This document shows, piece by piece, positions 1-64,000 of a stretch of 64,000 nucleotides of DNA (positions are counted from its first letter, which is position 1; the number at the start of each line of letters is the position of its first letter). The stretch covers positions 62,001-126,000 of the forward strand of contig NZ_CACZDK010000003.1 in the NCBI RefSeq assembly GCF_902779965.1. The letters are read 5' to 3'. Both the position numbers and the translations under genes were made by a program. A model generated the notes under the pieces. That model saw only the letters and a list, made by a program, of their open reading frames with translations. It was not told the origin of the DNA and ran no database searches. Source of the stretch: Fibrobacter succinogenes. GTDB lineage: Bacteria; Fibrobacterota; Fibrobacteria; Fibrobacterales; Fibrobacteraceae.

Positions 1-68
1 AACTTGCACACAAAGTCCCCAAAATCACAAGCCCAATCAGCAAAGAGAAATAAAAGAGCGAAATCTAG

Positions 69-989
69 TCACTTTCCGGACTGAACATCAGCGCTGCGCT
101 TTTTGATTTCGTCCAGAGGAATACCGGAAATAATAGCGATTTTTTCAATAGGAATATCGTTAGCAAGCATCGCATCGACCATTTCAAATCGAGTCTCAAT
201 CTTGGCACCAGCCAAACGACATTCTATTTCTTCTTTTGCAATCATTTCTCGCTCCAGTTCGTTCAGAGTGGTTTTGTCCAAGTTTTCGATTTTGATGCGG
301 TTCAAGGCGTCGTTGACGATTCCATTCCCAAAATCAGGAAGCGGTTCGCCCTCATGCGCGTGTTTGAGCACATAGAGCCAGGCGTCAACAGGATCTTTTA
401 CCTCGTCTGCGGTTTTATTAAACTTCGGCAGACTTACAATAATATACTTATTTTTGGGGAATAACGTCTCGACGATTCCTCCATCCAACACTTCCTTGCT
501 ATAAATAGCCCATTCATCAATGTATTTTTCCATGCAGTACGGCAATTCAAAATCACAAATCCAAATGGAAATTGTTTCGGGAATTTCATAACGCCGGTAT
601 TCCTTTTCTTCTTTTGTGAGCGTTTTAAATTCTTCTGATTTATCCATTTCATGCTTGCCTTTTATAATCAAAAACGCTTTGTACAATATGGTTCGGTCGA
701 TAAAGAAACTATGGTCAGCCTTCTGCATTTCAATATTGAGGAAACGCTTAGAACCCGTAGTTGCGAAAGCATCCAAAATGACTTTCCGCTCTTCGGGAAT
801 CATAAATCTTAAGGTATGTTCAAACGAGTAATTCAGATTCTTGATTTGGTCGTCGCCTTTCAGGTGCAAGATTCCATCAACGAAGTCCTTGATGGCATCC
901 TTGCTGGCGAACAGGCTCTTAAATCCGGTATCGGTTCTCGGGTCGATGTAGGTTTTGCCTTTTAGCTTTTCAGGAATAGATTGATTCAT
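69..989 (-). CDS. Rpn family recombination-promoting nuclease / PD-(D/E)XK transposase-like protein
   Basis: This 306-residue protein matches the Rpn/PDDEXK_2 family, whose members are DNA endonucleases related to transposase nucleases. Seen in the sequence: an N-terminal DTGFKSLF block (residues 20-27), then an acidic residue in ILDAFATTG (D73) and the E-x-Q pair in NIEMQK (E87, Q89). These are the expected active-site positions of the fold. The C-terminal third is helical and charged, ending in a DEIKKRSADVQ-type tail, as is common in the family. The start is the ATG at 989, with a GGAGGTG-type ribosome site just upstream. It stands alone on its strand at the accessory edge of the window. 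Family assignment is firm; whether it is active in recombination is inference. Confidence 0.85.
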   Translation of the reverse strand: MNQSIPEKLKGKTYIDPRTDTGFKSLFASKDAIKDFVDGILHLKGDDQIKNLNYSFEHTLRFMIPEERKVILDAFATTGSKRFLNIEMQKADHSFFIDRTILYKAFLIIKGKHEMDKSEEFKTLTKEEKEYRRYEIPETISIWICDFELPYCMEKYIDEWAIYSKEVLDGGIVETLFPKNKYIIVSLPKFNKTADEVKDPVDAWLYVLKHAHEGEPLPDFGNGIVNDALNRIKIENLDKTTLNELEREMIAKEEIECRLAGAKIETRFEMVDAMLANDIPIEKIAIISGIPLDEIKKRSADVQSGK

Positions 990-1155
990 AATTACACCTC
1001 CATTAAGTTTGGAGGTTCTAATCTACAACAGCGAATTTTCAAAAAGTGAAACTTTGCAAATTTTGCAATCAATCGTTAACAAAATCGTTTATTTTGTCAA
1101 CTATTGAATTACTGAACTGACTGAGCCGCATAAAATAAGGTATATTCAAAAGTAG

Positions 1156-1180
1156 GTCTTATAGGGGCTCTTTTTGAGCG
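1156..1180 (+). repeat. Direct repeat, left copy
   Basis: This 25-base sequence begins GTCTTATAGGGGCTC and contains a small GCTC/GAGC dyad around five T. It is repeated perfectly at 1744-1768, and the similarity continues weakly for about 14 bases (gaagttaaaacgaaa against gagtgaaaacaaag). The two copies bracket the membrane-protein ORF at 1279-1716. Confidence 0.85.
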
Positions 1181-1278
1181 AAGTTAAAACGAAATATGGG
1201 AATGGAGGCTGTTCAGCTATTGCGAAATAAACTAAACATGAATAAGCCACAATTACAAAAAAGGACTAGGAAATAGGA

Positions 1279-1716
1279 ATGAAAAAAACAATAAATGTTA
1301 TGAATCTTGTCGTTGCAACAATGATTTTTATGTGGATGGAAAGTCAAGATTTTTTTGTTCATTTTCTTGATGTCCCTTATATGTATGGACAAGTTGAATT
1401 GTTGTATCTTATTATTCTTAATTTGGTATTGTTAAATGTTTTTGAATTATCGCCTAAAATTTCGCTTGTATGCTCTGTTTTGATTATGTTGCTATTTCCG
1501 TTTACTGGAGGTCGATTCCGAGTTGACGGATGTAGTTACTATCTAGTTGTTGAAAAAATAATATGGAATATTATCGGCGTTCGTTTTGTGCTTCCAAGTG
1601 ATTTGACTTATTTTATTGCCTATAGTTTGGTTCCTACTATTATCTATAGCATGTATTTACTTCTGTTCATTTTTGGTGCTGTTGCTGTATTTAGGAAAAT
1701 GAAGACTAAAGCTTAA
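1279..1716 (+). CDS. Small hydrophobic membrane protein, unknown function
   Basis: This 145-residue protein is not recognised. It has four probable membrane segments (about residues 7-20, 35-52, 58-74 and 112-138) joined by short loops, and no obvious catalytic motif. The ATG at 1279 follows an AGGA-containing stretch. Base composition is AT-rich compared with the TonB locus downstream. It lies alone between two 25-base direct repeats (1156 and 1744), which suggests the ORF came or moved as a unit, but no transposase accompanies it. It could be a short lineage-specific integral membrane protein. Confidence 0.55.
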   Translation: MKKTINVMNLVVATMIFMWMESQDFFVHFLDVPYMYGQVELLYLIILNLVLLNVFELSPKISLVCSVLIMLLFPFTGGRFRVDGCSYYLVVEKIIWNIIGVRFVLPSDLTYFIAYSLVPTIIYSMYLLLFIFGAVAVFRKMKTKA

Positions 1717-1743
1717 TCCTCATCTGGGTTTAATACGATTCGT

Positions 1744-1768
1744 GTCTTATAGGGGCTCTTTTTGAGCG
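1744..1768 (+). repeat. Direct repeat, right copy
   Basis: Perfect 25-base copy of the sequence at 1156-1180, in the same orientation, 27 bases after the stop codon of the membrane ORF. Confidence 0.85.
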
Positions 1769-1827
1769 GAGTGAAAACAAAGGAAGCCGGACTCTACGCC
1801 TTTACTTTGTCGCCCCCAAAATGTATT

Positions 1828-1960
1828 TCAGTTTCCAGACTGCATTTCGAGCAAGTCTGCAATGAGGGAAGCATCGTCAGGGAAATATTTTAAAGCGACA
1901 TTCAAGAGGCGCACGGATTCCTCGTCGCGTTTTTGCGCGTGGGCATCGTAGACGAAAGGA
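1828..1960 (-). pseudogene. Decayed copy of the C-terminus of the neighbouring TPR protein
   Basis: The reading frame encodes YDAHAQKRDEESVRLLNVA followed by a diverged tail, clearly matching the last 40 residues of the TPR gene ending at 2917 (YDAHAQKRYDEAIRLLKLA...). Only this end is present; upstream of it the frame has no TPR similarity and no ribosome site. It therefore looks like the remnant of a second TPR gene copy, separated from the intact one by the KilA-N gene. The stop codon region is intact, so it may once have been the native end of the gene. Confidence 0.7.
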
Positions 1961-2090
1961 AAAACGCAAACATTTTCAGAAAAATCTTGACAAACATCCC
2001 TAGAAGGATTATATTTATTAGTGAACAAATGTTCTAGTGCTCAAAAATTCAAACACTGTGGTTTTTACGCTTGTCCGCAGAGAGGTTACG

Positions 2091-2900
2091 ATGAAGAAGA
2101 TCATCATTGACAACAACAGCATTGCATTTATACAACAAGATCAGGACGATTATATCAGCCTGACCGACATGGCAAAACACAAGAACGCAGAATCAACGGG
2201 TTTGGTCATTTCACATTGGCTTAGCACACGGTATGCGGTTGAATTCTTAGGAATATGGGAGCAAGTCAACAACCCCAATTTTAATGTTACTGAATTCAGT
2301 AACATTAGATTCAATGCAGGAAGCAATGGCTATGTCCTTTCCGCTAAACAATGGATAGAGCGAACGAATGCAATCGGACTTATTTCAAGTGCCGGTCGAT
2401 ACGGCGGAACATACGCTCATAGAGACATAGCCTTTGAATTTGGCTCTTGGCTAAGTCCAAAATTTAAATATTATCTCATTCGCGAATACCAACGCCTCAA
2501 AGAGGCTGAACAAGCCAAATTTGGCTGGTCCGTGCGTCGTGAACTTTCTAAAATCAACTATCACATCCATACGGATGCCATCAAGCAGAATTTGATTCCG
2601 GCCACACTTACAAAGCAGCAAGTGAATATGGTTTACGCAAACGAAGCTGATGTTCTAAATGTAGCCTTATTCGGATTTACCGCCAAGGAATGGCGCGATG
2701 CGCATAACGATTTGCAGGGAAATGTCCGCGATTACGCAACTGTAAACCAGCTAATTTGTCATTCAAACATGGAATCGTTGAATTCCGTTCTGATCAAGGA
2801 GGGCTTGCCGCAGCCGGAGCGGTTGCAAAAACTGAATCAGATTGCGATTTCGCAGATGACCGTGCTAGAATCCATTGGCGAGAATAAATTGCTGAAATAA
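2091..2900 (+). CDS. KilA-N domain protein
   Basis: A KilA-N domain fills roughly residues 1-130. Diagnostic stretches are DYISLTDMAKHKN near residue 20, then NPNFNVTEFSNIR, and later the block GRYGGTYAHRDIAFEFGSWL, which are characteristic of this phage-type DNA-binding domain. The C-terminal half (EWRDAHNDLQGNVRDYATVN and following) resembles the ORF6N/KilA-N companion region of free-standing bacterial copies. The start at 2091 (MKKIIID) has GAGAGG nearby and is preferred over the upstream in-frame start at 2037. KilA-N proteins are frequent in phages and genomic islands; here no other phage gene is visible, so it is probably an isolated accessory gene. It converges on the TPR gene with a 16-base gap. 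Confidence 0.88.
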   Translation: MKKIIIDNNSIAFIQQDQDDYISLTDMAKHKNAESTGLVISHWLSTRYAVEFLGIWEQVNNPNFNVTEFSNIRFNAGSNGYVLSAKQWIERTNAIGLISSAGRYGGTYAHRDIAFEFGSWLSPKFKYYLIREYQRLKEAEQAKFGWSVRRELSKINYHIHTDAIKQNLIPATLTKQQVNMVYANEADVLNVALFGFTAKEWRDAHNDLQGNVRDYATVNQLICHSNMESLNSVLIKEGLPQPERLQKLNQIAISQMTVLESIGENKLLK

Positions 2901-2916
2901 TCCCATTTGCAGCAAT

Positions 2917-4014
2917 TCACTTCTCAGATTCCATTTCTGACAAATCGGCTTGGAGAGTTGAATCGTTCGGATAATATTTTAACGCAAGCTTCAGCAAGCG
3001 AATGGCTTCGTCGTAGCGCTTTTGTGCGTGAGCATCGTACGCCATATTTTTGAAACCAAAGACTGCTTCGGCATTCCCGTTTTTAGCAGCAAGCTCGTAG
3101 GCATATTCGGCGCGATCATAGAACTTTGCATCGTACGCAAGGTTTCCCATGAAGATAGCGGCATCAGAGAAATCAGGCTTGATTTGCAAAATGTTATTTA
3201 AGATTTCCATGGCGATGTAGAGCTTTTTGTCTTCGGCGAGGACATCGGCAAGTTTATACATAATTTGAGTATCGTCAATTTTCACGCTGAGGGCTTCGCG
3301 GTAGGCGTTGGCGCTTTCTTCGAAATTCTTGTTCAGGCGGTAAACATCACCAAGATAAACTAAGAAATCGGATTCTTCGGGATGGAGCGTATAGCCTTCG
3401 CGAATGACGGCTACGGCCCGGTCGAAGTCATTCATTGCAATGTTTGCTTCGGAGAGCTGGTAAACGATGCTGATGTCATTTTTGTCGAGGCGGTAAGCAT
3501 TTTCGATAGTGCGGAGGGCGCCGACTTTATCGCCGGTTTTGGTGTAGGCTTCGCCGAGGTAAAGCCAGCCGGAAATGTTATCGGGGTCAAGTTTGAGCGC
3601 ACGGTGGTAAACGGCAATACATTCGGGATATTGTCTGAGGCGGAAATAGACGCTAGCCATATTGAAAAGTGCGGGTGCAAAATTGCCTTCGGAAAAATCT
3701 ACGGCTTTGCGGTAAGCAGCGGCCGCTTCGGGATATTTGTCCATCTGGTAATAACTATTGGCGATGTTGAAACTCACGGCAACGGGATCGGCACCGCGGG
3801 CTTCCGCTTTGCGATACAAGAGTATAGCTTGCTTGAATTTTCCATCGCGATAAAGGGCGTTTGCGCGTTCCATCAAGTCAAAGGAAGACTGAGCAGAGAA
3901 CGCCGGAAGCGCTAGGAAAAGGGAAATAAGTAGACAGTAGGAAGTAGGAAGTAGACAGTGATTCGAAAACTTCCGCAATTTACAAATAACATTCACAAAC
4001 TTATTTATGCTCAT
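2917..4014 (-). CDS. Exported tetratricopeptide repeat protein of the TonB2-type locus
   Basis: The mature protein is almost entirely TPR units (about eight, from residue 35 to the end), for example AVSFNIANSYYQMDKYPEAA and ALFNMASVYFRLRQYPECI. The N-terminus MSINKFVNVICKLRKF leads into a hydrophobic segment ending LFLALPAFSA, a signal peptide. The ATG at 4014 follows AAGGA and is preferred over the longer frame starting at 4131, whose extra residues translate an intergenic repeat. A TPR protein is the usual last member of TonB2/TtpC loci in Vibrio and Shewanella, where it assists periplasmic or outer-membrane assembly of the system. The signal peptide itself contains a dispersed-repeat sequence (3926-3966). 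Confidence 0.85.
   Translation of the reverse strand: MSINKFVNVICKLRKFSNHCLLPTSYCLLISLFLALPAFSAQSSFDLMERANALYRDGKFKQAILLYRKAEARGADPVAVSFNIANSYYQMDKYPEAAAAYRKAVDFSEGNFAPALFNMASVYFRLRQYPECIAVYHRALKLDPDNISGWLYLGEAYTKTGDKVGALRTIENAYRLDKNDISIVYQLSEANIAMNDFDRAVAVIREGYTLHPEESDFLVYLGDVYRLNKNFEESANAYREALSVKIDDTQIMYKLADVLAEDKKLYIAMEILNNILQIKPDFSDAAIFMGNLAYDAKFYDRAEYAYELAAKNGNAEAVFGFKNMAYDAHAQKRYDEAIRLLKLALKYYPNDSTLQADLSEMESEK
3926..3966 (-). repeat. Dispersed GTAGGAAGTAG-type repeat inside the TPR signal peptide
   Basis: The short reiterated unit AGTAGACAGTAGGAAGTAGG is also found, inverted or degenerate, at about 4131-4165 and 4900-4930 in gaps between genes. Here it is translated as part of the TPR protein's signal peptide (CLLPTSYCLL). 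Confidence 0.65.
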
Positions 4015-4033
4015 AAAATTTTCCTTATTTGTC

Positions 4034-4108
4034 ATGCCCGTCCCAGAACGAGCATTTCCTCTTGCGAGTCTGAAAAGGAGATTTTCGCCTTCGCGGGAAT
4101 GATACGAA
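4034..4108. repeat. Dispersed palindromic element (CATTCCCGCGAAGGCG type)
   Basis: Contains ATTCTGGGACGGGCATGAC-like and TCATTCCCGCGAAGGCGAA-like arms in inverted arrangement. It is related to the element at 17031-17096 upstream of a secreted-protein gene and lies between the TPR and TonB genes. Confidence 0.6.
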
Positions 4109-4163
4109 ACATCACCTTCTAGAATACACATTCTACTTCCTACCGCCTACTTCCTACTAACTA

Positions 4164-4811
4164 CTAATCCCTAAATTTCACTTCGAAGGGTTGTTCCATT
4201 CCGCAGAAGGCAACCGCCTTGCCATCTTTTTCGGCGGGAGCAAACGTCATGCGAGCGATAGCATCCTTCCCCGCTTGGGCAAGCCCCGAGCCTACCGGAG
4301 ATTCTTCAATCACTTTGATATCGTAAGCGCGGCCACCAACGTCAACGCAAAAACTCAAGCGAAGCATCGCATCAATTTCACGATCGCGGATCTGCGGCGG
4401 CACCTGGAAATTCGCCATCGAGCGGCTTTCCGGCTTTTTATCGACATCGCCCTTTCCGGTAGACATTGCACCGCCACGAAAATCAGCCACAAGTTCATCG
4501 CTAATCGTAGCACCTGCGGTTCCCGAAGCAACGCCAAGGTTCATCGCAAAACGCGGGCCCGCTTTGGGCGAACGCGAATTCGACTTTTGACGGTTCGGTT
4601 TGCGAGCCGTGTGCTTTTTCTCGACTTTCTTTTCGACTTCTTCGATTTTCTTCACGGAGACTTCGGTCTTGACGAATTTGCGTTCGTGAAAGACTTTGCC
4701 GTTCAAGAACAAGTTCGCCATCGTCACGGAAAAAACGAGAATCACGCTTGCGAGAATCGCTGCGAGAAGGATTGTAAAACGCTTTAAAAACTTTTTTATA
4801 ATCTTTTGCAT
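4164..4811 (-). CDS. Energy transducer TonB family protein
   Basis: TonB-like periplasm-spanning protein of 215 residues. One N-terminal membrane anchor (about residues 12-34) is followed by a charged lysine-rich stretch (KKIEEVEKKVEKKHTARK), a glycine-rich middle, and a C-terminal TonB/AgmX-type domain (about 140-215: IDAMLRLSFCVDVGGRAYD, then AIARMTFAPAEKDGKAV). It would deliver proton-motive energy from the ExbB-ExbD complex to the outer-membrane receptor. The gene sits between ExbD and the TPR gene, matching the order of TonB2 loci. The anchor lacks a SHLS-like motif that I could recognise. Confidence 0.85.
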   Translation of the reverse strand: MQKIIKKFLKRFTILLAAILASVILVFSVTMANLFLNGKVFHERKFVKTEVSVKKIEEVEKKVEKKHTARKPNRQKSNSRSPKAGPRFAMNLGVASGTAGATISDELVADFRGGAMSTGKGDVDKKPESRSMANFQVPPQIRDREIDAMLRLSFCVDVGGRAYDIKVIEESPVGSGLAQAGKDAIARMTFAPAEKDGKAVAFCGMEQPFEVKFRD

Positions 4812-4836
4812 TTTTCACTCAAATAAAAACTTATCT

Positions 4837-4863
4837 GGATCCTTCACTTCGTTCAGGATGACA
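4837..4863. repeat. Dispersed element, GGATCCTTC...AGGATGACA type
   Basis: Copy of the family GGATCCTTCxCTTCGxTCAG with a trailing GATGACA. Other copies are at 27921-27952, 28395-28422, 49287-49328 and 60569-60594. All copies seen are intergenic. Confidence 0.75.
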
Positions 4864-4932
4864 ACATACGCGGATCATGACAACTAAGCAGCATTTTCTT
4901 CCTACCGTCTACTTCCTACTGTCTACTAAATA

Positions 4933-5337
4933 TCAATCCGCTTGGGCGGCGATGGAGACTTTCTTTACTCCCGCTAGATTGCACATGTCAATCACTTGAA
5001 CGAGCACACCAGTTTCAGCTTCTTTGTCGGCAATTACGACGGCTTCGCGGTCGGGCGCTTTCGCGAGCGATTGCTTCAAGACGTCTTGCAAGCTCGCCAA
5101 ATCCACCTGGCGTTCGTTCATGTGAATCGTTCCTTCGCGAGTGATGGCGATGAGCAAGTTTTCCTTTTCAAGTTGACTCGCCGACTGCGCCTGCGGCTTT
5201 GTCACATCCACGCCCGTTTCGCGAGTGAATGACGACGTCACCACAAAAAAGATGAGGAGGATGAACACGATGTCCATGAGCGGGCCCATCTCGATGCCCA
5301 TATCTTTCTGTTTTCTTCTCGGTAAATTAAAGTCCAT
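4933..5337 (-). CDS. exbD: Biopolymer transport protein ExbD
   Basis: ExbD/TolR family, 134 residues, a normal length. It has a short cytoplasmic N-terminus and a membrane segment (about 15-35) carrying the key aspartate in MGPLMDIVFILLIFFV (D23), the proton-path residue of the family. The periplasmic domain ends KKVSIAAQAD. The ATG at 5337 has AAGAGGTT upstream. It lies between ExbB and TonB and would form with them the inner-membrane motor of the locus. Confidence 0.93.
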   Translation of the reverse strand: MDFNLPRRKQKDMGIEMGPLMDIVFILLIFFVVTSSFTRETGVDVTKPQAQSASQLEKENLLIAITREGTIHMNERQVDLASLQDVLKQSLAKAPDREAVVIADKEAETGVLVQVIDMCNLAGVKKVSIAAQAD

Positions 5338-5350
5338 TATAAACCTCTTA

Positions 5351-5379
5351 GATTGCTTCGCCTACGGCTCGCAATGACG
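5351..5379 (-). repeat. Dispersed element, CGTCATTGCGAGCC type
   Basis: Minus-strand sequence CGTCATTGCGAGCCGTAGG followed by CGAAGCAATC. Another copy is at 6130-6158 and variants occur at 7718-7760 and 10557-10590. This copy overlaps the last codons and the stop of the exbB gene. Confidence 0.8.
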
Positions 5380-6114
5380 AGTAATGCGAGATTCGTCTGC
5401 ACAAGTCACATTAACGCAAAAATTGCTAGTACGAGCTGCAAAATAGTTGTCGATTACAGTGGCACCAAGTTCCATTTCTTGCTTGAGAATTTCAATGCGT
5501 TCGTCCAAGCGTTGCTTCAAAAGCGTGAGCGGGAACGCAATCAAAAGCCCACTCTGCGTCGAAATCAGCGCTTCCGAAATTCCATCCGCCATCAGCACGG
5601 GATTCTGGTTACCGTATAGCGTAATCACTTCAAAAGTCGAAACCATTCCCGTCACCGTTCCAAGCAAGCCCAACAGCGGAGCTGCCGAAGCCATCACTGC
5701 AACAATGTGGTTCCCTTGTTCCATGTAGCGCACGCTTTTCATCATACGGACTTGCATGTAGTCGCGAAAACTTTGCAAATCCTTTTGCGCAATTTCTAGC
5801 GCATACGAAAGCTCTCGTGAAAGGAATCCACCGCGTTTGCGAAGTCTCGTCAGCGCAATCGTTTCGCGCTGTTCAGAAGATTCGCTGCCAGAAACATTTC
5901 CAAACGCAGAAGCTTTCCCGGACAAATCTTTTTGCAATCGCTTTACAACTTTGGCAATATCTTGTCTGAAAAAATCGCCACCGATGCGTAACCAGCTCGC
6001 AAAAAGGAAGTAGAACCCAACGACACCCGCCAAGAGAATGGGGAGCATCACCACCCCACCCGCTTCGTAAGTGTTCCGCAAAGATTCTATGAATATGTAA
6101 TGAAAATCAGTCAT
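5362..6114 (-). CDS. exbB: MotA/TolQ/ExbB proton channel family protein (ExbB2-like)
   Basis: This 250-residue ExbB-type protein has a first membrane segment near residues 20-40 (VVMLPILLAGVVGFYFLF) and then the characteristic channel half SAAPLLGLLGTVTGMVSTFE (about 145-165) and SEALISTQSGLLIAFPLTLL (180-200). It would form the proton channel with ExbD. Its last ten or so residues (ESRITRHCEP) and the stop codon come from a dispersed repeat overlapping the gene end, so the native C-terminus has probably been replaced. It follows the larger TtpC-like gene with a 71-base gap filled by another repeat copy. Confidence 0.93.
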   Translation of the reverse strand: MTDFHYIFIESLRNTYEAGGVVMLPILLAGVVGFYFLFASWLRIGGDFFRQDIAKVVKRLQKDLSGKASAFGNVSGSESSEQRETIALTRLRKRGGFLSRELSYALEIAQKDLQSFRDYMQVRMMKSVRYMEQGNHIVAVMASAAPLLGLLGTVTGMVSTFEVITLYGNQNPVLMADGISEALISTQSGLLIAFPLTLLKQRLDERIEILKQEMELGATVIDNYFAARTSNFCVNVTCADESRITRHCEP

Positions 6115-6129
6115 AATTCATTCAGTTGA

Positions 6130-6181
6130 GATTGCTTCGCCTTCGGCTCGCAATGACGTTGCAGCCATGCTCGCAATGACG
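6130..6181 (-). repeat. Dispersed element, CGTCATTGCGAGCC type, with a partial second copy
   Basis: A full copy of the element (6130-6158) plus a partial copy of the CGTCATTGCGAGC end (6162-6181) fills the space between the TtpC-like gene and exbB. Confidence 0.75.
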
Positions 6182-6185
6182 TATT

Positions 6186-7865
6186 TTACTTACTCTCCTT
6201 CCCGAAGACTTGATTCAAGAGCCAAGTACTTTGTACATAGAGTTCGCTAGTGATCTTTTCAATTTTTTCACTCAAGAGGCCATGCAAAATCATCACAGGG
6301 ATTGCAATTACGAGACCCATTTCAGTCGTGACAAGCGCCTCGGAAATACCGCCTGCAAGCACGCGAGCATCGTTTGTTCCGACTTCGGTAATCACGGTAA
6401 AGAGCGTGATAATACCCGTCACCGTACCCAACAAACCAAGCAACGGAGCGATTGTTCCCATGGCGGCTAACAAGCCCATGCGGCGTTCCAATTTCGGCTG
6501 TTCACGGAGAAGCGCCTCGTTCAAAGAGCGTTCCGCATTTTCGCGCGAATCCTTAGCCTTGTTGAGCACAGCAAACAGCACTTTCGAAAGGCTCGTTTCT
6601 TTTTGAAGGCAAAGATTAGCTGCATCTTCGAACTTCTTTTCTACGACAAGTTCATTCATTTGCTTGGAGAATCGGCGACCGATTCTGCCTCGATAAGAAA
6701 GCATCACAAAACGTTCAAGGAACAAAAGCAAGGCGATGATTGCAACAAACATAAGTGGGTACATCACGATGCCACCCTTCTTGAAGAACGCCTTGAATTT
6801 TTCAATCCAAGTCAATTCCTTGACATCAGAAATCGAATTCTTGATAGCCTTGTTCTGCAACACATCCAGAGGAATCGAAACAACACCATTTGCCGCAGTA
6901 GCAGAACCCGCCTGCATCACCGCCTGCTTGACATTCTGCGAAATTTCAGTCGGGAGTTTTGCATTCCATTCAAAAATTTTTCCTTGCAAAGCACCCGAGC
7001 GCATCAATGCTTGCACATCGCCATTGTCATTTGCGATTTCGCCGAGGAATACCGTACCCAAGCGCATGCGGGTCACATTCACATCCGGGCGAGAGCCCAC
7101 TTGCGAAATTTCTGCGCCATAAGTTTGCGTAAAAGTAACTTCGTGACGTTTCAGCAAATCATCCATGAATCCTTGCACAGCGGCAATTGTATTCGGCGTT
7201 TTCTTGTCGGCTTCAATATTTGCCTGTTTCAGGCGCAAAAGACGCGCATTCATTCCGACCGGATAATCACCAGCGACATCGCCAAGCGTTTTTTCAATCG
7301 AAAGTTTAATTTGCGTATTCAGCGCATCAAAAGCAATTTCTTCGCTCTTGGATTTTTCTTCGGCTTCTTCGGTGATACTCTTGCTCGACATTGCTTCTTC
7401 GGTGATGCGGCCCAAATCCGTCGAAAGTTTGGAATAGCGGCCATCGAGTTCGCGCGTTTCGTTTTGGTGTTCTTCCGTCAACTGAGATTCCGCATAACGG
7501 TTGCTCCAATGCTTGGCATCGAGTTTTTCGAGGGAATCCGCTTTCTGCATACGAATGCGCGTGAGCGTTTCGACTTCGCGCTGCAAATTGCGCACTTCGA
7601 CCTGCAACAAAGAATCCTTGATGCGGGCTTCGTCTTCAGCACTTTTCTTATCGCTCGACCAAGGCCATGCAAAGGCTGAGGAGGCAAGCAATAAAATGAT
7701 CGATAAGAACTTAACTGGATGAACGCCTACGGCGTTCGCAGCTTCGGCTCGGTCATGCCAGAAAGAAAACTTTCTGTCGCGACGCTCGCCTTGCACTGGA
7801 TTCTTCGCTTCCCTCAGAATAACGCCACTTCTCTCGTCTCTCGTCTCTCGTCTATAATCTCTCAT
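6186..7865 (-). CDS. TtpC-like large ExbB protein with periplasmic coiled coil and a repeat-derived N-terminal extension
   Basis: Seen in order: about 50 arginine-rich residues, a signal-like hydrophobic segment ending LLLASSAFAWPW (about 52-68), a coiled-coil and periplasmic region (70-340), a membrane segment (GGIVMYPLMFVAIIALLLF), and the ExbB channel half with APLLGLLGTVTGIITLF and SEALVTTEMGLVIAIPVMIL. This is the layout of TtpC, the extra ExbB-like component that TonB2 systems need. The ATG at 7865 overlaps the DUF3450 stop (ATGA) and has a strong GGAGGTG six bases upstream, so initiation there is well supported. However, residues 1 to about 48 are translated from dispersed repeats inserted between the start codon and the old signal peptide. 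No plausible start codon exists at the signal peptide itself. Confidence 0.9.
   Translation of the reverse strand: MRDYRRETRDERSGVILREAKNPVQGERRDRKFSFWHDRAEAANAVGVHPVKFLSIILLLASSAFAWPWSSDKKSAEDEARIKDSLLQVEVRNLQREVETLTRIRMQKADSLEKLDAKHWSNRYAESQLTEEHQNETRELDGRYSKLSTDLGRITEEAMSSKSITEEAEEKSKSEEIAFDALNTQIKLSIEKTLGDVAGDYPVGMNARLLRLKQANIEADKKTPNTIAAVQGFMDDLLKRHEVTFTQTYGAEISQVGSRPDVNVTRMRLGTVFLGEIANDNGDVQALMRSGALQGKIFEWNAKLPTEISQNVKQAVMQAGSATAANGVVSIPLDVLQNKAIKNSISDVKELTWIEKFKAFFKKGGIVMYPLMFVAIIALLLFLERFVMLSYRGRIGRRFSKQMNELVVEKKFEDAANLCLQKETSLSKVLFAVLNKAKDSRENAERSLNEALLREQPKLERRMGLLAAMGTIAPLLGLLGTVTGIITLFTVITEVGTNDARVLAGGISEALVTTEMGLVIAIPVMILHGLLSEKIEKITSELYVQSTWLLNQVFGKESK
7718..7860 (-). repeat. 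Composite dispersed repeat inside the TtpC-like gene
   Basis: A run of intergenic-type elements: a reiterated GACGAGAGACGAGAG tract, a CTGAGGGAAGCGAAGAATCC unit and a GGCATGACCGAGCCGAAGC unit. It is entirely within the coding frame at codons 2 to about 49. Confidence 0.7.
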
Positions 7866-8692
7866 TTTGCACCTCCCACAACAGAAAGGCTTACCGGCAG
7901 GTTCACAATCTGAGGCGGCTTTTTCGCCTGCTTCACGTCAATCGCAAGCTTTACTGCAGCGCGTTCCTCCAGATTCAAGTTTTCATTCCATTCGTACACA
8001 ACATTACCGTTTTCGATTTTGCGTTCCAAGCGACCGTAAACAGAACCGTTTTCATCGACATAAACCATCCACTGGTTACCAATGCGAAGAATCGTAGCAT
8101 TCACGATTTCGCCATCCTTGCGAGTAAGCGGGCTATTGACAATCGAGACTTCGTCACCGAACTTGATTTCTTCATTCAGCAAGGACTTGAGGCGAGAAAA
8201 AGCTTCTTCTTCGGAAGCATTTCCGCTTTCGATTTCACGGGTGAGCGACTTGGCTCGATCCAGCCTGCTTTCGCGTTCCCATGGGAGCGTCTGTGCAATT
8301 TGCAACTCCAACTTTTTGCTGATTTTTGCAAGTTCCAAACGCAATGCACGACGCTTAGCCGACACATTTTCACTGCGATTTTTTGCACGAGCCTGCTTGT
8401 TGCGCTCTTGCTGGAGACTTGCTGCAGCCTTGCGTATTTTCGAATTCAAAGTATCAATTTCTGCACGACGACGTTCCGAATCCGCCTTATAGCGCTGTTC
8501 AAGTACCTTATGGCGCGAAACATCGGCACGTAGCATCGAATCCGTCGCTGAAATTTTTGCATTCAGCGATTGAATCTCAGAATTCAGCTTTTCCTTTTGC
8601 ATTTTCAAGTCGCGAATTTCGGACTCGTAATCGGCAAAAGCATTCACCGCCAAAAAGGCTGACATTAAAATAAAAATAAGTTTCTTTTTCAT
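7862..8692 (-). CDS. DUF3450 family periplasmic coiled-coil protein
   Basis: The protein has a signal peptide (MKKKLIFILMSAFLAVNAFA) followed by a long coiled coil (about 25-150: repeated LNSEIQSLNAKI, RRAEIDTLNSKI) and a C-terminal beta-rich part (INSPLTR-like segment, then WMVYVDENGSVYGRLE). DUF3450 proteins occur immediately before TtpC in TonB2 loci, as here. The gene overlaps the TtpC-like gene by four bases. Two starts are possible: GTG at 8698 or ATG at 8692; I prefer the ATG, with AGGTG just before it. The promoter-like motif at 8701-8752 ends only a few bases upstream, so the transcript would be nearly leaderless. Confidence 0.85.
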   Translation of the reverse strand: MKKKLIFILMSAFLAVNAFADYESEIRDLKMQKEKLNSEIQSLNAKISATDSMLRADVSRHKVLEQRYKADSERRRAEIDTLNSKIRKAAASLQQERNKQARAKNRSENVSAKRRALRLELAKISKKLELQIAQTLPWERESRLDRAKSLTREIESGNASEEEAFSRLKSLLNEEIKFGDEVSIVNSPLTRKDGEIVNATILRIGNQWMVYVDENGSVYGRLERKIENGNVVYEWNENLNLEERAAVKLAIDVKQAKKPPQIVNLPVSLSVVGGAK

Positions 8693-8700
8693 ATTCACCT

Positions 8701-8752
8701 ATGTAACACCTAAGCTTTTAAAATTTGTCACCACAAAATTGAAAAATTTAAC
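8701..8752 (-). promoter_or_regulatory. Conserved bipartite motif, probable ECF promoter (copy C)
   Basis: Minus strand: GGTGACAA, 14 bases, AGGTGTTACAT, preceded by an A/T tract (TTAAATTTTTCAATTTTGTG). Element spacing is identical to the copies at 13148, 16972 and 53083. It lies immediately upstream of the DUF3450 gene. Confidence 0.7.
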
Positions 8753-8773
8753 ATTCTTTTAAACAAGCATTTT

Positions 8774-10621
8774 TTAATACACAATATGAGCATCTACTTC
8801 TCTTGTATAAGCTTCAACCTTTATAGTCTGCAAACATTTTTTATCACCTTCATGTTTGTAACCTAAATCTTTGCAAACAGCATATTCTTCATTGCAAGGA
8901 TCTTCACACCATTTTTTGACTTCTTTTTCCCATATAGTCGATTTCAAACCGTCCACAACATAGCGGCTTACCATGGCAGGGCCACATTGCGGATACTTTT
9001 TGTAATTCCAATTGCGATCAGAACACCACAGCCACAAATATGAATTACAATCATTTGTAGACAAGCTATCCAAGCATCTAGCCTTTAAATTTGAACAATT
9101 CGCAATATCGTTGTTTTTAAAATTGCTGGCGACGCAATAGCGTTTTAGTCCATCGGCATAAGCCATTGATTTTTTTTCAGCGTTAATAGAATCCGGCAAA
9201 TACTTGCTCCATTTTTCGACCTCCCAATCGTCTTCGTTCGCTTGCATCATAGCCGCTTTTACACGAGATGGATAGCAAACTTCTTCGTCTCTGAGATCGT
9301 TGAGGTTGCTATTGCTATAATACGAATAAGCACCTTCATTCGCCAATTCCAAATCGCTAGAGGGGCTACGTCCAGCACAATAAACATCCAAATAAAGTCT
9401 ACATCCTTTTGAGTCCCAGCCCTTTGAATTATCGCCTTCTTCATTTTTACAATGTCTATTTGCAATGCGTGTCATACCCACCCAATTTTCAGAATTAACC
9501 TTCATATACACCCTTGTACGAGCCATTCCTGTAAATACACCCATACCATTTTCAATGTTAGATTCAGGGACAACGCGGGAATCCGAAACAGACTGTTTTA
9601 CCTTATTCACATAATCAATATAGTGTTCATCCGTCGAATAGAGGTCTACAGAAAATTCACCTATCGGAAGCATCATATTCGTCAAGTGAAGAGTATCCAA
9701 ATTTTTGATACCGCCCACTATGTAATTTGCAGAATATCCAAGGTTCTGCTGCGTTTCCAAAGGATCATGCATAGCTATTCCGCGGTAGCCATCTTCGTCT
9801 TCAGAGGTAAAGCCTTCAAACATTTTATTGACGGTCGTGTTCGTAGCCTCGCCATTCTTGGAACCGTAATTCATTATGGATAAAACGCCTCGAACAGAAT
9901 GGTCATAGTCTAACGCCGCCCTCACAAATTCCATATCCATCGGGTATTCCAAGAAATCCATTTCTACAACTTTGTCATCGCTATACTCCACCCATTCAAA
10001 ACTTCCATCTTGCTTGGGGATATTGAAGCCCTTGACTTTCACAGGGTTTGGAATTGTCGCCTTGGCCCGATACGTCGATTCCACATTATGGCCCGCGCTA
10101 TCCCATTCAAACGTAGCTTCAAGCGTGTACGTTTCGCCTTCGATGCCCGTATAGTCAGGCTTACACGTTACACCTCCGCCAACAATGTAAATGCAACGAG
10201 AAATTTTGTTAGACGATGGTAAAAAGCATCTTGGATTGTCTTGTGAAGATTCAAGACGAATAGTTTCATCTTCACCTGTACCAAATTCACCTCCAAAGCG
10301 ACCTTCCATAGTCACCTTGGCATTTTTATAAAATGCAAAGTTTTCCGCCATCGTTTCATCAAGTTCATAGACTTTCGAAAAACAAACTTCAGGCCTTTCA
10401 TCCGCGACAATGTAACCGTACGTATAAATGCCGGTATAGATATCACGTTCCTCGGGATAGTATTCCCACGGACCATGGAAATCGCAAGCTGCAAGGATAA
10501 GAGACGAGAGAATCCAGACGAAAGACGAGAGGAATCGCCTAGAAAATCCATTAGAAATTGCTTCGCCACTATCATGACTCGCAATGACGTTTATATTTTT
10601 ACGCTTCAAAAAAATATTCAT
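8774..10621 (-). CDS. Lipoprotein with DUF4249-like N-terminal part, partner of the TonB-dependent receptor
   Basis: Long lipoprotein of 615 residues. The lipobox LILAAC sits at about residues 41-46, after an unusually long leader whose first part is dispersed-repeat sequence. The next 170 residues follow the DUF4249 pattern (YTLEATFEWDSAG, then YRAKATIPNPV), a family that usually sits beside TonB-dependent receptors in Bacteroidota. The C-terminal 300 residues are cysteine-rich (CSNLKARCLDSLS, WCSDRNWNYKKYPQCGP) and not recognised. It follows the receptor gene by 22 bases, so it is probably a surface or periplasmic accessory of that receptor. The DUF4249 call is tentative. Confidence 0.7.
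   Translation of the reverse strand: MNIFLKRKNINVIASHDSGEAISNGFSRRFLSSFVWILSSLILAACDFHGPWEYYPEERDIYTGIYTYGYIVADERPEVCFSKVYELDETMAENFAFYKNAKVTMEGRFGGEFGTGEDETIRLESSQDNPRCFLPSSNKISRCIYIVGGGVTCKPDYTGIEGETYTLEATFEWDSAGHNVESTYRAKATIPNPVKVKGFNIPKQDGSFEWVEYSDDKVVEMDFLEYPMDMEFVRAALDYDHSVRGVLSIMNYGSKNGEATNTTVNKMFEGFTSEDEDGYRGIAMHDPLETQQNLGYSANYIVGGIKNLDTLHLTNMMLPIGEFSVDLYSTDEHYIDYVNKVKQSVSDSRVVPESNIENGMGVFTGMARTRVYMKVNSENWVGMTRIANRHCKNEEGDNSKGWDSKGCRLYLDVYCAGRSPSSDLELANEGAYSYYSNSNLNDLRDEEVCYPSRVKAAMMQANEDDWEVEKWSKYLPDSINAEKKSMAYADGLKRYCVASNFKNNDIANCSNLKARCLDSLSTNDCNSYLWLWCSDRNWNYKKYPQCGPAMVSRYVVDGLKSTIWEKEVKKWCEDPCNEEYAVCKDLGYKHEGDKKCLQTIKVEAYTREVDAHIVY
10498..10590 (-). repeat. Dispersed repeat inside the lipoprotein leader
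   Basis: Minus-strand CGTCATTGCGAGTCATGAT, GGCGAAGCAATTTC and a GACGAGAG-type tract, the same components as at 5351, 6130 and 7718. They are translated as residues about 12-42 of the lipoprotein (VIASHDSGEAISNGF...). Confidence 0.75.
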
Positions 10622-10643
10622 AACAAACTCTCTTAACTAGTAA

Positions 10644-13124
10644 CTAAAAGTAGTATTCATAATTCAGCATAATCGGTAAAAAGGGGAACTGAGAAATTTC
10701 TGTTTTCTTCGGAGGATTCTTACGCGTATCGTAGAAGGTATAGAACATGTTGTCGTGATTCGTCAAGTTGATAATCGTCCAACTAAAATTCCACTTGCCT
10801 TCACGACCAATATCTACAGCTTTCAAGTCAATACGGAAGTAATCCGTTTGGCGGCCCGCATTGCGGCTTCCTGGAAGAACAACGACTTCATCCGAATACC
10901 TCTGGTGCCCCATATCTTGCGAAATGTAATATCCTTTGTATTCACTGATCGGCATACCCGATGAATATTTTAATGCCAGCGACGAGCGGAAATAGCGACC
11001 TTTTTTCTTGTGTCTCCAAAGGGCTTCATCACCGCCCTTCCAGTTAATACCAAGATCCAGCTTTAATGCATACGGCTGGTGCCAACTCGGGAAATAAGCC
11101 TTAGTTCCATCATTTGTTTGCACAACGCTAAGACTTTGGCTCCAGTTGATTCCGCCAAACCACCAGCCTTTATCTTTGCGGAGTGAAAGTTCGTAACCAA
11201 GAGAATAACCTTCAGCCGTTCCAAAACCATCTGCAATCACAAAATCATCCGACGCCGTTTCTTCATTACTATCAAGAACCGTCTTAAACGTGTTCAAATT
11301 GTCTTGCGTCTTGTAATAAACGCCTGCTGTAAAATCATAGCCTTCAAAGAGATCGCGCTGGCTGTATTCTGCCGCAAATAGCCATGACGATGCCGGTTTT
11401 GTCCGTTTACCCTTTGTTGTTGTCGTTGCCGGGTAATAAAATTCGTTCAACGTTTCTTGGTCCGTATAGACAATTGAATTCATATACTGCAAGTAGTAGC
11501 CACCATAAAGTTCCAATGACTTGGTATCATCAAAATTGATGTTCAGCGATGCACGCGGTTCCACACCAAAATGCTTTGCTGCCGATTGATAATTGAAACG
11601 CAAACCGTATTGCAACAAGTAATCGGGATTTATTTTCCAAGCATCTTGCACATAAGCGACATGATGGAACGTTTTTTGAATATCCTTAATAGTCATCGAA
11701 GCCATCGCTTCCTGATAACGTTCATAGTCGTATTCCAGTTCGTAGCCCATCGTCATCGTATGGTTGTCGATACCGCGATAATTGAGCCACTGCTTACCCG
11801 CAAAGGTGTAAAGCAACATTTCAATGGACATGAGGTCGCTCACCTTCATCGTCTGGTAGAATTTACTGTACGCGAGTGTCGCATTGTAATCCCAATCGCC
11901 ATTGATGCGATGGTAAAATCCGAGCGGTATAGCCACGTTTCCCCAATCCATGTAAAGCGGGTCAAATTCCAAGCGGTCCTTGCCTATGTAATAGCTGAAC
12001 TTGAGGCGAGTATCTTTAGAGAAGTCAAACATAAACGTTCCCTGCAAGTCCGTAAATTCATAATCGAGATCCAGATCCAAAAGACCAATGGAATTGCACA
12101 AATCGAGAATGTAGCCGATGTAAGTTGTACGACCTGCAAACACCCAGCGAGCAGGGCCCTTATGCCCTTCGGTATGGAGTTGCGCTGCAAATGTACTGAT
12201 TTTGACGCTCGACTTGCTAAACCATTCTTCGACAGAATCCTGACCGCCCGCGCGACCATCCATTTTGAGCACAGAGCTTAAGCGGTTACCGTACTGCGCC
12301 GGGAATCCGCTCTTATAGAACTGCACATCGTCAATGCCTTCGACGAGGAACGTGCTGAAAAGCCCAAAGAAATGCACCGGAGAATAGACGACCGCGTTAT
12401 CGAACAAGAAGAGGTTCTGGTCAGCAGCGCCACCACGCACATAAATCTTGGAACTGAAATCGGAACTTGCAACAACACCCGGGAGCGCCTGAATGCTCTT
12501 AATCACGTCAGCTTCGGCAAGGCCCGGCATGCGCTTGATGGATTTTGCGCTCACCACGGATTCGCCTGGTTTACGCTTAGGACGGCGACGCAACTGCACC
12601 ACGACTTTTTTGAGTTCCGTAATTTTGGAATTCGTATTTCCCGCAGCCAGGAGCGCATCGACGTCGACACTTTTCGCGCTGTCCCGTGCAGATTCTACAT
12701 CGGGGCGTTGCGGGGTGTCCCCGCTAGAAGGGGTAGCGGGAGCCGCCTGCGCGGCGGACGCGAGGGGAGAGCCCTCCCCACCATTGTTTTCACTTGAGAC
12801 AACGCTTTCTGGACCAAGCGTCATGCTGAAGGTACTATCGCTACCGAGATAAAGCAACTCATAGCATTTTTCCTTTTCGGCACCCGCCGTATCGGAATTC
12901 GTGACGCACACATTCCAAAGCGTATCTTCCGGCAAAACAACGCTAAAAGGCGTCCCCACGGTCGTCTGCAGAGCCTCGCCCGTTTCAAGAATTTCGACAT
13001 TCAGCTTTTCGTGAGCTTCAAAAGACGCGTCTTGAACAATTCCATTAAAGACAATGCTATCGCGAGCCGCTGCAAATGCGACCGCAATTAAAATAGAAAC
13101 AACAATTCTCAGCATAAATTTCAT
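10644..13124 (-). CDS. TonB-dependent outer-membrane receptor
   Basis: An 826-residue receptor. Signal peptide 1-20; a small carboxypeptidase-regulatory-like domain (22-105); a low-complexity linker (110-165); a TonB plug domain (about 188-300: ADVIKSIQALPGVV, KIYVRGGAADQNLFLFD, FYKSGFPAQYGNRLSSVL); then a barrel to the C-terminal aromatic strand MLNYEYYF. Ligand cannot be told from sequence. Part of the linker (about residues 115-141, SPLASAAQAAPATPSSGDTP) is translated from a GC-rich repeat whose core also occurs at 59763-59794. It has its own promoter-like motif at 13148 and heads the TonB2-type gene set. Confidence 0.92.
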   Translation of the reverse strand: MKFMLRIVVSILIAVAFAAARDSIVFNGIVQDASFEAHEKLNVEILETGEALQTTVGTPFSVVLPEDTLWNVCVTNSDTAGAEKEKCYELLYLGSDSTFSMTLGPESVVSSENNGGEGSPLASAAQAAPATPSSGDTPQRPDVESARDSAKSVDVDALLAAGNTNSKITELKKVVVQLRRRPKRKPGESVVSAKSIKRMPGLAEADVIKSIQALPGVVASSDFSSKIYVRGGAADQNLFLFDNAVVYSPVHFFGLFSTFLVEGIDDVQFYKSGFPAQYGNRLSSVLKMDGRAGGQDSVEEWFSKSSVKISTFAAQLHTEGHKGPARWVFAGRTTYIGYILDLCNSIGLLDLDLDYEFTDLQGTFMFDFSKDTRLKFSYYIGKDRLEFDPLYMDWGNVAIPLGFYHRINGDWDYNATLAYSKFYQTMKVSDLMSIEMLLYTFAGKQWLNYRGIDNHTMTMGYELEYDYERYQEAMASMTIKDIQKTFHHVAYVQDAWKINPDYLLQYGLRFNYQSAAKHFGVEPRASLNINFDDTKSLELYGGYYLQYMNSIVYTDQETLNEFYYPATTTTKGKRTKPASSWLFAAEYSQRDLFEGYDFTAGVYYKTQDNLNTFKTVLDSNEETASDDFVIADGFGTAEGYSLGYELSLRKDKGWWFGGINWSQSLSVVQTNDGTKAYFPSWHQPYALKLDLGINWKGGDEALWRHKKKGRYFRSSLALKYSSGMPISEYKGYYISQDMGHQRYSDEVVVLPGSRNAGRQTDYFRIDLKAVDIGREGKWNFSWTIINLTNHDNMFYTFYDTRKNPPKKTEISQFPFLPIMLNYEYYF
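12701..12780 (-). repeat. GC-rich repeat inside the receptor linker
   Basis: Minus strand contains CTTCTAGCGGGGACACCCCG continuing CAACGCCCCG. The same core is at 59763-59794 in non-coding DNA. Here it is in frame with the receptor, between the N-terminal domain and the plug. Confidence 0.75.
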
Positions 13125-13147
13125 TACGTTCTCAATTCCTTACCCCT

Positions 13148-13199
13148 ATGAAACACCTTAAGGTACAAAAAGTGTTACCACATAATTCAAAAATTTACC
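13148..13199 (-). promoter_or_regulatory. Conserved bipartite motif, probable ECF promoter (copy B)
   Basis: Minus strand: GGTAACAC, 14 bases, GGTGTTTCATA, preceded by AAATTTTTGAATTATGTG. It lies 24 bases upstream of the receptor ATG, with the same element spacing as the other three copies. Confidence 0.75.
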
Positions 13200-13254
13200 T
13201 TTTTTAGGTTGTTGAACATTTAATCGCAATCAAACATTTCACTCAAAGACATCA

Positions 13255-13295
13255 ATAAAAAAGAGAATCCAGTAAAAATCATGCACTGGATTCCC
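13255..13295 (-). terminator. Intrinsic terminator of the sigma/anti-sigma/caspase operon
   Basis: Minus-strand stem GAATCCAGT / ACTGGATTC with an 11-base loop, followed by TCTTTTTTA. It stands 50 bases after the caspase stop and separates that operon from the receptor transcription unit. Confidence 0.85.
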
Positions 13296-13345
13296 GAATT
13301 TGTATTATATAGACCTTAATGGCGCTAAGCAAACTTTTGTACTTC

Positions 13346-15619
13346 TTAGAATCTACCGAAGGTAAGCCCAGCGTAGAATCCTGGCCACCAGCGGCCTTTA
13401 TGGCTCTTGTAGCTCACGTCATCGTGGTAATCGCCCAGCGGCTTGAGGAAAAGCTTGTTCAAATAGCCTTCACTCGTCAAGTTCAGCGTACCGCCCACCG
13501 AGAGACCAAAGCCCGGAACAACCTGATAAACATAGCCTACGCGACCGCGATGGTGGTATCCAAACTTACAATCGCCTTCATCCACGCCAAATTTATCGTA
13601 AACGTTGAAGAAGGTGTATTCCAATTCCCAATGGCTACCGTACTTTCCGAACTGGGTGCCAACACCCACACCGTGTTCATAGAACTTTTCGAATTCCTTA
13701 AAGATGTGGCCTTTCTTGAAGAATGCCGCCCATTCAATGTTGGTATAGAAATAAGCCGTACCCAAATGAAGGGATCCACCGAGCGCCCCCATTTCGTTGA
13801 TGTAGGGAGTCGCACTCCACACGCCGTTTCCGACAATGTTAATGATGCCGATCGGGGACTTTTCGCAATGCGCACAGATATTGACAATACCCCACTGGCG
13901 GCCCTTTTCATTCGTAGCATAGTTGACAACGCCTACCTGCAAAAGTTCGTTGACATGAGTCGCGTTCACACCAGCAGCCACCTGAACACTAGATTTAGTC
14001 GCATAGTTGACACCTGCAACCACCTGCGTTTTTGTTGTTTGAGCAACATTCACGCCAGCCGTCACTTGCAAATCCGTAGTTTTCGCATAGTTGACACCCG
14101 CAGAGACCTGCAAACCATCAAGCGTGTCAACCGCCACGTTCACGATACCAATCTGCGCCCCCGAAGACTTTTCCTTCGCAACGTTCACAGCCGAGCTCAC
14201 TTGCGCACCATCAAACGAGCCTGCATAGTTTGCCACAGAGGAAAGTTGAGCGCCTTCAAAATGATCCTTAGCCAAATTCACAATCGTCGTTGCCTGCAAG
14301 CCATGCATTTCTTTTTGGGCAATGTTAGCAATCAAGCTCACTTGCGTACCCAACATGTAATCCTTCGTACGAGCGACGAACAAGCCCAACTGCAAGCCCT
14401 TACGCGGATCGCTATCCGTATTCACGAAGTTAAACGTCGTACGGAACTTACCGTTATGATCCAGGGAATCAAGCGAGCAAGCAATCGTATCGCCGCCTGG
14501 ACAACTTCTATTGCCGCCAATTTCGCCACGGAACACCGTCTGTTCGGCCATAACACTCTTGAAATTGCCAATGGAAAGCTTTTCGCGTTTGCCGTTCGAA
14601 AGCACAACCGTAGCTCCCATGTAATCCATATTCTGCTGCAGGTTCACCGTGTAATTCCCTGCAGGGAGCCCAAGGCTCATAGCATGTCCTTGTTTTTTGT
14701 TGAGTTCAGCCACGAGTTCACCAGCATTATCGCGAATGTACAGGCGTCCATATACACTTTCATCCAAGTCAAGCCCGGCACTTGTTGCACGCAAATCGGT
14801 CATCACCACGTCACCCGTACCGGCAAGATTCATGTCGCGGCTCGGATGCTGTGCGCCGCCCAGCGTTGTTTCCGTTTTCTGGAGCGTTTCGTTAAATGCA
14901 AACTGGTATGCTTCAGACAAAGTTACCTTGCCATCGCTACTCAAGTCACCAGCACCACGGAGCCCACTCACGAGGGAATGTGTAAAGAACGATCCCTTGA
15001 GTTTATCGCTTTCCTGGCTTGATTCATCTTGCGTGCTGCTTGTAATGAATGCATAACCCTTCATGTCACTGCTCTGGTCCACCATGAACGCAGGCACCGC
15101 CTTACCGCCCTTCACGCGGGTAATCGCGCCAGAACCACAAGCATCAATCACTGCAATTTTCACATCCGCCGAGAGTGCGTCAATGCGATTACGCAAATCC
15201 TTCCAAGCATAAGTTTCTTCGCCCAAGCGGAGGCCCTTTTCATCGGCATGGCCGCTGTAATAAACAAGCACTTCGTCGCGGCCGTTAGACGCCTTGTCTT
15301 GCAAAATCTTTGCATCCAGTTTAGAAAGTTCCTTCTGCAAAGCATTAACAGACGGTTCCTTCACAAGAATCACATTCTGCGGCAACACGCCACCCATTTC
15401 CTTGAGCACTTTTGCAAAAGAGCGAGCATCACTTTCTGCATAACGCAACATCGGGCGACCCTTACCACCATTATTTGCACTCACCGCAACCACATAACGG
15501 TTAATACGCCCAGATTCTGTCGCTGCATTGGCATTAGAAGCCAACAAAAGCAAAACAAAAAACAGCGCAAAAGACAAACCAGACAACACCCCAAAAGTCT
15601 TATTCGAAATCATAAACAT
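13346..15619 (-). CDS. Exported caspase-family (peptidase C14) protein with C-terminal surface-repeat domain
   Basis: A signal or anchor segment (about 8-32) is followed by a caspase-like domain (40-270) with the catalytic His in YYSGHADEKG (H124) and Cys in AVIDACGSGA (C161). The next 130 residues resemble PEGA-like beta structure (LYIRDNAGELVAELN). From about 400 to 600 come roughly ten short repeats of the form GxQVSAGVNYAKTT or GAQIGIVNVA, like LA_2272-type surface repeats; the end is probably barrel-like. Function is likely proteolysis in the periplasm or at the surface. Its start overlaps the anti-sigma-like stop by one base (TAATG), implying translational coupling. It could be the protease that senses or relays envelope signals for the sigma factor, but that is inference. 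Confidence 0.85.
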   Translation of the reverse strand: MFMISNKTFGVLSGLSFALFFVLLLLASNANAATESGRINRYVVAVSANNGGKGRPMLRYAESDARSFAKVLKEMGGVLPQNVILVKEPSVNALQKELSKLDAKILQDKASNGRDEVLVYYSGHADEKGLRLGEETYAWKDLRNRIDALSADVKIAVIDACGSGAITRVKGGKAVPAFMVDQSSDMKGYAFITSSTQDESSQESDKLKGSFFTHSLVSGLRGAGDLSSDGKVTLSEAYQFAFNETLQKTETTLGGAQHPSRDMNLAGTGDVVMTDLRATSAGLDLDESVYGRLYIRDNAGELVAELNKKQGHAMSLGLPAGNYTVNLQQNMDYMGATVVLSNGKREKLSIGNFKSVMAEQTVFRGEIGGNRSCPGGDTIACSLDSLDHNGKFRTTFNFVNTDSDPRKGLQLGLFVARTKDYMLGTQVSLIANIAQKEMHGLQATTIVNLAKDHFEGAQLSSVANYAGSFDGAQVSSAVNVAKEKSSGAQIGIVNVAVDTLDGLQVSAGVNYAKTTDLQVTAGVNVAQTTKTQVVAGVNYATKSSVQVAAGVNATHVNELLQVGVVNYATNEKGRQWGIVNICAHCEKSPIGIINIVGNGVWSATPYINEMGALGGSLHLGTAYFYTNIEWAAFFKKGHIFKEFEKFYEHGVGVGTQFGKYGSHWELEYTFFNVYDKFGVDEGDCKFGYHHRGRVGYVYQVVPGFGLSVGGTLNLTSEGYLNKLFLKPLGDYHDDVSYKSHKGRWWPGFYAGLTFGRF

Positions 15620-16467
15620 TATTTACCCGCCTTTTTGAGAGTAAAACCAATCACCTTCACGTCGCTTCTTTTAAGCAACTTATCAACATCACTTTCTTCA
15701 ACAGTAAATTCCTTTGGCGATGTCACAAAGAAGAACTTTTCAAAGTAAGGCGCATCGTCCAATTTGTATGCAAACGGGAGCGAATTCATTTTGCCGGGAG
15801 CAAGTTCAACAGCCTTTTCGCCATTGCCCATGTGGAGAGTCAACGCGCCATTTCCGTCCATGCTAAAAAGGAGACCAAAGCATTTTTCTGGAACGGAATA
15901 GCGCAATTGAATTTCATCACCTTCGCCAACAGAATCAAGATCGTTCAGTTGGACAATTCCCGCCGGAGTCTTTTTCCAAACTTCCATGCGGGCGTCCATG
16001 CCCTTGATTCGCGTATCCGACTGCGTTTCAGCAAGAGCGACCTGCGTGTTTTGCGGGCCACCAACAGCAGCAACATCGCTACCCACGCGTTCGTTCATCA
16101 CGGAAGTTTCGCGCTGAGCCATAAACGCCACCAAAGCAACCGCCAATACGAATACCGCAGCGGCCGCAAATTTCATGATACTAAAGCGCGGCGCATTTTT
16201 TTCGGCATTTCCGGCATTTTCCTTTGCGGTGCCAAGATTCGCGGCCACCGCAGTTTCTGTCACAGTTCCTGCATCCACCGCATCAATTTTTGCAGCCAGC
16301 ATTTCGAACGGCAACTTGTTCAAAATCGCCTTATTGTCTTCGCGGAGCATTTTCACGCGCTGAGCAAGCATTGCATCAGCCGCTTCGAGCTTGCGAATTT
16401 CATTCATTTCTTCTTCCGGCAAATCGCCAGTCAGGAATCGTTCTAATTTCCAATCGGGAATCATCAC
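15619..16467 (-). CDS. Single-pass membrane protein, probable anti-sigma factor
   Basis: The protein has 282 residues. The N-terminal 95 are cytoplasmic and acidic or helical (MIPDWKLERFLTGDLPEEEM resembles anti-sigma N-termini, but no zinc-binding HxxxCxxC is seen). A single membrane segment (about 98-117) precedes a periplasmic domain of DUF4384-like character (EGDEIQLRYSVPEKCFGLLF). It overlaps the ECF sigma gene by four bases (ATGA) and is followed by the caspase gene with a one-base overlap, so the three are co-transcribed and coupled. The anti-sigma role rests on position and topology rather than on a diagnostic domain. Confidence 0.75.
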   Translation of the reverse strand: MMIPDWKLERFLTGDLPEEEMNEIRKLEAADAMLAQRVKMLREDNKAILNKLPFEMLAAKIDAVDAGTVTETAVAANLGTAKENAGNAEKNAPRFSIMKFAAAAVFVLAVALVAFMAQRETSVMNERVGSDVAAVGGPQNTQVALAETQSDTRIKGMDARMEVWKKTPAGIVQLNDLDSVGEGDEIQLRYSVPEKCFGLLFSMDGNGALTLHMGNGEKAVELAPGKMNSLPFAYKLDDAPYFEKFFFVTSPKEFTVEESDVDKLLKRSDVKVIGFTLKKAGK

Positions 16468-16967
16468 TTTACCTCCAGAGTTTTAACTTTGGCCTGTAAA
16501 CCGCGCAAACGCTTACGCACACCGCTTACCGACAAGCCCACTTCGTGGGCAGTCTCTTCGAGCGTCATACCATCGACAAAATGCAAAACCGCCATGGTTC
16601 GGCTCGATTCTGGTTCCTTCGAAAAGAGCTTTGCCAGCTTGCTTTTCGCTTCGTAATCATCCTGTTCATCTTCGGCACAGGCGATGTTCAAAAGCAGACT
16701 AGAAGAATCCACATCCAATCCACGACGGCGCTTGTCGCGAATACGGTTCAGGCAAAGCCGGGTTGCCGTATTCCACAAAAGACTGCTAGGCGACTGCATA
16801 TCCAAACGATCCGTTGCAGAATAAATCCGCAAGAAAACGTCTTGCATGAGGTCGCTAGCCTCCGCATCGTCGCGAAGAAGTTGCAGGCAACGCCTATAGA
16901 CCATAGGCGCGAACTTCTCGTAAATCTTCGCAAAATCTGCTTTTTTTAAGGTTTCTAGGCTTTTCAC
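16464..16967 (-). CDS. ECF RNA polymerase sigma factor
   Basis: Sigma-70 family, ECF group, 167 residues, normal length. Region 2 spans about 14-80 (PMVYRRCLQLLRDDAEASDL, MQDVFLRIYSATDRL) and region 4 about 118-163 (FVDGMTLEETAHEVGLSVSG, VRKRLRGLQ). Initiation is probably GTG at 16967, with no ribosome site; the promoter-like motif at 16972-17023 ends only five bases away, so the mRNA may be leaderless or start slightly downstream. It heads a coupled operon with a membrane anti-sigma-like protein and a caspase-fold protease, and probably drives its own transcription and that of the TonB locus. Confidence 0.92.
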   Translation of the reverse strand: MKSLETLKKADFAKIYEKFAPMVYRRCLQLLRDDAEASDLMQDVFLRIYSATDRLDMQSPSSLLWNTATRLCLNRIRDKRRRGLDVDSSSLLLNIACAEDEQDDYEAKSKLAKLFSKEPESSRTMAVLHFVDGMTLEETAHEVGLSVSGVRKRLRGLQAKVKTLEVK

Positions 16968-16971
16968 GTTT

Positions 16972-17023
16972 ATGTAACACCAGTGGAAGTCAAAAGTGTT
17001 ACCGCAAAAATAAAAAAATTTAA
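16972..17023 (-). promoter_or_regulatory. Conserved bipartite motif, probable autoregulatory ECF promoter (copy A)
   Basis: Minus strand: GGTAACAC, 14 bases, GGTGTTACATA, preceded by TTAAATTTTTTTATTTTTGC. It lies immediately upstream of the sigma gene. The two halves are also reverse complements (GTAACAC / GTGTTAC), so an operator is an alternative reading. Confidence 0.75.
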
Positions 17024-17030
17024 GTCTAAT

Positions 17031-17096
17031 CAGTCATTCCCGCGACGGCCCATCTTTTTTTAACAATGTCATTCCCGCCCCCGAGCGGGAATCTCC
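17031..17096. repeat. Dispersed palindromic element (GTCATTCCCGC / GCGGGAATCTCC)
   Basis: A hairpin GTCATTCCCGCCCCCGAGCG followed by GGAATCTCC (17068-17096), with a partial copy of its left arm at 17031-17050. This fills most of the 304-base gap between the sigma gene and the secreted-protein gene; the rest holds the ECF motif and the promoter at 17210. Confidence 0.75.
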
Positions 17097-17209
17097 TTTT
17101 TTTTCAAAATCAAGAGGGTTTTATTATGATTTTTTTCATCAAACAAAAAAATTCAACTCAAGAAATACATAAAAACGTAAGCTTTTTCTTAAAATTTTTT
17201 TTATTTTCA

Positions 17210-17238
17210 TTGACAGACAAATTACCAAATTATATTAT
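17210..17238 (+). promoter_or_regulatory. Sigma-70 type promoter for the secreted-protein cluster
   Basis: TTGACA at 17210-17215, a 17-base spacer, then TATTAT at 17233-17238. A start site near 17245 would leave a leader of about 27 bases before the ATG at 17272. Confidence 0.7.
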
Positions 17239-17271
17239 CAGAAACAAACAAATATGGCAATCGGTATTTTT

Positions 17272-19707
17272 ATGAAGAAAATTATCTGTTTCATGTATAT
17301 TTTAGCGATTACAACCTGTTTTGCTGAAATAACATTGACTACAGAAATGGATCAAAAGAATTGCAATTTTGCAGTTCAAGTAAAAGAAGACAGCAACACC
17401 CTGTTTTCCGAAACAATGCATATTTCTGGACAATTTGGAAGATCTGCTTGTTTTGATTCGTGGATTGAAGCCTGCTTAATAAATCAAAAAGATGCAGCTT
17501 TTATTAATGGAATGAAAGAAAATCGTTCTAAGAGTTTTACAAATTCAAAGGGACAAATATGTTTCTTCGACAACTTAAGCCTTTCTACAGGAAATATGGG
17601 TTGTTTTACCTCAAGGCCAGATCATGTCTACGGTGTCAACGCAAAAGTCAGCTGCGTAGACACAACATCGACTCCATTGTACTGCGCTAAAAACGAAAAA
17701 CTCGCCAAACAGGTATTATTGGTAAAACAGGAACTTGAATGCAAAGAAAAAGATGGAGTATTCCAAGGGGATGTTTATGCCTTCGAACAAGAAGACGGAT
17801 CAACAGAATACTGCATTTCTGCATCATGTGACATTTGCGGTTCAGAATGGTTTGAAGAATATGTAAATCAAAGAAAACAATCCGAATGCTGTGAAAAATT
17901 AGGCAAAGAACCGAATCAAGGCAATGGAATGTGCGAAAGTCCTTTGCCACCAAGCTCAAGTGAAATCGGAGTTTCTTATTCTCAAATAAAAAATTTTCCA
18001 GGTTGCTCAAATATAACAGCAGGCGAAGGGGATAAATTCTGCAAAGTACAGCAATCATCTTCTAGTTCTGAAAAATCTTCTTCGTCACAAGGATCCAGTT
18101 CGTCATCTGACCAAAGTTCATCAAGCGAGAACTCATCTAGCTCAAGTGAAAGCAGTTCCAGCAGCATGGATAAATCGAGCTCCTCGTCTGCTGAATCTTC
18201 GAGTTCAAAAGAATCCTCATCTTCTGCAGAGTCTTCGAGTTCTGAAGAGTCTTCGTCTTCTGCAGAATCTTCAAGTTCAGAGGAATCTTCGTCTTCAGTC
18301 GAATCTTCAAGTTCTGAAGAATCTTCGTCTTCTGCAGAGTCTTCAAGTTCGGATGAATCTTCGTCTTCTGCAGAATCATCTAGTTCCGAAAATTCATCAT
18401 CTTCTGCTAAATCCTCTAGTTCTGAAAGCTCATCAAGCGAAACAGGATTGTGCAAAACACTCCCTGTAGACAAAATTCCATACAATGCTAAATCAGCTTG
18501 CTTCAAAAATAACGGACACTGCTATAAGTGTAAAGCAGGCATCAACGAAAGCGATTGTCAGAACAGTTGGTCATGGCAAAATCCAAACACCCCTGTCAAC
18601 ACATACCACTGGTTTAACGAAGTCAATTGTGCCACTGGAGAAAAAACAGACCAGGGAATCGGTGTATGTCCAGCACAGCCTCTAGACGCAATTCCAAGCG
18701 ATTTGTCAAACGCATGCTTCGCCATGGACGGGAAATGCTATAAATGCAAAGACCCGTCTCCATACGGCGGATGCGCACAGTCTTGGATTTGGACACAAAA
18801 GCTTTACTACGCGGAACCATACTATCTTGAAGAAGTAGATTGCTATGATCCGTTTGAAATACACAGCAAGCAATGTCCAGACGGAAACGCTTTAATGAAA
18901 AGAGCCTCGGATTATGAATATGCGGAAAACGCAAGTGATGATAGATACAACATTGATTTCACAAACAACATAAAATACTATAACATTTTAGGACGAAAAA
19001 CATCAAGGGCTAACTCTGTCAAACAGGTCCTTTATAGAAAAAGTACTGATAATTTTTATAAAAAATCGGCGGACCAGCTGCAGCAGACTATCGAGAATAT
19101 TTTTGAAAAAATAAATCAAGGATATAATAAAAGGGGGCTTTTTAAACGAAATGATTGTGGGCTCCTTGGTGGTGATTATGGAATAATTGAACCGGATGGC
19201 TCAAGAACAGGAGGAATTACATGCCCTGATGCTGAGCCTCGATTTAGTAAGCCTAAAGTGTTAAAATCAAAGTTTTTAGAAGAAACATGCATTATAAAAG
19301 ATTGTGAGTACAAGAAGGTTTGGGTGAAAGTCGGAACAACGTTACAGATGACACTTATTAGTATAAAGGACACAGTCGTGGAAATAGGTTTTGTTTTTCC
19401 TGATGGCTATGTAACGACAAAGGAAGACCATGAAGCGGTAAAAAAACATGAAAAAGGACATGTTAAAGATTTTGAATGTATTGCAAAAAAATTCCCTAAA
19501 GAAAAAAAATATATTGAGGTCGAAGTGGAGGCTTGCAATGAGGATAGCGTATTAAATGCAGCAATCAAGGAAAAGGTAAAGCCGTATCTAGAGGAAATGC
19601 AAAGTAATTTCGATAAACGGGCTGATGAGGCAACAAGGCGATATCACAAAACATATAGTTCTTTTGATTATCCCAAAGGTAAATATGAATGTCCAAGTGA
19701 TTTATAA
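17272..19707 (+). CDS. Large secreted multidomain protein with serine-rich linker and C-terminal HEXXH motif
   Basis: An 811-residue exported protein (signal peptide MKKIICFMYILAITTCFA). Order: a cysteine-containing N-terminal region to about residue 230; a serine-rich linker of SSSSAES/SSSEES repeats (about 255-385); two cysteine-rich modules of the same type (SACFKNNGHCYKCKAG and NACFAMDGKCYKCKDP); then a C-terminal domain with HEAVKKHEKGHVKDFE, an HEXXH zinc-protease-like motif at about residue 720. The last domain resembles DUF922-type metallopeptidase-like proteins, but that is tentative. The start at 17272 is chosen for the signal peptide. AT-rich relative to the region before it; its 3' end overlaps the next gene by 23 bases. 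Confidence 0.75.
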   Translation: MKKIICFMYILAITTCFAEITLTTEMDQKNCNFAVQVKEDSNTLFSETMHISGQFGRSACFDSWIEACLINQKDAAFINGMKENRSKSFTNSKGQICFFDNLSLSTGNMGCFTSRPDHVYGVNAKVSCVDTTSTPLYCAKNEKLAKQVLLVKQELECKEKDGVFQGDVYAFEQEDGSTEYCISASCDICGSEWFEEYVNQRKQSECCEKLGKEPNQGNGMCESPLPPSSSEIGVSYSQIKNFPGCSNITAGEGDKFCKVQQSSSSSEKSSSSQGSSSSSDQSSSSENSSSSSESSSSSMDKSSSSSAESSSSKESSSSAESSSSEESSSSAESSSSEESSSSVESSSSEESSSSAESSSSDESSSSAESSSSENSSSSAKSSSSESSSSETGLCKTLPVDKIPYNAKSACFKNNGHCYKCKAGINESDCQNSWSWQNPNTPVNTYHWFNEVNCATGEKTDQGIGVCPAQPLDAIPSDLSNACFAMDGKCYKCKDPSPYGGCAQSWIWTQKLYYAEPYYLEEVDCYDPFEIHSKQCPDGNALMKRASDYEYAENASDDRYNIDFTNNIKYYNILGRKTSRANSVKQVLYRKSTDNFYKKSADQLQQTIENIFEKINQGYNKRGLFKRNDCGLLGGDYGIIEPDGSRTGGITCPDAEPRFSKPKVLKSKFLEETCIIKDCEYKKVWVKVGTTLQMTLISIKDTVVEIGFVFPDGYVTTKEDHEAVKKHEKGHVKDFECIAKKFPKEKKYIEVEVEACNEDSVLNAAIKEKVKPYLEEMQSNFDKRADEATRRYHKTYSSFDYPKGKYECPSDL

Positions 19708-20263
19708 ATTTTGCATCTTTATTGCTAGTGCGTTCGCACTTTGCAATGCCGCCGATTATCCAGATGAAAAATCTGATGATGATCCTATCTTTGCCGATTT
19801 TTGCTTTTACAAGGATTCTATCTCATGGCTTGAGGTGGATAGTGTTTATGTATTAACCTATTATAAAATGGAAAATGAATTTACGATTTCAATCAATTTT
19901 AAGAGTACTACAGATTTTTCTTTTTTTGGAGTAAGTCTGCCGGATTATGATAGAAATAAAATTATCATAAATCCTGTTCGAGGCACACAAGGAAGTGGCG
20001 CAGGATCTTATCGAGGTCGAAAATATTCAGATAATAGGACCGTAATACCTTATGATCTAATTGACTTTTATATACTTTCAAAAGACTCTTTGTTCGTAAA
20101 ATCTCTTTTTGGTACAAAGAACCGATTAAAATGGGATTACCATCTTGAGATGGGTAAACAGAAACAAAAAATATCTGGAGACAACATCATTTATATTTCC
20201 GGTTTTTGCACTGAGAAGCAATTGAAAATAATCAGGAAGAGGAAAAAAAATAGCAGCAACTAA
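19685..20263 (+). CDS. Small exported protein, paralogue A
   Basis: The protein has 192 residues with a signal peptide (VIYKFCIFIASAFALCNAAD). Function is not recognised. It is about 70 percent identical by eye to the protein at 20911-21510, sharing CNAADYPDEKSDDDPIF and the C-terminal KQKISGDNIIYISGFCTE. The ATG at 19685 lies inside the end of the HEXXH protein gene, so the two are translationally linked. After its stop, the same frame continues for 35 more codons (20264-20371), probably a gene remnant. Confidence 0.7.
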   Translation: MNVQVIYKFCIFIASAFALCNAADYPDEKSDDDPIFADFCFYKDSISWLEVDSVYVLTYYKMENEFTISINFKSTTDFSFFGVSLPDYDRNKIIINPVRGTQGSGAGSYRGRKYSDNRTVIPYDLIDFYILSKDSLFVKSLFGTKNRLKWDYHLEMGKQKQKISGDNIIYISGFCTEKQLKIIRKRKKNSSN

Positions 20264-20371
20264 GTTCCCGCCTGCGATATTTTTAAACAAGAGTATGATT
20301 TAAACTGCTCTATTGAATTTAAGGGACTGTATATAGGTGAATGTGATTTCACAGAATTGATCGATAAATAA
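20264..20371 (+). pseudogene. Orphan 3' coding remnant after the paralogue A stop
   Basis: In frame with the stop of paralogue A, the sequence reads PACDIFKQEYDLNCSIEFKG and then LYIGECDFTELIDK before a stop at 20369. It has a weak likeness to the C-terminus of the next protein (YEFKARIVGECSE). No start codon or ribosome site precedes it. It is probably the tail of a decayed duplicate; alternatively, paralogue A was once longer. Confidence 0.4.
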
Positions 20372-20396
20372 AAAGAGGAATTTCAAGGAAAGCAAG

Positions 20397-20906
20397 GTGA
20401 AAATATTTACACTCATTGTGATTTTATCTATGTCACAAATACTGACTCCGCTTTTATACGCGCAAAACCATACTTTTGATTTTTGCGTAAAAAATATTGA
20501 TTCTGATAATGAATCTCGCTATACTTTGATGTCATTAAAGCATCAATCAATTCTGCCAGATTCTACTTGGCAAATTCCGAATACCGTAAAATGCGCTTGC
20601 AATGCCTGGTCAACAAATGTTCGTATAGCAACTCCAGGCTTAACTTCTGGAGGAATCAATTTTGCAACTTGCACTGTAATGGGGAATCCATCAAGTATTT
20701 CAACAACGAAAACATTACCAAATATTGAAATGCCAACCACAATTCTTTATTTTCCTGCCGGGACTTTTTCTGCAAGTATAAGAGATTACTTTCAAAAGGA
20801 GGTTAAAGGTTTCTGGAAAGCCTCTTTGTATTGTGGAGGAGGAAATGAAAAAATAGAATTCATCTACGAATTTAAGGCTCGTATTGTTGGAGAATGTAGT
20901 GAGTAA
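20397..20906 (+). CDS. Small exported protein, unknown function
   Basis: The protein has 169 residues. A GTG start at 20397 has AAGGAAAGCAAG just upstream. The signal peptide (MKIFTLIVILSMSQILTPLL, then YAQ) is followed by a cysteine-containing mature part (VKCACNAWSTN, NFATCTV, LYCGGGNEK, VGECSE) that suggests disulphides in the periplasm or outside. No family recognised. It lies between the two paralogues and only four bases before the second, so it is probably in the same transcript as the HEXXH protein. Confidence 0.6.
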   Translation: MKIFTLIVILSMSQILTPLLYAQNHTFDFCVKNIDSDNESRYTLMSLKHQSILPDSTWQIPNTVKCACNAWSTNVRIATPGLTSGGINFATCTVMGNPSSISTTKTLPNIEMPTTILYFPAGTFSASIRDYFQKEVKGFWKASLYCGGGNEKIEFIYEFKARIVGECSE

Positions 20907-20910
20907 ATAA

Positions 20911-21510
20911 ATGATTCATAAAGTGATTTATAAAATTTGCATCATTATCGCATGTGCGTTCGCATTTTGCAATGCCGCCGATTATCCAGATGAAAAATCG
21001 GATGATGACCCAATCTTTTCCTATTTCTGCTTTTATAAGGATGTTGTTTCCTGGATAAAGAATGATAGCGTCTATGCTTTATCCTATTATGAAATGCAAA
21101 ATGAATTTACGATTAGTGTCGATTATAAGAGTACGACAAGTTCATCCATATTCGGAGTAAATCTTCCGGATCTTGATCAAAAAAAAATACAGACCGATCT
21201 TGTGCGAGGAGTGCAAGGAGAAGGAGGTGGATTCTATCAAGGTCGAAAATATCCAAGAAATAGGGTCGTAAAGCCTTACGACTTAATCGATTTTTACATT
21301 CTCCAAAAAGATTCTTTGTATGTTAAAACTCTGTTTGGAACAACGAATCGACTGAAATGGGAATATCTCCTAGATATGGGAAAACAGAAACAAAAAATAT
21401 CTGGAGATAACATCATTTACATTTCCGGTTTCTGCACCGAAGAACAACTGAAAGCGATAAGAGAAAGAAAAAAGAAGTGTCCTGATAAAAATAATAACTG
21501 TAAAAAATGA
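20911..21510 (+). CDS. Small exported protein, paralogue A-prime
   Basis: This 199-residue exported protein is a paralogue of the one at 19685-20263, with the same signal region (ACAFAFCNAADYPDEKSDDD) and conserved core (KKPYDLIDFYIL-like, LFGTTNRLKWEYLLDMGKQK). It ends in a lysine-rich tail. Function is unknown. Tandem divergent copies behind a large secreted protein are reminiscent of immunity-gene expansions, but no toxin domain is established here, so this remains a hypothesis. Confidence 0.65.
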   Translation: MIHKVIYKICIIIACAFAFCNAADYPDEKSDDDPIFSYFCFYKDVVSWIKNDSVYALSYYEMQNEFTISVDYKSTTSSSIFGVNLPDLDQKKIQTDLVRGVQGEGGGFYQGRKYPRNRVVKPYDLIDFYILQKDSLYVKTLFGTTNRLKWEYLLDMGKQKQKISGDNIIYISGFCTEEQLKAIRERKKKCPDKNNNCKK

Positions 21511-21535
21511 ATAAAATGGCATAGAGGCGGTTTTA

Positions 21536-22246
21536 TCAAGCGCCGTCAGAGCTTCGCAGGGTCTGCATGGACTTGCGGAAGATTTCCTTTCCGGCGCCAA
21601 GCTCAAAGAAATACTTGAAAATACCGAGATCGACCTTGGCAAACGGAGCAAAACGAGATTTCGCAAAAACGCGATCGTTCTCATCGACAGTAAACTTGGC
21701 CTTAAACTGATTCAGAGCCGAAGGCGCAAGCATCACGTAATCAATCCCCTTCTTGAACCAATCTGGAGCCGATTCATAATCTGGAGCAATGCGCGTTACA
21801 GGCTTCATGGGGTGTTGCACGCCCTGCGTTTCTCCATAACCAATGGCAATCACCATTTCCAGTTTTTCGCCATCATCAATTTCAATAGTCGGCGTTTTCT
21901 TGAACGTAAGCCCTACTACGCAAGTATTCAGCCCCAATGTTTGAGCCAAAAGCACCAGTTCCGCCGTTGCATACCCCGCGCGTTCTTCGAGCGTAGCCTC
22001 ACAACCCGCCGTTGATTTTAGCCCGGCAACGGCAATATAATTTTTCACATTTCGAAAAGACCCGTAATGGGCTAAGCGGCCACTAAAAGCCACGTCATCA
22101 TTCAAAATAAGCTGCATGTGAAGCGCAAAATTTTCGTTCAACCTTCTAATACGCGCCTGCAATTCCTCCACTTGCGCCTTGGTTAGCGGCTCAGGGCGAT
22201 ACTTACGTACAGAATGACGTGCAAAAACAGCTTCTTCTAAAGTCAT
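21536..22246 (-). CDS. Nitroreductase family protein
   Basis: FMN-dependent nitroreductase fold of about 236 residues. The N-terminal ARHSVRKYRPEPLTKAQVEE is the classic FMN-binding start of the family; the middle has AELVLLAQTLGLNTCVVGL and IAIGYGETQG, and the C-terminal part APSALNQFKAKFTVDENDRV. The start at 22246 (MTLEEAVF) has AAGGAG upstream and is preferred over the ATG eight codons earlier. Substrate is unknown. It is convergent with the secreted-protein cluster (25-base gap) and divergent from pepT. Confidence 0.9.
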   Translation of the reverse strand: MTLEEAVFARHSVRKYRPEPLTKAQVEELQARIRRLNENFALHMQLILNDDVAFSGRLAHYGSFRNVKNYIAVAGLKSTAGCEATLEERAGYATAELVLLAQTLGLNTCVVGLTFKKTPTIEIDDGEKLEMVIAIGYGETQGVQHPMKPVTRIAPDYESAPDWFKKGIDYVMLAPSALNQFKAKFTVDENDRVFAKSRFAPFAKVDLGIFKYFFELGAGKEIFRKSMQTLRSSDGA

Positions 22247-22363
22247 TTTTTCTCCTTTATATACACCCAAAGTGTCCGCAACTACTAAAAAAAAGATAAA
22301 TTATATAAGAACAAAGTGAATCAATTATTTTATTGATTTTTATTTTTAGGGGGCAGGTAAATC

Positions 22364-23656
22364 ATGAAAGTCCAAGAACGCTTTTTAAAATACATCAGTT
22401 TCACCACCACCTCCGACGAGAACAGCCAATGCTGTCCTAGTACCAAACAGCAACTCGAACTTGCCAAATTCCTTGCCGAAGAACTCGAAGGCATCGGGCT
22501 TTCGCAGGTCAAAATGGACGAAAATGGCTATGTCTATGGGCTTTTGCCAGCAACCGCAGGCCGCGAAAACGATACTCCCATCGGGTTTATCAGCCACATG
22601 GACACCTCACCAGATTTTTCGGGAGTAAATCCGAAACCGCAAATTATCAAAGACTACGACGGTAGCGATGTTCTGCTCAAAGGTTCCGGCGCTATACTGA
22701 AAGTCGAAGACTTTCCTACGCTCAAATGGCTCAAGGGGCGCACGCTCATCACCACGGACGGCACGACACTCCTTGGCGCCGACGACAAGGCTGGCATTGC
22801 AGAAATCGTGACTGCGATGGAAGAGCTCGCCGACACCGACAGGCATGCCGAAAGCCGCGGCTACGAAAACCTTTCCGGCCATGGCGACATCTGGGTTTGC
22901 TTCACGCCAGACGAAGAAATCGGGCGCGGCGCCGACCGCTTGGATTTAGGCTATTTCAAGGCTAAATACGCCTACACGGTCGATGGAGGCTACGAAGGCG
23001 ACATCGCTTACGAAAACTTCAACGCTGCAAGCGCTACATTCAAAATCCACGGCAAAGGGGTGCATCCCGGCGAAGCCAAGGGCATCATGAAAAATGCAGC
23101 TCTCATGGCCGCCGAAATCGCCATGGCGCTTCCTAAAAACGAAACCCCAGCCACCACCGAAGGTCACGAAGGTTTTTACCACCTCACCGACATCCAAGGC
23201 GATGTCAACGAAGCGACTCTCAATTACATCGTGCGCGATCACGACCAAGTGCGTTTCGAAGACCGCCAAAAATTCCTAAAGGAACTCGCCGAAAAATTCA
23301 ACGAGCAATTCGGAGGCTCGCCTTTCGCAAATGCACAAGAAAACGAAAACCACGCAGGCGGTACCGTCGTCGAACTCGAACTTGAACATTCCTACAGCAA
23401 CATGCTGCAAGTCATCGAGAAAAATCCAGCAGTCCTTGAACGAGCTCGCACGGCAATCGAATCGGTCGGAATTACAGCCGTAAGCGATCCCGTCCGCGGA
23501 GGCACCGACGGCGCAAAGCTCAGCTTTATGGGCCTCCCCTGCCCCAATCTTGGCACCGGCGGCTACGGCTACCACGGTCCCTTCGAGCACGTCACCGTCG
23601 AAGGCATGCAAACGGTCGTCAAAATCATCAAGAAAATTGCCGAAACTAGAGGATAA
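22364..23656 (+). CDS. pepT: Peptidase T (tripeptide aminopeptidase)
   Basis: M20 family metallopeptidase, 430 residues, slightly longer than the usual 405-410. The zinc ligands are in place: FISHMDTSPD (first His and Asp), TLLGADDKAGIAEIV, CFTPDEEIGRGAD (catalytic and metal Glu), VDGGYEGD. The C-terminal GGTDGAKLSFMGLPCPNLGT and GPFEHVTVEGM are PepT signatures. It would release N-terminal residues from tripeptides in the cytoplasm. The ATG follows AGGGGGCAGG. It is a single gene with no operon partners. Confidence 0.95.
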   Translation: MKVQERFLKYISFTTTSDENSQCCPSTKQQLELAKFLAEELEGIGLSQVKMDENGYVYGLLPATAGRENDTPIGFISHMDTSPDFSGVNPKPQIIKDYDGSDVLLKGSGAILKVEDFPTLKWLKGRTLITTDGTTLLGADDKAGIAEIVTAMEELADTDRHAESRGYENLSGHGDIWVCFTPDEEIGRGADRLDLGYFKAKYAYTVDGGYEGDIAYENFNAASATFKIHGKGVHPGEAKGIMKNAALMAAEIAMALPKNETPATTEGHEGFYHLTDIQGDVNEATLNYIVRDHDQVRFEDRQKFLKELAEKFNEQFGGSPFANAQENENHAGGTVVELELEHSYSNMLQVIEKNPAVLERARTAIESVGITAVSDPVRGGTDGAKLSFMGLPCPNLGTGGYGYHGPFEHVTVEGMQTVVKIIKKIAETRG

Positions 23657-23818
23657 TTCGTTTTACAGATTTTGTTAAAGTCGGACTTTTTATGGAAATT
23701 TTTCATAAAAAGTCACAAACATATTCATAACAACTTTGATTTTTCTTGATATAATTATATAAGTTAAACTTATCAGGTTGATCAAAAACAATTATACATT
23801 TAAGAATCGGAGGTCAAT

Positions 23819-24574
23819 ATGCATATTTCTTTTGTCATATTCATTGCAATTGTTATTGTCATCGTTGCCGTTGCCTCATTCTGTTTAGGGCGCCACATCT
23901 GTATAGCATCGAAGAATGGCTCACAAAAATCCAAGAACAGCATGCCGTTTGGAGCCTGCCTAACCAAGAACACAGCCAAATTCAAATACGGAACAATCAA
24001 GGATGCTCGTGATGGCGAAACTTACCGGACTATTCAAATCGGAAATCAAGTATGGATGGCAGAAAACCTGCGCTATAACGCAGAGAACAGTTACGCTCCA
24101 GATAACGACGAATCCAACGTGAAAAATTACGGACGCCTCTACACGTGGACCTCCGCACTCGACATTCCTACGGAATACACTGAGCAATCTCCGGCAAAAG
24201 ACATCGAGATGTACAACAAGATAAAGGATAAGAATTACCAAGGCCTTGCGCCAAAAGGCTTCCACATTCCAAGCAAAAAAGAATGGGAAACTTTGCTCAG
24301 CAATCTAGAAGCAAAATCCGACGGCAAGGAACTGCGCAGCGCCTGTTTCTGGCAGAACCCCGGCGAAGATACTTTCGGATTTTTCGCACTTCCAGCCGGT
24401 TACCGATTCGACAACGGTAACTTCTGCCATTTCGGTAGGCGCGCCCGATTCTGGAGTAAGGACGAATACGGCAAGGCCAATGCATTCCGCTTGAGCCTTA
24501 CAAACAATTCCGTTGACATCGAAGGCGTTTACAGATCCGATGCAATCTCGATACGCTGCGTGAAGAATGTGTAG
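23819..24574 (+). CDS. FISUMP domain protein, membrane-anchored
   Basis: It carries the Fibrobacter succinogenes major paralogous domain (TIGR02145): YRTIQIGNQVWMAENLRYNA, then YGRLYTWTSAL, GLAPKGFHIPSKKEWETLLS, and ending SIRCVKNV. This domain is a hallmark of surface proteins in Fibrobacter, related to the C-type-lectin-like/FGE fold. The N-terminus is a membrane segment (HISFVIFIAIVIVIVAVASF) rather than a clear lipoprotein signal, so it may be anchored in the inner membrane. A CGGAGG ribosome site precedes the ATG. It stands alone before a strong terminator. Confidence 0.9.
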   Translation: MHISFVIFIAIVIVIVAVASFCLGRHICIASKNGSQKSKNSMPFGACLTKNTAKFKYGTIKDARDGETYRTIQIGNQVWMAENLRYNAENSYAPDNDESNVKNYGRLYTWTSALDIPTEYTEQSPAKDIEMYNKIKDKNYQGLAPKGFHIPSKKEWETLLSNLEAKSDGKELRSACFWQNPGEDTFGFFALPAGYRFDNGNFCHFGRRARFWSKDEYGKANAFRLSLTNNSVDIEGVYRSDAISIRCVKNV

Positions 24575-24703
24575 GGGGGATGAGTTAATAGTTACTAGAT
24601 AATAGTTATCAGTTACTAGAACTTTGTTAGCAGAACAACGTCGTTGCGCAAGCGCAAGACGATTTCGCCCCGACGGGATCCGAGCAACTTCATTCAACTA
24701 TTG

Positions 24704-24745
24704 CAAAAATCCCTCGCGAAAAAATTCGCGAGGGATTTTTGTTTT
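24704..24745. terminator. Bidirectional intrinsic terminator
   Basis: Stem CCCTCGCGAA / TTCGCGAGGG with a four-A loop, flanked by an A-run on one side and ATTTTTGTTTT on the other. It can serve both the FISUMP gene and the opposing oxidoreductase gene. Confidence 0.9.
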
Positions 24746-24784
24746 AACGCTTATGTAAAAGCTCCATTACTATCGGGGAGTATT

Positions 24785-26797
24785 TTATTTGGATGGGTTG
24801 TCACCGTGAATGTAGCTTACAAAAGCGAAGCGTCTGCTATCGGGGGCCCAGGAATTGACATTAATTGTTCCTTGCCCACCGAAAAGTTTAAGGATTGTTT
24901 CGGGAACGGACCAAGAATCTGCGGGATTTGCGCGACGCATCAAACGCAGTTCCACGTTTTTATTTGGAACATGTTCACCAGGGCGCACATCCGTTTCCGT
25001 GTATGCGACCATCACGACCTTTTGACAGTCAGGAGAAATATGCGGGAACCACGTATTCCAATGCAAGTCATGGGTCATCTGCGTTTGTTCGGAGCCATCC
25101 GCCTTCATGCAGAAAGCCTGCATACGTCCCGAGCGTTCGGAATTAAACCAAATATATTCACCATTGCAATCGTACTCAGGGCCGTCATTCAATCCAAACG
25201 CAGTCGTAAGGCGAGTCTCGTTACCGCCCGCCGCAGAAATCGTGTAGATATCGTAACTTCCGTTTCGTTCTGCGCAATAGGCAAGAGTCTTGCCGTCCGG
25301 CGTAATGCCATGCAAGTAGCTTGGCGCAAGAGGCGTCACTAAGCGCGGTTCGCGGCCGTCAAAGTAAATCTTGTAAATACGCGAAAGCCCGTCTTCTTTT
25401 GTGTGGTGGCTCACGTAAATGCCGCTGCCATCAGGGTCAAGAACGTGGTCGTTATTGCAGTTGTCCACATAATGACTTTCAATTTCCGTCACCTCGCCCG
25501 TCGCGATTTCAAATTTGTAAATGCGTCCATTGCTGTTGTACGTAAGGAAAGTTCCATCGGCGCTCCAGTTTGGCGCTTCAATAACGCAATCAAACTCCTT
25601 GAGGATTTTCGCTTCACCAGTTTCAATATCAAAGACTTGCAAAATAGACTTGTCACCATTGCGGTTCCACGTTTCACCCGGAGAAATTTCAAATGTGTAG
25701 CTTACGCCAAACTGCTCACGAATTTTATCCATGAGCGTCATGAACTCCATCGTTTTTGCATGTGTCATTTCTGGGCGTTCCCAAACAATTTGTTTCGAGA
25801 GCGCGACGCCTATCGTCCCGCCATTCGAGATATCACAGCATTCGCAAGGTTTGCAAATTTCGTGCCGGAACTGAGCAGGATTTTCAATTGCCTCTTTGCA
25901 AGCGAGAACTTCGTATTCGTAGCAGTTGCAAAGGCGCGGCGGTTCAACAGTTTCAACTACATTCCCGGCATTATCAAGCAGTTCAAGCTTTACCATGTCA
26001 TTCAAATTCTGTACACGGATTTGCCCCGCCGTTCCATAAATCACGCCCTCGTTATGCGTCGGCGAAACCATCGAAGTCTTGAGATACGCCTTTTGACCGT
26101 TTTCGTACGTGATGTTTATCCAGTCACTTGCATCCACGCCCGTTTTGAACTTGACGCACTTGCAATCCATGGACGTGATTTCGTTACGGACAAATTTTCC
26201 GTCAGTATCAACACGCTCGCCAAGGAACAAATCTGCAAATGTAAGGCTGTAAATGCCGATATCCAAAAGCGCACCACCCGCCAGCGACGGATTATGCATA
26301 CGCTCCCTATCGCTGAGTTTCATCGAAAAATCGGCTTCAACTGTTTCCACATTTCCAATGCGACCTTCACAAATCCAGCCGCGAATCGTATCCAGCGCCG
26401 GCAAGAATCGCGTCCACATGGCCTCGCACAAGAAAACGCCCTTGTCATGCGCAAGCGCAATCACCTCAGTTGCAAGTTTTGCGTTCGCGGCAAAAGCTTT
26501 CTCCACCAAGATGTTCCGGCCATGATCAATGCAAAGTTTCGCAAATTCATGATGGTGCGAATGCGGCGTTGCGATATAAATCAAGTCAACAGCAGAATCT
26601 GAGGCAAGTTCCTCGTAACTGCCATACGCTTTTTTAAAGCCATACTCTTTCGCAAAAGCATCGGCCTTTTCCAAATTACGGGACGCCACGGCGTAACATT
26701 CCACGCCCATCCCCTTATTTTCTAAAGTATTTACAGCAGCAGCCATCTTTGTTGCGATATGGCCACACCCAAGAATCGCGAATTTCAAAACCTTCAT
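24785..26797 (-). CDS. Fusion: Gfo/Idh/MocA oxidoreductase plus TolB-like beta-propeller
   Basis: A 670-residue single ORF. Residues 1 to about 325 form a Gfo/Idh/MocA NAD(P)-dependent oxidoreductase: FAILGCGHIATKMAAAV (nucleotide binding), YIATPHSHHHEFAKL, and the ILVEKAFAANAKLA lysine motif (EKAF in place of the usual EKP), then GGALLDIGIYSL. Residues about 360-670 form repeated WD40/TolB-type blades (APNWSADGTFLTYNSNGRIY, HGITPDGKTLAYCAERNGSY, PEYDCNGEYIWFNSERSG). Oxidoreductases of this family act on sugars; propellers of this type may bind or act on oligosaccharides. The pairing in one polypeptide is unusual, and a joint role in sugar processing is only inference. It stands alone. Confidence 0.9.
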   Translation of the reverse strand: MKVLKFAILGCGHIATKMAAAVNTLENKGMGVECYAVASRNLEKADAFAKEYGFKKAYGSYEELASDSAVDLIYIATPHSHHHEFAKLCIDHGRNILVEKAFAANAKLATEVIALAHDKGVFLCEAMWTRFLPALDTIRGWICEGRIGNVETVEADFSMKLSDRERMHNPSLAGGALLDIGIYSLTFADLFLGERVDTDGKFVRNEITSMDCKCVKFKTGVDASDWINITYENGQKAYLKTSMVSPTHNEGVIYGTAGQIRVQNLNDMVKLELLDNAGNVVETVEPPRLCNCYEYEVLACKEAIENPAQFRHEICKPCECCDISNGGTIGVALSKQIVWERPEMTHAKTMEFMTLMDKIREQFGVSYTFEISPGETWNRNGDKSILQVFDIETGEAKILKEFDCVIEAPNWSADGTFLTYNSNGRIYKFEIATGEVTEIESHYVDNCNNDHVLDPDGSGIYVSHHTKEDGLSRIYKIYFDGREPRLVTPLAPSYLHGITPDGKTLAYCAERNGSYDIYTISAAGGNETRLTTAFGLNDGPEYDCNGEYIWFNSERSGRMQAFCMKADGSEQTQMTHDLHWNTWFPHISPDCQKVVMVAYTETDVRPGEHVPNKNVELRLMRRANPADSWSVPETILKLFGGQGTINVNSWAPDSRRFAFVSYIHGDNPSK

Positions 26798-26904
26798 GGT
26801 AAAAATATATATCGAAAATTTTTAAGCAGCAATAATTTACCACAAATACCGTTTACCGCTGTAGCCGAATAAAAAACACTCTAGAATTTGATATATTTTT
26901 CACC

Positions 26905-27834
26905 ATGAATCAAATCAAGTCTGTTGCAGTTGTAGGTCTCGGGGCTGTCGGTGCCGTTGTGGCAGAACAGCTCTTGAGCGTTCTCGGAAACAAACTTTAT
27001 TGCGTGATGGACGCCGAACGCAAGGCGCGCTACCAGGCAAGCGGAATCGTCATCAACGGGAAAAAGGCAGAATTCAACTTTGTCACGCCGGACGAAGTCC
27101 CGGTCGTTGACCTTGTGATTTTTGCGACCAAGAATTTGCAATTCAACGAAGCGCTCGAAGAAGCGAAAAATGCGGTCGGTCCGAACACGGCTTTGCTTTC
27201 ACTCTTGAACGGCGTGCATTCCGAAACAGAAATCGAGCGTGTTTACGGTGCTGAAAAGACTTTGTACGGATTCATCGTTAATTTGCAGTCTATCAACAAG
27301 CACGGGAACATTGACTGCGCGGGTCGCGGCATCATCCTCTTTGGCGAAAAAGACAACCGCCGTTCCGAACGCGTCGAAGCCATCCACCAGCTTTTCGAAG
27401 ATGCACACATCGTCCACAAGATTCCAGAAAACATCCGTTTAGAAATGTGGAAAAAGCTCTTGATGAACACCGTATTCAATTCGATCGGAGCGATTTGCCG
27501 TTCCACATTTGCAGGATTCAATTTCCCAGTGATGCAATCGCTTGTGCGTAAAATCGGAAACGAAGTGATTCAAGTGGCAAACGCCGAAGGCTTTGCGCTC
27601 ACGAACGAAGACCTCGAAGAAAACTTGCGACTCACCTGCAACTACACGCCGCTCGGCAAGTGTTCCATGTTGCAAGACATTGAGGCCGGGCGCAAAACGG
27701 AGAACGCCTATTTCTGCGGGACCATCAGCAAGCTCGGAAAAGCACACGGGATCCCAACGCCCTACTGCGAATTCTTAGGCGAACTCATCGAAGGCACTGA
27801 ACTCGCACGAGAATTGCAAAAGAAGCTGTCATAA
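26905..27834 (+). CDS. Ketopantoate reductase family protein (2-dehydropantoate 2-reductase-like)
   Basis: ApbA/PanE family, 309 residues, normal length. The N-terminal VAVVGLGAVGAVVAEQL is the dinucleotide-binding motif; IFATKNLQFNEALEEAKNAV and LSLLNGVHSE match the family's TK and LQNG motifs (here LLNG). The C-terminal helical domain has EMWKKLLMNTVFNSIGAICR, containing the catalytic lysine and Asn positions, and SMLQDIEAGRKTENAYFCG. It would reduce ketopantoate (pantothenate pathway) or a related 2-oxo acid with NADPH. No other pan genes are nearby, so the substrate is not certain. Confidence 0.88.
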   Translation: MNQIKSVAVVGLGAVGAVVAEQLLSVLGNKLYCVMDAERKARYQASGIVINGKKAEFNFVTPDEVPVVDLVIFATKNLQFNEALEEAKNAVGPNTALLSLLNGVHSETEIERVYGAEKTLYGFIVNLQSINKHGNIDCAGRGIILFGEKDNRRSERVEAIHQLFEDAHIVHKIPENIRLEMWKKLLMNTVFNSIGAICRSTFAGFNFPVMQSLVRKIGNEVIQVANAEGFALTNEDLEENLRLTCNYTPLGKCSMLQDIEAGRKTENAYFCGTISKLGKAHGIPTPYCEFLGELIEGTELARELQKKLS

Positions 27835-27920
27835 CAAGATTTCACTGGATTGGGCTAAAGCCCCAACTCTTTGGCTCGGTTATAAAAATGAGCAAGCTCA
27901 TTTTTGCAACGCTCACCTTC

Positions 27921-27952
27921 TGAGTTGTTTTCGCTTCGCTCAGAATGACGAA
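27921..27952. repeat. Dispersed element, TTCGCTTCGCTCAGAATGAC type
   Basis: Degenerate copy of the GGATCCTTC...GGATGAC family in the 153-base gap between the ketopantoate reductase and Nudix genes. The rest of the gap is a TAAAGCCCCAACTCTTTGGC-type stretch also of intergenic character. Confidence 0.6.
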
Positions 27953-27987
27953 GAAGCAGGATGCATTACGCGCAAATGACGATGATA

Positions 27988-28365
27988 CTAAAGGTATTTC
28001 ACGACTTCCACGTCGGCGGGGAGCCAATTCACGGAATTAAGATTTTCGCGGTCAAGCCATTTGGCGGCTTCGTGTTCCAGAAGTTTCGGTTTGCAGCCTG
28101 CGGCAAGCGAGCAATAAAAGCAACGCATTGTCAAATGGAATTTAGGATAATCGTATTCCACCGTGCAGATCTTTTCGCCAACACTCACTTCGACATCGAG
28201 CTCTTCTTTCAATTCGCGAACAAGCGCCTGTTCCGGAGTCTCACCCGGTTCCATCTTGCCGCCCGGAAATTCCCAGCCACCTTTCTGGTCGCCATACCCG
28301 CGTTGCGTTGCAAAAATGCGGCCACCGTCTTTAATGACTCCCGCAACAACTTCTATAGATTTCAT
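27988..28365 (-). CDS. Nudix hydrolase, MutT-like
   Basis: Small (125-residue) Nudix enzyme of the (deoxy)nucleoside triphosphate pyrophosphohydrolase type. The Nudix box is at about residues 35-57: GGKMEPGETPEQALVRELKE followed by ELDV, with RE..EE catalytic glutamates present and the terminal G of the consensus replaced by D. The start MKSIEVVAGV at 28365 matches the family, where VVAGVI begins the first strand; the seven codons upstream (MFFIFGS) are probably not translated. It would sanitise oxidised nucleotides such as 8-oxo-dGTP. Confidence 0.88.
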   Translation of the reverse strand: MKSIEVVAGVIKDGGRIFATQRGYGDQKGGWEFPGGKMEPGETPEQALVRELKEELDVEVSVGEKICTVEYDYPKFHLTMRCFYCSLAAGCKPKLLEHEAAKWLDRENLNSVNWLPADVEVVKYL

Positions 28366-28394
28366 GGAGCCAAAGATAAAAAACAAGATTTAAC

Positions 28395-28422
28395 TAGATC
28401 CTTCGACTTCGCTCAGGATGAC
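28395..28422. repeat. Dispersed element, AGATCCTTCGACTTCGCTCA type
   Basis: Clean copy of the family TAGATCCTTCGACTTCGCTC ending AGGATGACA, in the gap between the divergent Nudix and glutathione peroxidase genes. Confidence 0.8.
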
Positions 28423-28492
28423 ATTTTATTTGCGGGAAATCACATAAAAATACAATTATAGCCTACTTTTTCAATCAACTATTGCTTTTTCA

Positions 28493-28516
28493 AATTAAAT
28501 TTTATAAAATTTAATT
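28493..28516. promoter_or_regulatory. 24-bp perfect palindrome, probable OhrR/MarR operator
   Basis: The half-site AATTAAATTTTA is followed directly by its exact reverse complement. It lies 37 bases upstream of the glutathione peroxidase ATG, in the core promoter zone. OhrR-type operators are AT-rich palindromes containing AATTAAATT, and the second gene of this operon is an OhrR-like regulator, so autoregulation is likely. Confidence 0.7.
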
Positions 28517-28552
28517 GCACAAAATTAAAACAGTGTATATGGAGAAAAAATT

Positions 28553-29095
28553 ATGAACATCTACGATTTCACCCTGACCGACGGAAAAGGAAACGAAGTC
28601 CCACTCGCCAACTACAAAGGCAAAGTGATGCTCATCGTGAACACGGCAACAGGTTGCGGATTCACCCCGCACTACAAGCCGATTGAACAAATGTACGCCG
28701 ATTTCCACGACAAGGGATTCGAAGTCATCGACATTCCCTGCAACCAGTTCAAAGGCCAAACACCAGGAACCGATGAAGAAATACGTGAATTCTGTACCCT
28801 CCATTACGGAACGGAATTTCCGCAGATGAAAAAGTCCGATGTGAACGGTCCGAACGAGCTCCCGCTCTACACGTACTTGAAATCGCAAAAAGGATTCGAA
28901 GGATTTGGAACCGGGATAAAAGCAGCGGCAATGGCTTTGTTCGTGAAAAGCATCGATAAGGATTACAAAAATAATCCCGACATCAAGTGGAATTTCACAA
29001 AATTCGTCATCGACCGCAAAGGGAACGTTGTAGCGCGTTTTGAGCCAACAATCAAGATGGAAAACGTACGCGCCTACATAGAAAAACTACTTTAG
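28553..29095 (+). CDS. Glutathione peroxidase family thiol peroxidase
   Basis: The protein has 180 residues and typical family length. The peroxidatic Cys is in NTATGCGFTPHY (C35); the conserved VIDIPCNQFKGQTPGTDEEI follows, and the C-terminal IKWNFTKFVIDRKGNVVARF contains the WNF triad part. Bacterial members usually use thioredoxin rather than glutathione. It is the first gene of an operon with an OhrR-like regulator (8-base gap) and a low-molecular-weight phosphatase, under an AT-rich palindrome. A GGAG ribosome site precedes the ATG. Confidence 0.94.
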   Translation: MNIYDFTLTDGKGNEVPLANYKGKVMLIVNTATGCGFTPHYKPIEQMYADFHDKGFEVIDIPCNQFKGQTPGTDEEIREFCTLHYGTEFPQMKKSDVNGPNELPLYTYLKSQKGFEGFGTGIKAAAMALFVKSIDKDYKNNPDIKWNFTKFVIDRKGNVVARFEPTIKMENVRAYIEKLL

Positions 29096-29103
29096 GGAAC
29101 GCA

Positions 29104-29541
29104 ATGAGTTACCCTCAATTAAAACTAGAAAACCAACTATGCTTTCCGCTATACGCCGTGTCCAAGGAAATCACTCGGCGTTATGCGCCATTTCTTGAGC
29201 CGCTCGATCTCACATACACGCAATACATCGTAATGCTTGTGCTATGGGAAGAGAAAAAATGCAACGTCACAGAGCTCGGGAAAAAGCTTTACCTCGATTC
29301 AGGAACACTTACCCCGCTCCTAAAAAAGTTAGAAAGCAAAGGTTACATCAAGCGCTCTCGCGAAGAATCCGATGAGCGTTGCCTTTCTGTAAGCCTCACC
29401 TATGACGGCGAAAAGTTGCAACACAAAGCAGCAAGCGTCCCCAAGTCAATGACAAGTTGTGTAAATTTGTCGCTAGACGAAGCCAAACAGCTATACAGCA
29501 CGCTCTACAAAATTTTGGAAGGCTTCAAGGACAATGCATGA
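29104..29541 (+). CDS. MarR family regulator, OhrR-like
   Basis: Winged-helix regulator of 145 residues with the OhrR hallmark: a conserved reactive Cys near the N-terminus in NQLCFPLYA (C13), with the tyrosines YTQYIVMLVLWE following. The recognition region is LGKKLYLDSGTLTPLLKKLE and the wing ESKGYIKRSREESDERCLSV. OhrR repressors sense organic peroxide through that Cys. Placement directly after a peroxidase gene and beneath a palindrome fits control of its own operon. It overlaps the phosphatase gene (ATGA). Confidence 0.9.
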   Translation: MSYPQLKLENQLCFPLYAVSKEITRRYAPFLEPLDLTYTQYIVMLVLWEEKKCNVTELGKKLYLDSGTLTPLLKKLESKGYIKRSREESDERCLSVSLTYDGEKLQHKAASVPKSMTSCVNLSLDEAKQLYSTLYKILEGFKDNA

Positions 29542-30092
29542 TTAAAATTTTATTCGTATGTCACGGGAACATATGCCGTAGCCCCATGGCTGAATTTGTA
29601 ATGAAAAAATTGATACGCGATTTGCCTGCAGTAGGAAAGCGCGAAATTAGTTCGTCCACAAAACTTGAAGTCGAGACGGACACAGCGCTTTCTACCGCGG
29701 ACTTCGAAATCGCCTCAGCCGCCACAAGCACCGAAGAAATCGGGAATCCAGTTTACCCGCCAGCAAGGCATATGCTCGCCAAACACGGCATCGACTGCAG
29801 CGGCAAAACGGCACGGCAAATGACAACTGCCGACTACGAGCATTATGACTACATTGTGCTCATGGACCAGAACAATCTGCGGAATCTCCGCTGGATTTTG
29901 CCTCGTGACATTTACGAACGCGAAACTAGCGCCGTTGCCAGCAACGACACGCCCCGCAAAGTTTCTCTCTTAATGGATTGGGCAGGCAAAAGCCGCGACG
30001 TAGCGGACCCTTGGTACACCGGCGATTTCGAAGCTACATGGCGTGATGTGAACGAAGGTTGCAAGGCCATGCTCAAAGCTATTTGCAAATAA
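29538..30092 (+). CDS. Low molecular weight protein tyrosine phosphatase
   Basis: The catalytic P-loop CHGNICRSP (C8, R14) lies right after the first strand IKILFV, and the general-acid loop is DPWYTGDF near residue 155. Between them, SAATSTEEIGNPVYPPARHM is the usual second segment. Compared with typical 150-160-residue members, this one is 184 residues because of an insert of about 25 residues (KREISSSTKLEVETDTALST) before SAATS. The ATG at 29538 overlaps the MarR stop, so translation is coupled. The link with peroxide stress is suggested by operon position only. Confidence 0.9.
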   Translation: MIKILFVCHGNICRSPMAEFVMKKLIRDLPAVGKREISSSTKLEVETDTALSTADFEIASAATSTEEIGNPVYPPARHMLAKHGIDCSGKTARQMTTADYEHYDYIVLMDQNNLRNLRWILPRDIYERETSAVASNDTPRKVSLLMDWAGKSRDVADPWYTGDFEATWRDVNEGCKAMLKAICK

Positions 30093-30190
30093 ATAATCTC
30101 AAAGAAACGATTATTCCAATTTGGACTATTCATCACTGGTCTGCGGATTCTCAATTTTGTACTTTCAAAATTAACTCATACTTCAACCTA

Positions 30191-30219
30191 GCGCTACCCT
30201 TTTGGGGTAGCGTTTTTTT
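30191..30219 (+). terminator. Intrinsic terminator of the gpx operon
   Basis: Stem CGCTACCC / GGGGTAGCG with a short loop followed by TTTTTTT. It lies 100 bases after the phosphatase gene. Confidence 0.88.
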
Positions 30220-30357
30220 ATCGTCAGCATTTTTCATGATAAACTAATTGTAAATATTCCAATTTAAATTAAAATCCACTACTCTGAGAAAATGTTTCTT
30301 TGTAGTTTACAAAATGGGCGGTCATCCGTCTAACAATAAAAACACAAGGAGGCAATC

Positions 30358-30801
30358 ATGAAAACGGTAAAATTTATAACGGCTGTCGCGCTCATGTTTA
30401 TGGTCACGGCATCGTTCGCGTCAAATAAAGTCGTCAAATCAAAACTGGGCGACATTGAACTTACCAATCAAAAAGATGGGGGTTCAGTTGTCTGCACCGC
30501 AGGTTTCAATGACGAACTGAAGATTCTTAAAGAAGCAGAAACTGCAGTCCTTGTCAAAGGAAAGTGCGGTAATGGTTGGGTCGAAAAATCGAAAATCGAA
30601 TACGTCGCACAAGGTCCGGGAAACAAGTCCTATGATTTTGACAACATCGTAATCGACGGTTTCTTTAATGACCCTCTTATCAACATATTCTATGACAACC
30701 CCAACACTCTCGCAGAAGTAGAAATCAACCGCGACTTCAAGGAGTACCTGACTTACACGATGGATAGAGAACAAACCGAAATGCGAAATGGAGAAAACTA
30801 G
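30358..30801 (+). CDS. Small exported protein, tandem copy 1
   Basis: The protein has 147 residues. A signal peptide (MKTVKFITAVALMFMVTASF, then AS) precedes a mature protein of about 125 residues with two cysteines (VVCTAGF and KGKCGNGW). The middle resembles a small SH3-like beta domain (LKILKEAETAVLVKGKCGNG, WVEKSKIEYV), but I do not claim a family. It ends YLTYTMDREQTEMRNGEN. An AAGGAGG site precedes the ATG. It has an adjacent duplicate and its own terminator. Confidence 0.75.
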   Translation: MKTVKFITAVALMFMVTASFASNKVVKSKLGDIELTNQKDGGSVVCTAGFNDELKILKEAETAVLVKGKCGNGWVEKSKIEYVAQGPGNKSYDFDNIVIDGFFNDPLINIFYDNPNTLAEVEINRDFKEYLTYTMDREQTEMRNGEN

Positions 30802-30841
30802 TTCAAAAAAAAATTAAACAAATTTTCAACACATCAACCTA

Positions 30842-30868
30842 GCGCTACCCTTTTGGGGTAGCGTTTTT
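30842..30868 (+). terminator. Intrinsic terminator of tandem copy 1
   Basis: Same stem as at 30191 (GCGCTACCC / GGGGTAGCG) followed by TTTTTTATT; duplicated with the gene unit. Confidence 0.88.
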
Positions 30869-31005
30869 TATTGCCGGTATTTTTCATAACAAACTAATTG
30901 TAAATATTCCAATTTAAATTCAAAAGCACTACTCCGGCAAAATGTAACTTTGTAGTTTACAAAATGGGCGGCCATCCGTCTAACAATAAACACAAGGAGG
31001 CAATC

Positions 31006-31452
31006 ATGAAAACGGTAAAATTAATGACGGCTGTCGCGCTCACGTTAATGGTCACAGCGTCGTTCGCGTCAAAAAACGTCGTCAAATCAAAACTGGGCGA
31101 CATTGAACTCACCAATCAAAAAGATGGAGGTTCAGTAGTCTGCACCGCAGGCTTCAACGACGAGCTGAAAATTCTCAAAGAATCGGATTCGGCTGTTTTC
31201 GTCAAAGGGAAATGCGGACCAGGTTGGGTTGAAAAATCCAAAATTGAATACGTCGCACAAGGTCCCGGTGATAAAAGCTTCATCATGGACAGTGTCGGCG
31301 TGCAGGCCTGGATCGACAACCCGAGCGCCATCTTCGTTTTGGAAGGTAATGACATCGATTTCGATGGAGTTAGCATCGATCGCGATTTCAAGGAATACCT
31401 GACTTACACGATGGATAGAGAGCAAACTGAAATACGAAATGGAGAGAATTAA
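31006..31452 (+). CDS. Small exported protein, tandem copy 2
   Basis: Duplicate of the gene at 30358, with 148 residues from the start at 31006 (AAGGAGG upstream). Signal peptide and N-terminal half are nearly identical; residues about 85-120 differ (FIMDSVGVQAWIDNPSAIFV against YDFDNIVIDGFFNDPLINIF) while the last 20 are again almost the same. Divergence confined to one segment suggests selection or recombination acting on that part. Function is unknown. It ends in a different terminator from copy 1. Confidence 0.75.
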   Translation: MKTVKLMTAVALTLMVTASFASKNVVKSKLGDIELTNQKDGGSVVCTAGFNDELKILKESDSAVFVKGKCGPGWVEKSKIEYVAQGPGDKSFIMDSVGVQAWIDNPSAIFVLEGNDIDFDGVSIDRDFKEYLTYTMDREQTEIRNGEN

Positions 31453-31470
31453 TCTCACACATCAAACCAA

Positions 31471-31496
31471 ACGCGGCCCCCAAAGGGCCGCGTTTT
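31471..31496 (+). terminator. Intrinsic terminator of tandem copy 2
   Basis: Stem CGCGGCCC / GGGCCGCG with a short loop, then TTTTCC. It lies 18 bases after the gene stop. Confidence 0.8.
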
Positions 31497-31503
31497 CCGT
31501 ATT

Positions 31504-32733
31504 CTATTTTCTAACAAACTTCAGATTTTTTTGTTCACCAGACGGCAGGGTAACAACAATGCCATAAATTCCTGGCGATAAATCCGACAAATCTAACTGG
31601 TTTTGGAATAGCCCCCTAGAAGCATATGCACCATCAACAGAATAGATTTTATAACGGCATGTTTCAGTTCCATATACACGCAATTTATTTCCTTCTAGTT
31701 TCACATCAAAATGAGAAACATTCTTATTTGCAATAAATCGTGTCGTTTCATCCGATGAAGAATCCGCTTTTTCCGCCTTGGCTTTTCGAACTTCATCAAA
31801 AAAAGAAGTCATCTTACCCAAGTTTTCACTCGAATACATTTCATTTCCACCGTGAGTTCCGCCCGGCACTGAAACAAGCTCACTTTTCACCTTGTACTTT
31901 TGCAAAGAGTCATAAAGTTCCTTGCTTTGCTCCGGATTCACAATTTGATCAGCCGTTCCATGGAACAATATTGTCGGAGCATCACCTTCACTGGCATAAT
32001 ACGGCGAACTCGCCACCATCCATTTATCCTTATTGCCTTCGCGCTCTGCTCCAATAAAGGCTCCCTCGTATGTTCCCGAGCCCATAAAGTTATTAATTGG
32101 GTTCATGGTGTAAATATCTGTCGGAGGAGACCAAAGCGTAGCGGCATCAATACAACTGCTGAACGAAGTAAAACTTCCAAGGTCACCTTCCAAATCTACA
32201 GTCACAGAGCCCGACTTACCTTCTTTTAAGCCGCAGGTCGTAGCAACGAGACTTGAAAGGTGACCTCCTGATGAAAATCCAGACATAGCAATAAACGACG
32301 TGTCTATTTTATACTTACTTGCGTTTCCGCGCAAATACCGCACCACCGCCTTGAGATCATGTAGCTGAGCAGGATAAATAGCATCGCTTGCCGATCGATG
32401 GTTCGGTGTGACAACCGCATAGCCCGCCTTAAGGAGCGCCGCGCAAATTGTATTTAAATCCGCCGAGCCTTTAGAATTATTCATACTCCAAGCACTGCCG
32501 TAAGTATGAACCACCACCGGATACAAATCCTTGTCCCCTTTAGGCAAGTAAATATCCATTGCGTGATAGGTTTTTCCATCGCCGACGTAGTTTACATCAG
32601 CAAATTTTTCGGAATACTCCAGCTTATCGTTGCCAGATTGCGGGCCACCAAAGCCACCGCCCATACCACCGCCCCACTGGGCGAATGCAGAAATAACGGC
32701 GGTAAGGCATACCGCCACAGTAATTTTTTTCAT
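31504..32733 (-). CDS. Secreted alpha/beta hydrolase (esterase/lipase-like) with Por-type C-terminal tail
   Basis: The protein has a signal peptide (MKKITVAVCLTAVISAFAQ), then a glycine-rich stretch, then an alpha/beta-hydrolase domain (about 45-320): nucleophile elbow AMSGFSSGGHLSSL (Ser in GFSSG), acid region ILFHGTADQIV, catalytic His in PGGTHGGNEM. This resembles BD-FAE-type or acetyl-esterase-like hydrolases acting on plant polysaccharide esters. The last 70 residues (YKIYSVDGAYASRGLFQNQL, then DLSDLSPGIYGIVV) look like a T9SS/Por-type sorting tail, seen widely in Fibrobacter secreted enzymes. The start at 32733 is chosen for GGAGTGGATA and the signal peptide. Confidence 0.87.
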   Translation of the reverse strand: MKKITVAVCLTAVISAFAQWGGGMGGGFGGPQSGNDKLEYSEKFADVNYVGDGKTYHAMDIYLPKGDKDLYPVVVHTYGSAWSMNNSKGSADLNTICAALLKAGYAVVTPNHRSASDAIYPAQLHDLKAVVRYLRGNASKYKIDTSFIAMSGFSSGGHLSSLVATTCGLKEGKSGSVTVDLEGDLGSFTSFSSCIDAATLWSPPTDIYTMNPINNFMGSGTYEGAFIGAEREGNKDKWMVASSPYYASEGDAPTILFHGTADQIVNPEQSKELYDSLQKYKVKSELVSVPGGTHGGNEMYSSENLGKMTSFFDEVRKAKAEKADSSSDETTRFIANKNVSHFDVKLEGNKLRVYGTETCRYKIYSVDGAYASRGLFQNQLDLSDLSPGIYGIVVTLPSGEQKNLKFVRK

Positions 32734-32991
32734 TATCCACTCCAATCAACTACAGCCCTAACACAGAACTGCAGCCATTTGTAATATATACAGAAAAAAG
32801 CCCCACTGGACAACGTGAAGCTTCTTTTTCATTGTTCTATTTTACAACTAATTAATTATTAGTTTATCGACTGTTCATTTCAAGAACGCTAAAGCGAGCC
32901 GAACAGATGGCGGATCACGCTTCGACTTCGCTCACTTCGATTGAACTCAGCGCAGGCAGCACTGGAGTCCACCATGACGTCGCCATAAAGC

Positions 32992-34548
32992 CTATTTCGG
33001 AAGGCGGTCAGCAGGGAAGATACTGAAATAAATTTCGGAGCCGTTCGTTTGGCGGTTTGTATAGAAGATATGCAAATGATGCACAGAACCATCAGCCCAG
33101 CCCAACGAGTCCGAGGCCCCCTTGCAGTTATCTTCAAGGGCAAGAGGTTCGCCTGCATGGCAACCGTGATTGTTTTCGGCAAGAGTCTTTAGCTGGAAGC
33201 TGGCTGGGACAAGCATGTGATCGCCGCCCATATCGGCCACTAGTACACCATCGACAAAGACCCACATGTCGCCGCTGCTGGCAAATTCAAAAACTTGCGG
33301 AGTCGGAACTTGTTTAGCGGTTTCATAAATGAACGGGGTATAAGCCATCATGGTAAAATGGAAATTGCGGAGATGTTGCAAGCCCAAATAAGAAGTTTTG
33401 CTCCCGAAAGCTTCCACCGCCTTTACAGCAGCGCTATGCCCAGAACCATTTGAATTGACAGCACGTGGACCGCCCTGATTCAACCATTCAGTGCACAAAT
33501 CACTAGTTTTTTGTCCAAATTCATCCACTTGACTACTAGCGTACATGTAATTGTACGGCGGACAAAAGATTGAAAGCGACTGGGGCTCATACTGTTCGCA
33601 CGAGCTATTCACCTGAATTGACGGGTCGCAAGGCTTATTCATCACCCATTGGCTTGTCACAGGATCAATGCTATCAAGTGGGAAAAAGCCGCCGTTATTA
33701 TAACCACGGTCGAAAACATAATCGCCTGACACAGAATCCTTGACTAGTTCCAAAACGGCATTAACGCGTTTGTTGACAGACGGAACGTCGGTAAACCATT
33801 GATCAAAATTCGCATTATCGCAGCGTTCGCTCATCTTGCTGATCGTAACGCCTTCAAGCATGTCAATTTGACCGTCAGTACCCTTTTGGGTGAATTTCAA
33901 GAATGAGCTGACCATCCCCGTCGTTGCAATTACAGGATTCGACCAAACATTCCTTTTGCAGGTATGCCGATGATTCAGGCTTTCTGAAACATTCATATAT
34001 CCACGAAGAAGCCGCTGATGAGAGCCGCTATAAACGTGCTCAGCGCATTCACCGTACTCCAGCACCGGACCAGCAGAAGTTTGCTGCAGATAAGACGGCA
34101 AAGAAGTATTCGCCTGCATCGGAAGTCCATCTACACCAATCGCAACACCAAAGCCAGACTCAATCGTTTGGGCATTTCCGCAAGTATAATGATAAGCCGC
34201 TGCAGCATACCAATCGGTTCCAAAGCCAAAAGCGTTCATCGCCGTGCCGGTTCTAGTGACATAATTATAAATATCATCCAAATGCTCCACAGCTTCTTCC
34301 GAGAAATTTTCAAAATCTGAATGGTTCGGCTGAAAATCACGAATCACAACATTCATCTTGCTAATCGTTCCAGAAGCAGCCGCATATTCATAAGATACCG
34401 CGGATTCATTTTCCGTTTGCGAAGAATTTTCAGATGACGAAGAAAGCGCCGTCCCCACTGGCGATGCTATTGCTGTCGAATCGTCTGAACACGACGAAAG
34501 AAGCGCAAGCAAAGGAATGGCACAAAAGCCCATGGACAAAGATTTCAT
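32992..34548 (-). CDS. Fibro-slime domain lipoprotein
   Basis: The lipoprotein signal ends LLALLSSC, followed by a serine-rich linker. The body has the fibro-slime domain (TIGR02148): MNVVIRDFQPNHSDFENF at the beginning and, near the end, FEFASSGDMWVFVDGVLVAD followed by HHLHIFYTNRQTNGSEIYFS, a PA14-like fold end. Such proteins were named from Fibrobacter outer-surface proteins thought to take part in adhesion. The start at 34548 has AAGGAGGT and is preferred over the upstream in-frame ATG at 34620. Confidence 0.9.
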   Translation of the reverse strand: MKSLSMGFCAIPLLALLSSCSDDSTAIASPVGTALSSSSENSSQTENESAVSYEYAAASGTISKMNVVIRDFQPNHSDFENFSEEAVEHLDDIYNYVTRTGTAMNAFGFGTDWYAAAAYHYTCGNAQTIESGFGVAIGVDGLPMQANTSLPSYLQQTSAGPVLEYGECAEHVYSGSHQRLLRGYMNVSESLNHRHTCKRNVWSNPVIATTGMVSSFLKFTQKGTDGQIDMLEGVTISKMSERCDNANFDQWFTDVPSVNKRVNAVLELVKDSVSGDYVFDRGYNNGGFFPLDSIDPVTSQWVMNKPCDPSIQVNSSCEQYEPQSLSIFCPPYNYMYASSQVDEFGQKTSDLCTEWLNQGGPRAVNSNGSGHSAAVKAVEAFGSKTSYLGLQHLRNFHFTMMAYTPFIYETAKQVPTPQVFEFASSGDMWVFVDGVLVADMGGDHMLVPASFQLKTLAENNHGCHAGEPLALEDNCKGASDSLGWADGSVHHLHIFYTNRQTNGSEIYFSIFPADRLPK

Positions 34549-34664
34549 ATAAGACCTCCTTAAACAATTGGTACCAAATTTAAAAAAGTACTTGTTCAAG
34601 AGAGAAGCTATCAGAGACAATCAGGGCATTCCCATCACCATCAGGAACACTGGACAACATTTTT

Positions 34665-35141
34665 CTACTCAATCAATCGTCCATCTTTATTGCATAATCC
34701 AACGAGTATGCTGTTGCCATCCGAATCCACTTTTAGCAAGCCATATTCAGCTTTTTCGTATTTTTTAGCGGAACCTTCCTGGAAAAAATAGTTATCGGCT
34801 CCAATAGTCAACCGTCCCAAATCTCTCTTATAACGGATTATAAGTTCTCCATCGTTCACATTTTTGCCGCTCTGCAGGCGCACAAACTCTGCCACCCTAT
34901 TGCGGCCCATTTTTACCACAATGTAGCCAGATTTTGAATCGTAGCCTATTTTATCGAAAACTTGATAATTCAACGCCATATAGTCGCCCTGCATAAGCGA
35001 ACGCGGGTCAACCGGCGCAAGGCGCAACAAGACTTCGGTGCCTTCGCCAATCAGCGTTTCTTTTTGTATCACCGAAAAGGTAAAGAACAGGAGTACCAGT
35101 ATCAGGTTCACTGCTAATACGATTTTATAATTTTTACTCAT
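34665..35141 (-). CDS. GDYXXLXY domain membrane-anchored protein
   Basis: The protein has 158 residues with an N-terminal membrane segment (IVLAVNLILVLLFFTFSV) and the family signature GDYMALNY at about residue 53, preceded by RLAPVDPRSLMQ. This family occurs as the third gene after DUF2157 and DUF4401, exactly as here. Biochemical role is unknown. It overlaps the DUF4401 gene by four bases. Confidence 0.88.
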   Translation of the reverse strand: MSKNYKIVLAVNLILVLLFFTFSVIQKETLIGEGTEVLLRLAPVDPRSLMQGDYMALNYQVFDKIGYDSKSGYIVVKMGRNRVAEFVRLQSGKNVNDGELIIRYKRDLGRLTIGADNYFFQEGSAKKYEKAEYGLLKVDSDGNSILVGLCNKDGRLIE

Positions 35142-36106
35142 TTGATCACGCGTTTAACAAAGTAAAACATCAGCAAGAAAAACAATCCCGAAGCCATCAG
35201 CAGATAAGACTTGTTTATCAGCAACATATCTAAATCGTAATAGAAGTAAGCGAGTCCTCCAACAAATGTTGCAGAAAAGATAACCAAGCACACATAGTCG
35301 AGAACCAAAAACGACAGCAACATTCCTACAATCGGCAAAGCCATAGCAGGATACAACGCTGTAGACATACTGCAAGATAGCGCAAGTATATAACCAACAA
35401 TCAACTTTTCGCCTGTAACATAATTGCGCAGCAAAATACAAGCAATAACAAAACTGATTGCCGCAAAAACAATTGCAAATGCAGTATTGTCGCCATGAAT
35501 AAACCACAAAAGCACAACTGATACTGCGGCCGTAGCAAAACGGATGGTTTTCAGATAGTCTTTAACCACTGTTGAAGCAAACCATTTATCTCTGATGGTG
35601 GCAGCAAATATGCCCATGTAGACTACGATAATCGCAAAACAGGACATTTCGATATTGCGATTTTTCATCGCGTGACCAGATAAAAAATTGTCGAAATACG
35701 AGAAGAAAATAAGCGGAAGCACCACTGAAGCATAGCAAATCAGCATCTGCCGGCACAAGCGCATCTTGCTCAAAGCAAACGACAAAATAGCCGCCACAAA
35801 TTGCAGCACCAGAGTCAGCGTCAAGTGGTGATCACCTGCAACATACCCGAATGTAAACCCGACAATAAACAGCGGAAACGCCACCAACAGCAACAACACA
35901 TCATTGTCGTCGGACTCTGTGTCTTGCGAAAAGACTATCGCACAAACAATTGCAACCACCGATAGCATGCCATATATAGCCAAGTGACCTTGCACAAAAA
36001 GAGCTACTATACCAGCCAACAGCGCGGCAATGATTATTCCGCCAAAGCCCATCACTATCAGCAATGGCCAAGGCAAATGGTTGGATTTAGGGCTATTATT
36101 TTCCAT
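35138..36106 (-). CDS. DUF4401 integral membrane protein
   Basis: The protein has 322 residues and about ten hydrophobic segments, starting PLLIVMGFGGIIIAALLAGI. It sits between DUF2157 and GDYXXLXY genes with overlapping ends (11 bases with the first, 4 with the last), the standard arrangement for DUF4401. No catalytic motif is evident. Function is unknown; the conserved trio is thought to act together in the envelope. Confidence 0.83.
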   Translation of the reverse strand: MENNSPKSNHLPWPLLIVMGFGGIIIAALLAGIVALFVQGHLAIYGMLSVVAIVCAIVFSQDTESDDNDVLLLLVAFPLFIVGFTFGYVAGDHHLTLTLVLQFVAAILSFALSKMRLCRQMLICYASVVLPLIFFSYFDNFLSGHAMKNRNIEMSCFAIIVVYMGIFAATIRDKWFASTVVKDYLKTIRFATAAVSVVLLWFIHGDNTAFAIVFAAISFVIACILLRNYVTGEKLIVGYILALSCSMSTALYPAMALPIVGMLLSFLVLDYVCLVIFSATFVGGLAYFYYDLDMLLINKSYLLMASGLFFLLMFYFVKRVIK

Positions 36107-37022
36107 TGTCGATAACCGATTGTTTTGTTGACGTTTCAGATTTTTCTTGCTTCCACTTTCTGTATTGTTCTACAATAGCAAAGGCCGCTCCAGCCAAGGC
36201 AGCAGCACTTAGCATCAAGTGGAGCAATAGTCCACCCAAATCATGTGAGAGACATCTGATAAAAACGCATTCCAGCACACTCAACGCGCCTAAGAACAAC
36301 ATGGAATAAAGCCATATACCCTTCTGCTTCAGCGCAAACCATATTGTCGCAGCAGTTACTGCAAAAGCAATCAGAAGATTAAGCGCAGACACTTCACTAA
36401 AAATTACAAGGCACACTACGGACACAGCTACGCCAAATTCAATTGTAAACAAAAGGCTTGTAAACCAAGACGGCGGAGCGGACAAACACGGCAGATATTT
36501 TGAAGCCAAAATAAAAAATGAAATCCACGCCGCACCATAAAGCATAAACACTGTCGTAAACCAATCTCCGTTTGGAAATAAAGGAACAACGCCCATCGAA
36601 AAAAGCGCAATAAAGAACGTCCAAAGCGGATAGAAATCAGCGATAAACACCCACGCCAAGATGCAGAATGCCCAAGAGAGAAAAAATACGTAAGAATCGG
36701 CCTTGGTCTGATACACTTGTCCGAATATCGCCCAAAATACGCCCACAAGCCCACATAGCACAGATACCGTGATTTTGCGAGTGAAGTCGCTCATCTTCAC
36801 TTTCACAGCCACCGCAAAAATCGCAAGAATCAACGCCACGGCTATGCCCATTTTCACAAAGCGGTGCATGTGCTCCCAATTGTAGGCAAAGAAGAATATT
36901 ATGCCCGCAAGCATCAACCCCGAGCCTAACGTCAGCGTAAAAATCTGCAAAAATCGCATCCAAGCCTTAGCATCGGCCAATTTAGGCTTGTCGCTCCCTG
37001 ATAATATAATTGAATCGTCCAT
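36096..37022 (-). CDS. DUF2157 integral membrane protein
   Basis: The protein has about 308 residues and eight or more membrane segments. The N-terminal part (MRFLQIFTLTLGSGLMLAGI, then FFFAYNWEHMHRFVKMGIAV) is the DUF2157 signature with the conserved aromatic YNW. The start at 37022 (MDDSIILSG) is chosen because the 44 residues upstream in the same frame are non-conserved in character and cross the dxr terminator zone. It is the first gene of the DUF2157-DUF4401-GDYXXLXY operon. Confidence 0.85.
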   Translation of the reverse strand: MDDSIILSGSDKPKLADAKAWMRFLQIFTLTLGSGLMLAGIIFFFAYNWEHMHRFVKMGIAVALILAIFAVAVKVKMSDFTRKITVSVLCGLVGVFWAIFGQVYQTKADSYVFFLSWAFCILAWVFIADFYPLWTFFIALFSMGVVPLFPNGDWFTTVFMLYGAAWISFFILASKYLPCLSAPPSWFTSLLFTIEFGVAVSVVCLVIFSEVSALNLLIAFAVTAATIWFALKQKGIWLYSMLFLGALSVLECVFIRCLSHDLGGLLLHLMLSAAALAGAAFAIVEQYRKWKQEKSETSTKQSVIDNGK

Positions 37023-37091
37023 ATTAAAAGTAATTGTTTTATGGTTACTTCTAAAATATATCTTTTTCGTGGAAAAATTCACTTTCGTAAA

Positions 37092-37126
37092 AAAAAAGAC
37101 CCCGGCACTGAGGCCGAGGTGACAAT
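37092..37126 (-). terminator. Intrinsic terminator after dxr
   Basis: Minus-strand stem CCTCGGCC / TGCCGGGG with a small loop, followed by TCTTTTTTTTT. It ends the dxr transcript before the DUF2157 operon. Confidence 0.8.
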
Positions 37127-37182
37127 GTTGTAGTGACGAGACTATTCTTGTCACGATTCACGTATGGGGAGGGCTCCTCCTT

Positions 37183-38337
37183 TTACTTCAAGAAGCTTTC
37201 TGTCATGAGGCGGGCTTCCTTGTCGGCTTCGAGAACTTGTTCGAGCGAGAGATGGCCTGTGACATTCGGAGCCTTGTCCATCACCATTTCCACATACTTC
37301 GGGATGTCCGTGAACTTGAGGTTCCCTTTGAGGAAGCGGTCCACGAGGACTTCGTTTGCAGCGTTCATCATCGCAGGGACGATACCGCCACGGCGGCCTG
37401 CGTCAAACGCAAGAGCGAGGCAACGGAACTTGTTGAAGTCCGGTTCGAAGAACGTGAGCTTTGCAAGAGTCGGCAAGTCGAGGCGCTTCGTTTCGAGCTT
37501 GAGACGATCCGGCCACGTGAGTGCCACCTGGATAGGAATGCGCATGTCGGGAGCGCCGAGCTGTGCCATCAAGGAACCATCGCGGAACTGCACCAGCGAG
37601 TGCACCATGGACTGCGGGTGAACCACGACCTTGATCTGGTCATACGGAATGTGGAACAAGAAGTGTGCTTCGAGCACTTCGAGCCCCTTGTTCATCATGG
37701 ACGCAGAGTCAATCGTAATCTTCTTGCCCATGCTCCACACCGGATGATTGAGGGCGTCAGCGACTGTGATGTTTTCGAACTTTTCGATAGGCCATTCGCG
37801 GAACGGGCCACCCGAAGCCGTGATTTCGAGGAATTCCACTTCAGATTCGCGCTTGCCGCCTTCAAGGCACTGGAAAATGGCGCTGTGTTCAGAGTCAATG
37901 GGCGTGATGAAGGACTTCGGATTTTCGGCAAGTTTGTCCCAAATAACCGGGCCTGCCATCACCATCGTTTCTTTGTTAGCGAGAGCCACGTGCTTGCCGT
38001 GTTCAATAGCGGTAATGGTCGGAAGGCAGCCCACAGCGCCCATCAGAGCGTTGATGATAATGTCGGCCTTGGGGTCGGCAGCAAGTTCGCAAAGACCATC
38101 CATGCCAGCGAGCACTTTTTTGCCGAGCAAGCCTTCGAGTTCCTTCGCGGCAGCTTCGTTGAACATGCAAACGCGTTCGACATTGTACTTGCGAACGATT
38201 TCAGCAACCTTTTCGACACTGCTATTGGCAGCCACAGCGTAAAGGTTAAAGATGTCGGAATGTTGGTGAATCACATCAACACTGGAGGTGCCGATAGAAC
38301 CGGTGGCACCGAGAAGAACGACGTTTTTCATTTTCAA
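37183..38337 (-). CDS. dxr: 1-deoxy-D-xylulose 5-phosphate reductoisomerase
   Basis: The second enzyme of the MEP isoprenoid pathway, 384 residues, normal length. NADPH-binding LLGATGSIGTSS at residues 8-19; ALANKETMVMAGPVIW; substrate and metal site ITPIDSEHSAIFQCLEG (D and E ligands), then TASGGPFREWP and WSMGKKITIDSASMMNKGLE. It normally follows cdsA in a frr-uppS-cdsA-dxr block; here the other three genes are found at 47-49 kb with the same orientation but an oppositely oriented 8.7-kb segment lies between. Confidence 0.97.
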   Translation of the reverse strand: MKMKNVVLLGATGSIGTSSVDVIHQHSDIFNLYAVAANSSVEKVAEIVRKYNVERVCMFNEAAAKELEGLLGKKVLAGMDGLCELAADPKADIIINALMGAVGCLPTITAIEHGKHVALANKETMVMAGPVIWDKLAENPKSFITPIDSEHSAIFQCLEGGKRESEVEFLEITASGGPFREWPIEKFENITVADALNHPVWSMGKKITIDSASMMNKGLEVLEAHFLFHIPYDQIKVVVHPQSMVHSLVQFRDGSLMAQLGAPDMRIPIQVALTWPDRLKLETKRLDLPTLAKLTFFEPDFNKFRCLALAFDAGRRGGIVPAMMNAANEVLVDRFLKGNLKFTDIPKYVEMVMDKAPNVTGHLSLEQVLEADKEARLMTESFLK

Positions 38338-38527
38338 AATCTCAATAATTACAGGTTTTATTTGCGATTAAAAGATAGCTCTTTTAGAATCCCGAGCAAC
38401 CATCTGAAGTCCAAAAATCCCCAAATCGCCCCCAAAAGCGTCATTTTATTACAAATTTGATACAGCTGTCAAAATTTTATCGAATTTATCATTTTTTTAT
38501 TATTTTGCACTAAAAAAGGAACAAATT

Positions 38528-41140
38528 ATGGCAAATGAACAATTGCAAATCAAACCAGACACACCTTTCGTATTTGAAATCAATGATACTACAAGTGAAG
38601 TTGTAGAAAATTTTGAAAAAAAAGACACTTCAATTTTCCAAAATATCTATAACGGCATCTTCCCCGCTATAAAAAATACTTTAGAAACCTACGAGTTAAA
38701 TAAAGACAAAAACAAAGAAAATCCAAATAATATATTTGCAATTATCGGGGATAGAGGGGCTGGAAAAACATCCTGCATGAAATCAATAGCATTAATGCTA
38801 TCCGAAAATAACAAAGTAGAACATTCCGTTTTTGCAAATTTCGATGACAACTCTTTTCAAAAAAAATCCTTCGAAGTAATCGAATCAACAGATCCATCAT
38901 TCTTCAACAAAAACAAAAATATTTTAGATATCGTTTTAGGCAGACTATTTTCTCGATTCGAAGAAGAAGTACAACGAAATCAATCAAACAACATTAACAA
39001 AAAAAACACAGTTCTTCAAAATTTTGAAAATGTCAAACATTCTTTAGCTAGTATGGAGAAAAACGTTTGCGAAGACGATTGCGTCAATCAACTTATTGAT
39101 TTAAGCGCCTCCGTAGATTTAAAAAAATACATCGGAGAATTAATTGATAGTTTTTTAGACTATATCGGAAAAGATTATCTTGTAATTCCCGTAGATGACA
39201 TTGATTTGCACACGCTTTACGCATTCGACATGGCTGAGCAAATCAGAAAATACCTTGCACAACCAAGAACAATTGTGCTAATGGCTCTAAAAATCGAGCA
39301 ACTAGAATATGCAATTGTCAGACATTACCTAGATCATTACAAAATGATGCTTGATCAAAAAATTATTCATAACAGTAATGTCACAGATATGGCTGTTAAA
39401 TACCTAATCAAGCTCATTCCACAAAGTCATCGATTTCCTTTAATTTCCATTCAAGACCTTTTAAATGAAAAAATAGAAATTAAGAATAATAAAAATATAG
39501 TCACACAAAAAAAACATACTTTAAAAGAAATTATTATTGATTTAATTTTTGAAAAAACACATTTATCTTTTTCAACATCATCAAAAGATCCAAATCTTAT
39601 TATACCCAACAATCTTCGAGAATGTCGATACCTATTAGAATTTTTAATTCAAATGGGAAAATACTCCACTACAAGATCAGGAAAATACAATCAACAAAAA
39701 TTCATAACTCACCTCATTAACTATTGCGAAAAATCATTAACTTCAGATGACATATCTTTTTTAAAAAATCTTACTACAAATATTTCCGCCAGAAATTTAA
39801 ACAAATACATCATCAACTATCTATCCTCAAAATTAGAACAATTTACAGACCCTTCTGAACCCCTTTATAGAAGACGCGTTTTATTAGGATCTCGCATAAA
39901 CAGAATCATCAGTTTAAGAAACTCGCCCTACAATGTATCATGTGGAGACCTAGTGGCATTTCTCCAATATTTCGAATCAAGAATTTTTCAAGAAAGTGAT
40001 ACACTATTTACGTTTGCCATAAAAACATTATATTCAATTTTATTAGACCGCACTTATAACGAAAAAGAGAACAACAAGAAATCTATCGATGATAAAATAA
40101 ATTACGATAGCATTGTCGGAGGAACTTTCATAAGTGAAAGTGATTCAGGAATTAACAGCCATTTTTCTTCAAATATCATTTATAAATGCAATCGTCAAAT
40201 TCGTAGAATAATTTCAATTAATAGTTTAAAAGACAATCTAAAAGACGCCTTAGATTCAAAAGGCAACATAAAAGATTTAGAAAAATTCAACACCATCGAG
40301 TTTTTTGCACTAACAATTTCAAGAGCTTACACATTTAACAATGACGAGTCTTTCAGAACAAAAATCGACCCAGTATATACAGCAGAATTTCCTAATGACA
40401 ACCCATACGTATGGTTCGACATTTTTTCACTTTTCACCAACATAACTCATATTGAACAAAGTTACAATCGAATTGATCCAAATCTTTACAAAATAGCACA
40501 AAAAAATCCTAAATCACTTTTTTCACTAATGCGAAAAACATGTCTTGATTTAAAACAAAAAAATGCCGATAAAAATATTGACGGGAATCAAGCATTTTCA
40601 TCATGCAGCTGTATCCGAAATTTTGATGATTTAGAGAAAATTAGATATAACCTAATCAACAGCACACAAACCGAAGACAATGGTATCGACACAATAGAAA
40701 ACATTTTAGTTACAATTTGCCCCAATATAAAACTTGAAAATAATGAAAATGATTTATATCACGAAATAAACTTCAACTTCATAGAAGTTTTATACAATTT
40801 TTTGAGCAGTCAAAAAACCAAATCAACATTTAACAATATCTATGAGAATATATCAAACCAAACATTAAATCATTTCAACAAACTCAACCAATTTACTCAA
40901 GGAATAGCTTTATTGACTGTTTTAAACAAAAAATCAGATCCTCAAAAAATAAAAGAAAACGTCCTTACAAGTATCAAAATATACATAGCCAATCTCAACT
41001 ATAGCAACACTATAATCGAAGATTACATTCATGAGAATCTTGAAGATATTGATGTAAAAACACTCGAAGGCGCATACAAATTCGCACGCACCTACAACAC
41101 GTTCATCGATTGGCTCAAGACTCTCCCCGTTATCGCTTAA
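38528..41140 (+). CDS. rdrA: RADAR antiphage system ATPase RdrA
   Basis: An 870-residue P-loop NTPase. Walker A is IIGDRGAGKTS (about residues 72-82) and the Walker B strand DYLVIPVDDIDLH (216-228). The rest is long helical sequence without other recognised domains. Size (family about 900) and the tightly coupled second gene encoding an adenosine-deaminase-fold protein identify it as RdrA, which assembles with RdrB and activates its deaminase upon phage infection. An AAGGA ribosome site precedes the ATG. The gene is strikingly AT-rich with heavy AAA/AAT use, unlike dxr on one side and the lipoproteins on the other, so it was probably acquired horizontally. Other ATPase defence families are possible from this gene alone; RdrB decides. 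Confidence 0.83.
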   Translation: MANEQLQIKPDTPFVFEINDTTSEVVENFEKKDTSIFQNIYNGIFPAIKNTLETYELNKDKNKENPNNIFAIIGDRGAGKTSCMKSIALMLSENNKVEHSVFANFDDNSFQKKSFEVIESTDPSFFNKNKNILDIVLGRLFSRFEEEVQRNQSNNINKKNTVLQNFENVKHSLASMEKNVCEDDCVNQLIDLSASVDLKKYIGELIDSFLDYIGKDYLVIPVDDIDLHTLYAFDMAEQIRKYLAQPRTIVLMALKIEQLEYAIVRHYLDHYKMMLDQKIIHNSNVTDMAVKYLIKLIPQSHRFPLISIQDLLNEKIEIKNNKNIVTQKKHTLKEIIIDLIFEKTHLSFSTSSKDPNLIIPNNLRECRYLLEFLIQMGKYSTTRSGKYNQQKFITHLINYCEKSLTSDDISFLKNLTTNISARNLNKYIINYLSSKLEQFTDPSEPLYRRRVLLGSRINRIISLRNSPYNVSCGDLVAFLQYFESRIFQESDTLFTFAIKTLYSILLDRTYNEKENNKKSIDDKINYDSIVGGTFISESDSGINSHFSSNIIYKCNRQIRRIISINSLKDNLKDALDSKGNIKDLEKFNTIEFFALTISRAYTFNNDESFRTKIDPVYTAEFPNDNPYVWFDIFSLFTNITHIEQSYNRIDPNLYKIAQKNPKSLFSLMRKTCLDLKQKNADKNIDGNQAFSSCSCIRNFDDLEKIRYNLINSTQTEDNGIDTIENILVTICPNIKLENNENDLYHEINFNFIEVLYNFLSSQKTKSTFNNIYENISNQTLNHFNKLNQFTQGIALLTVLNKKSDPQKIKENVLTSIKIYIANLNYSNTIIEDYIHENLEDIDVKTLEGAYKFARTYNTFIDWLKTLPVIA

Positions 41141-43689
41141 TGACAAATCTCAGCTCCATACTTCAAACATATTTCATTGACATTAGCGTCAATGAAATAT
41201 GTAATTCAATAGGCAAAGTAAAGCCAGATTCTTACGACAAAGGTATTCCCGAGCCTTTGTTTAAAAAATATTTTTTAAACCATAATTCTAATTACGGAAC
41301 CGATGTCGTTTCAAGCATCCATGAATATGCAAATAATTATTGGATGAAGCAAAAAAACTCATCTAACGACTTCAACGGCGTATTCAACATTCTCAGAAAC
41401 GCAACTAAAGATTTATTGCATTGGGACGAATATGGAGAAAATCTTGCTTGCAAATACGAAGAATACTTAAAGTGGAACGACATATCTTCCTTTGTTGGCG
41501 AAGACATCTTCACAACATCTTTTTTAGCAAACAAAAGCATTGAAGATAATTATTCAATTGAATCTTTTGCTTGGAAGCCGCATCTTATTTCCGATTCCAA
41601 AGAAGTCAACGAAATCATTCACAGAGATCTATTCGAGCAACATTTTCACATGTATGGTTCTTCCCTCTGTTTTGCCATAAATTGGATTGCGGCAATGAAT
41701 GATAGCCATCAAGTCAACAAAAAGAAAAAAGAACTAAATGCTTTCAGCGAGAACCTTACAGAAAACATCATCAAAGCTGCAGCCATAAGGCTATTCCTCT
41801 TCGACCATCTATTTGATGTTAAGCTAAATACAACAGAAGCTGATTTGATTAAAATAATTCAAGCGCAAAACATTCAGGAAATCAACGCATTATTTCTTAA
41901 ATTTGCTAACACAATTAATGTTGCAAGAGATCTAGACAACATTCTAAAATACGATGGATTCACTTTTGATTATACATTAACGAGACCTATTACCGACAAC
42001 GACACGCAACGGTATTATAATGTTCCTTTAATCGGTGAGCGCAAGCTATTATACAGAGCCTTCCAAAAAATTTATTCATGCGATAAAACTTTCGAGCCAT
42101 ATAAAACATATTTCTATATCTATCTCGTTGCCAAAAACAAAGCTCGTCAATTTTTTGTTCAAGACAACAAGACTAAAGGTTTTTCAAGATTTCAGGATTA
42201 CGACAAAAGAAAAGCCCATTTTATAAAAGATGGTTCAAAATATTGGAATATTTTCTGTTTTATTTCAGCACAAACAACGGCATGCAATCAAGCCATGAAA
42301 GGGCTCGAAATGAGAATTGTGCCCAAGTTAGAATCACAACAACAAGCTCAAGAAATAAAAGAAATAAACACCAGTATCAACAATCATGCATTTGCGCTAG
42401 ATCAAGATAATTTAATTTCGCAAAACAAACAAAAATTGGGTTACATTCTTCACTTTATAAAAGAAAAAGACAAGGATTTCAAAAAAATCGGAGTATATTG
42501 CAAAAACGAAAGTCTCCGGGATAAATTGGACAAACAAGCGAGCGCCATAGCAAGGCTCATCGCCACAAACAGCATGTACATTCAAGGCGGAGTCATTCCG
42601 CAACGCAAAATCAACCAAAAAGATTCCATCTACCCCATCATTGGTATTGACGCTGCAAATTCCGAATTTGGCTGTCGTCCAGAAGTTTTCGCAACCGTAT
42701 TCAGACGATTAAAATATGTCCATCACAGCAATCGTACAGATTATCTTTACAGTCGCAAAAACTATCAACTGGGCAGAACATTTCATGTCGCCGAAGATTA
42801 TTACGACATAGTTGATGGACTCCGAGCTATTGATGAATGTATTTTCTATTTAAACTTTGGCGAAGGAGACCGCCTCGGTCATTGCGTAGCACTCGGCATT
42901 GAACCTCAACGATATTACAAAACTAGAAACTACACCATCATTCTACCGAAGCAAATTCTTTTGGACAACGCCGTTTGGCTTTTGTTCAAAATGGATGAAT
43001 ACTCGATTCCTGATTCCAATGGATTAAAAAAACGTTTAAGAGACGTTTTTCATTTTTACTTTCCACAAATATACAAAGGGTATAGCGGTACAATCGAAGA
43101 CTACTACTCGGCATGGAAACTTCGCGGAGACGATCCAAGATCATCCACGCCAAAAGATTCGTACATTAAACCATATCTTTTGAACAAGATTGATTCAGAA
43201 TTAGACTTATTCCGAGAAAATGAAGATATTAGCAATTTGTATAGAGCATACCATAGTTGCGACCAAAGAATTAATGGAGAGGAACTCGTTGAATTTCAGC
43301 TAAAAGATAGCGATGTCTGGGTGATTCGAGACCTACAGCAATTCATGCGCAAAGAAATCAGCCGGAAAAAAATTTCTATCGAGACAAACCCCACATCGAA
43401 CATCATTATTACCGATGTAGAACGCTACAGCAAGCACCCTATTTTGCAATTCTATAATTATGGTTTATCCGATGATGCAAATCCAGAACAGATAAATGTT
43501 TCGATAAATACAGACGACCAAGGTGTTTTCGCAACATCGCTCGAAAAAGAGTTCACGCTCATGGCCTGTGCGCTAGAAAAAAAACGAAACGACATCGATG
43601 GGAAGCCGACATATTCTCCGAAAGACATTTACAAATGGCTTGACGACATTCGACAATCCGCAGGCCGAAGCACATTTTTCAAGGAATAA
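41140..43689 (+). CDS. rdrB: RADAR antiphage system adenosine deaminase RdrB
   Basis: An 849-residue protein with the metal-site motifs of the adenosine deaminase family in correct order: DLFEQHFHMYGSS (H168, H170), GRTFHVAED (H549, E552), GDRLGHCVALG (H581), IETNPTSN (748-753 region) and VSINTDDQGVF (D792, D793). Between the first and second motif lies a long insertion typical of RdrB. RdrB deaminates adenosine in RNA or nucleotides during phage attack as part of the RdrA-RdrB giant complex. It starts at the ATG in TAATG overlapping the rdrA stop by one base. Its composition is less extreme than rdrA but still AT-rich. No accessory rdrC/rdrD gene follows. Confidence 0.87.
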   Translation: MTNLSSILQTYFIDISVNEICNSIGKVKPDSYDKGIPEPLFKKYFLNHNSNYGTDVVSSIHEYANNYWMKQKNSSNDFNGVFNILRNATKDLLHWDEYGENLACKYEEYLKWNDISSFVGEDIFTTSFLANKSIEDNYSIESFAWKPHLISDSKEVNEIIHRDLFEQHFHMYGSSLCFAINWIAAMNDSHQVNKKKKELNAFSENLTENIIKAAAIRLFLFDHLFDVKLNTTEADLIKIIQAQNIQEINALFLKFANTINVARDLDNILKYDGFTFDYTLTRPITDNDTQRYYNVPLIGERKLLYRAFQKIYSCDKTFEPYKTYFYIYLVAKNKARQFFVQDNKTKGFSRFQDYDKRKAHFIKDGSKYWNIFCFISAQTTACNQAMKGLEMRIVPKLESQQQAQEIKEINTSINNHAFALDQDNLISQNKQKLGYILHFIKEKDKDFKKIGVYCKNESLRDKLDKQASAIARLIATNSMYIQGGVIPQRKINQKDSIYPIIGIDAANSEFGCRPEVFATVFRRLKYVHHSNRTDYLYSRKNYQLGRTFHVAEDYYDIVDGLRAIDECIFYLNFGEGDRLGHCVALGIEPQRYYKTRNYTIILPKQILLDNAVWLLFKMDEYSIPDSNGLKKRLRDVFHFYFPQIYKGYSGTIEDYYSAWKLRGDDPRSSTPKDSYIKPYLLNKIDSELDLFRENEDISNLYRAYHSCDQRINGEELVEFQLKDSDVWVIRDLQQFMRKEISRKKISIETNPTSNIIITDVERYSKHPILQFYNYGLSDDANPEQINVSINTDDQGVFATSLEKEFTLMACALEKKRNDIDGKPTYSPKDIYKWLDDIRQSAGRSTFFKE

Positions 43690-43819
43690 CAGCCTAAGCA
43701 TAGCATTTCCTACATTCCAGACGCATTTTGTCCACACGTTTGCGAAAATTTACAAACGGATTCGTCTTTTTTAGGTTATTTTGATTATGGGTTAGGTTTA
43801 TTGCTCGAAGGAGGTGCTT

Positions 43820-45799
43820 ATGCGCATACTTTCCTCGGGTGTATATGCTGCGTGTTGTTGCGCAGTGGGGATGTTATGGAGTTGTTCGGAATCGTCTAGT
43901 AATGACATTTCCGCACCAGAAAGCAATCTTTCTTCTTCTGATTATCAAGAATCATCAGGGGCCGGTGTGCCTTCAAATACAGAGTCACCCAATTCATCTA
44001 GCGGGAATTCTTCTGAACATGCGGAGGAATTGTCATCCGCAGGATCAAATTCTTCCGCAGTAAATTCGGGAACATCATCGACAGACAAGGCAAGTTCATC
44101 AAGCAATCGCTTTCATAGGAATTCATCTTCGAGCGACAATTTCGGCAAGTCGTCCGCAGCACAGACAAATTCAAGTTCCAGCGGCAATTTCACTTACATT
44201 TCGCCTGCAAATTTTGCCGATACAGTTAACGGCACTGTTTTCAACATGGTTTATGTTGCAGGCGGGAACTATACACGAGGCTGCGATAATTGCGCCGAGC
44301 AAGACAAAATTTACGAATCCCCATCGCATAAAGTAACTGTTAGTGATTACCACATTGCACCGACCGAAGTGACGATTGGTCAATGGAATGCGGTCATGGG
44401 CGGCAAAAAGAGCGCCTGGGAATCGGACAAGGCGCCCAAAATTGGTGTCAGTTGGTTCGACGCCAACAATTTCGCCTGCAAGCTTTCGCAACAGACTGGG
44501 CATCAGTACCGTTTGCTCACGGACGCCGAATGGGAATTTGCGGCACGGGGCGGCAAGGACGGAGTCGCAGACAAGTTTAAATTTTCAGGCAGTAACAACG
44601 TCGATGATGTGGCATGGTACTCCGAAAATAGCGGAGGCAAAGCGCACGATGTTGCAACCAAGAAACCGAACAAACTCGGTCTTTACGACATGAGCGGGAA
44701 CTCTTGGGAATGGGTTTACGACTGGCTTGTCGCCTACACCTCCGGCGACAAGGTAAATCCGGTGCAGCTCACCGGTTCTGGCAACAAGACGCGTCGAGGC
44801 GGGAGTTACGGCGAGCCCGCTGAATTCGCAAGGGTGAGCCGTCGCGCCATCCGTAGCCGCGATGGCGCCGCAGACATGGGGTTCAGACTCGGCATGTCTG
44901 CACAACTCCCGCCGGGAATGGTCTCGCCATGCGAAGCGGCAAACCCAACAGCCGCAACATGCAGTGGCGACAAGAACCGCGACTGCCGTTTGATCACCGC
45001 CGCAGACGAAGCCTGGATTAGCGATGATTACACAGTCGTTATCGACGAAAACGGAGTGGCAGCAGTTTCCGGATTCCCGAATGTTTCCGGGCAATGGTAC
45101 ACGCTCAACAACCGCAGTTTCAACGTCGTCACGAAAAGCGGCACGAAGACATACGCCTATTACGTGTTCAGCGAAGACGAACTCACCATGATCAGCGATG
45201 ACGGCATTCCCTACCGTCTATACCGCCGAGCCTTAAGCGAATCTAAGAATAAAGTAAATTTACCAACAGTAAGCAATCCCAAGACATTGCAACAACTGCT
45301 TGCCGCCGTGGAGCCAGAGCGCCTCGTGTCCGACGAGCAAATCGCCCACCCCGATACTAGCGTGCGCGACCCGCGAATCGCCGCCGCAAGCGGTTACACT
45401 TGGTTTTTTGACGGGCGTTGCTGCGGTGGAAACCACAAGTACCGATTCCATCTCGACAAGAATGGCGATGCAGAATTCGTGGTAATGGACTATGACGACA
45501 CTCATCACGAAAACATCCTTGCAAAAGGCCGCTGGTTCACGGTCGGAAATATCGGACTGCACATTATATTTAACGGAAAATATTACAACTACCTTTACAC
45601 CGCCGGCGAACGCTCCATGAGCTTTAGCGAGTACATGCCCGCAGGCCCTATATTCTGCCACATTTCATTCCAAAGCTACGAACGCGGCGACTTCCGTATT
45701 TTCAACAAGACCTTATTCGACGACAAGATTAAACGCCCGCGCGGATTCAACGGCGAAAAGCCTGTTTATGAAGCAGGTGATTATCAATGGGGATCGTAA
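43820..45799 (+). CDS. Lipoprotein with FGE-sulfatase (SUMF1-like) domain
   Basis: A lipoprotein signal (AVGMLWSC) is followed by a serine-rich linker (about 25-125) and an FGE-type domain (about 130-375): MVYVAGGNYTRGCDNC, RLLTDAEWEFAARGGKDG, DMSGNSWEWVYDW, RRGGSYGEPAEFARVSRRAI. The usual catalytic cysteine region is RVSRRAIRSR here, with no Cys, so formylglycine generation is unlikely; the fold probably serves binding. The C-terminal 280 residues are unrecognised but include two-fold beta-like segments (WYTLNNRSFNVV, GRWFTVGNIGLHII). AAGGAGGT precedes the ATG. It is immediately followed by the histidine phosphatase gene. Confidence 0.85.
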   Translation: MRILSSGVYAACCCAVGMLWSCSESSSNDISAPESNLSSSDYQESSGAGVPSNTESPNSSSGNSSEHAEELSSAGSNSSAVNSGTSSTDKASSSSNRFHRNSSSSDNFGKSSAAQTNSSSSGNFTYISPANFADTVNGTVFNMVYVAGGNYTRGCDNCAEQDKIYESPSHKVTVSDYHIAPTEVTIGQWNAVMGGKKSAWESDKAPKIGVSWFDANNFACKLSQQTGHQYRLLTDAEWEFAARGGKDGVADKFKFSGSNNVDDVAWYSENSGGKAHDVATKKPNKLGLYDMSGNSWEWVYDWLVAYTSGDKVNPVQLTGSGNKTRRGGSYGEPAEFARVSRRAIRSRDGAADMGFRLGMSAQLPPGMVSPCEAANPTAATCSGDKNRDCRLITAADEAWISDDYTVVIDENGVAAVSGFPNVSGQWYTLNNRSFNVVTKSGTKTYAYYVFSEDELTMISDDGIPYRLYRRALSESKNKVNLPTVSNPKTLQQLLAAVEPERLVSDEQIAHPDTSVRDPRIAAASGYTWFFDGRCCGGNHKYRFHLDKNGDAEFVVMDYDDTHHENILAKGRWFTVGNIGLHIIFNGKYYNYLYTAGERSMSFSEYMPAGPIFCHISFQSYERGDFRIFNKTLFDDKIKRPRGFNGEKPVYEAGDYQWGS

Positions 45800-46981
45800 A
45801 TGCGGAACATCACCTTATCACTCGCCGCCATTGCAAGCCTTGCCACCGTGATTTCTTGCGGTGATTCTTCCAAATCGCCCACAGCCGTCAAAGCAAACGA
45901 AAGCGCCAATTCATCGCCGAGTGATCCAAACGACACGCTATCATCGTCAAGCATCCGTACATCGACAGGGGCAATTTTCTCGAGTTCCGCAATTCAAGGA
46001 TCCAGTTCCGCAGCTATTCCGCATTCTGCAAGTTCCTCAAGTTCTGCGACAATTGCCGATTCCTCGGCAATTACAAGTTCTGCACATTCCACAAGCGAGA
46101 AAGTTTCATCGGCAAAGCAGACTTCATCAAGTTCAGCACACTCCTCGACGCATCATAGGATTTCGTCTTCGAGCATTTCATCATCTTCGGCACAAGCGCC
46201 GCAACCGCAATCGTCCGCAACTTCAATCCCACTTGATGCCGACGGTTTCGCAACAGTTGCCGATGTTTACCACAGCCTTCGCGAAAACGAAAAAGCCGTA
46301 TTCATGATTCGACATTCCGAGCGTGAAGACAATGTCGCCATAGAAACAGAACTAACCGCAAAGGGCGTCAAGATGGCCCAAGACTTAGGCGCCACTCTCA
46401 AAAACGATGAAGAATTTTCGTACATCACATCGGGATTTGTGCGCACAAACGAAACGGCCAATAACATTTCCAAAGGCCGTGGCGAAGCAAAACTTCCCAA
46501 GCTCATTACCAATTACGACATCACCGGAAACTGGTTCTTGAAAATTTCTGCCGATTCCCTCGCACAATACGGTACATCACTCGGAATGAAGGGTGGCTCC
46601 GTTGAACTCATGGCCCACTGGGCATACGACGGCGGCTATCCCAACGCACTTTACGAGCTCTCGCCCCGCGCCGAAGAATTCATGCAAAAAGTCATCCTCA
46701 AGAATTTGCCCAAGTGGAAACGCGTGAGCATCATGGTCTCGCACGATATCCTCGTAATGCCACTCACCGTATTCGGTTCTAAAGGCAAAGTCGCTTTGAA
46801 ATATCACGAAGATTACCACTGGATTAACTACATTGCAGGCCTTGCCATCATCATCGACGAGCAAAACAACATGCGCTACATTCCCGTAAAGGGAGCCGAA
46901 TCCGGAGTGATTGACTACCTAGCGATATATCGTGAAGAACACGGCATTGGGGGAAAGAACCCTACATTTCCTAAAAAATAG
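45800..46981 (+). CDS. Lipoprotein with histidine phosphatase domain
   Basis: A lipoprotein signal (LATVISC) precedes a long serine-rich linker (about 20-145), then a histidine phosphatase superfamily domain (about 150-390). The RHG-like motif is MIRHSERED with the nucleophile His; the second-half catalytic His is in IMVSHDILVMP. TELTAKGVKMAQDLG and YITSGFVRTNETA are the accompanying family segments. The ATG begins at the very next base after the stop of the SUMF1-like gene. The substrate may be phosphate esters outside the inner membrane; this is inference from the lipoprotein signal. Confidence 0.85.
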   Translation: MRNITLSLAAIASLATVISCGDSSKSPTAVKANESANSSPSDPNDTLSSSSIRTSTGAIFSSSAIQGSSSAAIPHSASSSSSATIADSSAITSSAHSTSEKVSSAKQTSSSSAHSSTHHRISSSSISSSSAQAPQPQSSATSIPLDADGFATVADVYHSLRENEKAVFMIRHSEREDNVAIETELTAKGVKMAQDLGATLKNDEEFSYITSGFVRTNETANNISKGRGEAKLPKLITNYDITGNWFLKISADSLAQYGTSLGMKGGSVELMAHWAYDGGYPNALYELSPRAEEFMQKVILKNLPKWKRVSIMVSHDILVMPLTVFGSKGKVALKYHEDYHWINYIAGLAIIIDEQNNMRYIPVKGAESGVIDYLAIYREEHGIGGKNPTFPKK

Positions 46982-47022
46982 TTCCTATACGAACCCCTAA
47001 AAAAATATCCCTTGCTAAAACA

Positions 47023-47062
47023 AAGACCGTAACCGAAGAAATTCAGTTACGGTCTTCCTTTA
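47023..47062. terminator. Bidirectional intrinsic terminator
   Basis: Stem AAGACCGTAAC / GTTACGGTCTT with a 12-base loop, between the convergent histidine-phosphatase and cdsA genes; A-rich on one side, T-rich (CCTTTAAAC) on the other. Confidence 0.85.
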
Positions 47063-47079
47063 AACTTTCCGTTTATGTC

Positions 47080-47961
47080 TTATACAATGGTCTTCAAGAA
47101 ATCCATGAAAATGTAAAGAGCCGGGGCAGCCAAGAGGAACGAATCGCAACGATCCAGCACGCCACCATGGCCTACGAACAAATTGCCAGAATCCTTCGTA
47201 CCGCTCCAACGCTTGAGCGCAGACATCAGAAGGTCGCCCACCTGGCCTGCAACTGTAATGAGTAAACCAATGACAATCGCAGAAGCCCAAGTAAATTCCA
47301 CTTCGAACGAAGCAAGAGAAGCACTGCACTTGACCCAGTAAGCCACCCAAGCAATCGTTGCGATGGAACCGGCAACAGAGCCTTCCCAGGTTTTCTTAGG
47401 GCTGATGCTCGGAGCGAACAAATGACGACCAAAGGGGCCCTTGCCAGCGGCGAACTTACCGAAGAAATACGCCACCGTGTCACAAAGCCAGCACGAAGTC
47501 ATCACCAAGATGAACGGATAGCAATGTTCAAGACCATGACCGTTACCCATCATGAGCACATTCATGCCACCCCAAAGACCTACATAAAGCGGAGCACCGA
47601 ATTGCATCACTAGCCATGGGAACAAGTGATCGATTTCCACCTTTGCAAAGGCTACACCGATATAAATTGCAAAGACAACAAGGAACGTCATGCCCACGAC
47701 AAAAGGAACTGCCGGGAGTCCAAAGTACCCGCCCTTGGAAAGAGTCCAAGCGAGAGTCAATGCAAGCGACGATGCGAACGAAAGATAGCGCATGTCAGGG
47801 CCCTTGTAAATTTTGGACGCCATGCCAGCCCATTCCCAGGCTCCGACAGCACTCAAGAAACACATCAGTCCAATGCGACTAAAATCGTTGAACCACAAAC
47901 AAACAAATACAATTGGAATAGCGATAAACGCCGTTATCAATCGTTGTGCAAGATTACTCAT
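47080..47961 (-). CDS. cdsA: Phosphatidate cytidylyltransferase
   Basis: An integral membrane enzyme of phospholipid synthesis that makes CDP-diacylglycerol from phosphatidate and CTP. It has about eight membrane segments and the CdsA signature SPKKTWEGSVAGSIA plus the D-rich HGGVLDRCDSFLLAAP near the C-terminus. The ATG at 47961 overlaps the uppS stop, so translation is coupled. In related genomes dxr would follow next; here it is displaced. Confidence 0.95.
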   Translation of the reverse strand: MSNLAQRLITAFIAIPIVFVCLWFNDFSRIGLMCFLSAVGAWEWAGMASKIYKGPDMRYLSFASSLALTLAWTLSKGGYFGLPAVPFVVGMTFLVVFAIYIGVAFAKVEIDHLFPWLVMQFGAPLYVGLWGGMNVLMMGNGHGLEHCYPFILVMTSCWLCDTVAYFFGKFAAGKGPFGRHLFAPSISPKKTWEGSVAGSIATIAWVAYWVKCSASLASFEVEFTWASAIVIGLLITVAGQVGDLLMSALKRWSGTKDSGNLFVGHGGVLDRCDSFLLAAPALYIFMDFLKTIV

Positions 47962-48664
47962 GCAAAACCTTCCCAAAACGTCTTTCACGGGTCTTGAAAA
48001 ATTCGACAGCCTTCATAAACTCTTCCTTGGTAAAGTCCGGCCAAAGCGTGTCCGTCACATAGAACTCGCTGTATGCGGCCTGCCAAAGCAAGTAGTTCGA
48101 AAGGCGGAATTCTCCACCGGTGCGGATGACCAAATCCGGATCGGGAGCGCCCTTTAAATAAAGATTCTTTGCAAACAAAGTTTCGTCAATATCATCAACC
48201 TTGAGCGAGCCAGCAGCAACTTGAGCAGCAATAGACTTCGCAGCTTCCACGATCTCTTGCCTGCCACCATAAGAAATGGCAAGGTTCAACTGCATGCCCG
48301 TATTGTTCGCAGTAATATCAATTGCGGACTGGAGACTTGCACGCGGTTTTTCAGGAAGGCGGTTCATATTGCCGATGACCTTGAGTTTCACATTCTTTTC
48401 CATGAGGTCGGGGATTTCTTTGACAACCATCTCGATGAGGAGGTTCATCAAGTAATCCACTTCCTTGGAGGGGCGTCCCCAGTTCTCGGAACTGAAAACA
48501 TACAAGGTCATGTGTTCGAGCTTGAGATTTACACCCACTTCGACAGCGTCAATAGTGGACTCGGTTCCCTTGCGGTGACCGAGGAAACGTTCCAAGCCAC
48601 GGCTTCGAGCCCAGCGCCCGTTGCCGTCCATGATGATAGCGACATGTCTAAGTTGATTTGCCAC
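47954..48664 (-). CDS. uppS: Isoprenyl transferase (undecaprenyl diphosphate synthase)
   Basis: A cis-prenyltransferase of 236 residues with the hallmark HVAIIMDGNGRWARSRGLER at residues 7-26, TLYVFSSENWGRP, LNLAISYGGRQEIVEA and PDLVIRTGGEFRLSNYLLWQ. It makes the undecaprenyl carrier for peptidoglycan and glycan export. It lies between frr (12-base gap) and cdsA (8-base overlap). Confidence 0.96.
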   Translation of the reverse strand: MANQLRHVAIIMDGNGRWARSRGLERFLGHRKGTESTIDAVEVGVNLKLEHMTLYVFSSENWGRPSKEVDYLMNLLIEMVVKEIPDLMEKNVKLKVIGNMNRLPEKPRASLQSAIDITANNTGMQLNLAISYGGRQEIVEAAKSIAAQVAAGSLKVDDIDETLFAKNLYLKGAPDPDLVIRTGGEFRLSNYLLWQAAYSEFYVTDTLWPDFTKEEFMKAVEFFKTRERRFGKVLHE

Positions 48665-48676
48665 GCAAGCCCCGGA

Positions 48677-49210
48677 CTACACCTTGAGGATGTCTGCTTC
48701 CTTTTCGGCGAGCAAACGGTCGATTTCGGCGATAGCCTTGTCGGTTGCCTTCTGGATTTCGTCCTGCTGTTTCTTGACTTCGTCTTCCGGCAAATCCTTG
48801 TTCTTCTTGATGGCATCGTTAGCATCGCGGCGGATGTTGCGGATAGCCACGCGACCGTCTTCGGCATGCTTGCGGGCGAGCTTTGCGAGTTCCTTACGGC
48901 GTTCAGTCGTGAGAATCGGGAGCGTCACGCGGATGCAGTTGCCGTCCTTCATCGGGGTAAGGCCGATATTTGCAGCGAGGATTGCCTTGTCGATAGCATC
49001 GACGAGCTGCTTTTCCCACGGAGTCACAAGGAGCATACGCGGTTCGGGCACGGAAATCTTAGCCACCTGAGAAATCGGAGTCGGTGTGCCGTAATAGTCG
49101 ATACGCACGCCATTGAGGATCGCTGGGCTAGCCTGACCAGCACGGATCTTGGAAAATTCACGTTCAGTGGCCTCTATGGCCTTGTCCATCTTTTCAGAAT
49201 ATTCAGACAT
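48677..49210 (-). CDS. frr: Ribosome recycling factor
   Basis: The protein has 177 residues; the family is about 185. The start at 49210 (MSEYSEKMDKAIEATEREFS) is chosen; the 15 upstream codons in frame (NHCLLTTNHCLLL) are dispersed-repeat translation. RAGQASPAILNGVRIDYYGT and ISVPEPRMLLVTPWEK are RRF signatures. It separates ribosomal subunits after termination together with EF-G. It is the first gene of the frr-uppS-cdsA unit. Confidence 0.96.
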   Translation of the reverse strand: MSEYSEKMDKAIEATEREFSKIRAGQASPAILNGVRIDYYGTPTPISQVAKISVPEPRMLLVTPWEKQLVDAIDKAILAANIGLTPMKDGNCIRVTLPILTTERRKELAKLARKHAEDGRVAIRNIRRDANDAIKKNKDLPEDEVKKQQDEIQKATDKAIAEIDRLLAEKEADILKV

Positions 49211-49286
49211 AAGTAGTAAACAGTGGTTAGTGGTTAATAAACAGTGGTTTTGCAAAGATCATTCAACTACAGAGCGGCCCACTCAG

Positions 49287-49328
49287 TGTCATCCTGAGCG
49301 AAGAGCGATGCACGGAATCGAAGGATCC
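49287..49328. repeat. Dispersed element, GTCATCCTGAGCGAAG / GAAGGATCC type
   Basis: Inverted copy of the GGATCCTTC...GGATGAC family, in the 244-base gap upstream of frr. Next to it lies a reiterated AACAGTGGTTAGTGGTTAAT tract (49208-49248). Confidence 0.75.
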
Positions 49329-49454
49329 AAGCGTTAGTTATACGTTTGAAATATAGGTAAAATTTTTAGAAGGAGGTTTATGGATAGGGTTATGGTTTTA
49401 CAAATTTTGTGGAAAATAAGGGCCATTCAGCAAAGGTTTAAGGATTTATTCTAA

Positions 49455-51176
49455 TTACCAAACATTTACCCTTTGCAAGAGACGACCTCTCCGCACCAAA
49501 TACACTCCTGAAAATTTAAACTTTGTACGCAATACATTTGTAATGGAGCTACCGAGCAAGCGTTCTGCCGGCAAATCACCTAAGTGTCGTCCTTGCAAAT
49601 CAAACACTGCTACCAAGCCAAATGTTTTTGCAGAATAGCCTGGGCGCATTACGATAGAGGTCGTGACGGAACTACTAGACGAAATATTCGCAGAACTGCT
49701 CGACTTTGCAACAACACTGCTCGAAAGCCCGTATTCGAAAGCGCCGAGGTCAGGAGCTTTACCTGCAAATGGGAACCCGACATTTTCACCTTTGTCAATC
49801 GCGCGGCTACCCTTCTTGAGTTTCAAGAAATCTACATCGGGCAAGCTTCCGTCAGCTTTGCGCGGGCCAAGCATTCCCGGAATTGTCGAGAGATCTTCGC
49901 CAGTCACAGTCATGCTCGGATCGTCGAGACTCACAAAATCATCTTCCGTCAAATCGAGATTCAAATTCCAAGAGTTGTTTTCGCCAGCTGGGCAATCCAC
50001 ATAATGGTCGATGTTCTGGCTCGAGATTTTCTCCCAGCAAGTCCCGATTTGCGATAGTTTGTTCGGAAAAGCGATATTATTCTTGAGTACGTGTGCCTTG
50101 TTTCCCATTAACGGAACAACTTCAGCAATGCGAGTTCTTTCATCTTCAGCGTAAATTGTTGAGGGCATGCCAAAAGAGCGGTCCCCGTTTTTGTAGGAGG
50201 TGTTATTAATCCATGTGCTACCGATGGTCGTGTAGTTCGCATAGAAACCGGTGGCCACATTGTTCCAAGCGACGCAATTTTTAATGATGTGTCTCCCCAT
50301 ATCATTTCGGCTGTATCCCATCTTGAACCCGTTGCCATTCCCGTTAGGCGGTTTACTAGTTCCGTAATGAATGTATCCGTTTCCCATAGCGTAGCTGTTT
50401 TCCACAACTACCGGAAATTCCTGGGCCAGCACGTCATAACCGTCATCGCTATTCCACCAGGCTCGGCAACCAATGAATTTGGTGGTATCGCCGTCATACT
50501 GGTAATGCACACCAAAACCGTCGGCATTTTCGCCATCGCCTTGCCAATCGGTAGGGTCGTAATTGTCGTGCGCGTCGCAATTCAAAAAGAGGTGTCCACC
50601 TCCGCCCGATGCTCCGTCGTGCGCAAAAAATCCCGGCCCAGCGTTGTGGTGACTATCAATCTGCTCCAAGAAAATGTGCTTGCTCGCGTAGATGAAAATG
50701 CCCGAATTGGAATTGTGAATCATGGGCGTATTGCGAACTTCAAAACCTTTCAGGTGCAAATACTTTGCCGCAATCACGATAGGCGAAGTGTACATCGCTC
50801 CTTCGGGTGTACCGTCGCCATGCTCTTCGCCCGCGGCCACGGGGAGATTTGTCGCATCAAAAATCGGACGCTCGCCTGGGTAGGCCAAATAATGAATGCG
50901 CTTGTCGTCACTCTCGCCGCTCGCCGTCAAGAGAATGCCCGCAGTCATTTTATACCGAGCATAAAAAACCGTATCGTTCAAGTCGTATATGCCACCGCGA
51001 ACCCACACAGTATCACCCGCCTTTACAACAGAATTTGCCTTGTTGAGAGATGCGAAAGGTTTGTCCTTTGCGCCCGCCGCATTGTCGCTGCCGTCGGTAG
51101 CCACATAATAAACCGCCCCAAACGCTTGAACCGCAGCCAAGACAAACCCCAATGCATATACAAACTTTTTACTCAT
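49455..51176 (-). CDS. Secreted right-handed beta-helix protein, pectate lyase family 9-like
   Basis: A signal peptide (MSKKFVYALGFVLAAVQAFG) precedes a parallel beta-helix of about 440 residues (VYYVATDGSDNAAGAKDKPF, PFASLNKANSVVKAGDTVWV, then HHNAGPGFFAHDGASGGGG, GENADGFGVHYQYDG, NSDDGYDVLAQEFPVV, NGNGNGFKMGYSRND). These Asp/Asn-rich turns match PL9-type pectate lyases. The C-terminus carries a serine linker and a Por-type sorting tail (SGVYLVRRGRLLQRVNVW). It would degrade pectin outside the cell. The start at 51176 is chosen for the signal peptide, with AGGTTAT upstream. Confidence 0.88.
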   Translation of the reverse strand: MSKKFVYALGFVLAAVQAFGAVYYVATDGSDNAAGAKDKPFASLNKANSVVKAGDTVWVRGGIYDLNDTVFYARYKMTAGILLTASGESDDKRIHYLAYPGERPIFDATNLPVAAGEEHGDGTPEGAMYTSPIVIAAKYLHLKGFEVRNTPMIHNSNSGIFIYASKHIFLEQIDSHHNAGPGFFAHDGASGGGGHLFLNCDAHDNYDPTDWQGDGENADGFGVHYQYDGDTTKFIGCRAWWNSDDGYDVLAQEFPVVVENSYAMGNGYIHYGTSKPPNGNGNGFKMGYSRNDMGRHIIKNCVAWNNVATGFYANYTTIGSTWINNTSYKNGDRSFGMPSTIYAEDERTRIAEVVPLMGNKAHVLKNNIAFPNKLSQIGTCWEKISSQNIDHYVDCPAGENNSWNLNLDLTEDDFVSLDDPSMTVTGEDLSTIPGMLGPRKADGSLPDVDFLKLKKGSRAIDKGENVGFPFAGKAPDLGAFEYGLSSSVVAKSSSSANISSSSSVTTSIVMRPGYSAKTFGLVAVFDLQGRHLGDLPAERLLGSSITNVLRTKFKFSGVYLVRRGRLLQRVNVW

Positions 51177-51255
51177 ATAACCTATTATAAAAAAAATTGA
51201 TTTATGTGAATAAGACTGATAGTCCAAATTAAGCAATAACTCTTCAAATGTGAAA

Positions 51256-51302
51256 TTGACAGGCTAACGTTTATTAGCTATTTTAGCTAACATCCATTAG
51301 CC
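51256..51302 (+). promoter_or_regulatory. TetR-gene promoter overlaid by two operator dyads
   Basis: TTGACA at 51256-51261, a 17-base spacer and TATTTT at 51279-51284 form a good sigma-70 promoter. Two identical dyads GCTAA-N6-TTAGC lie at 51263-51278 (exactly within the spacer) and 51286-51301, centres 23 bases apart. Binding of the TetR protein encoded next would block RNA polymerase. Confidence 0.82.
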
Positions 51303-51315
51303 AAATTTTAAAATC

Positions 51316-51900
51316 ATGTCTACAAAAGAAAAAATTTTAGAAACAGCGCTAACCATGTTCGCCAAGAACGGCTACAACGGAACAAGCATGGAACAGATTG
51401 CCCAAGACGTGGGCATCAAGACGCCATCGCTTTACAAGCATTTCAAAGGCAAAGAAGACATTCTAAACTCGCTGATCGACATCGCCGAAGCTCGTTACGA
51501 GGAAAACTTCGGTTCAGACAAAAACATCGGCAAGTTGCCCGAAAGCATCGATGAATTTTTACGCTCAACCACAGAAAGAATTCGTTTTACAATAAACGAC
51601 CCCATCATCCGAAAAATGCGCATTTTTTTAGTGCAGGAGCAGTTCCGTAATGAACGCCTCGCCGAAATTACAACACGCCACCAAATGGACGGCATTCAAA
51701 AAATGTACCAAAAGATTATAGAAGATCTGATGAACAAGGGGCTATTCCAAAAAGACGACCCCGCCTTGCTAGCCATGGAACTCATCGCCCCCATAACAGT
51801 TCTCGTTTCAAAAGCAGACCGTCAGCCCAAAAGCAAAAAAGATGCATTAAAGCTCATTGAAAAACACATTAAACACTTTGTCGAAATTTACAAGATATGA
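51316..51900 (+). CDS. TetR/AcrR family transcriptional regulator
   Basis: The protein has 194 residues. N-terminal helix-turn-helix (about 8-50): ILETALTMFAKNGYNGTSME, QIAQDVGIKTPSLYKHFKGK. The C-terminal ligand-binding domain is helical (RIRFTINDPIIRKMRIFLVQ). It is the first gene after a promoter holding two GCTAA-N6-TTAGC dyads, so autorepression is likely. It overlaps the GNAT gene by four bases, so that gene shares its regulation. Confidence 0.93.
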   Translation: MSTKEKILETALTMFAKNGYNGTSMEQIAQDVGIKTPSLYKHFKGKEDILNSLIDIAEARYEENFGSDKNIGKLPESIDEFLRSTTERIRFTINDPIIRKMRIFLVQEQFRNERLAEITTRHQMDGIQKMYQKIIEDLMNKGLFQKDDPALLAMELIAPITVLVSKADRQPKSKKDALKLIEKHIKHFVEIYKI

Positions 51901-52421
51901 TGGAAACAAATAGAATTTTACTGCGTCCTTGGAAAGAAAGCGACGCCGAAGCGTTGTTCAAATACGCAAGCGACCCCGAAGTAGGGCCACATGCAGGCTG
52001 GCCGCCGCACAAGTCCGTAGAAGAAAGCCTAGAAATCATCCGCACGATTTTCAGCGGAGAAGGAATGTGGGCAGTCATCTGGAAAGAGACAAACGAAGCC
52101 ATCGGTTGCGTTGGCTATTTGCCGTCTACAGTTTCGAACTTGAAAATTGCGGAAACCGAATGCGAAGTAGGCTACTGGATTGCCCGCCCGTATTGGGGAA
52201 TGGGAATTTGCACCGAAGCGATGAAGTTGGTGGTAGACTACTGCATCCGCGTGAAAGGCTTTACCGCTCTGTGGGGAGACTACTTTCTCGACAATCCGTC
52301 ATCGGGCCGCGTGATGGAAAAATGCGGATTCATCGATACCGGAAAAGAAACGTTATGTGCAAGCCTTGCGGTAGGTTCCGACCGCCCCGTGAGAGTGATG
52401 AAACTCTGTCGAAACAGATAA
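51897..52421 (+). CDS. GNAT family N-acetyltransferase
   Basis: RimJ/RimL-type acetyltransferase, 174 residues. The N-terminal ETNRILLRPWKESDAEALFK is typical; the acetyl-CoA loop is YWIARPYWGMGICTEAMKLV (RPYWGMGIC replaces the Q/RxxGxG/A consensus). The C-terminal DNPSSGRVMEKCGFIDTGKE is characteristic. Acceptor is unknown. Two starts overlap the TetR stop (ATGATGG). Confidence 0.9.
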   Translation: MMETNRILLRPWKESDAEALFKYASDPEVGPHAGWPPHKSVEESLEIIRTIFSGEGMWAVIWKETNEAIGCVGYLPSTVSNLKIAETECEVGYWIARPYWGMGICTEAMKLVVDYCIRVKGFTALWGDYFLDNPSSGRVMEKCGFIDTGKETLCASLAVGSDRPVRVMKLCRNR

Positions 52422-52453
52422 AGTCATCGGTGAACATATTTAAGGCAAAAAAA

Positions 52454-53077
52454 ATGGCAAAAGAAATCGATCCGAAAAGCACTACGAGAGCAAAGGCATT
52501 TGAGTTTTGGATGCAAGCTCCGAATCCGATGGTGACATTTTTCAAAACGCTGAATGTCACAAAGCTTGTGAAGCTTAGCAAAAAACGCGGTTTGAAGTTC
52601 AACATGCTTATGGATTACTGCATCGGCAAGGCTGCGGCTAGCGTTAAGGAGTTTTACATGCTCCCGGTCAACGGCAAGCTCATGCAATACGATTCGATTG
52701 CAGTGAATACAATCGTGAAAAACGACGAAGGCGAAGTCAGCTCTTGCGACATCCCGTATTCCGAAGATTTGGCGACATTCAACCGCGATTACCTCAAGTA
52801 CACAAAAATCGTGGCGGAAAATTGCCAAGATTGGGACTTATCCGAAAACAGCATGGTCATTGGTACTTCGGCTATTATCGATACAGAAATTGACGGCGCA
52901 GTCGGAATGAATTCCGGCATTTTCAACAACCCGTTTATGATTTGGGGGCGTTACAGGAAGCATCTTTTCCGCTATGAATTGCCGGTTTCGTTCCAGTTCC
53001 ACCACACGCAAATGGACGGGGCTCACGCCGGAAAGTTCCTCGCGAACCTGCAAAAAACAATCGTCGAATTACGATAA
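52454..53077 (+). CDS. Chloramphenicol acetyltransferase-like protein
   Basis: CAT family (type A fold), 207 residues, close to the usual 215-220. The catalytic FHHTQMDGAHAGKFL (HHxxxDG at 183-189) lies at the correct C-terminal place. FMIWGRYRKHLFRYELPVSF precedes it, and RAKAFEFWMQAPNPMVTFF resembles the family N-terminus. Such proteins may acetylate chloramphenicol or another small molecule; resistance is not established by sequence alone. AAGGCA precedes the ATG. It lies 32 bases after the GNAT gene. Confidence 0.87.
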   Translation: MAKEIDPKSTTRAKAFEFWMQAPNPMVTFFKTLNVTKLVKLSKKRGLKFNMLMDYCIGKAAASVKEFYMLPVNGKLMQYDSIAVNTIVKNDEGEVSSCDIPYSEDLATFNRDYLKYTKIVAENCQDWDLSENSMVIGTSAIIDTEIDGAVGMNSGIFNNPFMIWGRYRKHLFRYELPVSFQFHHTQMDGAHAGKFLANLQKTIVELR

Positions 53078-53082
53078 AATTC

Positions 53083-53114
53083 GGTGACACTTTTCAAGAC
53101 CTCAGGTGTTACAG
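53083..53114 (+). promoter_or_regulatory. Conserved bipartite motif, probable ECF promoter (copy D)
   Basis: Plus strand: GGTGACAC, 14 bases, GGTGTTACAG. Spacing and both elements equal those upstream of the ECF sigma gene (16972) and the TonB-dependent receptor (13148), though the upstream A/T tract is weaker. It lies 18 bases before the flavoprotein ATG, with AAAAGGA between. Confidence 0.65.
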
Positions 53115-53132
53115 ATAAAAAGGACTATTAAA

Positions 53133-54398
53133 ATGACTTTAGTATTGAACACATTGGAATCGGGCGATTGCTCGGAACAGATTAAAGCACTATTTGCGAA
53201 CAAAAACGAAGAAATAGAAATTGTCAACACCGCAGATTTGAAAATTATACATTGCATGGGCTGCAACAACTGCTGGCTAAAAACCCCCGGCATTTGCAGC
53301 ATCAAGGACGATTACGAAATCATCCTCAAAAAATTGGTCGGCGCTGAGAACTTCTGGGTTGTAGCAGATACGAAATTTGGCTTTATCGACTACCGCGGCA
53401 AGCAAGTCCTAGATCGCGTTGTTCCGATGCTGAATATGTACATCGAAATCCGCGACGGATGGGAACGCCACCAACTGCGCTACCACGCCATAAACTTTGG
53501 AGTCATTTACAAGGGCAACGGCAACCGAGAACTGCTCGAAGAATGGAGCATGCGAGTTGCTAGGAACATGGCGGGTAAATCGCTCGGCGTAATCGCACTG
53601 GATGCACAGCAAGCAAGAGCTAATGCGAACGTGGATGTATTCGAAAGTGCGACAGATACTGCACCGGAGATTGCGATGGGAACGGCCGCGACTCCGGGAG
53701 AATGCGCCGCGCCCCTCCCCCAGCACATCCTTATTCTTAATGGAAGCCCGCGCATCAAAAAGAACAGCAACACAAACAAGATTATCCAAGCATTTGCCGA
53801 AGGGCTCGAAGAAGCGGGAATCACGCACAAACTTTATTCGCTCTCGAACCATGCGGAATGGGATGAAGCCCGCGAAGCGTTCATGACGAATGACAACATC
53901 ATCATAGCCTTGCCACTCTTTGTGGAATGTACGCCGAGCCTGTTGCTTGAATTCTTGAGCACGCTCCCCACGGAACGCAAGCGACCCGCAAAGCTCTCTT
54001 TCATTCTTCACAGCGGATTTGACGAAGGCCATCAGCTGCGACTCGGTGAAAAATTCTTGAAATCACTCCCCGCTCAGCTCGGTTGCACTTACGGCGGCGT
54101 TCTCGTGAAAGGCGGCAGCTTTATGCTCCGTGACCGCGAAAACAACTACATCAAAAAGATGACTGACAAAATTCTAGCCTCTTACGCAAAGATGGGACTG
54201 TCGTTTGCCCGCAACGGCAACTTCATGACGCCAGAAGCACAGAAGTTCACGGGCCCCGAAAAGAATCCTTGGATAGCTCGATTGCTATTCAATCTCATTT
54301 TCAAGCGCATTGTCAAAAAAAATTTCGAACGAATCGCACAAAAATGGGGCTGCACTCGCCCGCTAGACGACAAACCGTATTTAATTCAACAAAAGTAA
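53133..54398 (+). CDS. Tandem flavodoxin-fold NAD(P)H-dependent oxidoreductase
   Basis: A 421-residue protein built from two flavodoxin-like halves. First half (1-170): an iron-sulfur-flavoprotein-type start with CMGCNNCWLKTPGICSIKDD, then VVADTKFGFIDYRGKQVLDR. Second half (about 200-360): HILILNGSPRIKKNSNTNKI, the FMN-phosphate loop of NADPH-dependent FMN reductases. The linker (about 172-200) is Ala/Thr/Pro-rich. Substrate is unknown; reduction of quinones or azo/nitro compounds is possible. The start at 53133 has AAAAGGA; the frame upstream to 53106 would cover the ECF-type motif. It may be a remote member of that regulon. Confidence 0.82.
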   Translation: MTLVLNTLESGDCSEQIKALFANKNEEIEIVNTADLKIIHCMGCNNCWLKTPGICSIKDDYEIILKKLVGAENFWVVADTKFGFIDYRGKQVLDRVVPMLNMYIEIRDGWERHQLRYHAINFGVIYKGNGNRELLEEWSMRVARNMAGKSLGVIALDAQQARANANVDVFESATDTAPEIAMGTAATPGECAAPLPQHILILNGSPRIKKNSNTNKIIQAFAEGLEEAGITHKLYSLSNHAEWDEAREAFMTNDNIIIALPLFVECTPSLLLEFLSTLPTERKRPAKLSFILHSGFDEGHQLRLGEKFLKSLPAQLGCTYGGVLVKGGSFMLRDRENNYIKKMTDKILASYAKMGLSFARNGNFMTPEAQKFTGPEKNPWIARLLFNLIFKRIVKKNFERIAQKWGCTRPLDDKPYLIQQK

Positions 54399-54428
54399 TT
54401 TCAGAACAGTTCAATAGAGAAATTTATT

Positions 54429-54764
54429 ATGAATAGCTACATCGCCTGCTGCGGCCTCGACTGCGAAAAGTGCGAAGCCCGCCTTGCCACCATCAACAAC
54501 GACAACACACTGCGCGAAAAAGTCGCAAAAGAATGGTCAGAACTCAACAAAGTGGAAATCACTCCGCAAATGATCAACTGTACCGGTTGCCGCATCGAAG
54601 GGCCCAAAACTCCATTCTGCCAATCGCTCTGCCCTATCCGCAAATGCGCACAAGGCAAAGGCTTTGCCACCTGTGGTGAATGCAACGAAGTAGAGCACTG
54701 CGAAACGCTCAGCATGATTACGAGCCACAACGATTACGCTCTCAGCAACTTAAAATCAAAATAA
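54429..54764 (+). CDS. DUF3795 cysteine-rich protein
   Basis: A small protein of 111 residues with many paired cysteines: YIACCGLDCEKCEARLATIN, NCTGCRIEGPKTPFCQSLCP, IRKCAQGKGFATCGECNEVE. This spacing is the DUF3795 signature and suggests metal or Fe-S binding. Function is unknown. It lies 30 bases after the flavoprotein gene and 12 before the racemase gene. Confidence 0.88.
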   Translation: MNSYIACCGLDCEKCEARLATINNDNTLREKVAKEWSELNKVEITPQMINCTGCRIEGPKTPFCQSLCPIRKCAQGKGFATCGECNEVEHCETLSMITSHNDYALSNLKSK

Positions 54765-54776
54765 CTGGAAAGTAAA

Positions 54777-55466
54777 ATGAAAACTATCGGACTTATCGGT
54801 GGAATGAGCTGGGAAAGCACCATCACCTATTACGAAATTCTGAACAAAGAAATTGCAAAAGCGCTCGGCGGATTCCACAGCGCAAAAATCATGATGTACA
54901 ATGTGGACTTTGCCGAACTCGAAGCGAACATGTCGAGCGGCAACTGGGACGGAAACGCCAACATTCTTTCAGATGCAGCCAAGCGCCTCGAAGGCGCCGG
55001 CGCTGATTTTATCGACATCGCCACCAACACCATGCACAAGCTCGTCCCGCAAATCGAGAAAGAAATCCGCATCCCGATTCTGCACATTGCCGATGCGACC
55101 GCCAACAGCATCAAGCGCGATAACATCAAGAAAGTCGCCCTTCTCGGCACCAAATTCACAATGACGCAGGACTTCATCAAGAACCGCCTCATAGACGCAG
55201 GCCTTGAAGTCATGACGCCCGACGTCCAAGACATCGAACTCGTGAACGACGTGATTTTCAACGAGCTCTGCCTCGGCAAAGTTCTCGATAAATCCCGCAA
55301 AGAATACCAAAGAATCATTGCGGAAATGAAAAAACGCGGCGCCGAAGGCGTGATTCTCGGCTGCACCGAAATCGGCATGCTCATCAGCGCAAAAGACAGC
55401 GTGCTCCCCACATACGATACAACAATCATCCACGCGACCGAAGCCGCGAAGATGACGCTAGAATAA
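54777..55466 (+). CDS. Aspartate/glutamate racemase family protein, YgeA-like
   Basis: The protein has 229 residues. MKTIGLIGGMSWESTITYYE is the family N-terminus. The first active-site position is Thr in IATNTMHKL (T83), where true Asp racemases have Cys; the second is Cys in LGCTEIGM (C196). The Thr/Cys pair matches E. coli YgeA (L-aspartate/glutamate-specific racemase), so the reaction may be one-sided or act on a related amino acid. It is last in the TetR-led run and is followed by a terminator. Confidence 0.88.
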   Translation: MKTIGLIGGMSWESTITYYEILNKEIAKALGGFHSAKIMMYNVDFAELEANMSSGNWDGNANILSDAAKRLEGAGADFIDIATNTMHKLVPQIEKEIRIPILHIADATANSIKRDNIKKVALLGTKFTMTQDFIKNRLIDAGLEVMTPDVQDIELVNDVIFNELCLGKVLDKSRKEYQRIIAEMKKRGAEGVILGCTEIGMLISAKDSVLPTYDTTIIHATEAAKMTLE

Positions 55467-55485
55467 AGCTGCTATAATTAAAATA

Positions 55486-55522
55486 AAAACGCCCGAAAGC
55501 GCTAAGCTTCTGGGACGTTTTC
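55486..55522 (+). terminator. Probable intrinsic terminator after the racemase gene
   Basis: Arms AAAACGCCC and GGGACGTTTT pair with one bulge; the inner sequence AAGCGCTAAGCTT forms a short extra stem. T-rich after (TTTTCAATTG). Confidence 0.6.
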
Positions 55523-55559
55523 AATTGCGGTTAGGCGCCTTCGTTCGAGCGCAACAATT

Positions 55560-57290
55560 TTAGATTTTCTTCAAGATAAACATGTGACCAGGAGCCTTTG
55601 CAGGATCAAGCTTCACATAGTTCTTGTTGCCACGCCAAACATAGCTTTCGCCAGTCACGACATCCTTCAAGAAGAAGAACGAATCGTTCTCAAGTCCAAG
55701 CTTTGCCATGTCGAGTTCAACGATACCTTCTTGCACGTGGTCCATATCCATGTTGCACACGCAAAGAATCACGTCATCGCCAGTCTTTTTGGAATAAACC
55801 ATGAGCTGGTCATTCTGCGCATAATGGAATTCAAGGTTATCGTATTCCTGCAACGCAATATGTTCCTGACGGGCGACATTCAGACGACGAACAAAGTCTT
55901 GAATGCCCGGGCCAGACCAATTGTGTACTTTGTACTGATACTTTTCACTATCGGCCAATTCTTCCTTGATCGGGCTCGGAATGTTTTCGCAAAGTTCATA
56001 CCCGTTGTACATACCGGTCAAGCTCGAAAGCGTTGCTGCCAAGAAATAGCGCTGCTTGAACGCATTCGGTCCCTTGTATGCAAGGTACTTCGGGAAAATA
56101 TCCGGAGTCGTCGGGAAGAAGATACCACGCATGTATTCCTTAGCATTGGACTGCGTGAGTTCCTTCAAGTACTGTTCGAATTCCCACTTTGCTGAACGCC
56201 ATGCAAAATACGTGTAGCTCATGTCGAAGCCGGACTTCGCCAAGCGATGCATCATCTTCGGGCGGGTGAAAGCTTCAGCAAGGAACACGAGTTCCGGGCG
56301 TTTTTCCTTCACGTCGGCAATGAGCCATTCCCAGAACGGGAACGGTTTTGTATGCGGGTTGTCGATGCGGAAAATTTCAACGCCCTTATCAGCCCAGAAC
56401 AAAATAATGTTCTCGATTTCCTTCCAGAGTTCCTTGTAGTTCTCGTTGTAGTAATCGAACGGATAAATATCTTCGTACTTCTTGGGCGGATTTTCAGCAA
56501 ACTTGATGCTTCCGTCCGGTTCGTGATAGAACCATTCCGGATGCGACTTCACATACGGATGGTCCGGGCTGCAGTTGAGAGCGATGTCAAGCGCCAAGCG
56601 GAGTCCCTTAGCACGGGCCGTCTTTGCAAAATGCTCGAAGTCCTTCATGGTCCCAAGTTCCGGGTCCACATCGTAATGGCCGCCATGCTTGTTCCCTACA
56701 GCATACGGGCATCCCGGTTCAATCGGATTCCCCTTCTTATCAACCAAGGCATGGAGCGCATTGTTCGCGCCCTTGCGGTTCGTAACGCCAATCGGGTGAA
56801 TCGGAACAAGATAAACCGTATCGAAACCGAGGCCGGCAATGTAGTCGAGCTGCTTTTCGCAATCTTTCCACGTTGCAGACTTTTTCGGATCCGTGCCTTG
56901 GCTCTTCGGCCACATTTCGTACCATGTACCGACGCGGCTGTAAGTCGGATCCACACGGAGCTTCATCACCGGGCTTTCAGTCGGAACGTCTTTCGGCTCC
57001 CTGGTCCAAGCGCAAATTTTGTATTCGTAATAGCCGATGTTGCCGACCGTGAAAGTACCTTCCCACAAGTCATTATCGACAAAATGCATCGGAGCCTGTT
57101 CCCACTTTTTCTTGGAAACGTGGCGGTAAAAAATCGCAGCATCGTACTTTTCGTGACTGTGGCGGAAAATGTCAGCCTGCAATGTCACAGTGTCGCCGGG
57201 TTCACGCTTAAGCATGAAACGGCCGCCCTCGATACTCGGGCGAATATTTTCAATAACTAGATTTTCTTTTAGAGTTGGAATAGTAGCCAT
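55560..57290 (-). CDS. glgE: Alpha-1,4-glucan:maltose-1-phosphate maltosyltransferase
   Basis: GH13_3 enzyme that extends alpha-1,4-glucan from maltose 1-phosphate. Order: an N-terminal beta domain (DTVTLQADIFRHSHEKYDAA), then the GH13 barrel with IHPIGVTNRKGANNALH, LRLALDIALNCSPDHPYVK, the nucleophile strand VEIFRIDNPHTKPFPFWEWL (D310) and the acid-base strand LVFLAEAFTRPKMM (E339), followed by GFDMSYTYFAWRSAKWEFEQ. RIDNPHTKPFPFWEW and AEAFTRP are diagnostic of GlgE. At 576 residues it is shorter than typical 650-700-residue enzymes, losing part of the N-terminal dimer domain. No treS or glgB lies nearby. Confidence 0.92.
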   Translation of the reverse strand: MATIPTLKENLVIENIRPSIEGGRFMLKREPGDTVTLQADIFRHSHEKYDAAIFYRHVSKKKWEQAPMHFVDNDLWEGTFTVGNIGYYEYKICAWTREPKDVPTESPVMKLRVDPTYSRVGTWYEMWPKSQGTDPKKSATWKDCEKQLDYIAGLGFDTVYLVPIHPIGVTNRKGANNALHALVDKKGNPIEPGCPYAVGNKHGGHYDVDPELGTMKDFEHFAKTARAKGLRLALDIALNCSPDHPYVKSHPEWFYHEPDGSIKFAENPPKKYEDIYPFDYYNENYKELWKEIENIILFWADKGVEIFRIDNPHTKPFPFWEWLIADVKEKRPELVFLAEAFTRPKMMHRLAKSGFDMSYTYFAWRSAKWEFEQYLKELTQSNAKEYMRGIFFPTTPDIFPKYLAYKGPNAFKQRYFLAATLSSLTGMYNGYELCENIPSPIKEELADSEKYQYKVHNWSGPGIQDFVRRLNVARQEHIALQEYDNLEFHYAQNDQLMVYSKKTGDDVILCVCNMDMDHVQEGIVELDMAKLGLENDSFFFLKDVVTGESYVWRGNKNYVKLDPAKAPGHMFILKKI

Positions 57291-57379
57291 AATGGCCTGA
57301 ATGTAGAAAAGTTACTAATTAATAGCTAGTAGTTACTAGAAAAAAAGCATTAAAACATTCTAGTAACTTAGTCCCATAA

Positions 57380-58654
57380 CTATTTAATCCTTATAATTTG
57401 CACATCCTTGATCCAGAACGTGGCTTCATTCTTTCCAAGATTCAAGTCCAATCGAGCAAACGGGTCCGTCACAATCGCCGTAAATTCGACTTCGAACGAA
57501 CGACCCGTTTTCGTGACAGGCACATGTTCTTCAAAACCAATTTTTTCATACGTGATATACGATCCAAGACGTGCCGTAATTTCTGTTTCGATGTCAGACC
57601 AAATCGTAAATACAAACTTGTACTTAGCACCTTTCGCTACAGAAATATCTTCGTGGAGGATTTGCACACTATAGGACTCAGAACCACCTTCCGAAACATG
57701 GACCTTCATCAAATTAGATTTGTCTTCTTCAATTATCGCGGTATCCGCAGCACCGCCAAATTGCGTATAGAAAATCCAGTCTTGTCCACCGTCCTTAAAG
57801 TTTCCGTTAGTAATAATGTTTTCATAGAACACATTATTCAGTTCATTCAATACATCAGAGGTATAATCTTTAATTGTCAAACCTTCGTCATTCGTATATT
57901 CATACTGCAAGGAAAGGAAACTAGGAATAAAGCGTTCATTCAAGATTTTCCAAACGTTTTCATTGGAATTTTCACTTATATGAATCACGCCATCTTCGCC
58001 AACTTCTGCAGATGCGAAATCAATTCCGTCGATAAAACGGTGCACATGGAATATTACAGACAAGTTCACTAACGAATCTTGAATATCAATCTGCGAATTG
58101 CGATAAAACAAGCTGAACAACTGGAAATGGGACAATTCATAAACAAAAGGAACCTTTTTATCACCAACGCGAACACGACCAGAAATTGAGTTAAAGCCAC
58201 CCTCACGAATAATCTGGAACGAAACCTTTATTTCCTTGAGGATTCCATGAGTTGACAAATCGAGGTTTTTAAAAGGATCCCTGTAAACAGCCCCGTCCGC
58301 AAACGAAACCGGGAGCACAGCAGCTGTGTTTTTCCTGTCCGGCCCAAGGTAATCACCATTATCCTGCCGTTTTCCGTTGCTTTTATTATAATAACTACAA
58401 GTGGCTAAGACCTCCGTAAGCACAAGGCGGAACGTATCGATGACCACATATTCATCGTCAGATGCGGACTTCGCCAGAGAAGCCTTTTTCGTTTCCGAAT
58501 AATCAATCGAGAAATTAGCCGTAAAACCAACGTTCCTAGAAGCAATCTCCGGATTTCCAATTTCAATACCGGCTGTAGTGTCGGATTCAGAACACCCAGC
58601 ATACCACAGTGCCAAAAGCACACAACCGATTATTGAAATCAAAGAACGCATCAT
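57380..58654 (-). CDS. Lipoprotein with C-terminal carbohydrate-binding-like domain
   Basis: A lipoprotein of 424 residues (LLALWYAGC). The middle (about 25-270) is unrecognised, with segments typical of Fibrobacter envelope lipoproteins (IEIGNPEIASRNVGFTANFS). The last 140 residues look like a CBM4/9-type jelly roll: NGNFKDGGQDWIFYTQFGG, VQILHEDISVAKGAKYKFVF, ARLDLNLGKNEATFWIKDVQ. It overlaps the TIGR02147 regulator by four bases and is co-transcribed. Carbohydrate binding is inference from the fold. Confidence 0.75.
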   Translation of the reverse strand: MMRSLISIIGCVLLALWYAGCSESDTTAGIEIGNPEIASRNVGFTANFSIDYSETKKASLAKSASDDEYVVIDTFRLVLTEVLATCSYYNKSNGKRQDNGDYLGPDRKNTAAVLPVSFADGAVYRDPFKNLDLSTHGILKEIKVSFQIIREGGFNSISGRVRVGDKKVPFVYELSHFQLFSLFYRNSQIDIQDSLVNLSVIFHVHRFIDGIDFASAEVGEDGVIHISENSNENVWKILNERFIPSFLSLQYEYTNDEGLTIKDYTSDVLNELNNVFYENIITNGNFKDGGQDWIFYTQFGGAADTAIIEEDKSNLMKVHVSEGGSESYSVQILHEDISVAKGAKYKFVFTIWSDIETEITARLGSYITYEKIGFEEHVPVTKTGRSFEVEFTAIVTDPFARLDLNLGKNEATFWIKDVQIIRIK

Positions 58655-59496
58655 ACTCCTCGTGTTAGAGGGTACAGCTGAATGTTGACTTGCACAACTT
58701 CTTCCGCTTCACCCGCTTTAGCAGAAAAATCTAGCAGTTCTTTACGCATTAGTTGCAAATGTTTTTTCAAATTAGGGAAATCTTCGCGCTTTATGCTAAA
58801 AGTCAGGGCCGAAACGTCCCTTTGTGCGCCCGGAAGCGCCGAAAGCATGCTCGCAGAGAGCTTCAACATCTGCAAATGGTACATCTTGACCATCAAATCC
58901 TGGACTTCATCGTCCGTCGTAATCAGCGGGTCGCGCTGACGGAAACCGTTAGCGGTCTTCACCAAAAGTCCCACTTCCACCAACAATTTAAGCGACTCGG
59001 TCACCTGCGCAGGCGTCACTAGCCCACCGAGGCGTCTAGAAATCCAATCTGGAATCGGGCGAAAATCCTTGAGAGCCACCATTTCAAGAATGGCGGAATG
59101 GTGCCATTCACGGAAAATACGGAACTGGGCCTTGTCCATCTTGTGCAGTTTAGAACGCGGGCTAGCCTTCAAAAGCTGAGCGTAATAAACCTGTTTATCC
59201 GCATCCGTCTGAGCCTGATTGAAGAAAACAAGACTTTCAAAATATGCGGCACGCTGGCCATCCAAGCCGAGACCGTGAATGAGCTTTACTACCGTATTCT
59301 TTGTAATGTTTCTCTTGCCGTCAATAGTGAGCTTAAGATGGGCGTGGCTCGAAAGCCCAGCCTTCTCTGCGAAGAAACGGAGGCTAAACGCTGGAACCGT
59401 CTTCTTCTTATACTCATAGTAGTCCCGCAAATACACACGGTAGTTCGTGTATTGCAGAACATCAGGTTCAACTATGTGATTTTCTCCTGTTTCCAT
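58651..59496 (-). CDS. TIGR02147 (DUF4423) family regulator
   Basis: The protein has 281 residues and belongs to the family defined in Fibrobacter. VLQYTNYRVYLRDYYEYKK is the conserved N-terminus; SLRFFAEKAGLSSHAHLKLT is helix-turn-helix-like; FREWHHSAILEMVALKDF and LVTPAQVTESLKLLVEVGLL, then LVKTANGFRQRD, give a winged-helix-type second half. Such proteins are thought to be transcription regulators. It is coupled (ATGA) to a lipoprotein gene and has a perfect 16-bp palindrome 65 bases upstream, likely its own operator. Confidence 0.85.
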   Translation of the reverse strand: METGENHIVEPDVLQYTNYRVYLRDYYEYKKKTVPAFSLRFFAEKAGLSSHAHLKLTIDGKRNITKNTVVKLIHGLGLDGQRAAYFESLVFFNQAQTDADKQVYYAQLLKASPRSKLHKMDKAQFRIFREWHHSAILEMVALKDFRPIPDWISRRLGGLVTPAQVTESLKLLVEVGLLVKTANGFRQRDPLITTDDEVQDLMVKMYHLQMLKLSASMLSALPGAQRDVSALTFSIKREDFPNLKKHLQLMRKELLDFSAKAGEAEEVVQVNIQLYPLTRGV

Positions 59497-59561
59497 ATTT
59501 TCAAAAATAGAAGAGTTTCAAGGCAATTTCAAAAACTAAAAACGCTTTCTCGTTTACTGAG

Positions 59562-59577
59562 GTAACCATTTGGTTAC
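59562..59577. promoter_or_regulatory. 16-bp perfect palindrome upstream of the TIGR02147 gene
   Basis: GTAACCATTTGGTTAC, arms GTAACCA / TGGTTAC around TT. It lies 65 bases upstream of the ATG at 59496 and is probably an operator. Confidence 0.6.
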
Positions 59578-59762
59578 AGGACATTGCCCCCACAACCATC
59601 AGAAATTAGGCGTTAAACCGTTGCGAGAACACAAGTTGTGGGGGAAGTCTCCCCCTGATTGCAGCCTTGCCCTTTAAGCACACCCACCAGAAAAGGTCCC
59701 CGAGCCTGCCGAAGGACCGTAGTGAACACAGTCGAAGGATCTAGGGCAAGTCTTCCATACAC

Positions 59763-59794
59763 CCCCTCTAGCGGGGACACCCCGCAACGCCCCG
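59763..59794 (+). repeat. GC-rich repeat core, intergenic copy
   Basis: CCCCTCTAGCGGGGACACCC continuing CGCAACGCCCCG. It matches the in-frame segment of the TonB-dependent receptor at 12701-12733 almost base for base. Confidence 0.8.
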
Positions 59795-59817
59795 AAATTC
59801 AGACGAGAGTGCGTCAG

Positions 59818-60417
59818 CTATTCCGCATCAAGCAAGTCGCGCGCAAGGAGCGAAAATCGCAAATGGTCCTCGAAATTCCCGTGGATTCGTTCGTACTCGC
59901 GGCAGAGACCTTCCTCTTGGAAGCCAGCACGGCGGGCAACCGCAGCACTCTTCGGGTTATGGACCGAAGATGTCAGTTCGAGGCGATTCAGTCCCATCGC
60001 AAAAGCTTCGCTTGATGCCAACAACAACGCTTCCGTCGCCAAGCCTCGACCGCAAAAATTCTTTCCAAGCCAATAACTAACTGTTGCCGAACGGTGCTTC
60101 CACTGCACCCACCCCAGCATAATGCAACCTGCGATTTTCAGGTCTGCATTAGCGACCTTCTCGAAAATGCCCCAGCAAGCGCCATTCGCCATCTGCGCCT
60201 GCAAGTTCCAAGAATCGATTCTTGAGGCAACGCTTTCAACCGAAGTACATTCCTCCGGCCACGGCAAATGTTCCTGCAAAAACTCTCGAGATTCGTCAAT
60301 CAGTTCGAACAGCGACTGCGCGTCCGCTTCACCAAGCGGTCGCAAAACAACATGTTCGCCAACGATTTCCTCTAACGAAAATTCGCAAGGTTCAATTTCT
60401 TCAAAAGCTTCGCTCAT
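59818..60417 (-). CDS. GNAT acetyltransferase, RimJ/RimL type
   Basis: The protein has 199 residues. LEEIVGEHVVLRPLGEADAQ begins the fold; KHRSATVSYWLGKNFCGRGL ATEALLLASSEAFAMG contains the acetyl-CoA loop (KNFCGRGLATEA); NPKSAAVARRAGFQEEGLCR follows. It is like ribosomal-protein Ser/Ala acetyltransferases but could act on another amine. The ATG is at 60417; the gene is isolated, flanked by repeats. Confidence 0.9.
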   Translation of the reverse strand: MSEAFEEIEPCEFSLEEIVGEHVVLRPLGEADAQSLFELIDESREFLQEHLPWPEECTSVESVASRIDSWNLQAQMANGACWGIFEKVANADLKIAGCIMLGWVQWKHRSATVSYWLGKNFCGRGLATEALLLASSEAFAMGLNRLELTSSVHNPKSAAVARRAGFQEEGLCREYERIHGNFEDHLRFSLLARDLLDAE

Positions 60418-60460
60418 CGCAATTCAATGCTAGCAAAAAAAATTATAGCGGAATTGCCCA

Positions 60461-60596
60461 CAAGACGTCATTCTCCGAAGGAGACAACCTCCAGAACGTG
60501 TGTCGAGCCATCGTCATTCTCCGGAGGAGAATCCATACTTCACATAATCGCAAATAGAATCGTATGGATCCTCGTTTCACGAGGATGACCTCTCCA
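60461..60596. repeat. Cluster of dispersed elements
   Basis: Two GTCATTCTCCGAAGGAGA / GTCATTCTCCGGAGGAGAAT hairpins and a GGATCCTCGTTTCACGAGGA hairpin followed by TGACC. Non-coding; together with an AGACCTTGGTCGAGGGAAAC stretch up to about 60660, this fills the gap before the tRNA gene. Confidence 0.7.
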
Positions 60597-60679
60597 CCGA
60601 CCGGACCTTGACCTAGGGTAACCGCATCACCAAGCAGACCTTGGTCGAGGGAAACCGCGTCACTGCACTCACACAAAAC

Positions 60680-60711
60680 GAAAACCCCGGTAGCGAACTA
60701 CCGGGTTTTTC
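60680..60711 (-). terminator. Intrinsic terminator of tRNA-Leu
   Basis: Minus-strand stem AACCCGGTAG / CTACCGGGGTT with loop TTCG, then TTCGTTTTG, three bases beyond the tRNA 3' end. Confidence 0.88.
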
Positions 60712-60713
60712 AG

Positions 60714-60797
60714 TGCGGATGAAAGGACTTGAACCTTCATGCCCTCGCGAGCACTAGAACCTGAATCTAGCGTGTCTACCAATTCCACCACATCCGC
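60714..60797 (-). tRNA. tRNA-Leu (anticodon CAG)
   Basis: An 84-base tRNA with a long variable arm. Acceptor GCGGATG / CATCCGC, D-arm with GGAATTGGTAGAC, anticodon stem CTAGA / TCTAG with loop TTCAGGT (CAG), variable stem TGCTCGCGAGGGCA, T-arm with GGTTCAAGTCC. The 3' CCA is not encoded. Directly followed by a terminator. Confidence 0.95.
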
Positions 60798-60938
60798 GTG
60801 GTGCACCAAATTTTGAAAAAAAAAGCCCTTTTGTCAAGGGGAGGTCTATAAATAAGGGTATTTATAGAAGGCCGTTAAAGAGAAATGCACAATGAACGTC
60901 ATGCGGGCGGGGTCATCATCCGCGCCATTTCTTTCGCG

Positions 60939-61736
60939 CTATTTGCGAACAGCTTCGCGAATCCATTCCATGCGTTTGTCTTTCCAATACGACCAGTCGT
61001 GTTCGCCCTCCGGGTCAAACCGGAGTTCGCAGTCCACCTGAACCGCCTTGCAAAAATCCGTTATCCAAGGAACCGTTTGGTCCGACGGATAAAGCCGATC
61101 TTTGCCGCCCTGCAAAAAGCGCCACCGCCCCGTATGCATTTTTGGCGACACCGCAAGCGGAGTGGGTTCTCCCAAGAATCCGCCAAACGAACTCATGAGC
61201 AAGCGGTCATCCACCAACCGGCGCCCTTCTAGCGAATAGACTAGCACGCCCAAAGAACCATCCGAAACACCCACCAAAGAAACACGCTCCACCGGAGACT
61301 TGCGCCTTGCAGCCACAGAATCAAGCGCGGCATCAACCACACCAATCATGTTCTTCGTGACCCAATGATTCTCGCGACAAGCGGACACGCTTATCACAAT
61401 TTTTTCAGAATAAAGATTTGCAAAGTCCATACCGGCGACAAGCCCTTTGGCACAATTGCTACTCCCCATGCCACCATGGAACCATACAACCACGGACGAC
61501 TTGGCCGCATTCGCGCGACTTTTCATTTGCGAAGCATTCTTGTGGGTTGTCTTCGATTTTGCTTTAACAGCCTTCGGCCACCAGATCCCCGTTGGGCTTT
61601 GAACATCCGATGAACCAACTGGAACCATTAGCGAATCCGGCGCATTAGAGGCAAGTGCATTAGGTGTCGCAAAAGCCTGCACACCAACAAGCATCAACGC
61701 TAACAACACAGGAACAACTAAACTTAAACGCATCAT
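60939..61736 (-). CDS. Exported alpha/beta hydrolase-fold protein
   Basis: The protein has 265 residues with a signal peptide (LSLVVPVLLALMLVGVQAFA). VVVWFHGGMGSSNCAKGLVA is the oxyanion region, SLVGVSDGSLGVLVYSLEG the nucleophile elbow (GVSDGS), RFLQGGKDRLYPSD an acid position and EGEHDWSYWKDK the His. The complete triad suggests an active esterase or related hydrolase in the periplasm or outside. It is last in a three-gene envelope operon (overlapping the gene before by four bases). Confidence 0.8.
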   Translation of the reverse strand: MMRLSLVVPVLLALMLVGVQAFATPNALASNAPDSLMVPVGSSDVQSPTGIWWPKAVKAKSKTTHKNASQMKSRANAAKSSVVVWFHGGMGSSNCAKGLVAGMDFANLYSEKIVISVSACRENHWVTKNMIGVVDAALDSVAARRKSPVERVSLVGVSDGSLGVLVYSLEGRRLVDDRLLMSSFGGFLGEPTPLAVSPKMHTGRWRFLQGGKDRLYPSDQTVPWITDFCKAVQVDCELRFDPEGEHDWSYWKDKRMEWIREAVRK

Positions 61737-62353
61737 TCCTCGTCGCTAGACGATTCCTGTTCCACAACTCGGCGCGGTTTGTACAAAATTCCAACAACCA
61801 CCAGCACAAGACCAACCGTAAACATAAAGGCGACTAAACTCACGCCCATAAAGCACCAATAAAAATGATAGCCGTCCATCAAGAAATTCCAGCTTAGCGA
61901 GCCATCCGTCGATTCCATAGACTTAACGATATACTTGTCGCCCACTTTTACAGCACGTACTTCCATCGGGACATCGCTTGCATTCGTCGCCGAGAAATCA
62001 TACCATTCCGCCATCTCGTCAAGAATTTCATCGTTTGCATAAAGGACGAACGTGCACTTCGTGTCGCCGTTGAGCTGGAAAAAGATTTTATCGAAAAACG
62101 GGATATTCGTGCCACCGAACAAGCTCGGCACAGCCGCATAGCTCACCTTGCCATAAAAAACATGCTCTGCAAGGAATCCCAGTTCTTCTGACATTCCGTA
62201 TTCAAATGAGCCATCCGTCATTTCATAGGCTGAAAATTCTTTTGTAATAGTTCTTGCAAGCGGATAAATGTACCATGAAATCCAACTAGCCAGAAAAATA
62301 AACAACAAACCGAAATTAATAAAGGCAACTTTACGGACACGGAAAAAAGACAT
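61733..62353 (-). CDS. Membrane protein, unknown function
   Basis: The protein has 206 residues. A first membrane segment at about 10-30 (FINFGLLFIFLASWISWYIY), an extracytoplasmic domain of about 130 residues and a second segment at 168-190 (FMGVSLVAFMFTVGLVLVVV) are followed by a short tail. Similar topology occurs in DUF3592-type proteins, but I do not assign a family. It lies 9 bases after the gene at 62363 and overlaps the hydrolase gene. Confidence 0.6.
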   Translation of the reverse strand: MSFFRVRKVAFINFGLLFIFLASWISWYIYPLARTITKEFSAYEMTDGSFEYGMSEELGFLAEHVFYGKVSYAAVPSLFGGTNIPFFDKIFFQLNGDTKCTFVLYANDEILDEMAEWYDFSATNASDVPMEVRAVKVGDKYIVKSMESTDGSLSWNFLMDGYHFYWCFMGVSLVAFMFTVGLVLVVVGILYKPRRVVEQESSSDEE

Positions 62354-62362
62354 TTCAATTCC

Positions 62363-63151
62363 TTACTGTTTAGACTTGAATATAAAGAAGAACGTTGCAA
62401 GCAAAAGGACTAGCGACAAGAAATAGAACGCTAGCGGGATATTTGCCGACAACGAAATTTCTTTGACGTTTTCCATCTGGAAAAAATGGAGCAGTTCGTC
62501 ACTCGCGCTAAGCGTCTTGTCGTTGTCGAACTGGAGCCAGGCGTTATGCAAATCCAGATTCTTTTGGAGCAACAATTCTACGCGTCGATTAATCGACACG
62601 GGCAAATCCAAATGGCTATCGGGCAATACAGCATACCCTGCCCTCGCGGAATCCAATTTACGCATAAGCGGCAATTCGACGCCAGCCGAATTCATTTCCA
62701 TTAGGCGGTAAACTTTTTCAAGTTCGTCAAACCAGGCAGAACGTTCCGAAAGGTAACGCTGCAAGCAAGAAACTTTTGCAAGCACACTCGACTTGAAATT
62801 GGCGACCGAAGCCTTAGTCGGAGCCGAGAACCCAGCCTGTTCCAACTTCTGGATGCCGCCTTCGAACGAAAGCGCCACTTCGCGAAGCGTCATCACCTGC
62901 GCAAGGACTACCGCCGAATCCACCCCATAACCGCTCCGGACATGTTCCATCGAGCGCATCAGGCTCGCATCGGCATACTGGTAATCGCAAAGCGACTTGA
63001 CATACTGGGAATAAACAGCCACCTGCGGTTTTTGCGAAACATAGAACAACGCCGTGAGGCAAATCGTCAGCACAACGACGAGCCACACCCATGGCGTCTG
63101 GATTTTCATGTGCAAAGTTTCTGCAATTATTTTTTTTGTTTGCTCGTTCAC
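62363..63151 (-). CDS. Membrane protein with periplasmic helical domain, unknown function
   Basis: The protein has 262 residues. Membrane segments lie at about 19-37 (VWLVVVLTICLTALFYV) and at the C-terminus (about 237-257, IPLAFYFLSLVLLLATFFFI), with a helical domain between, rich in Leu/Glu/Arg. No family recognised. It is the first gene of the operon 63151 to 60939 and is divergent from the MORN lipoprotein gene 34 bases away. Confidence 0.6.
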   Translation of the reverse strand: MNEQTKKIIAETLHMKIQTPWVWLVVVLTICLTALFYVSQKPQVAVYSQYVKSLCDYQYADASLMRSMEHVRSGYGVDSAVVLAQVMTLREVALSFEGGIQKLEQAGFSAPTKASVANFKSSVLAKVSCLQRYLSERSAWFDELEKVYRLMEMNSAGVELPLMRKLDSARAGYAVLPDSHLDLPVSINRRVELLLQKNLDLHNAWLQFDNDKTLSASDELLHFFQMENVKEISLSANIPLAFYFLSLVLLLATFFFIFKSKQ

Positions 63152-63185
63152 ATCTAGAAATTACTTTTTTTCTACTTTACGAACA

Positions 63186-64000
63186 ATGAAGCTCCGTCAA
63201 TTAATCGCATTTTCTGCACTTTTATGCTATTTCGCCGGCTGTACTGTCGAGCGAGCCGAAGAACAAATCCTGGACAGGCACGTAAATGGTGTCAAAAAGA
63301 CCTCCATCTGGGTTTACCCGGACGGAACCGTTCTGAAACGCAATGAATGGTACAACGATGGTATCAAGGAATTCGAAATTCCTTATAAAGATGGTGAACC
63401 GCACGGCGAATTCAAGCGCTGGACGGGTTTTGGCGATGTTGCGATGATCGGCAATTACAACAAAGGGAAGAAAGACGGCAAGTGGACCATCTATTACCAG
63501 AACAAGAAAGTCGAAGCCGTCCAATATTACAAGGACGACCACCCTGTTGGCGACTGGGAAGGCTGGCACCACAACCAGAACAAAGCGTTCGAAGAGCATT
63601 ACGACGAGAACGGATTAGCGACTGGCGTGTGGAAAAAATGGCACGACAACGGCATACTCGCCGAAGAAAACAATTGCCATCAAAACGAACAGGGATTTTC
63701 CAAAGACGGCAAATACGAACCAATTGCGGGATTCATCAAACGCTATGGCCGCAACTGCAAAATCTTGGAAGAATTTGAATGCATCAACGGTCGTTTAGAC
63801 GGCTCTTACAAAAAATATTACGAATCATATGGAGAACCCGCCTCCACCGAAGAAGACTGCAACAAGTCTCAAATCATGGAAGAAGGCACATACTACGCCG
63901 ATGCCCTCATTCTCTCGCCAAGCTACTACAGAGCAGACGGTTCACTCATCAAGAGAATTGAATCTAATGAAATAGACGGCATCACCAAAATACAGTGGTT
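63186..64000 (+). CDS. MORN-repeat (YwqK-like) lipoprotein, partial at window end
   Basis: Open frame running off the window. The lipoprotein signal is MKLRQLIAFSALLCYFAGC. The rest, at least 250 residues, is a series of MORN_2/YwqK-type repeats: SIWVYPDGTVLKRNEWYNDG, KDGKWTIYYQNKKVEAVQYY, VGDWEGWHHNQNKAFEEHYD, TGVWKKWHDNGILAEENNCH. Such repeats form beta-solenoid surfaces and are common in Fibrobacter lipoproteins. Whether it has an antitoxin-like role is unknown; the annotation name YwqK antitoxin would not be justified here. Confidence 0.82.
   Translation, partial: MKLRQLIAFSALLCYFAGCTVERAEEQILDRHVNGVKKTSIWVYPDGTVLKRNEWYNDGIKEFEIPYKDGEPHGEFKRWTGFGDVAMIGNYNKGKKDGKWTIYYQNKKVEAVQYYKDDHPVGDWEGWHHNQNKAFEEHYDENGLATGVWKKWHDNGILAEENNCHQNEQGFSKDGKYEPIAGFIKRYGRNCKILEEFECINGRLDGSYKKYYESYGEPASTEEDCNKSQIMEEGTYYADALILSPSYYRADGSLIKRIESNEIDGITKIQW

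Follow-up and report, generated by a model that had tools for sequence, protein, structure and literature searches.

A probable, divergent standalone RADAR anti-phage system in Fibrobacter

The window analysed here, a 64,000-nucleotide stretch of a Fibrobacter genome, contains two adjacent genes on the plus strand: an rdrA-type gene (38528..41140, +) encoding an 870-aa AAA+ ATPase with a helical C-terminal lobe, a putative sensor and docking protein, followed by an rdrB-type gene (41140..43689, +) encoding an 849-aa adenosine deaminase. The rdrB start codon is the ATG at 41140, which overlaps the rdrA stop codon (TAATG) such that one base is common to both genes; a mechanical ORF call begins at TTG 41110. 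An initial annotation had described this locus as a two-gene RADAR system in a Fibrobacter host. The reading frames and their translation bear out both genes, their coordinates and their overlap, and the proposed host is supported. Chance is excluded by the length of the two ORFs, by homology along their whole extent and by the correct succession of their catalytic motifs. Scans for promoters and terminators returned counts close to shuffled expectation.

The pair sits between dxr, on the minus strand, and a gene for a serine-rich lipoprotein, a candidate FGE-sulfatase-like protein as judged by eye. A sister Fibrobacter stretch (L027) is homologous up to 38331 and again from 43726 onwards, which delimits an inserted segment (38332..43725, unstranded). 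In genome G134, whose Dxr protein is 100% identical, dxr and the lipoprotein gene are only 94 bp apart, and this genome has its own RADAR at another site. The same junction is found without RADAR in several further Fibrobacter genomes. Visual inspection of the two edges revealed no target-site duplication. On this comparison, it looks as if the whole cassette was gained here or lost in relatives. Because the lipoprotein gene occupies the same place in genomes lacking RADAR at this site, we did not count it as accessory, and the operon contains no accessory genes, in agreement with the initial annotation. RADAR subtypes comprise standalone (rdrAB), Csx27-associated and SLATT-associated systems (PMC7699616); judged by its gene content, the window system is of the standalone rdrAB subtype. 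Elsewhere in the window, an AT-rich patch (17254-21510) holds a gene for an 817-aa protein in which Ser and Glu form a long repeat, as well as two small genes that are paralogous to each other (19625-20263 and 20911-21510).

The G+C content is 30.2% in rdrA, 36.7% in rdrB and 45.7% in the remainder of the window. The diverged base composition that had been pointed out is therefore real, but it is not a special sign: of 68 related loci, 58 likewise have an RdrA-RdrB pair with a higher A+T content than the flanking DNA, and we rejected low G+C as a mark of anything beyond a family-wide trait. A separate origin of the two genes, based on the lower G+C of rdrA, was also rejected; the mean gap across 69 loci is 3.6 points, and that of the window, about 6.6 points, ranks eighth.

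RdrA carries the elements of an AAA+ ATPase. Translation places the Walker A motif GDRGAGKT at residues 74-81 (38747..38770, +), with K80 found in all 54 RdrAs having that region, and the Walker B motif YLVIPVDD at residues 217-224 (39176..39199, +), with D223 and D224 invariant in 55 RdrAs. R364 (39617..39619, +), likewise invariant in 55 RdrAs, is the likely sensor 2 residue and by position would correspond to E. coli R377. Both the P-loop and the Walker B previously claimed are thus in place, and in register with the solved E. coli and S. suis proteins.

In RdrB, the four metal-site motifs that had been listed (HxH, HxxE, LGH and NTDD) are all present and in order, within a protein that also has the regions beyond the deaminase core. 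H168-F-H170 (41641..41649, +) aligns with the HETHQHL region of E. coli RdrB and corresponds to its H152 and H154; H549-V-A-E552 (42784..42795, +) aligns with H498 and the catalytic E501, and L579-G-H581 (42874..42882, +) places H581 at H530, these five E. coli residues being named in PMC9994260. The last motif, N790-T-D792-D793 (43507..43518, +), supplies metal and catalytic residues. Across 77 RdrBs, H168, H170, H549, E552, H581, D792 and D793 are invariant.

The profile searches that had been proposed as a check place the second protein in RdrB (PADLOC RdrB, 1.9e-29; NCBIfam RdrB, 164 bits, 5.9e-48), with an additional match to Pfam A_deaminase, and the first in RdrA (PADLOC RdrA, 3e-17; NCBIfam RdrA, 88 bits). 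The best PDB chains by sequence are E. coli RdrB (8fnv/8fnw, 1e-19) and Streptococcus suis RdrA (8fnu, 3.8e-10). Profiles with the E. coli proteins inside give inflated scores for 8fnv and 8hr7; the clean versions, built from close relatives of the window proteins without E. coli or S. suis sequence, matched 8fnv at 1.2e-51 and 8fnu at 1.1e-31.

The window pair scores far below the NCBIfam equivalog cut-offs of 600 bits for RdrA and 800 bits for RdrB. Locus L139 served as a control: it matches 8fnw/8fnv and 8hr7/8fnt over the full length and is the E. coli RADAR, whose defence activity is published. It scored 135 and 116 bits on the RdrA and RdrB models, also under the cut-offs and, for RdrB, lower than the window protein, while its PADLOC scores were about equal to those of the window pair. 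The Aliivibrio system, annotated by NCBI as RADAR, reaches 781 and 970 bits. Since a proven RADAR fails these thresholds, the models are narrow, built around a single lineage, and falling short of their cut-offs does not place a system outside RADAR. Published RADARs are only 22-28% identical to each other (PMC9994260). Both this branch and the solved E. coli system fall far short of the thresholds of the curated models, and we infer that prevalence figures based on them may be too low.

We used AlphaFold2 to generate template-free monomer models, which were compared with known structures using Foldseek and VIA-align. The RdrB model has a pLDDT of 91.7 and a pTM of 0.92; the RdrA model has values of 81.8 and 0.80, with the last 100 C-terminal residues poorly predicted. 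The top Foldseek matches of RdrB are RADAR RdrB chains, from 4.4e-28 (8hr7) to 6.4e-25, and VIA-align against 8fnv gave a Z score of 31.9 at 3.4 Å over 704 residues, spanning model residues 7-849, whereas the Z scores of ordinary adenosine deaminases did not exceed 27, with matches of about 310 residues (308 at Z 27). All of the first 20 Foldseek matches of RdrA are RdrA chains; Z scores are 21-25 against RdrA structures (best 8hr8 and 8fnu, 23-25), and the next protein, the BREX component BrxC, reaches 13. The initial annotation had held that its reading would fail if the motifs did not cluster in a predicted active site; in the model, they lie in the predicted deaminase barrel of a protein that superposes on E. 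coli RdrB end to end.

A single-protein query of public genome contigs found no relatives, but an alignment-based query did, and a profile-guided scan of public genomes identified 355 RdrB relatives. The best 80 of these 355 are mostly from Bacteroidota and Bacillota, many of them from gut and rumen, and the order of the RdrA-RdrB pair is retained in most of these 80 loci, across several phyla. In a tree of 86 RdrBs, the window protein lies inside a clade of 76 sequences (SH-aLRT 100), with the E. coli, Aliivibrio and Rhizobium types falling outside. This clade spans Bacteroidota, Bacillota, Fusobacteriota and Fibrobacterota, and the catalytic residues are invariant throughout. The RADARs examined for sequence and fold now include those of Fibrobacter and of a large branch from gut and rumen. 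A phage collection searched for RdrB yielded none. Three viral-classed contigs from IMG/VR (L139, L140 and L141) carry the E. coli RADAR pair, L139 being near-identical to PDB 8fnw/8hr7, and E. coli RADAR may travel with prophage-like elements.

The gene pair, its order and overlap, its catalytic residues, predicted folds, family placement and chromosomal insertion were all computed here. We conclude that the window, from a rumen-type Fibrobacter, very probably encodes a divergent standalone (rdrAB) RADAR system against phages, an intact-looking and ordinary member of a known family. The earlier RADAR identification is thereby upheld by profiles, PDB relatives, folds, catalytic residues and pairing. 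In published systems, RdrA and RdrB build a giant complex in which each is required, RdrB deaminates ATP and dATP, yielding ITP and dITP, and the C-terminal lobe of RdrA is the proposed sensor (PMC9994260). The oligomeric state, substrate, trigger and defence function of the window pair would, by homology, be of the same kind. RADAR is characterised by an RdrA heptamer docked on an RdrB dodecamer. RdrA would assemble into an ATPase ring. Its C-terminal lobe, helical and variable, may sense some aspect of phage infection, and its ATPase-domain crown would dock onto RdrB, a putative multi-subunit zinc deaminase shell. Once engaged, RdrB would turn ATP/dATP into ITP/dITP, which could poison the nucleotide pool and arrest the infected cell.

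One residue sets the window protein apart. Position 551, between H549 and the catalytic E552, is alanine in the window RdrB and glycine in all 76 other aligned sequences. The corresponding glycine of the HAGE motif is conserved in adenosine deaminases. The alanine codon GCC (42790-42792, +) is one base from GGC (glycine), and this one-base change could be a sequencing error; if genuine, the substitution could reduce RdrB activity. The system is sometimes lost in the genus, as indicated by the copy in genome G102 (L021 10416-12994), in which rdrB is broken into two ORFs and rdrA is intact. Together with the uniqueness of Ala551 among 77 RdrBs, this leaves some room for the window pair being an impaired RADAR relative, in frame but weak or inactive through the change beside the catalytic glutamate. 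We regard such impairment as unlikely, as glycine to alanine is a conservative change, both frames are open (870 and 849 codons) and all other catalytic residues are retained.

Among 80 Fibrobacter genomes, 7 contain RdrB, 6 of them of the window's lineage. The seventh (G091, L024 3031-9044) belongs to the E. coli-type clade and represents a second, distant RADAR lineage in the genus; its RdrA, at 1141 aa, is unusually long. Besides the window's own, there are four full-length copies of the window's lineage in Fibrobacter, with 45-49% identity in RdrB and 33-41% in RdrA. In small trees, the window RdrB groups with Fibrobacter with 97-100% support. Within the genus, the window RdrA groups with that of G136 (100/99; a grouping with the L056/L058/L021 set is rejected, AU p 0.0007), whereas the window RdrB groups with L056/L058 (93/95; AU p 0.045 against grouping with G136/L057). 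This conflict between the two trees suggests that RdrA partners may have been exchanged. RdrA is also far more variable than RdrB (17% versus 31% mean column identity), chiefly in the C-terminal lobe.

Both the tree conflict and the variability could point to a RADAR-like pair with an altered trigger or substrate, for example dATP, a modified nucleotide or another phage signal received via the C-terminal lobe. We consider this quite unlikely, given that RADAR systems in general are described as having a variable RdrA (PMC9994260) and that the deaminase site is conserved. The initial annotation had likewise raised a different trigger or substrate, a suggestion that found no positive support here: the site is conserved bar Gly551 to Ala, standalone rdrAB systems have been described and low G+C is typical. 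That the unique Ala551 and an exchanged RdrA partner together confer a substrate preference or trigger unlike that of every RADAR studied seems very unlikely. Finally, a housekeeping purine-salvage deaminase beside an unrelated ATPase, to which the Pfam A_deaminase match might point, is extremely unlikely, as the RdrB match is full-length, an RdrA-type ATPase is the partner in most related loci, the gene is patchy in the genus rather than core, and the insertion site is empty in a sister genome.

In the Fibrobacter loci L019 11084-17316 (G136; order B-X-A) and L020 12767-17560 (G124; order A-B-X), RADAR is accompanied by a protein X of 323 or 345 aa with 5-6 TM segments and no match in Pfam or PADLOC; elsewhere in the 80 genomes, its only counterparts are one partial match (G064) and one weak match (G130). 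At L017 11724-15966 and L018 3446-7475, in two Fibrobacter genomes, a gene for a YobI-like/Tmn-like P-loop NTPase and one for an 870-876-aa protein adjoin RADAR, downstream of it in one genome and upstream in the other, and this pair is likely a second defence operon.

In the wider set, five Flavobacteriia loci (L065, L079, L080, L091 and L094) and one from Fusobacteriaceae (L060) have RdrA divided between neighbouring ORFs of about 310-333 and 472-696 aa, mostly right after a KLIPxxRRLxLP motif in the ATPase domain and with -1 to 3 bp between the ORFs. Several loci share the position of the split, which suggests that a two-gene RdrA is real. Within gut Bacteroidales, a monophyletic set, including one Melainabacteria-labelled contig, lies within the window's RdrB clade and is without RdrA by profile up to 8 kb on each side (L105 8001-10985 of Phocaeicola vulgatus ATCC 8482, L113, L114, L115, L118, L120, L121, L122, L123, L126, L135 and L136). 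A genome-wide search for RdrA in three of these genomes found none, and the positive controls worked. These RdrBs keep intact catalytic residues, and 11 of the loci encode a 101-148-aa protein family directly downstream; one of four members scanned is weakly HIRAN-like (1.7e-4, under the Pfam cut-off) and the others align with it. A radical-SAM/SPASM gene and an SNF2 helicase gene are often nearby. A search of a literature collection for HIRAN together with adenosine deaminase and defence found no paper there. An RdrA-less RdrB-HIRAN module is possible on this gene content, and the group may make a better experimental target.

Among named systems, Cad1, the CARF-adenosine deaminase of type III CRISPR, shares the deaminase domain fold with RdrB (Z 20.6-23.0), but it is CARF-controlled, lacks RdrA and matches over only about 320 residues; its ATP-to-ITP activity is published (PMC11645235). 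The Fibrobacter RADARs L017/L058, L018/L056, L019, L020/L057 and L021 belong to the window's clade but occupy other chromosomal sites. The RdrA of S. suis SS993, the best PDB sequence match of the window RdrA, is about 18% identical to it. The E. coli P0304799.3 RADAR (PDB 8fnt/8fnv/8fnw and 8hr7-8hrc) differs from the window system in that overall identity is about 20% and its RdrB falls in a separate clade (SH-aLRT 100). Its shell has an EEE triad at the 3-fold interface, which the window RdrB does not show at the corresponding position of the alignment; for the window RdrB, a dodecamer is thus only a prediction by homology. Like the window system, it has the rdrA-rdrB order, folds that correspond end to end, and the same zinc and catalytic residues.
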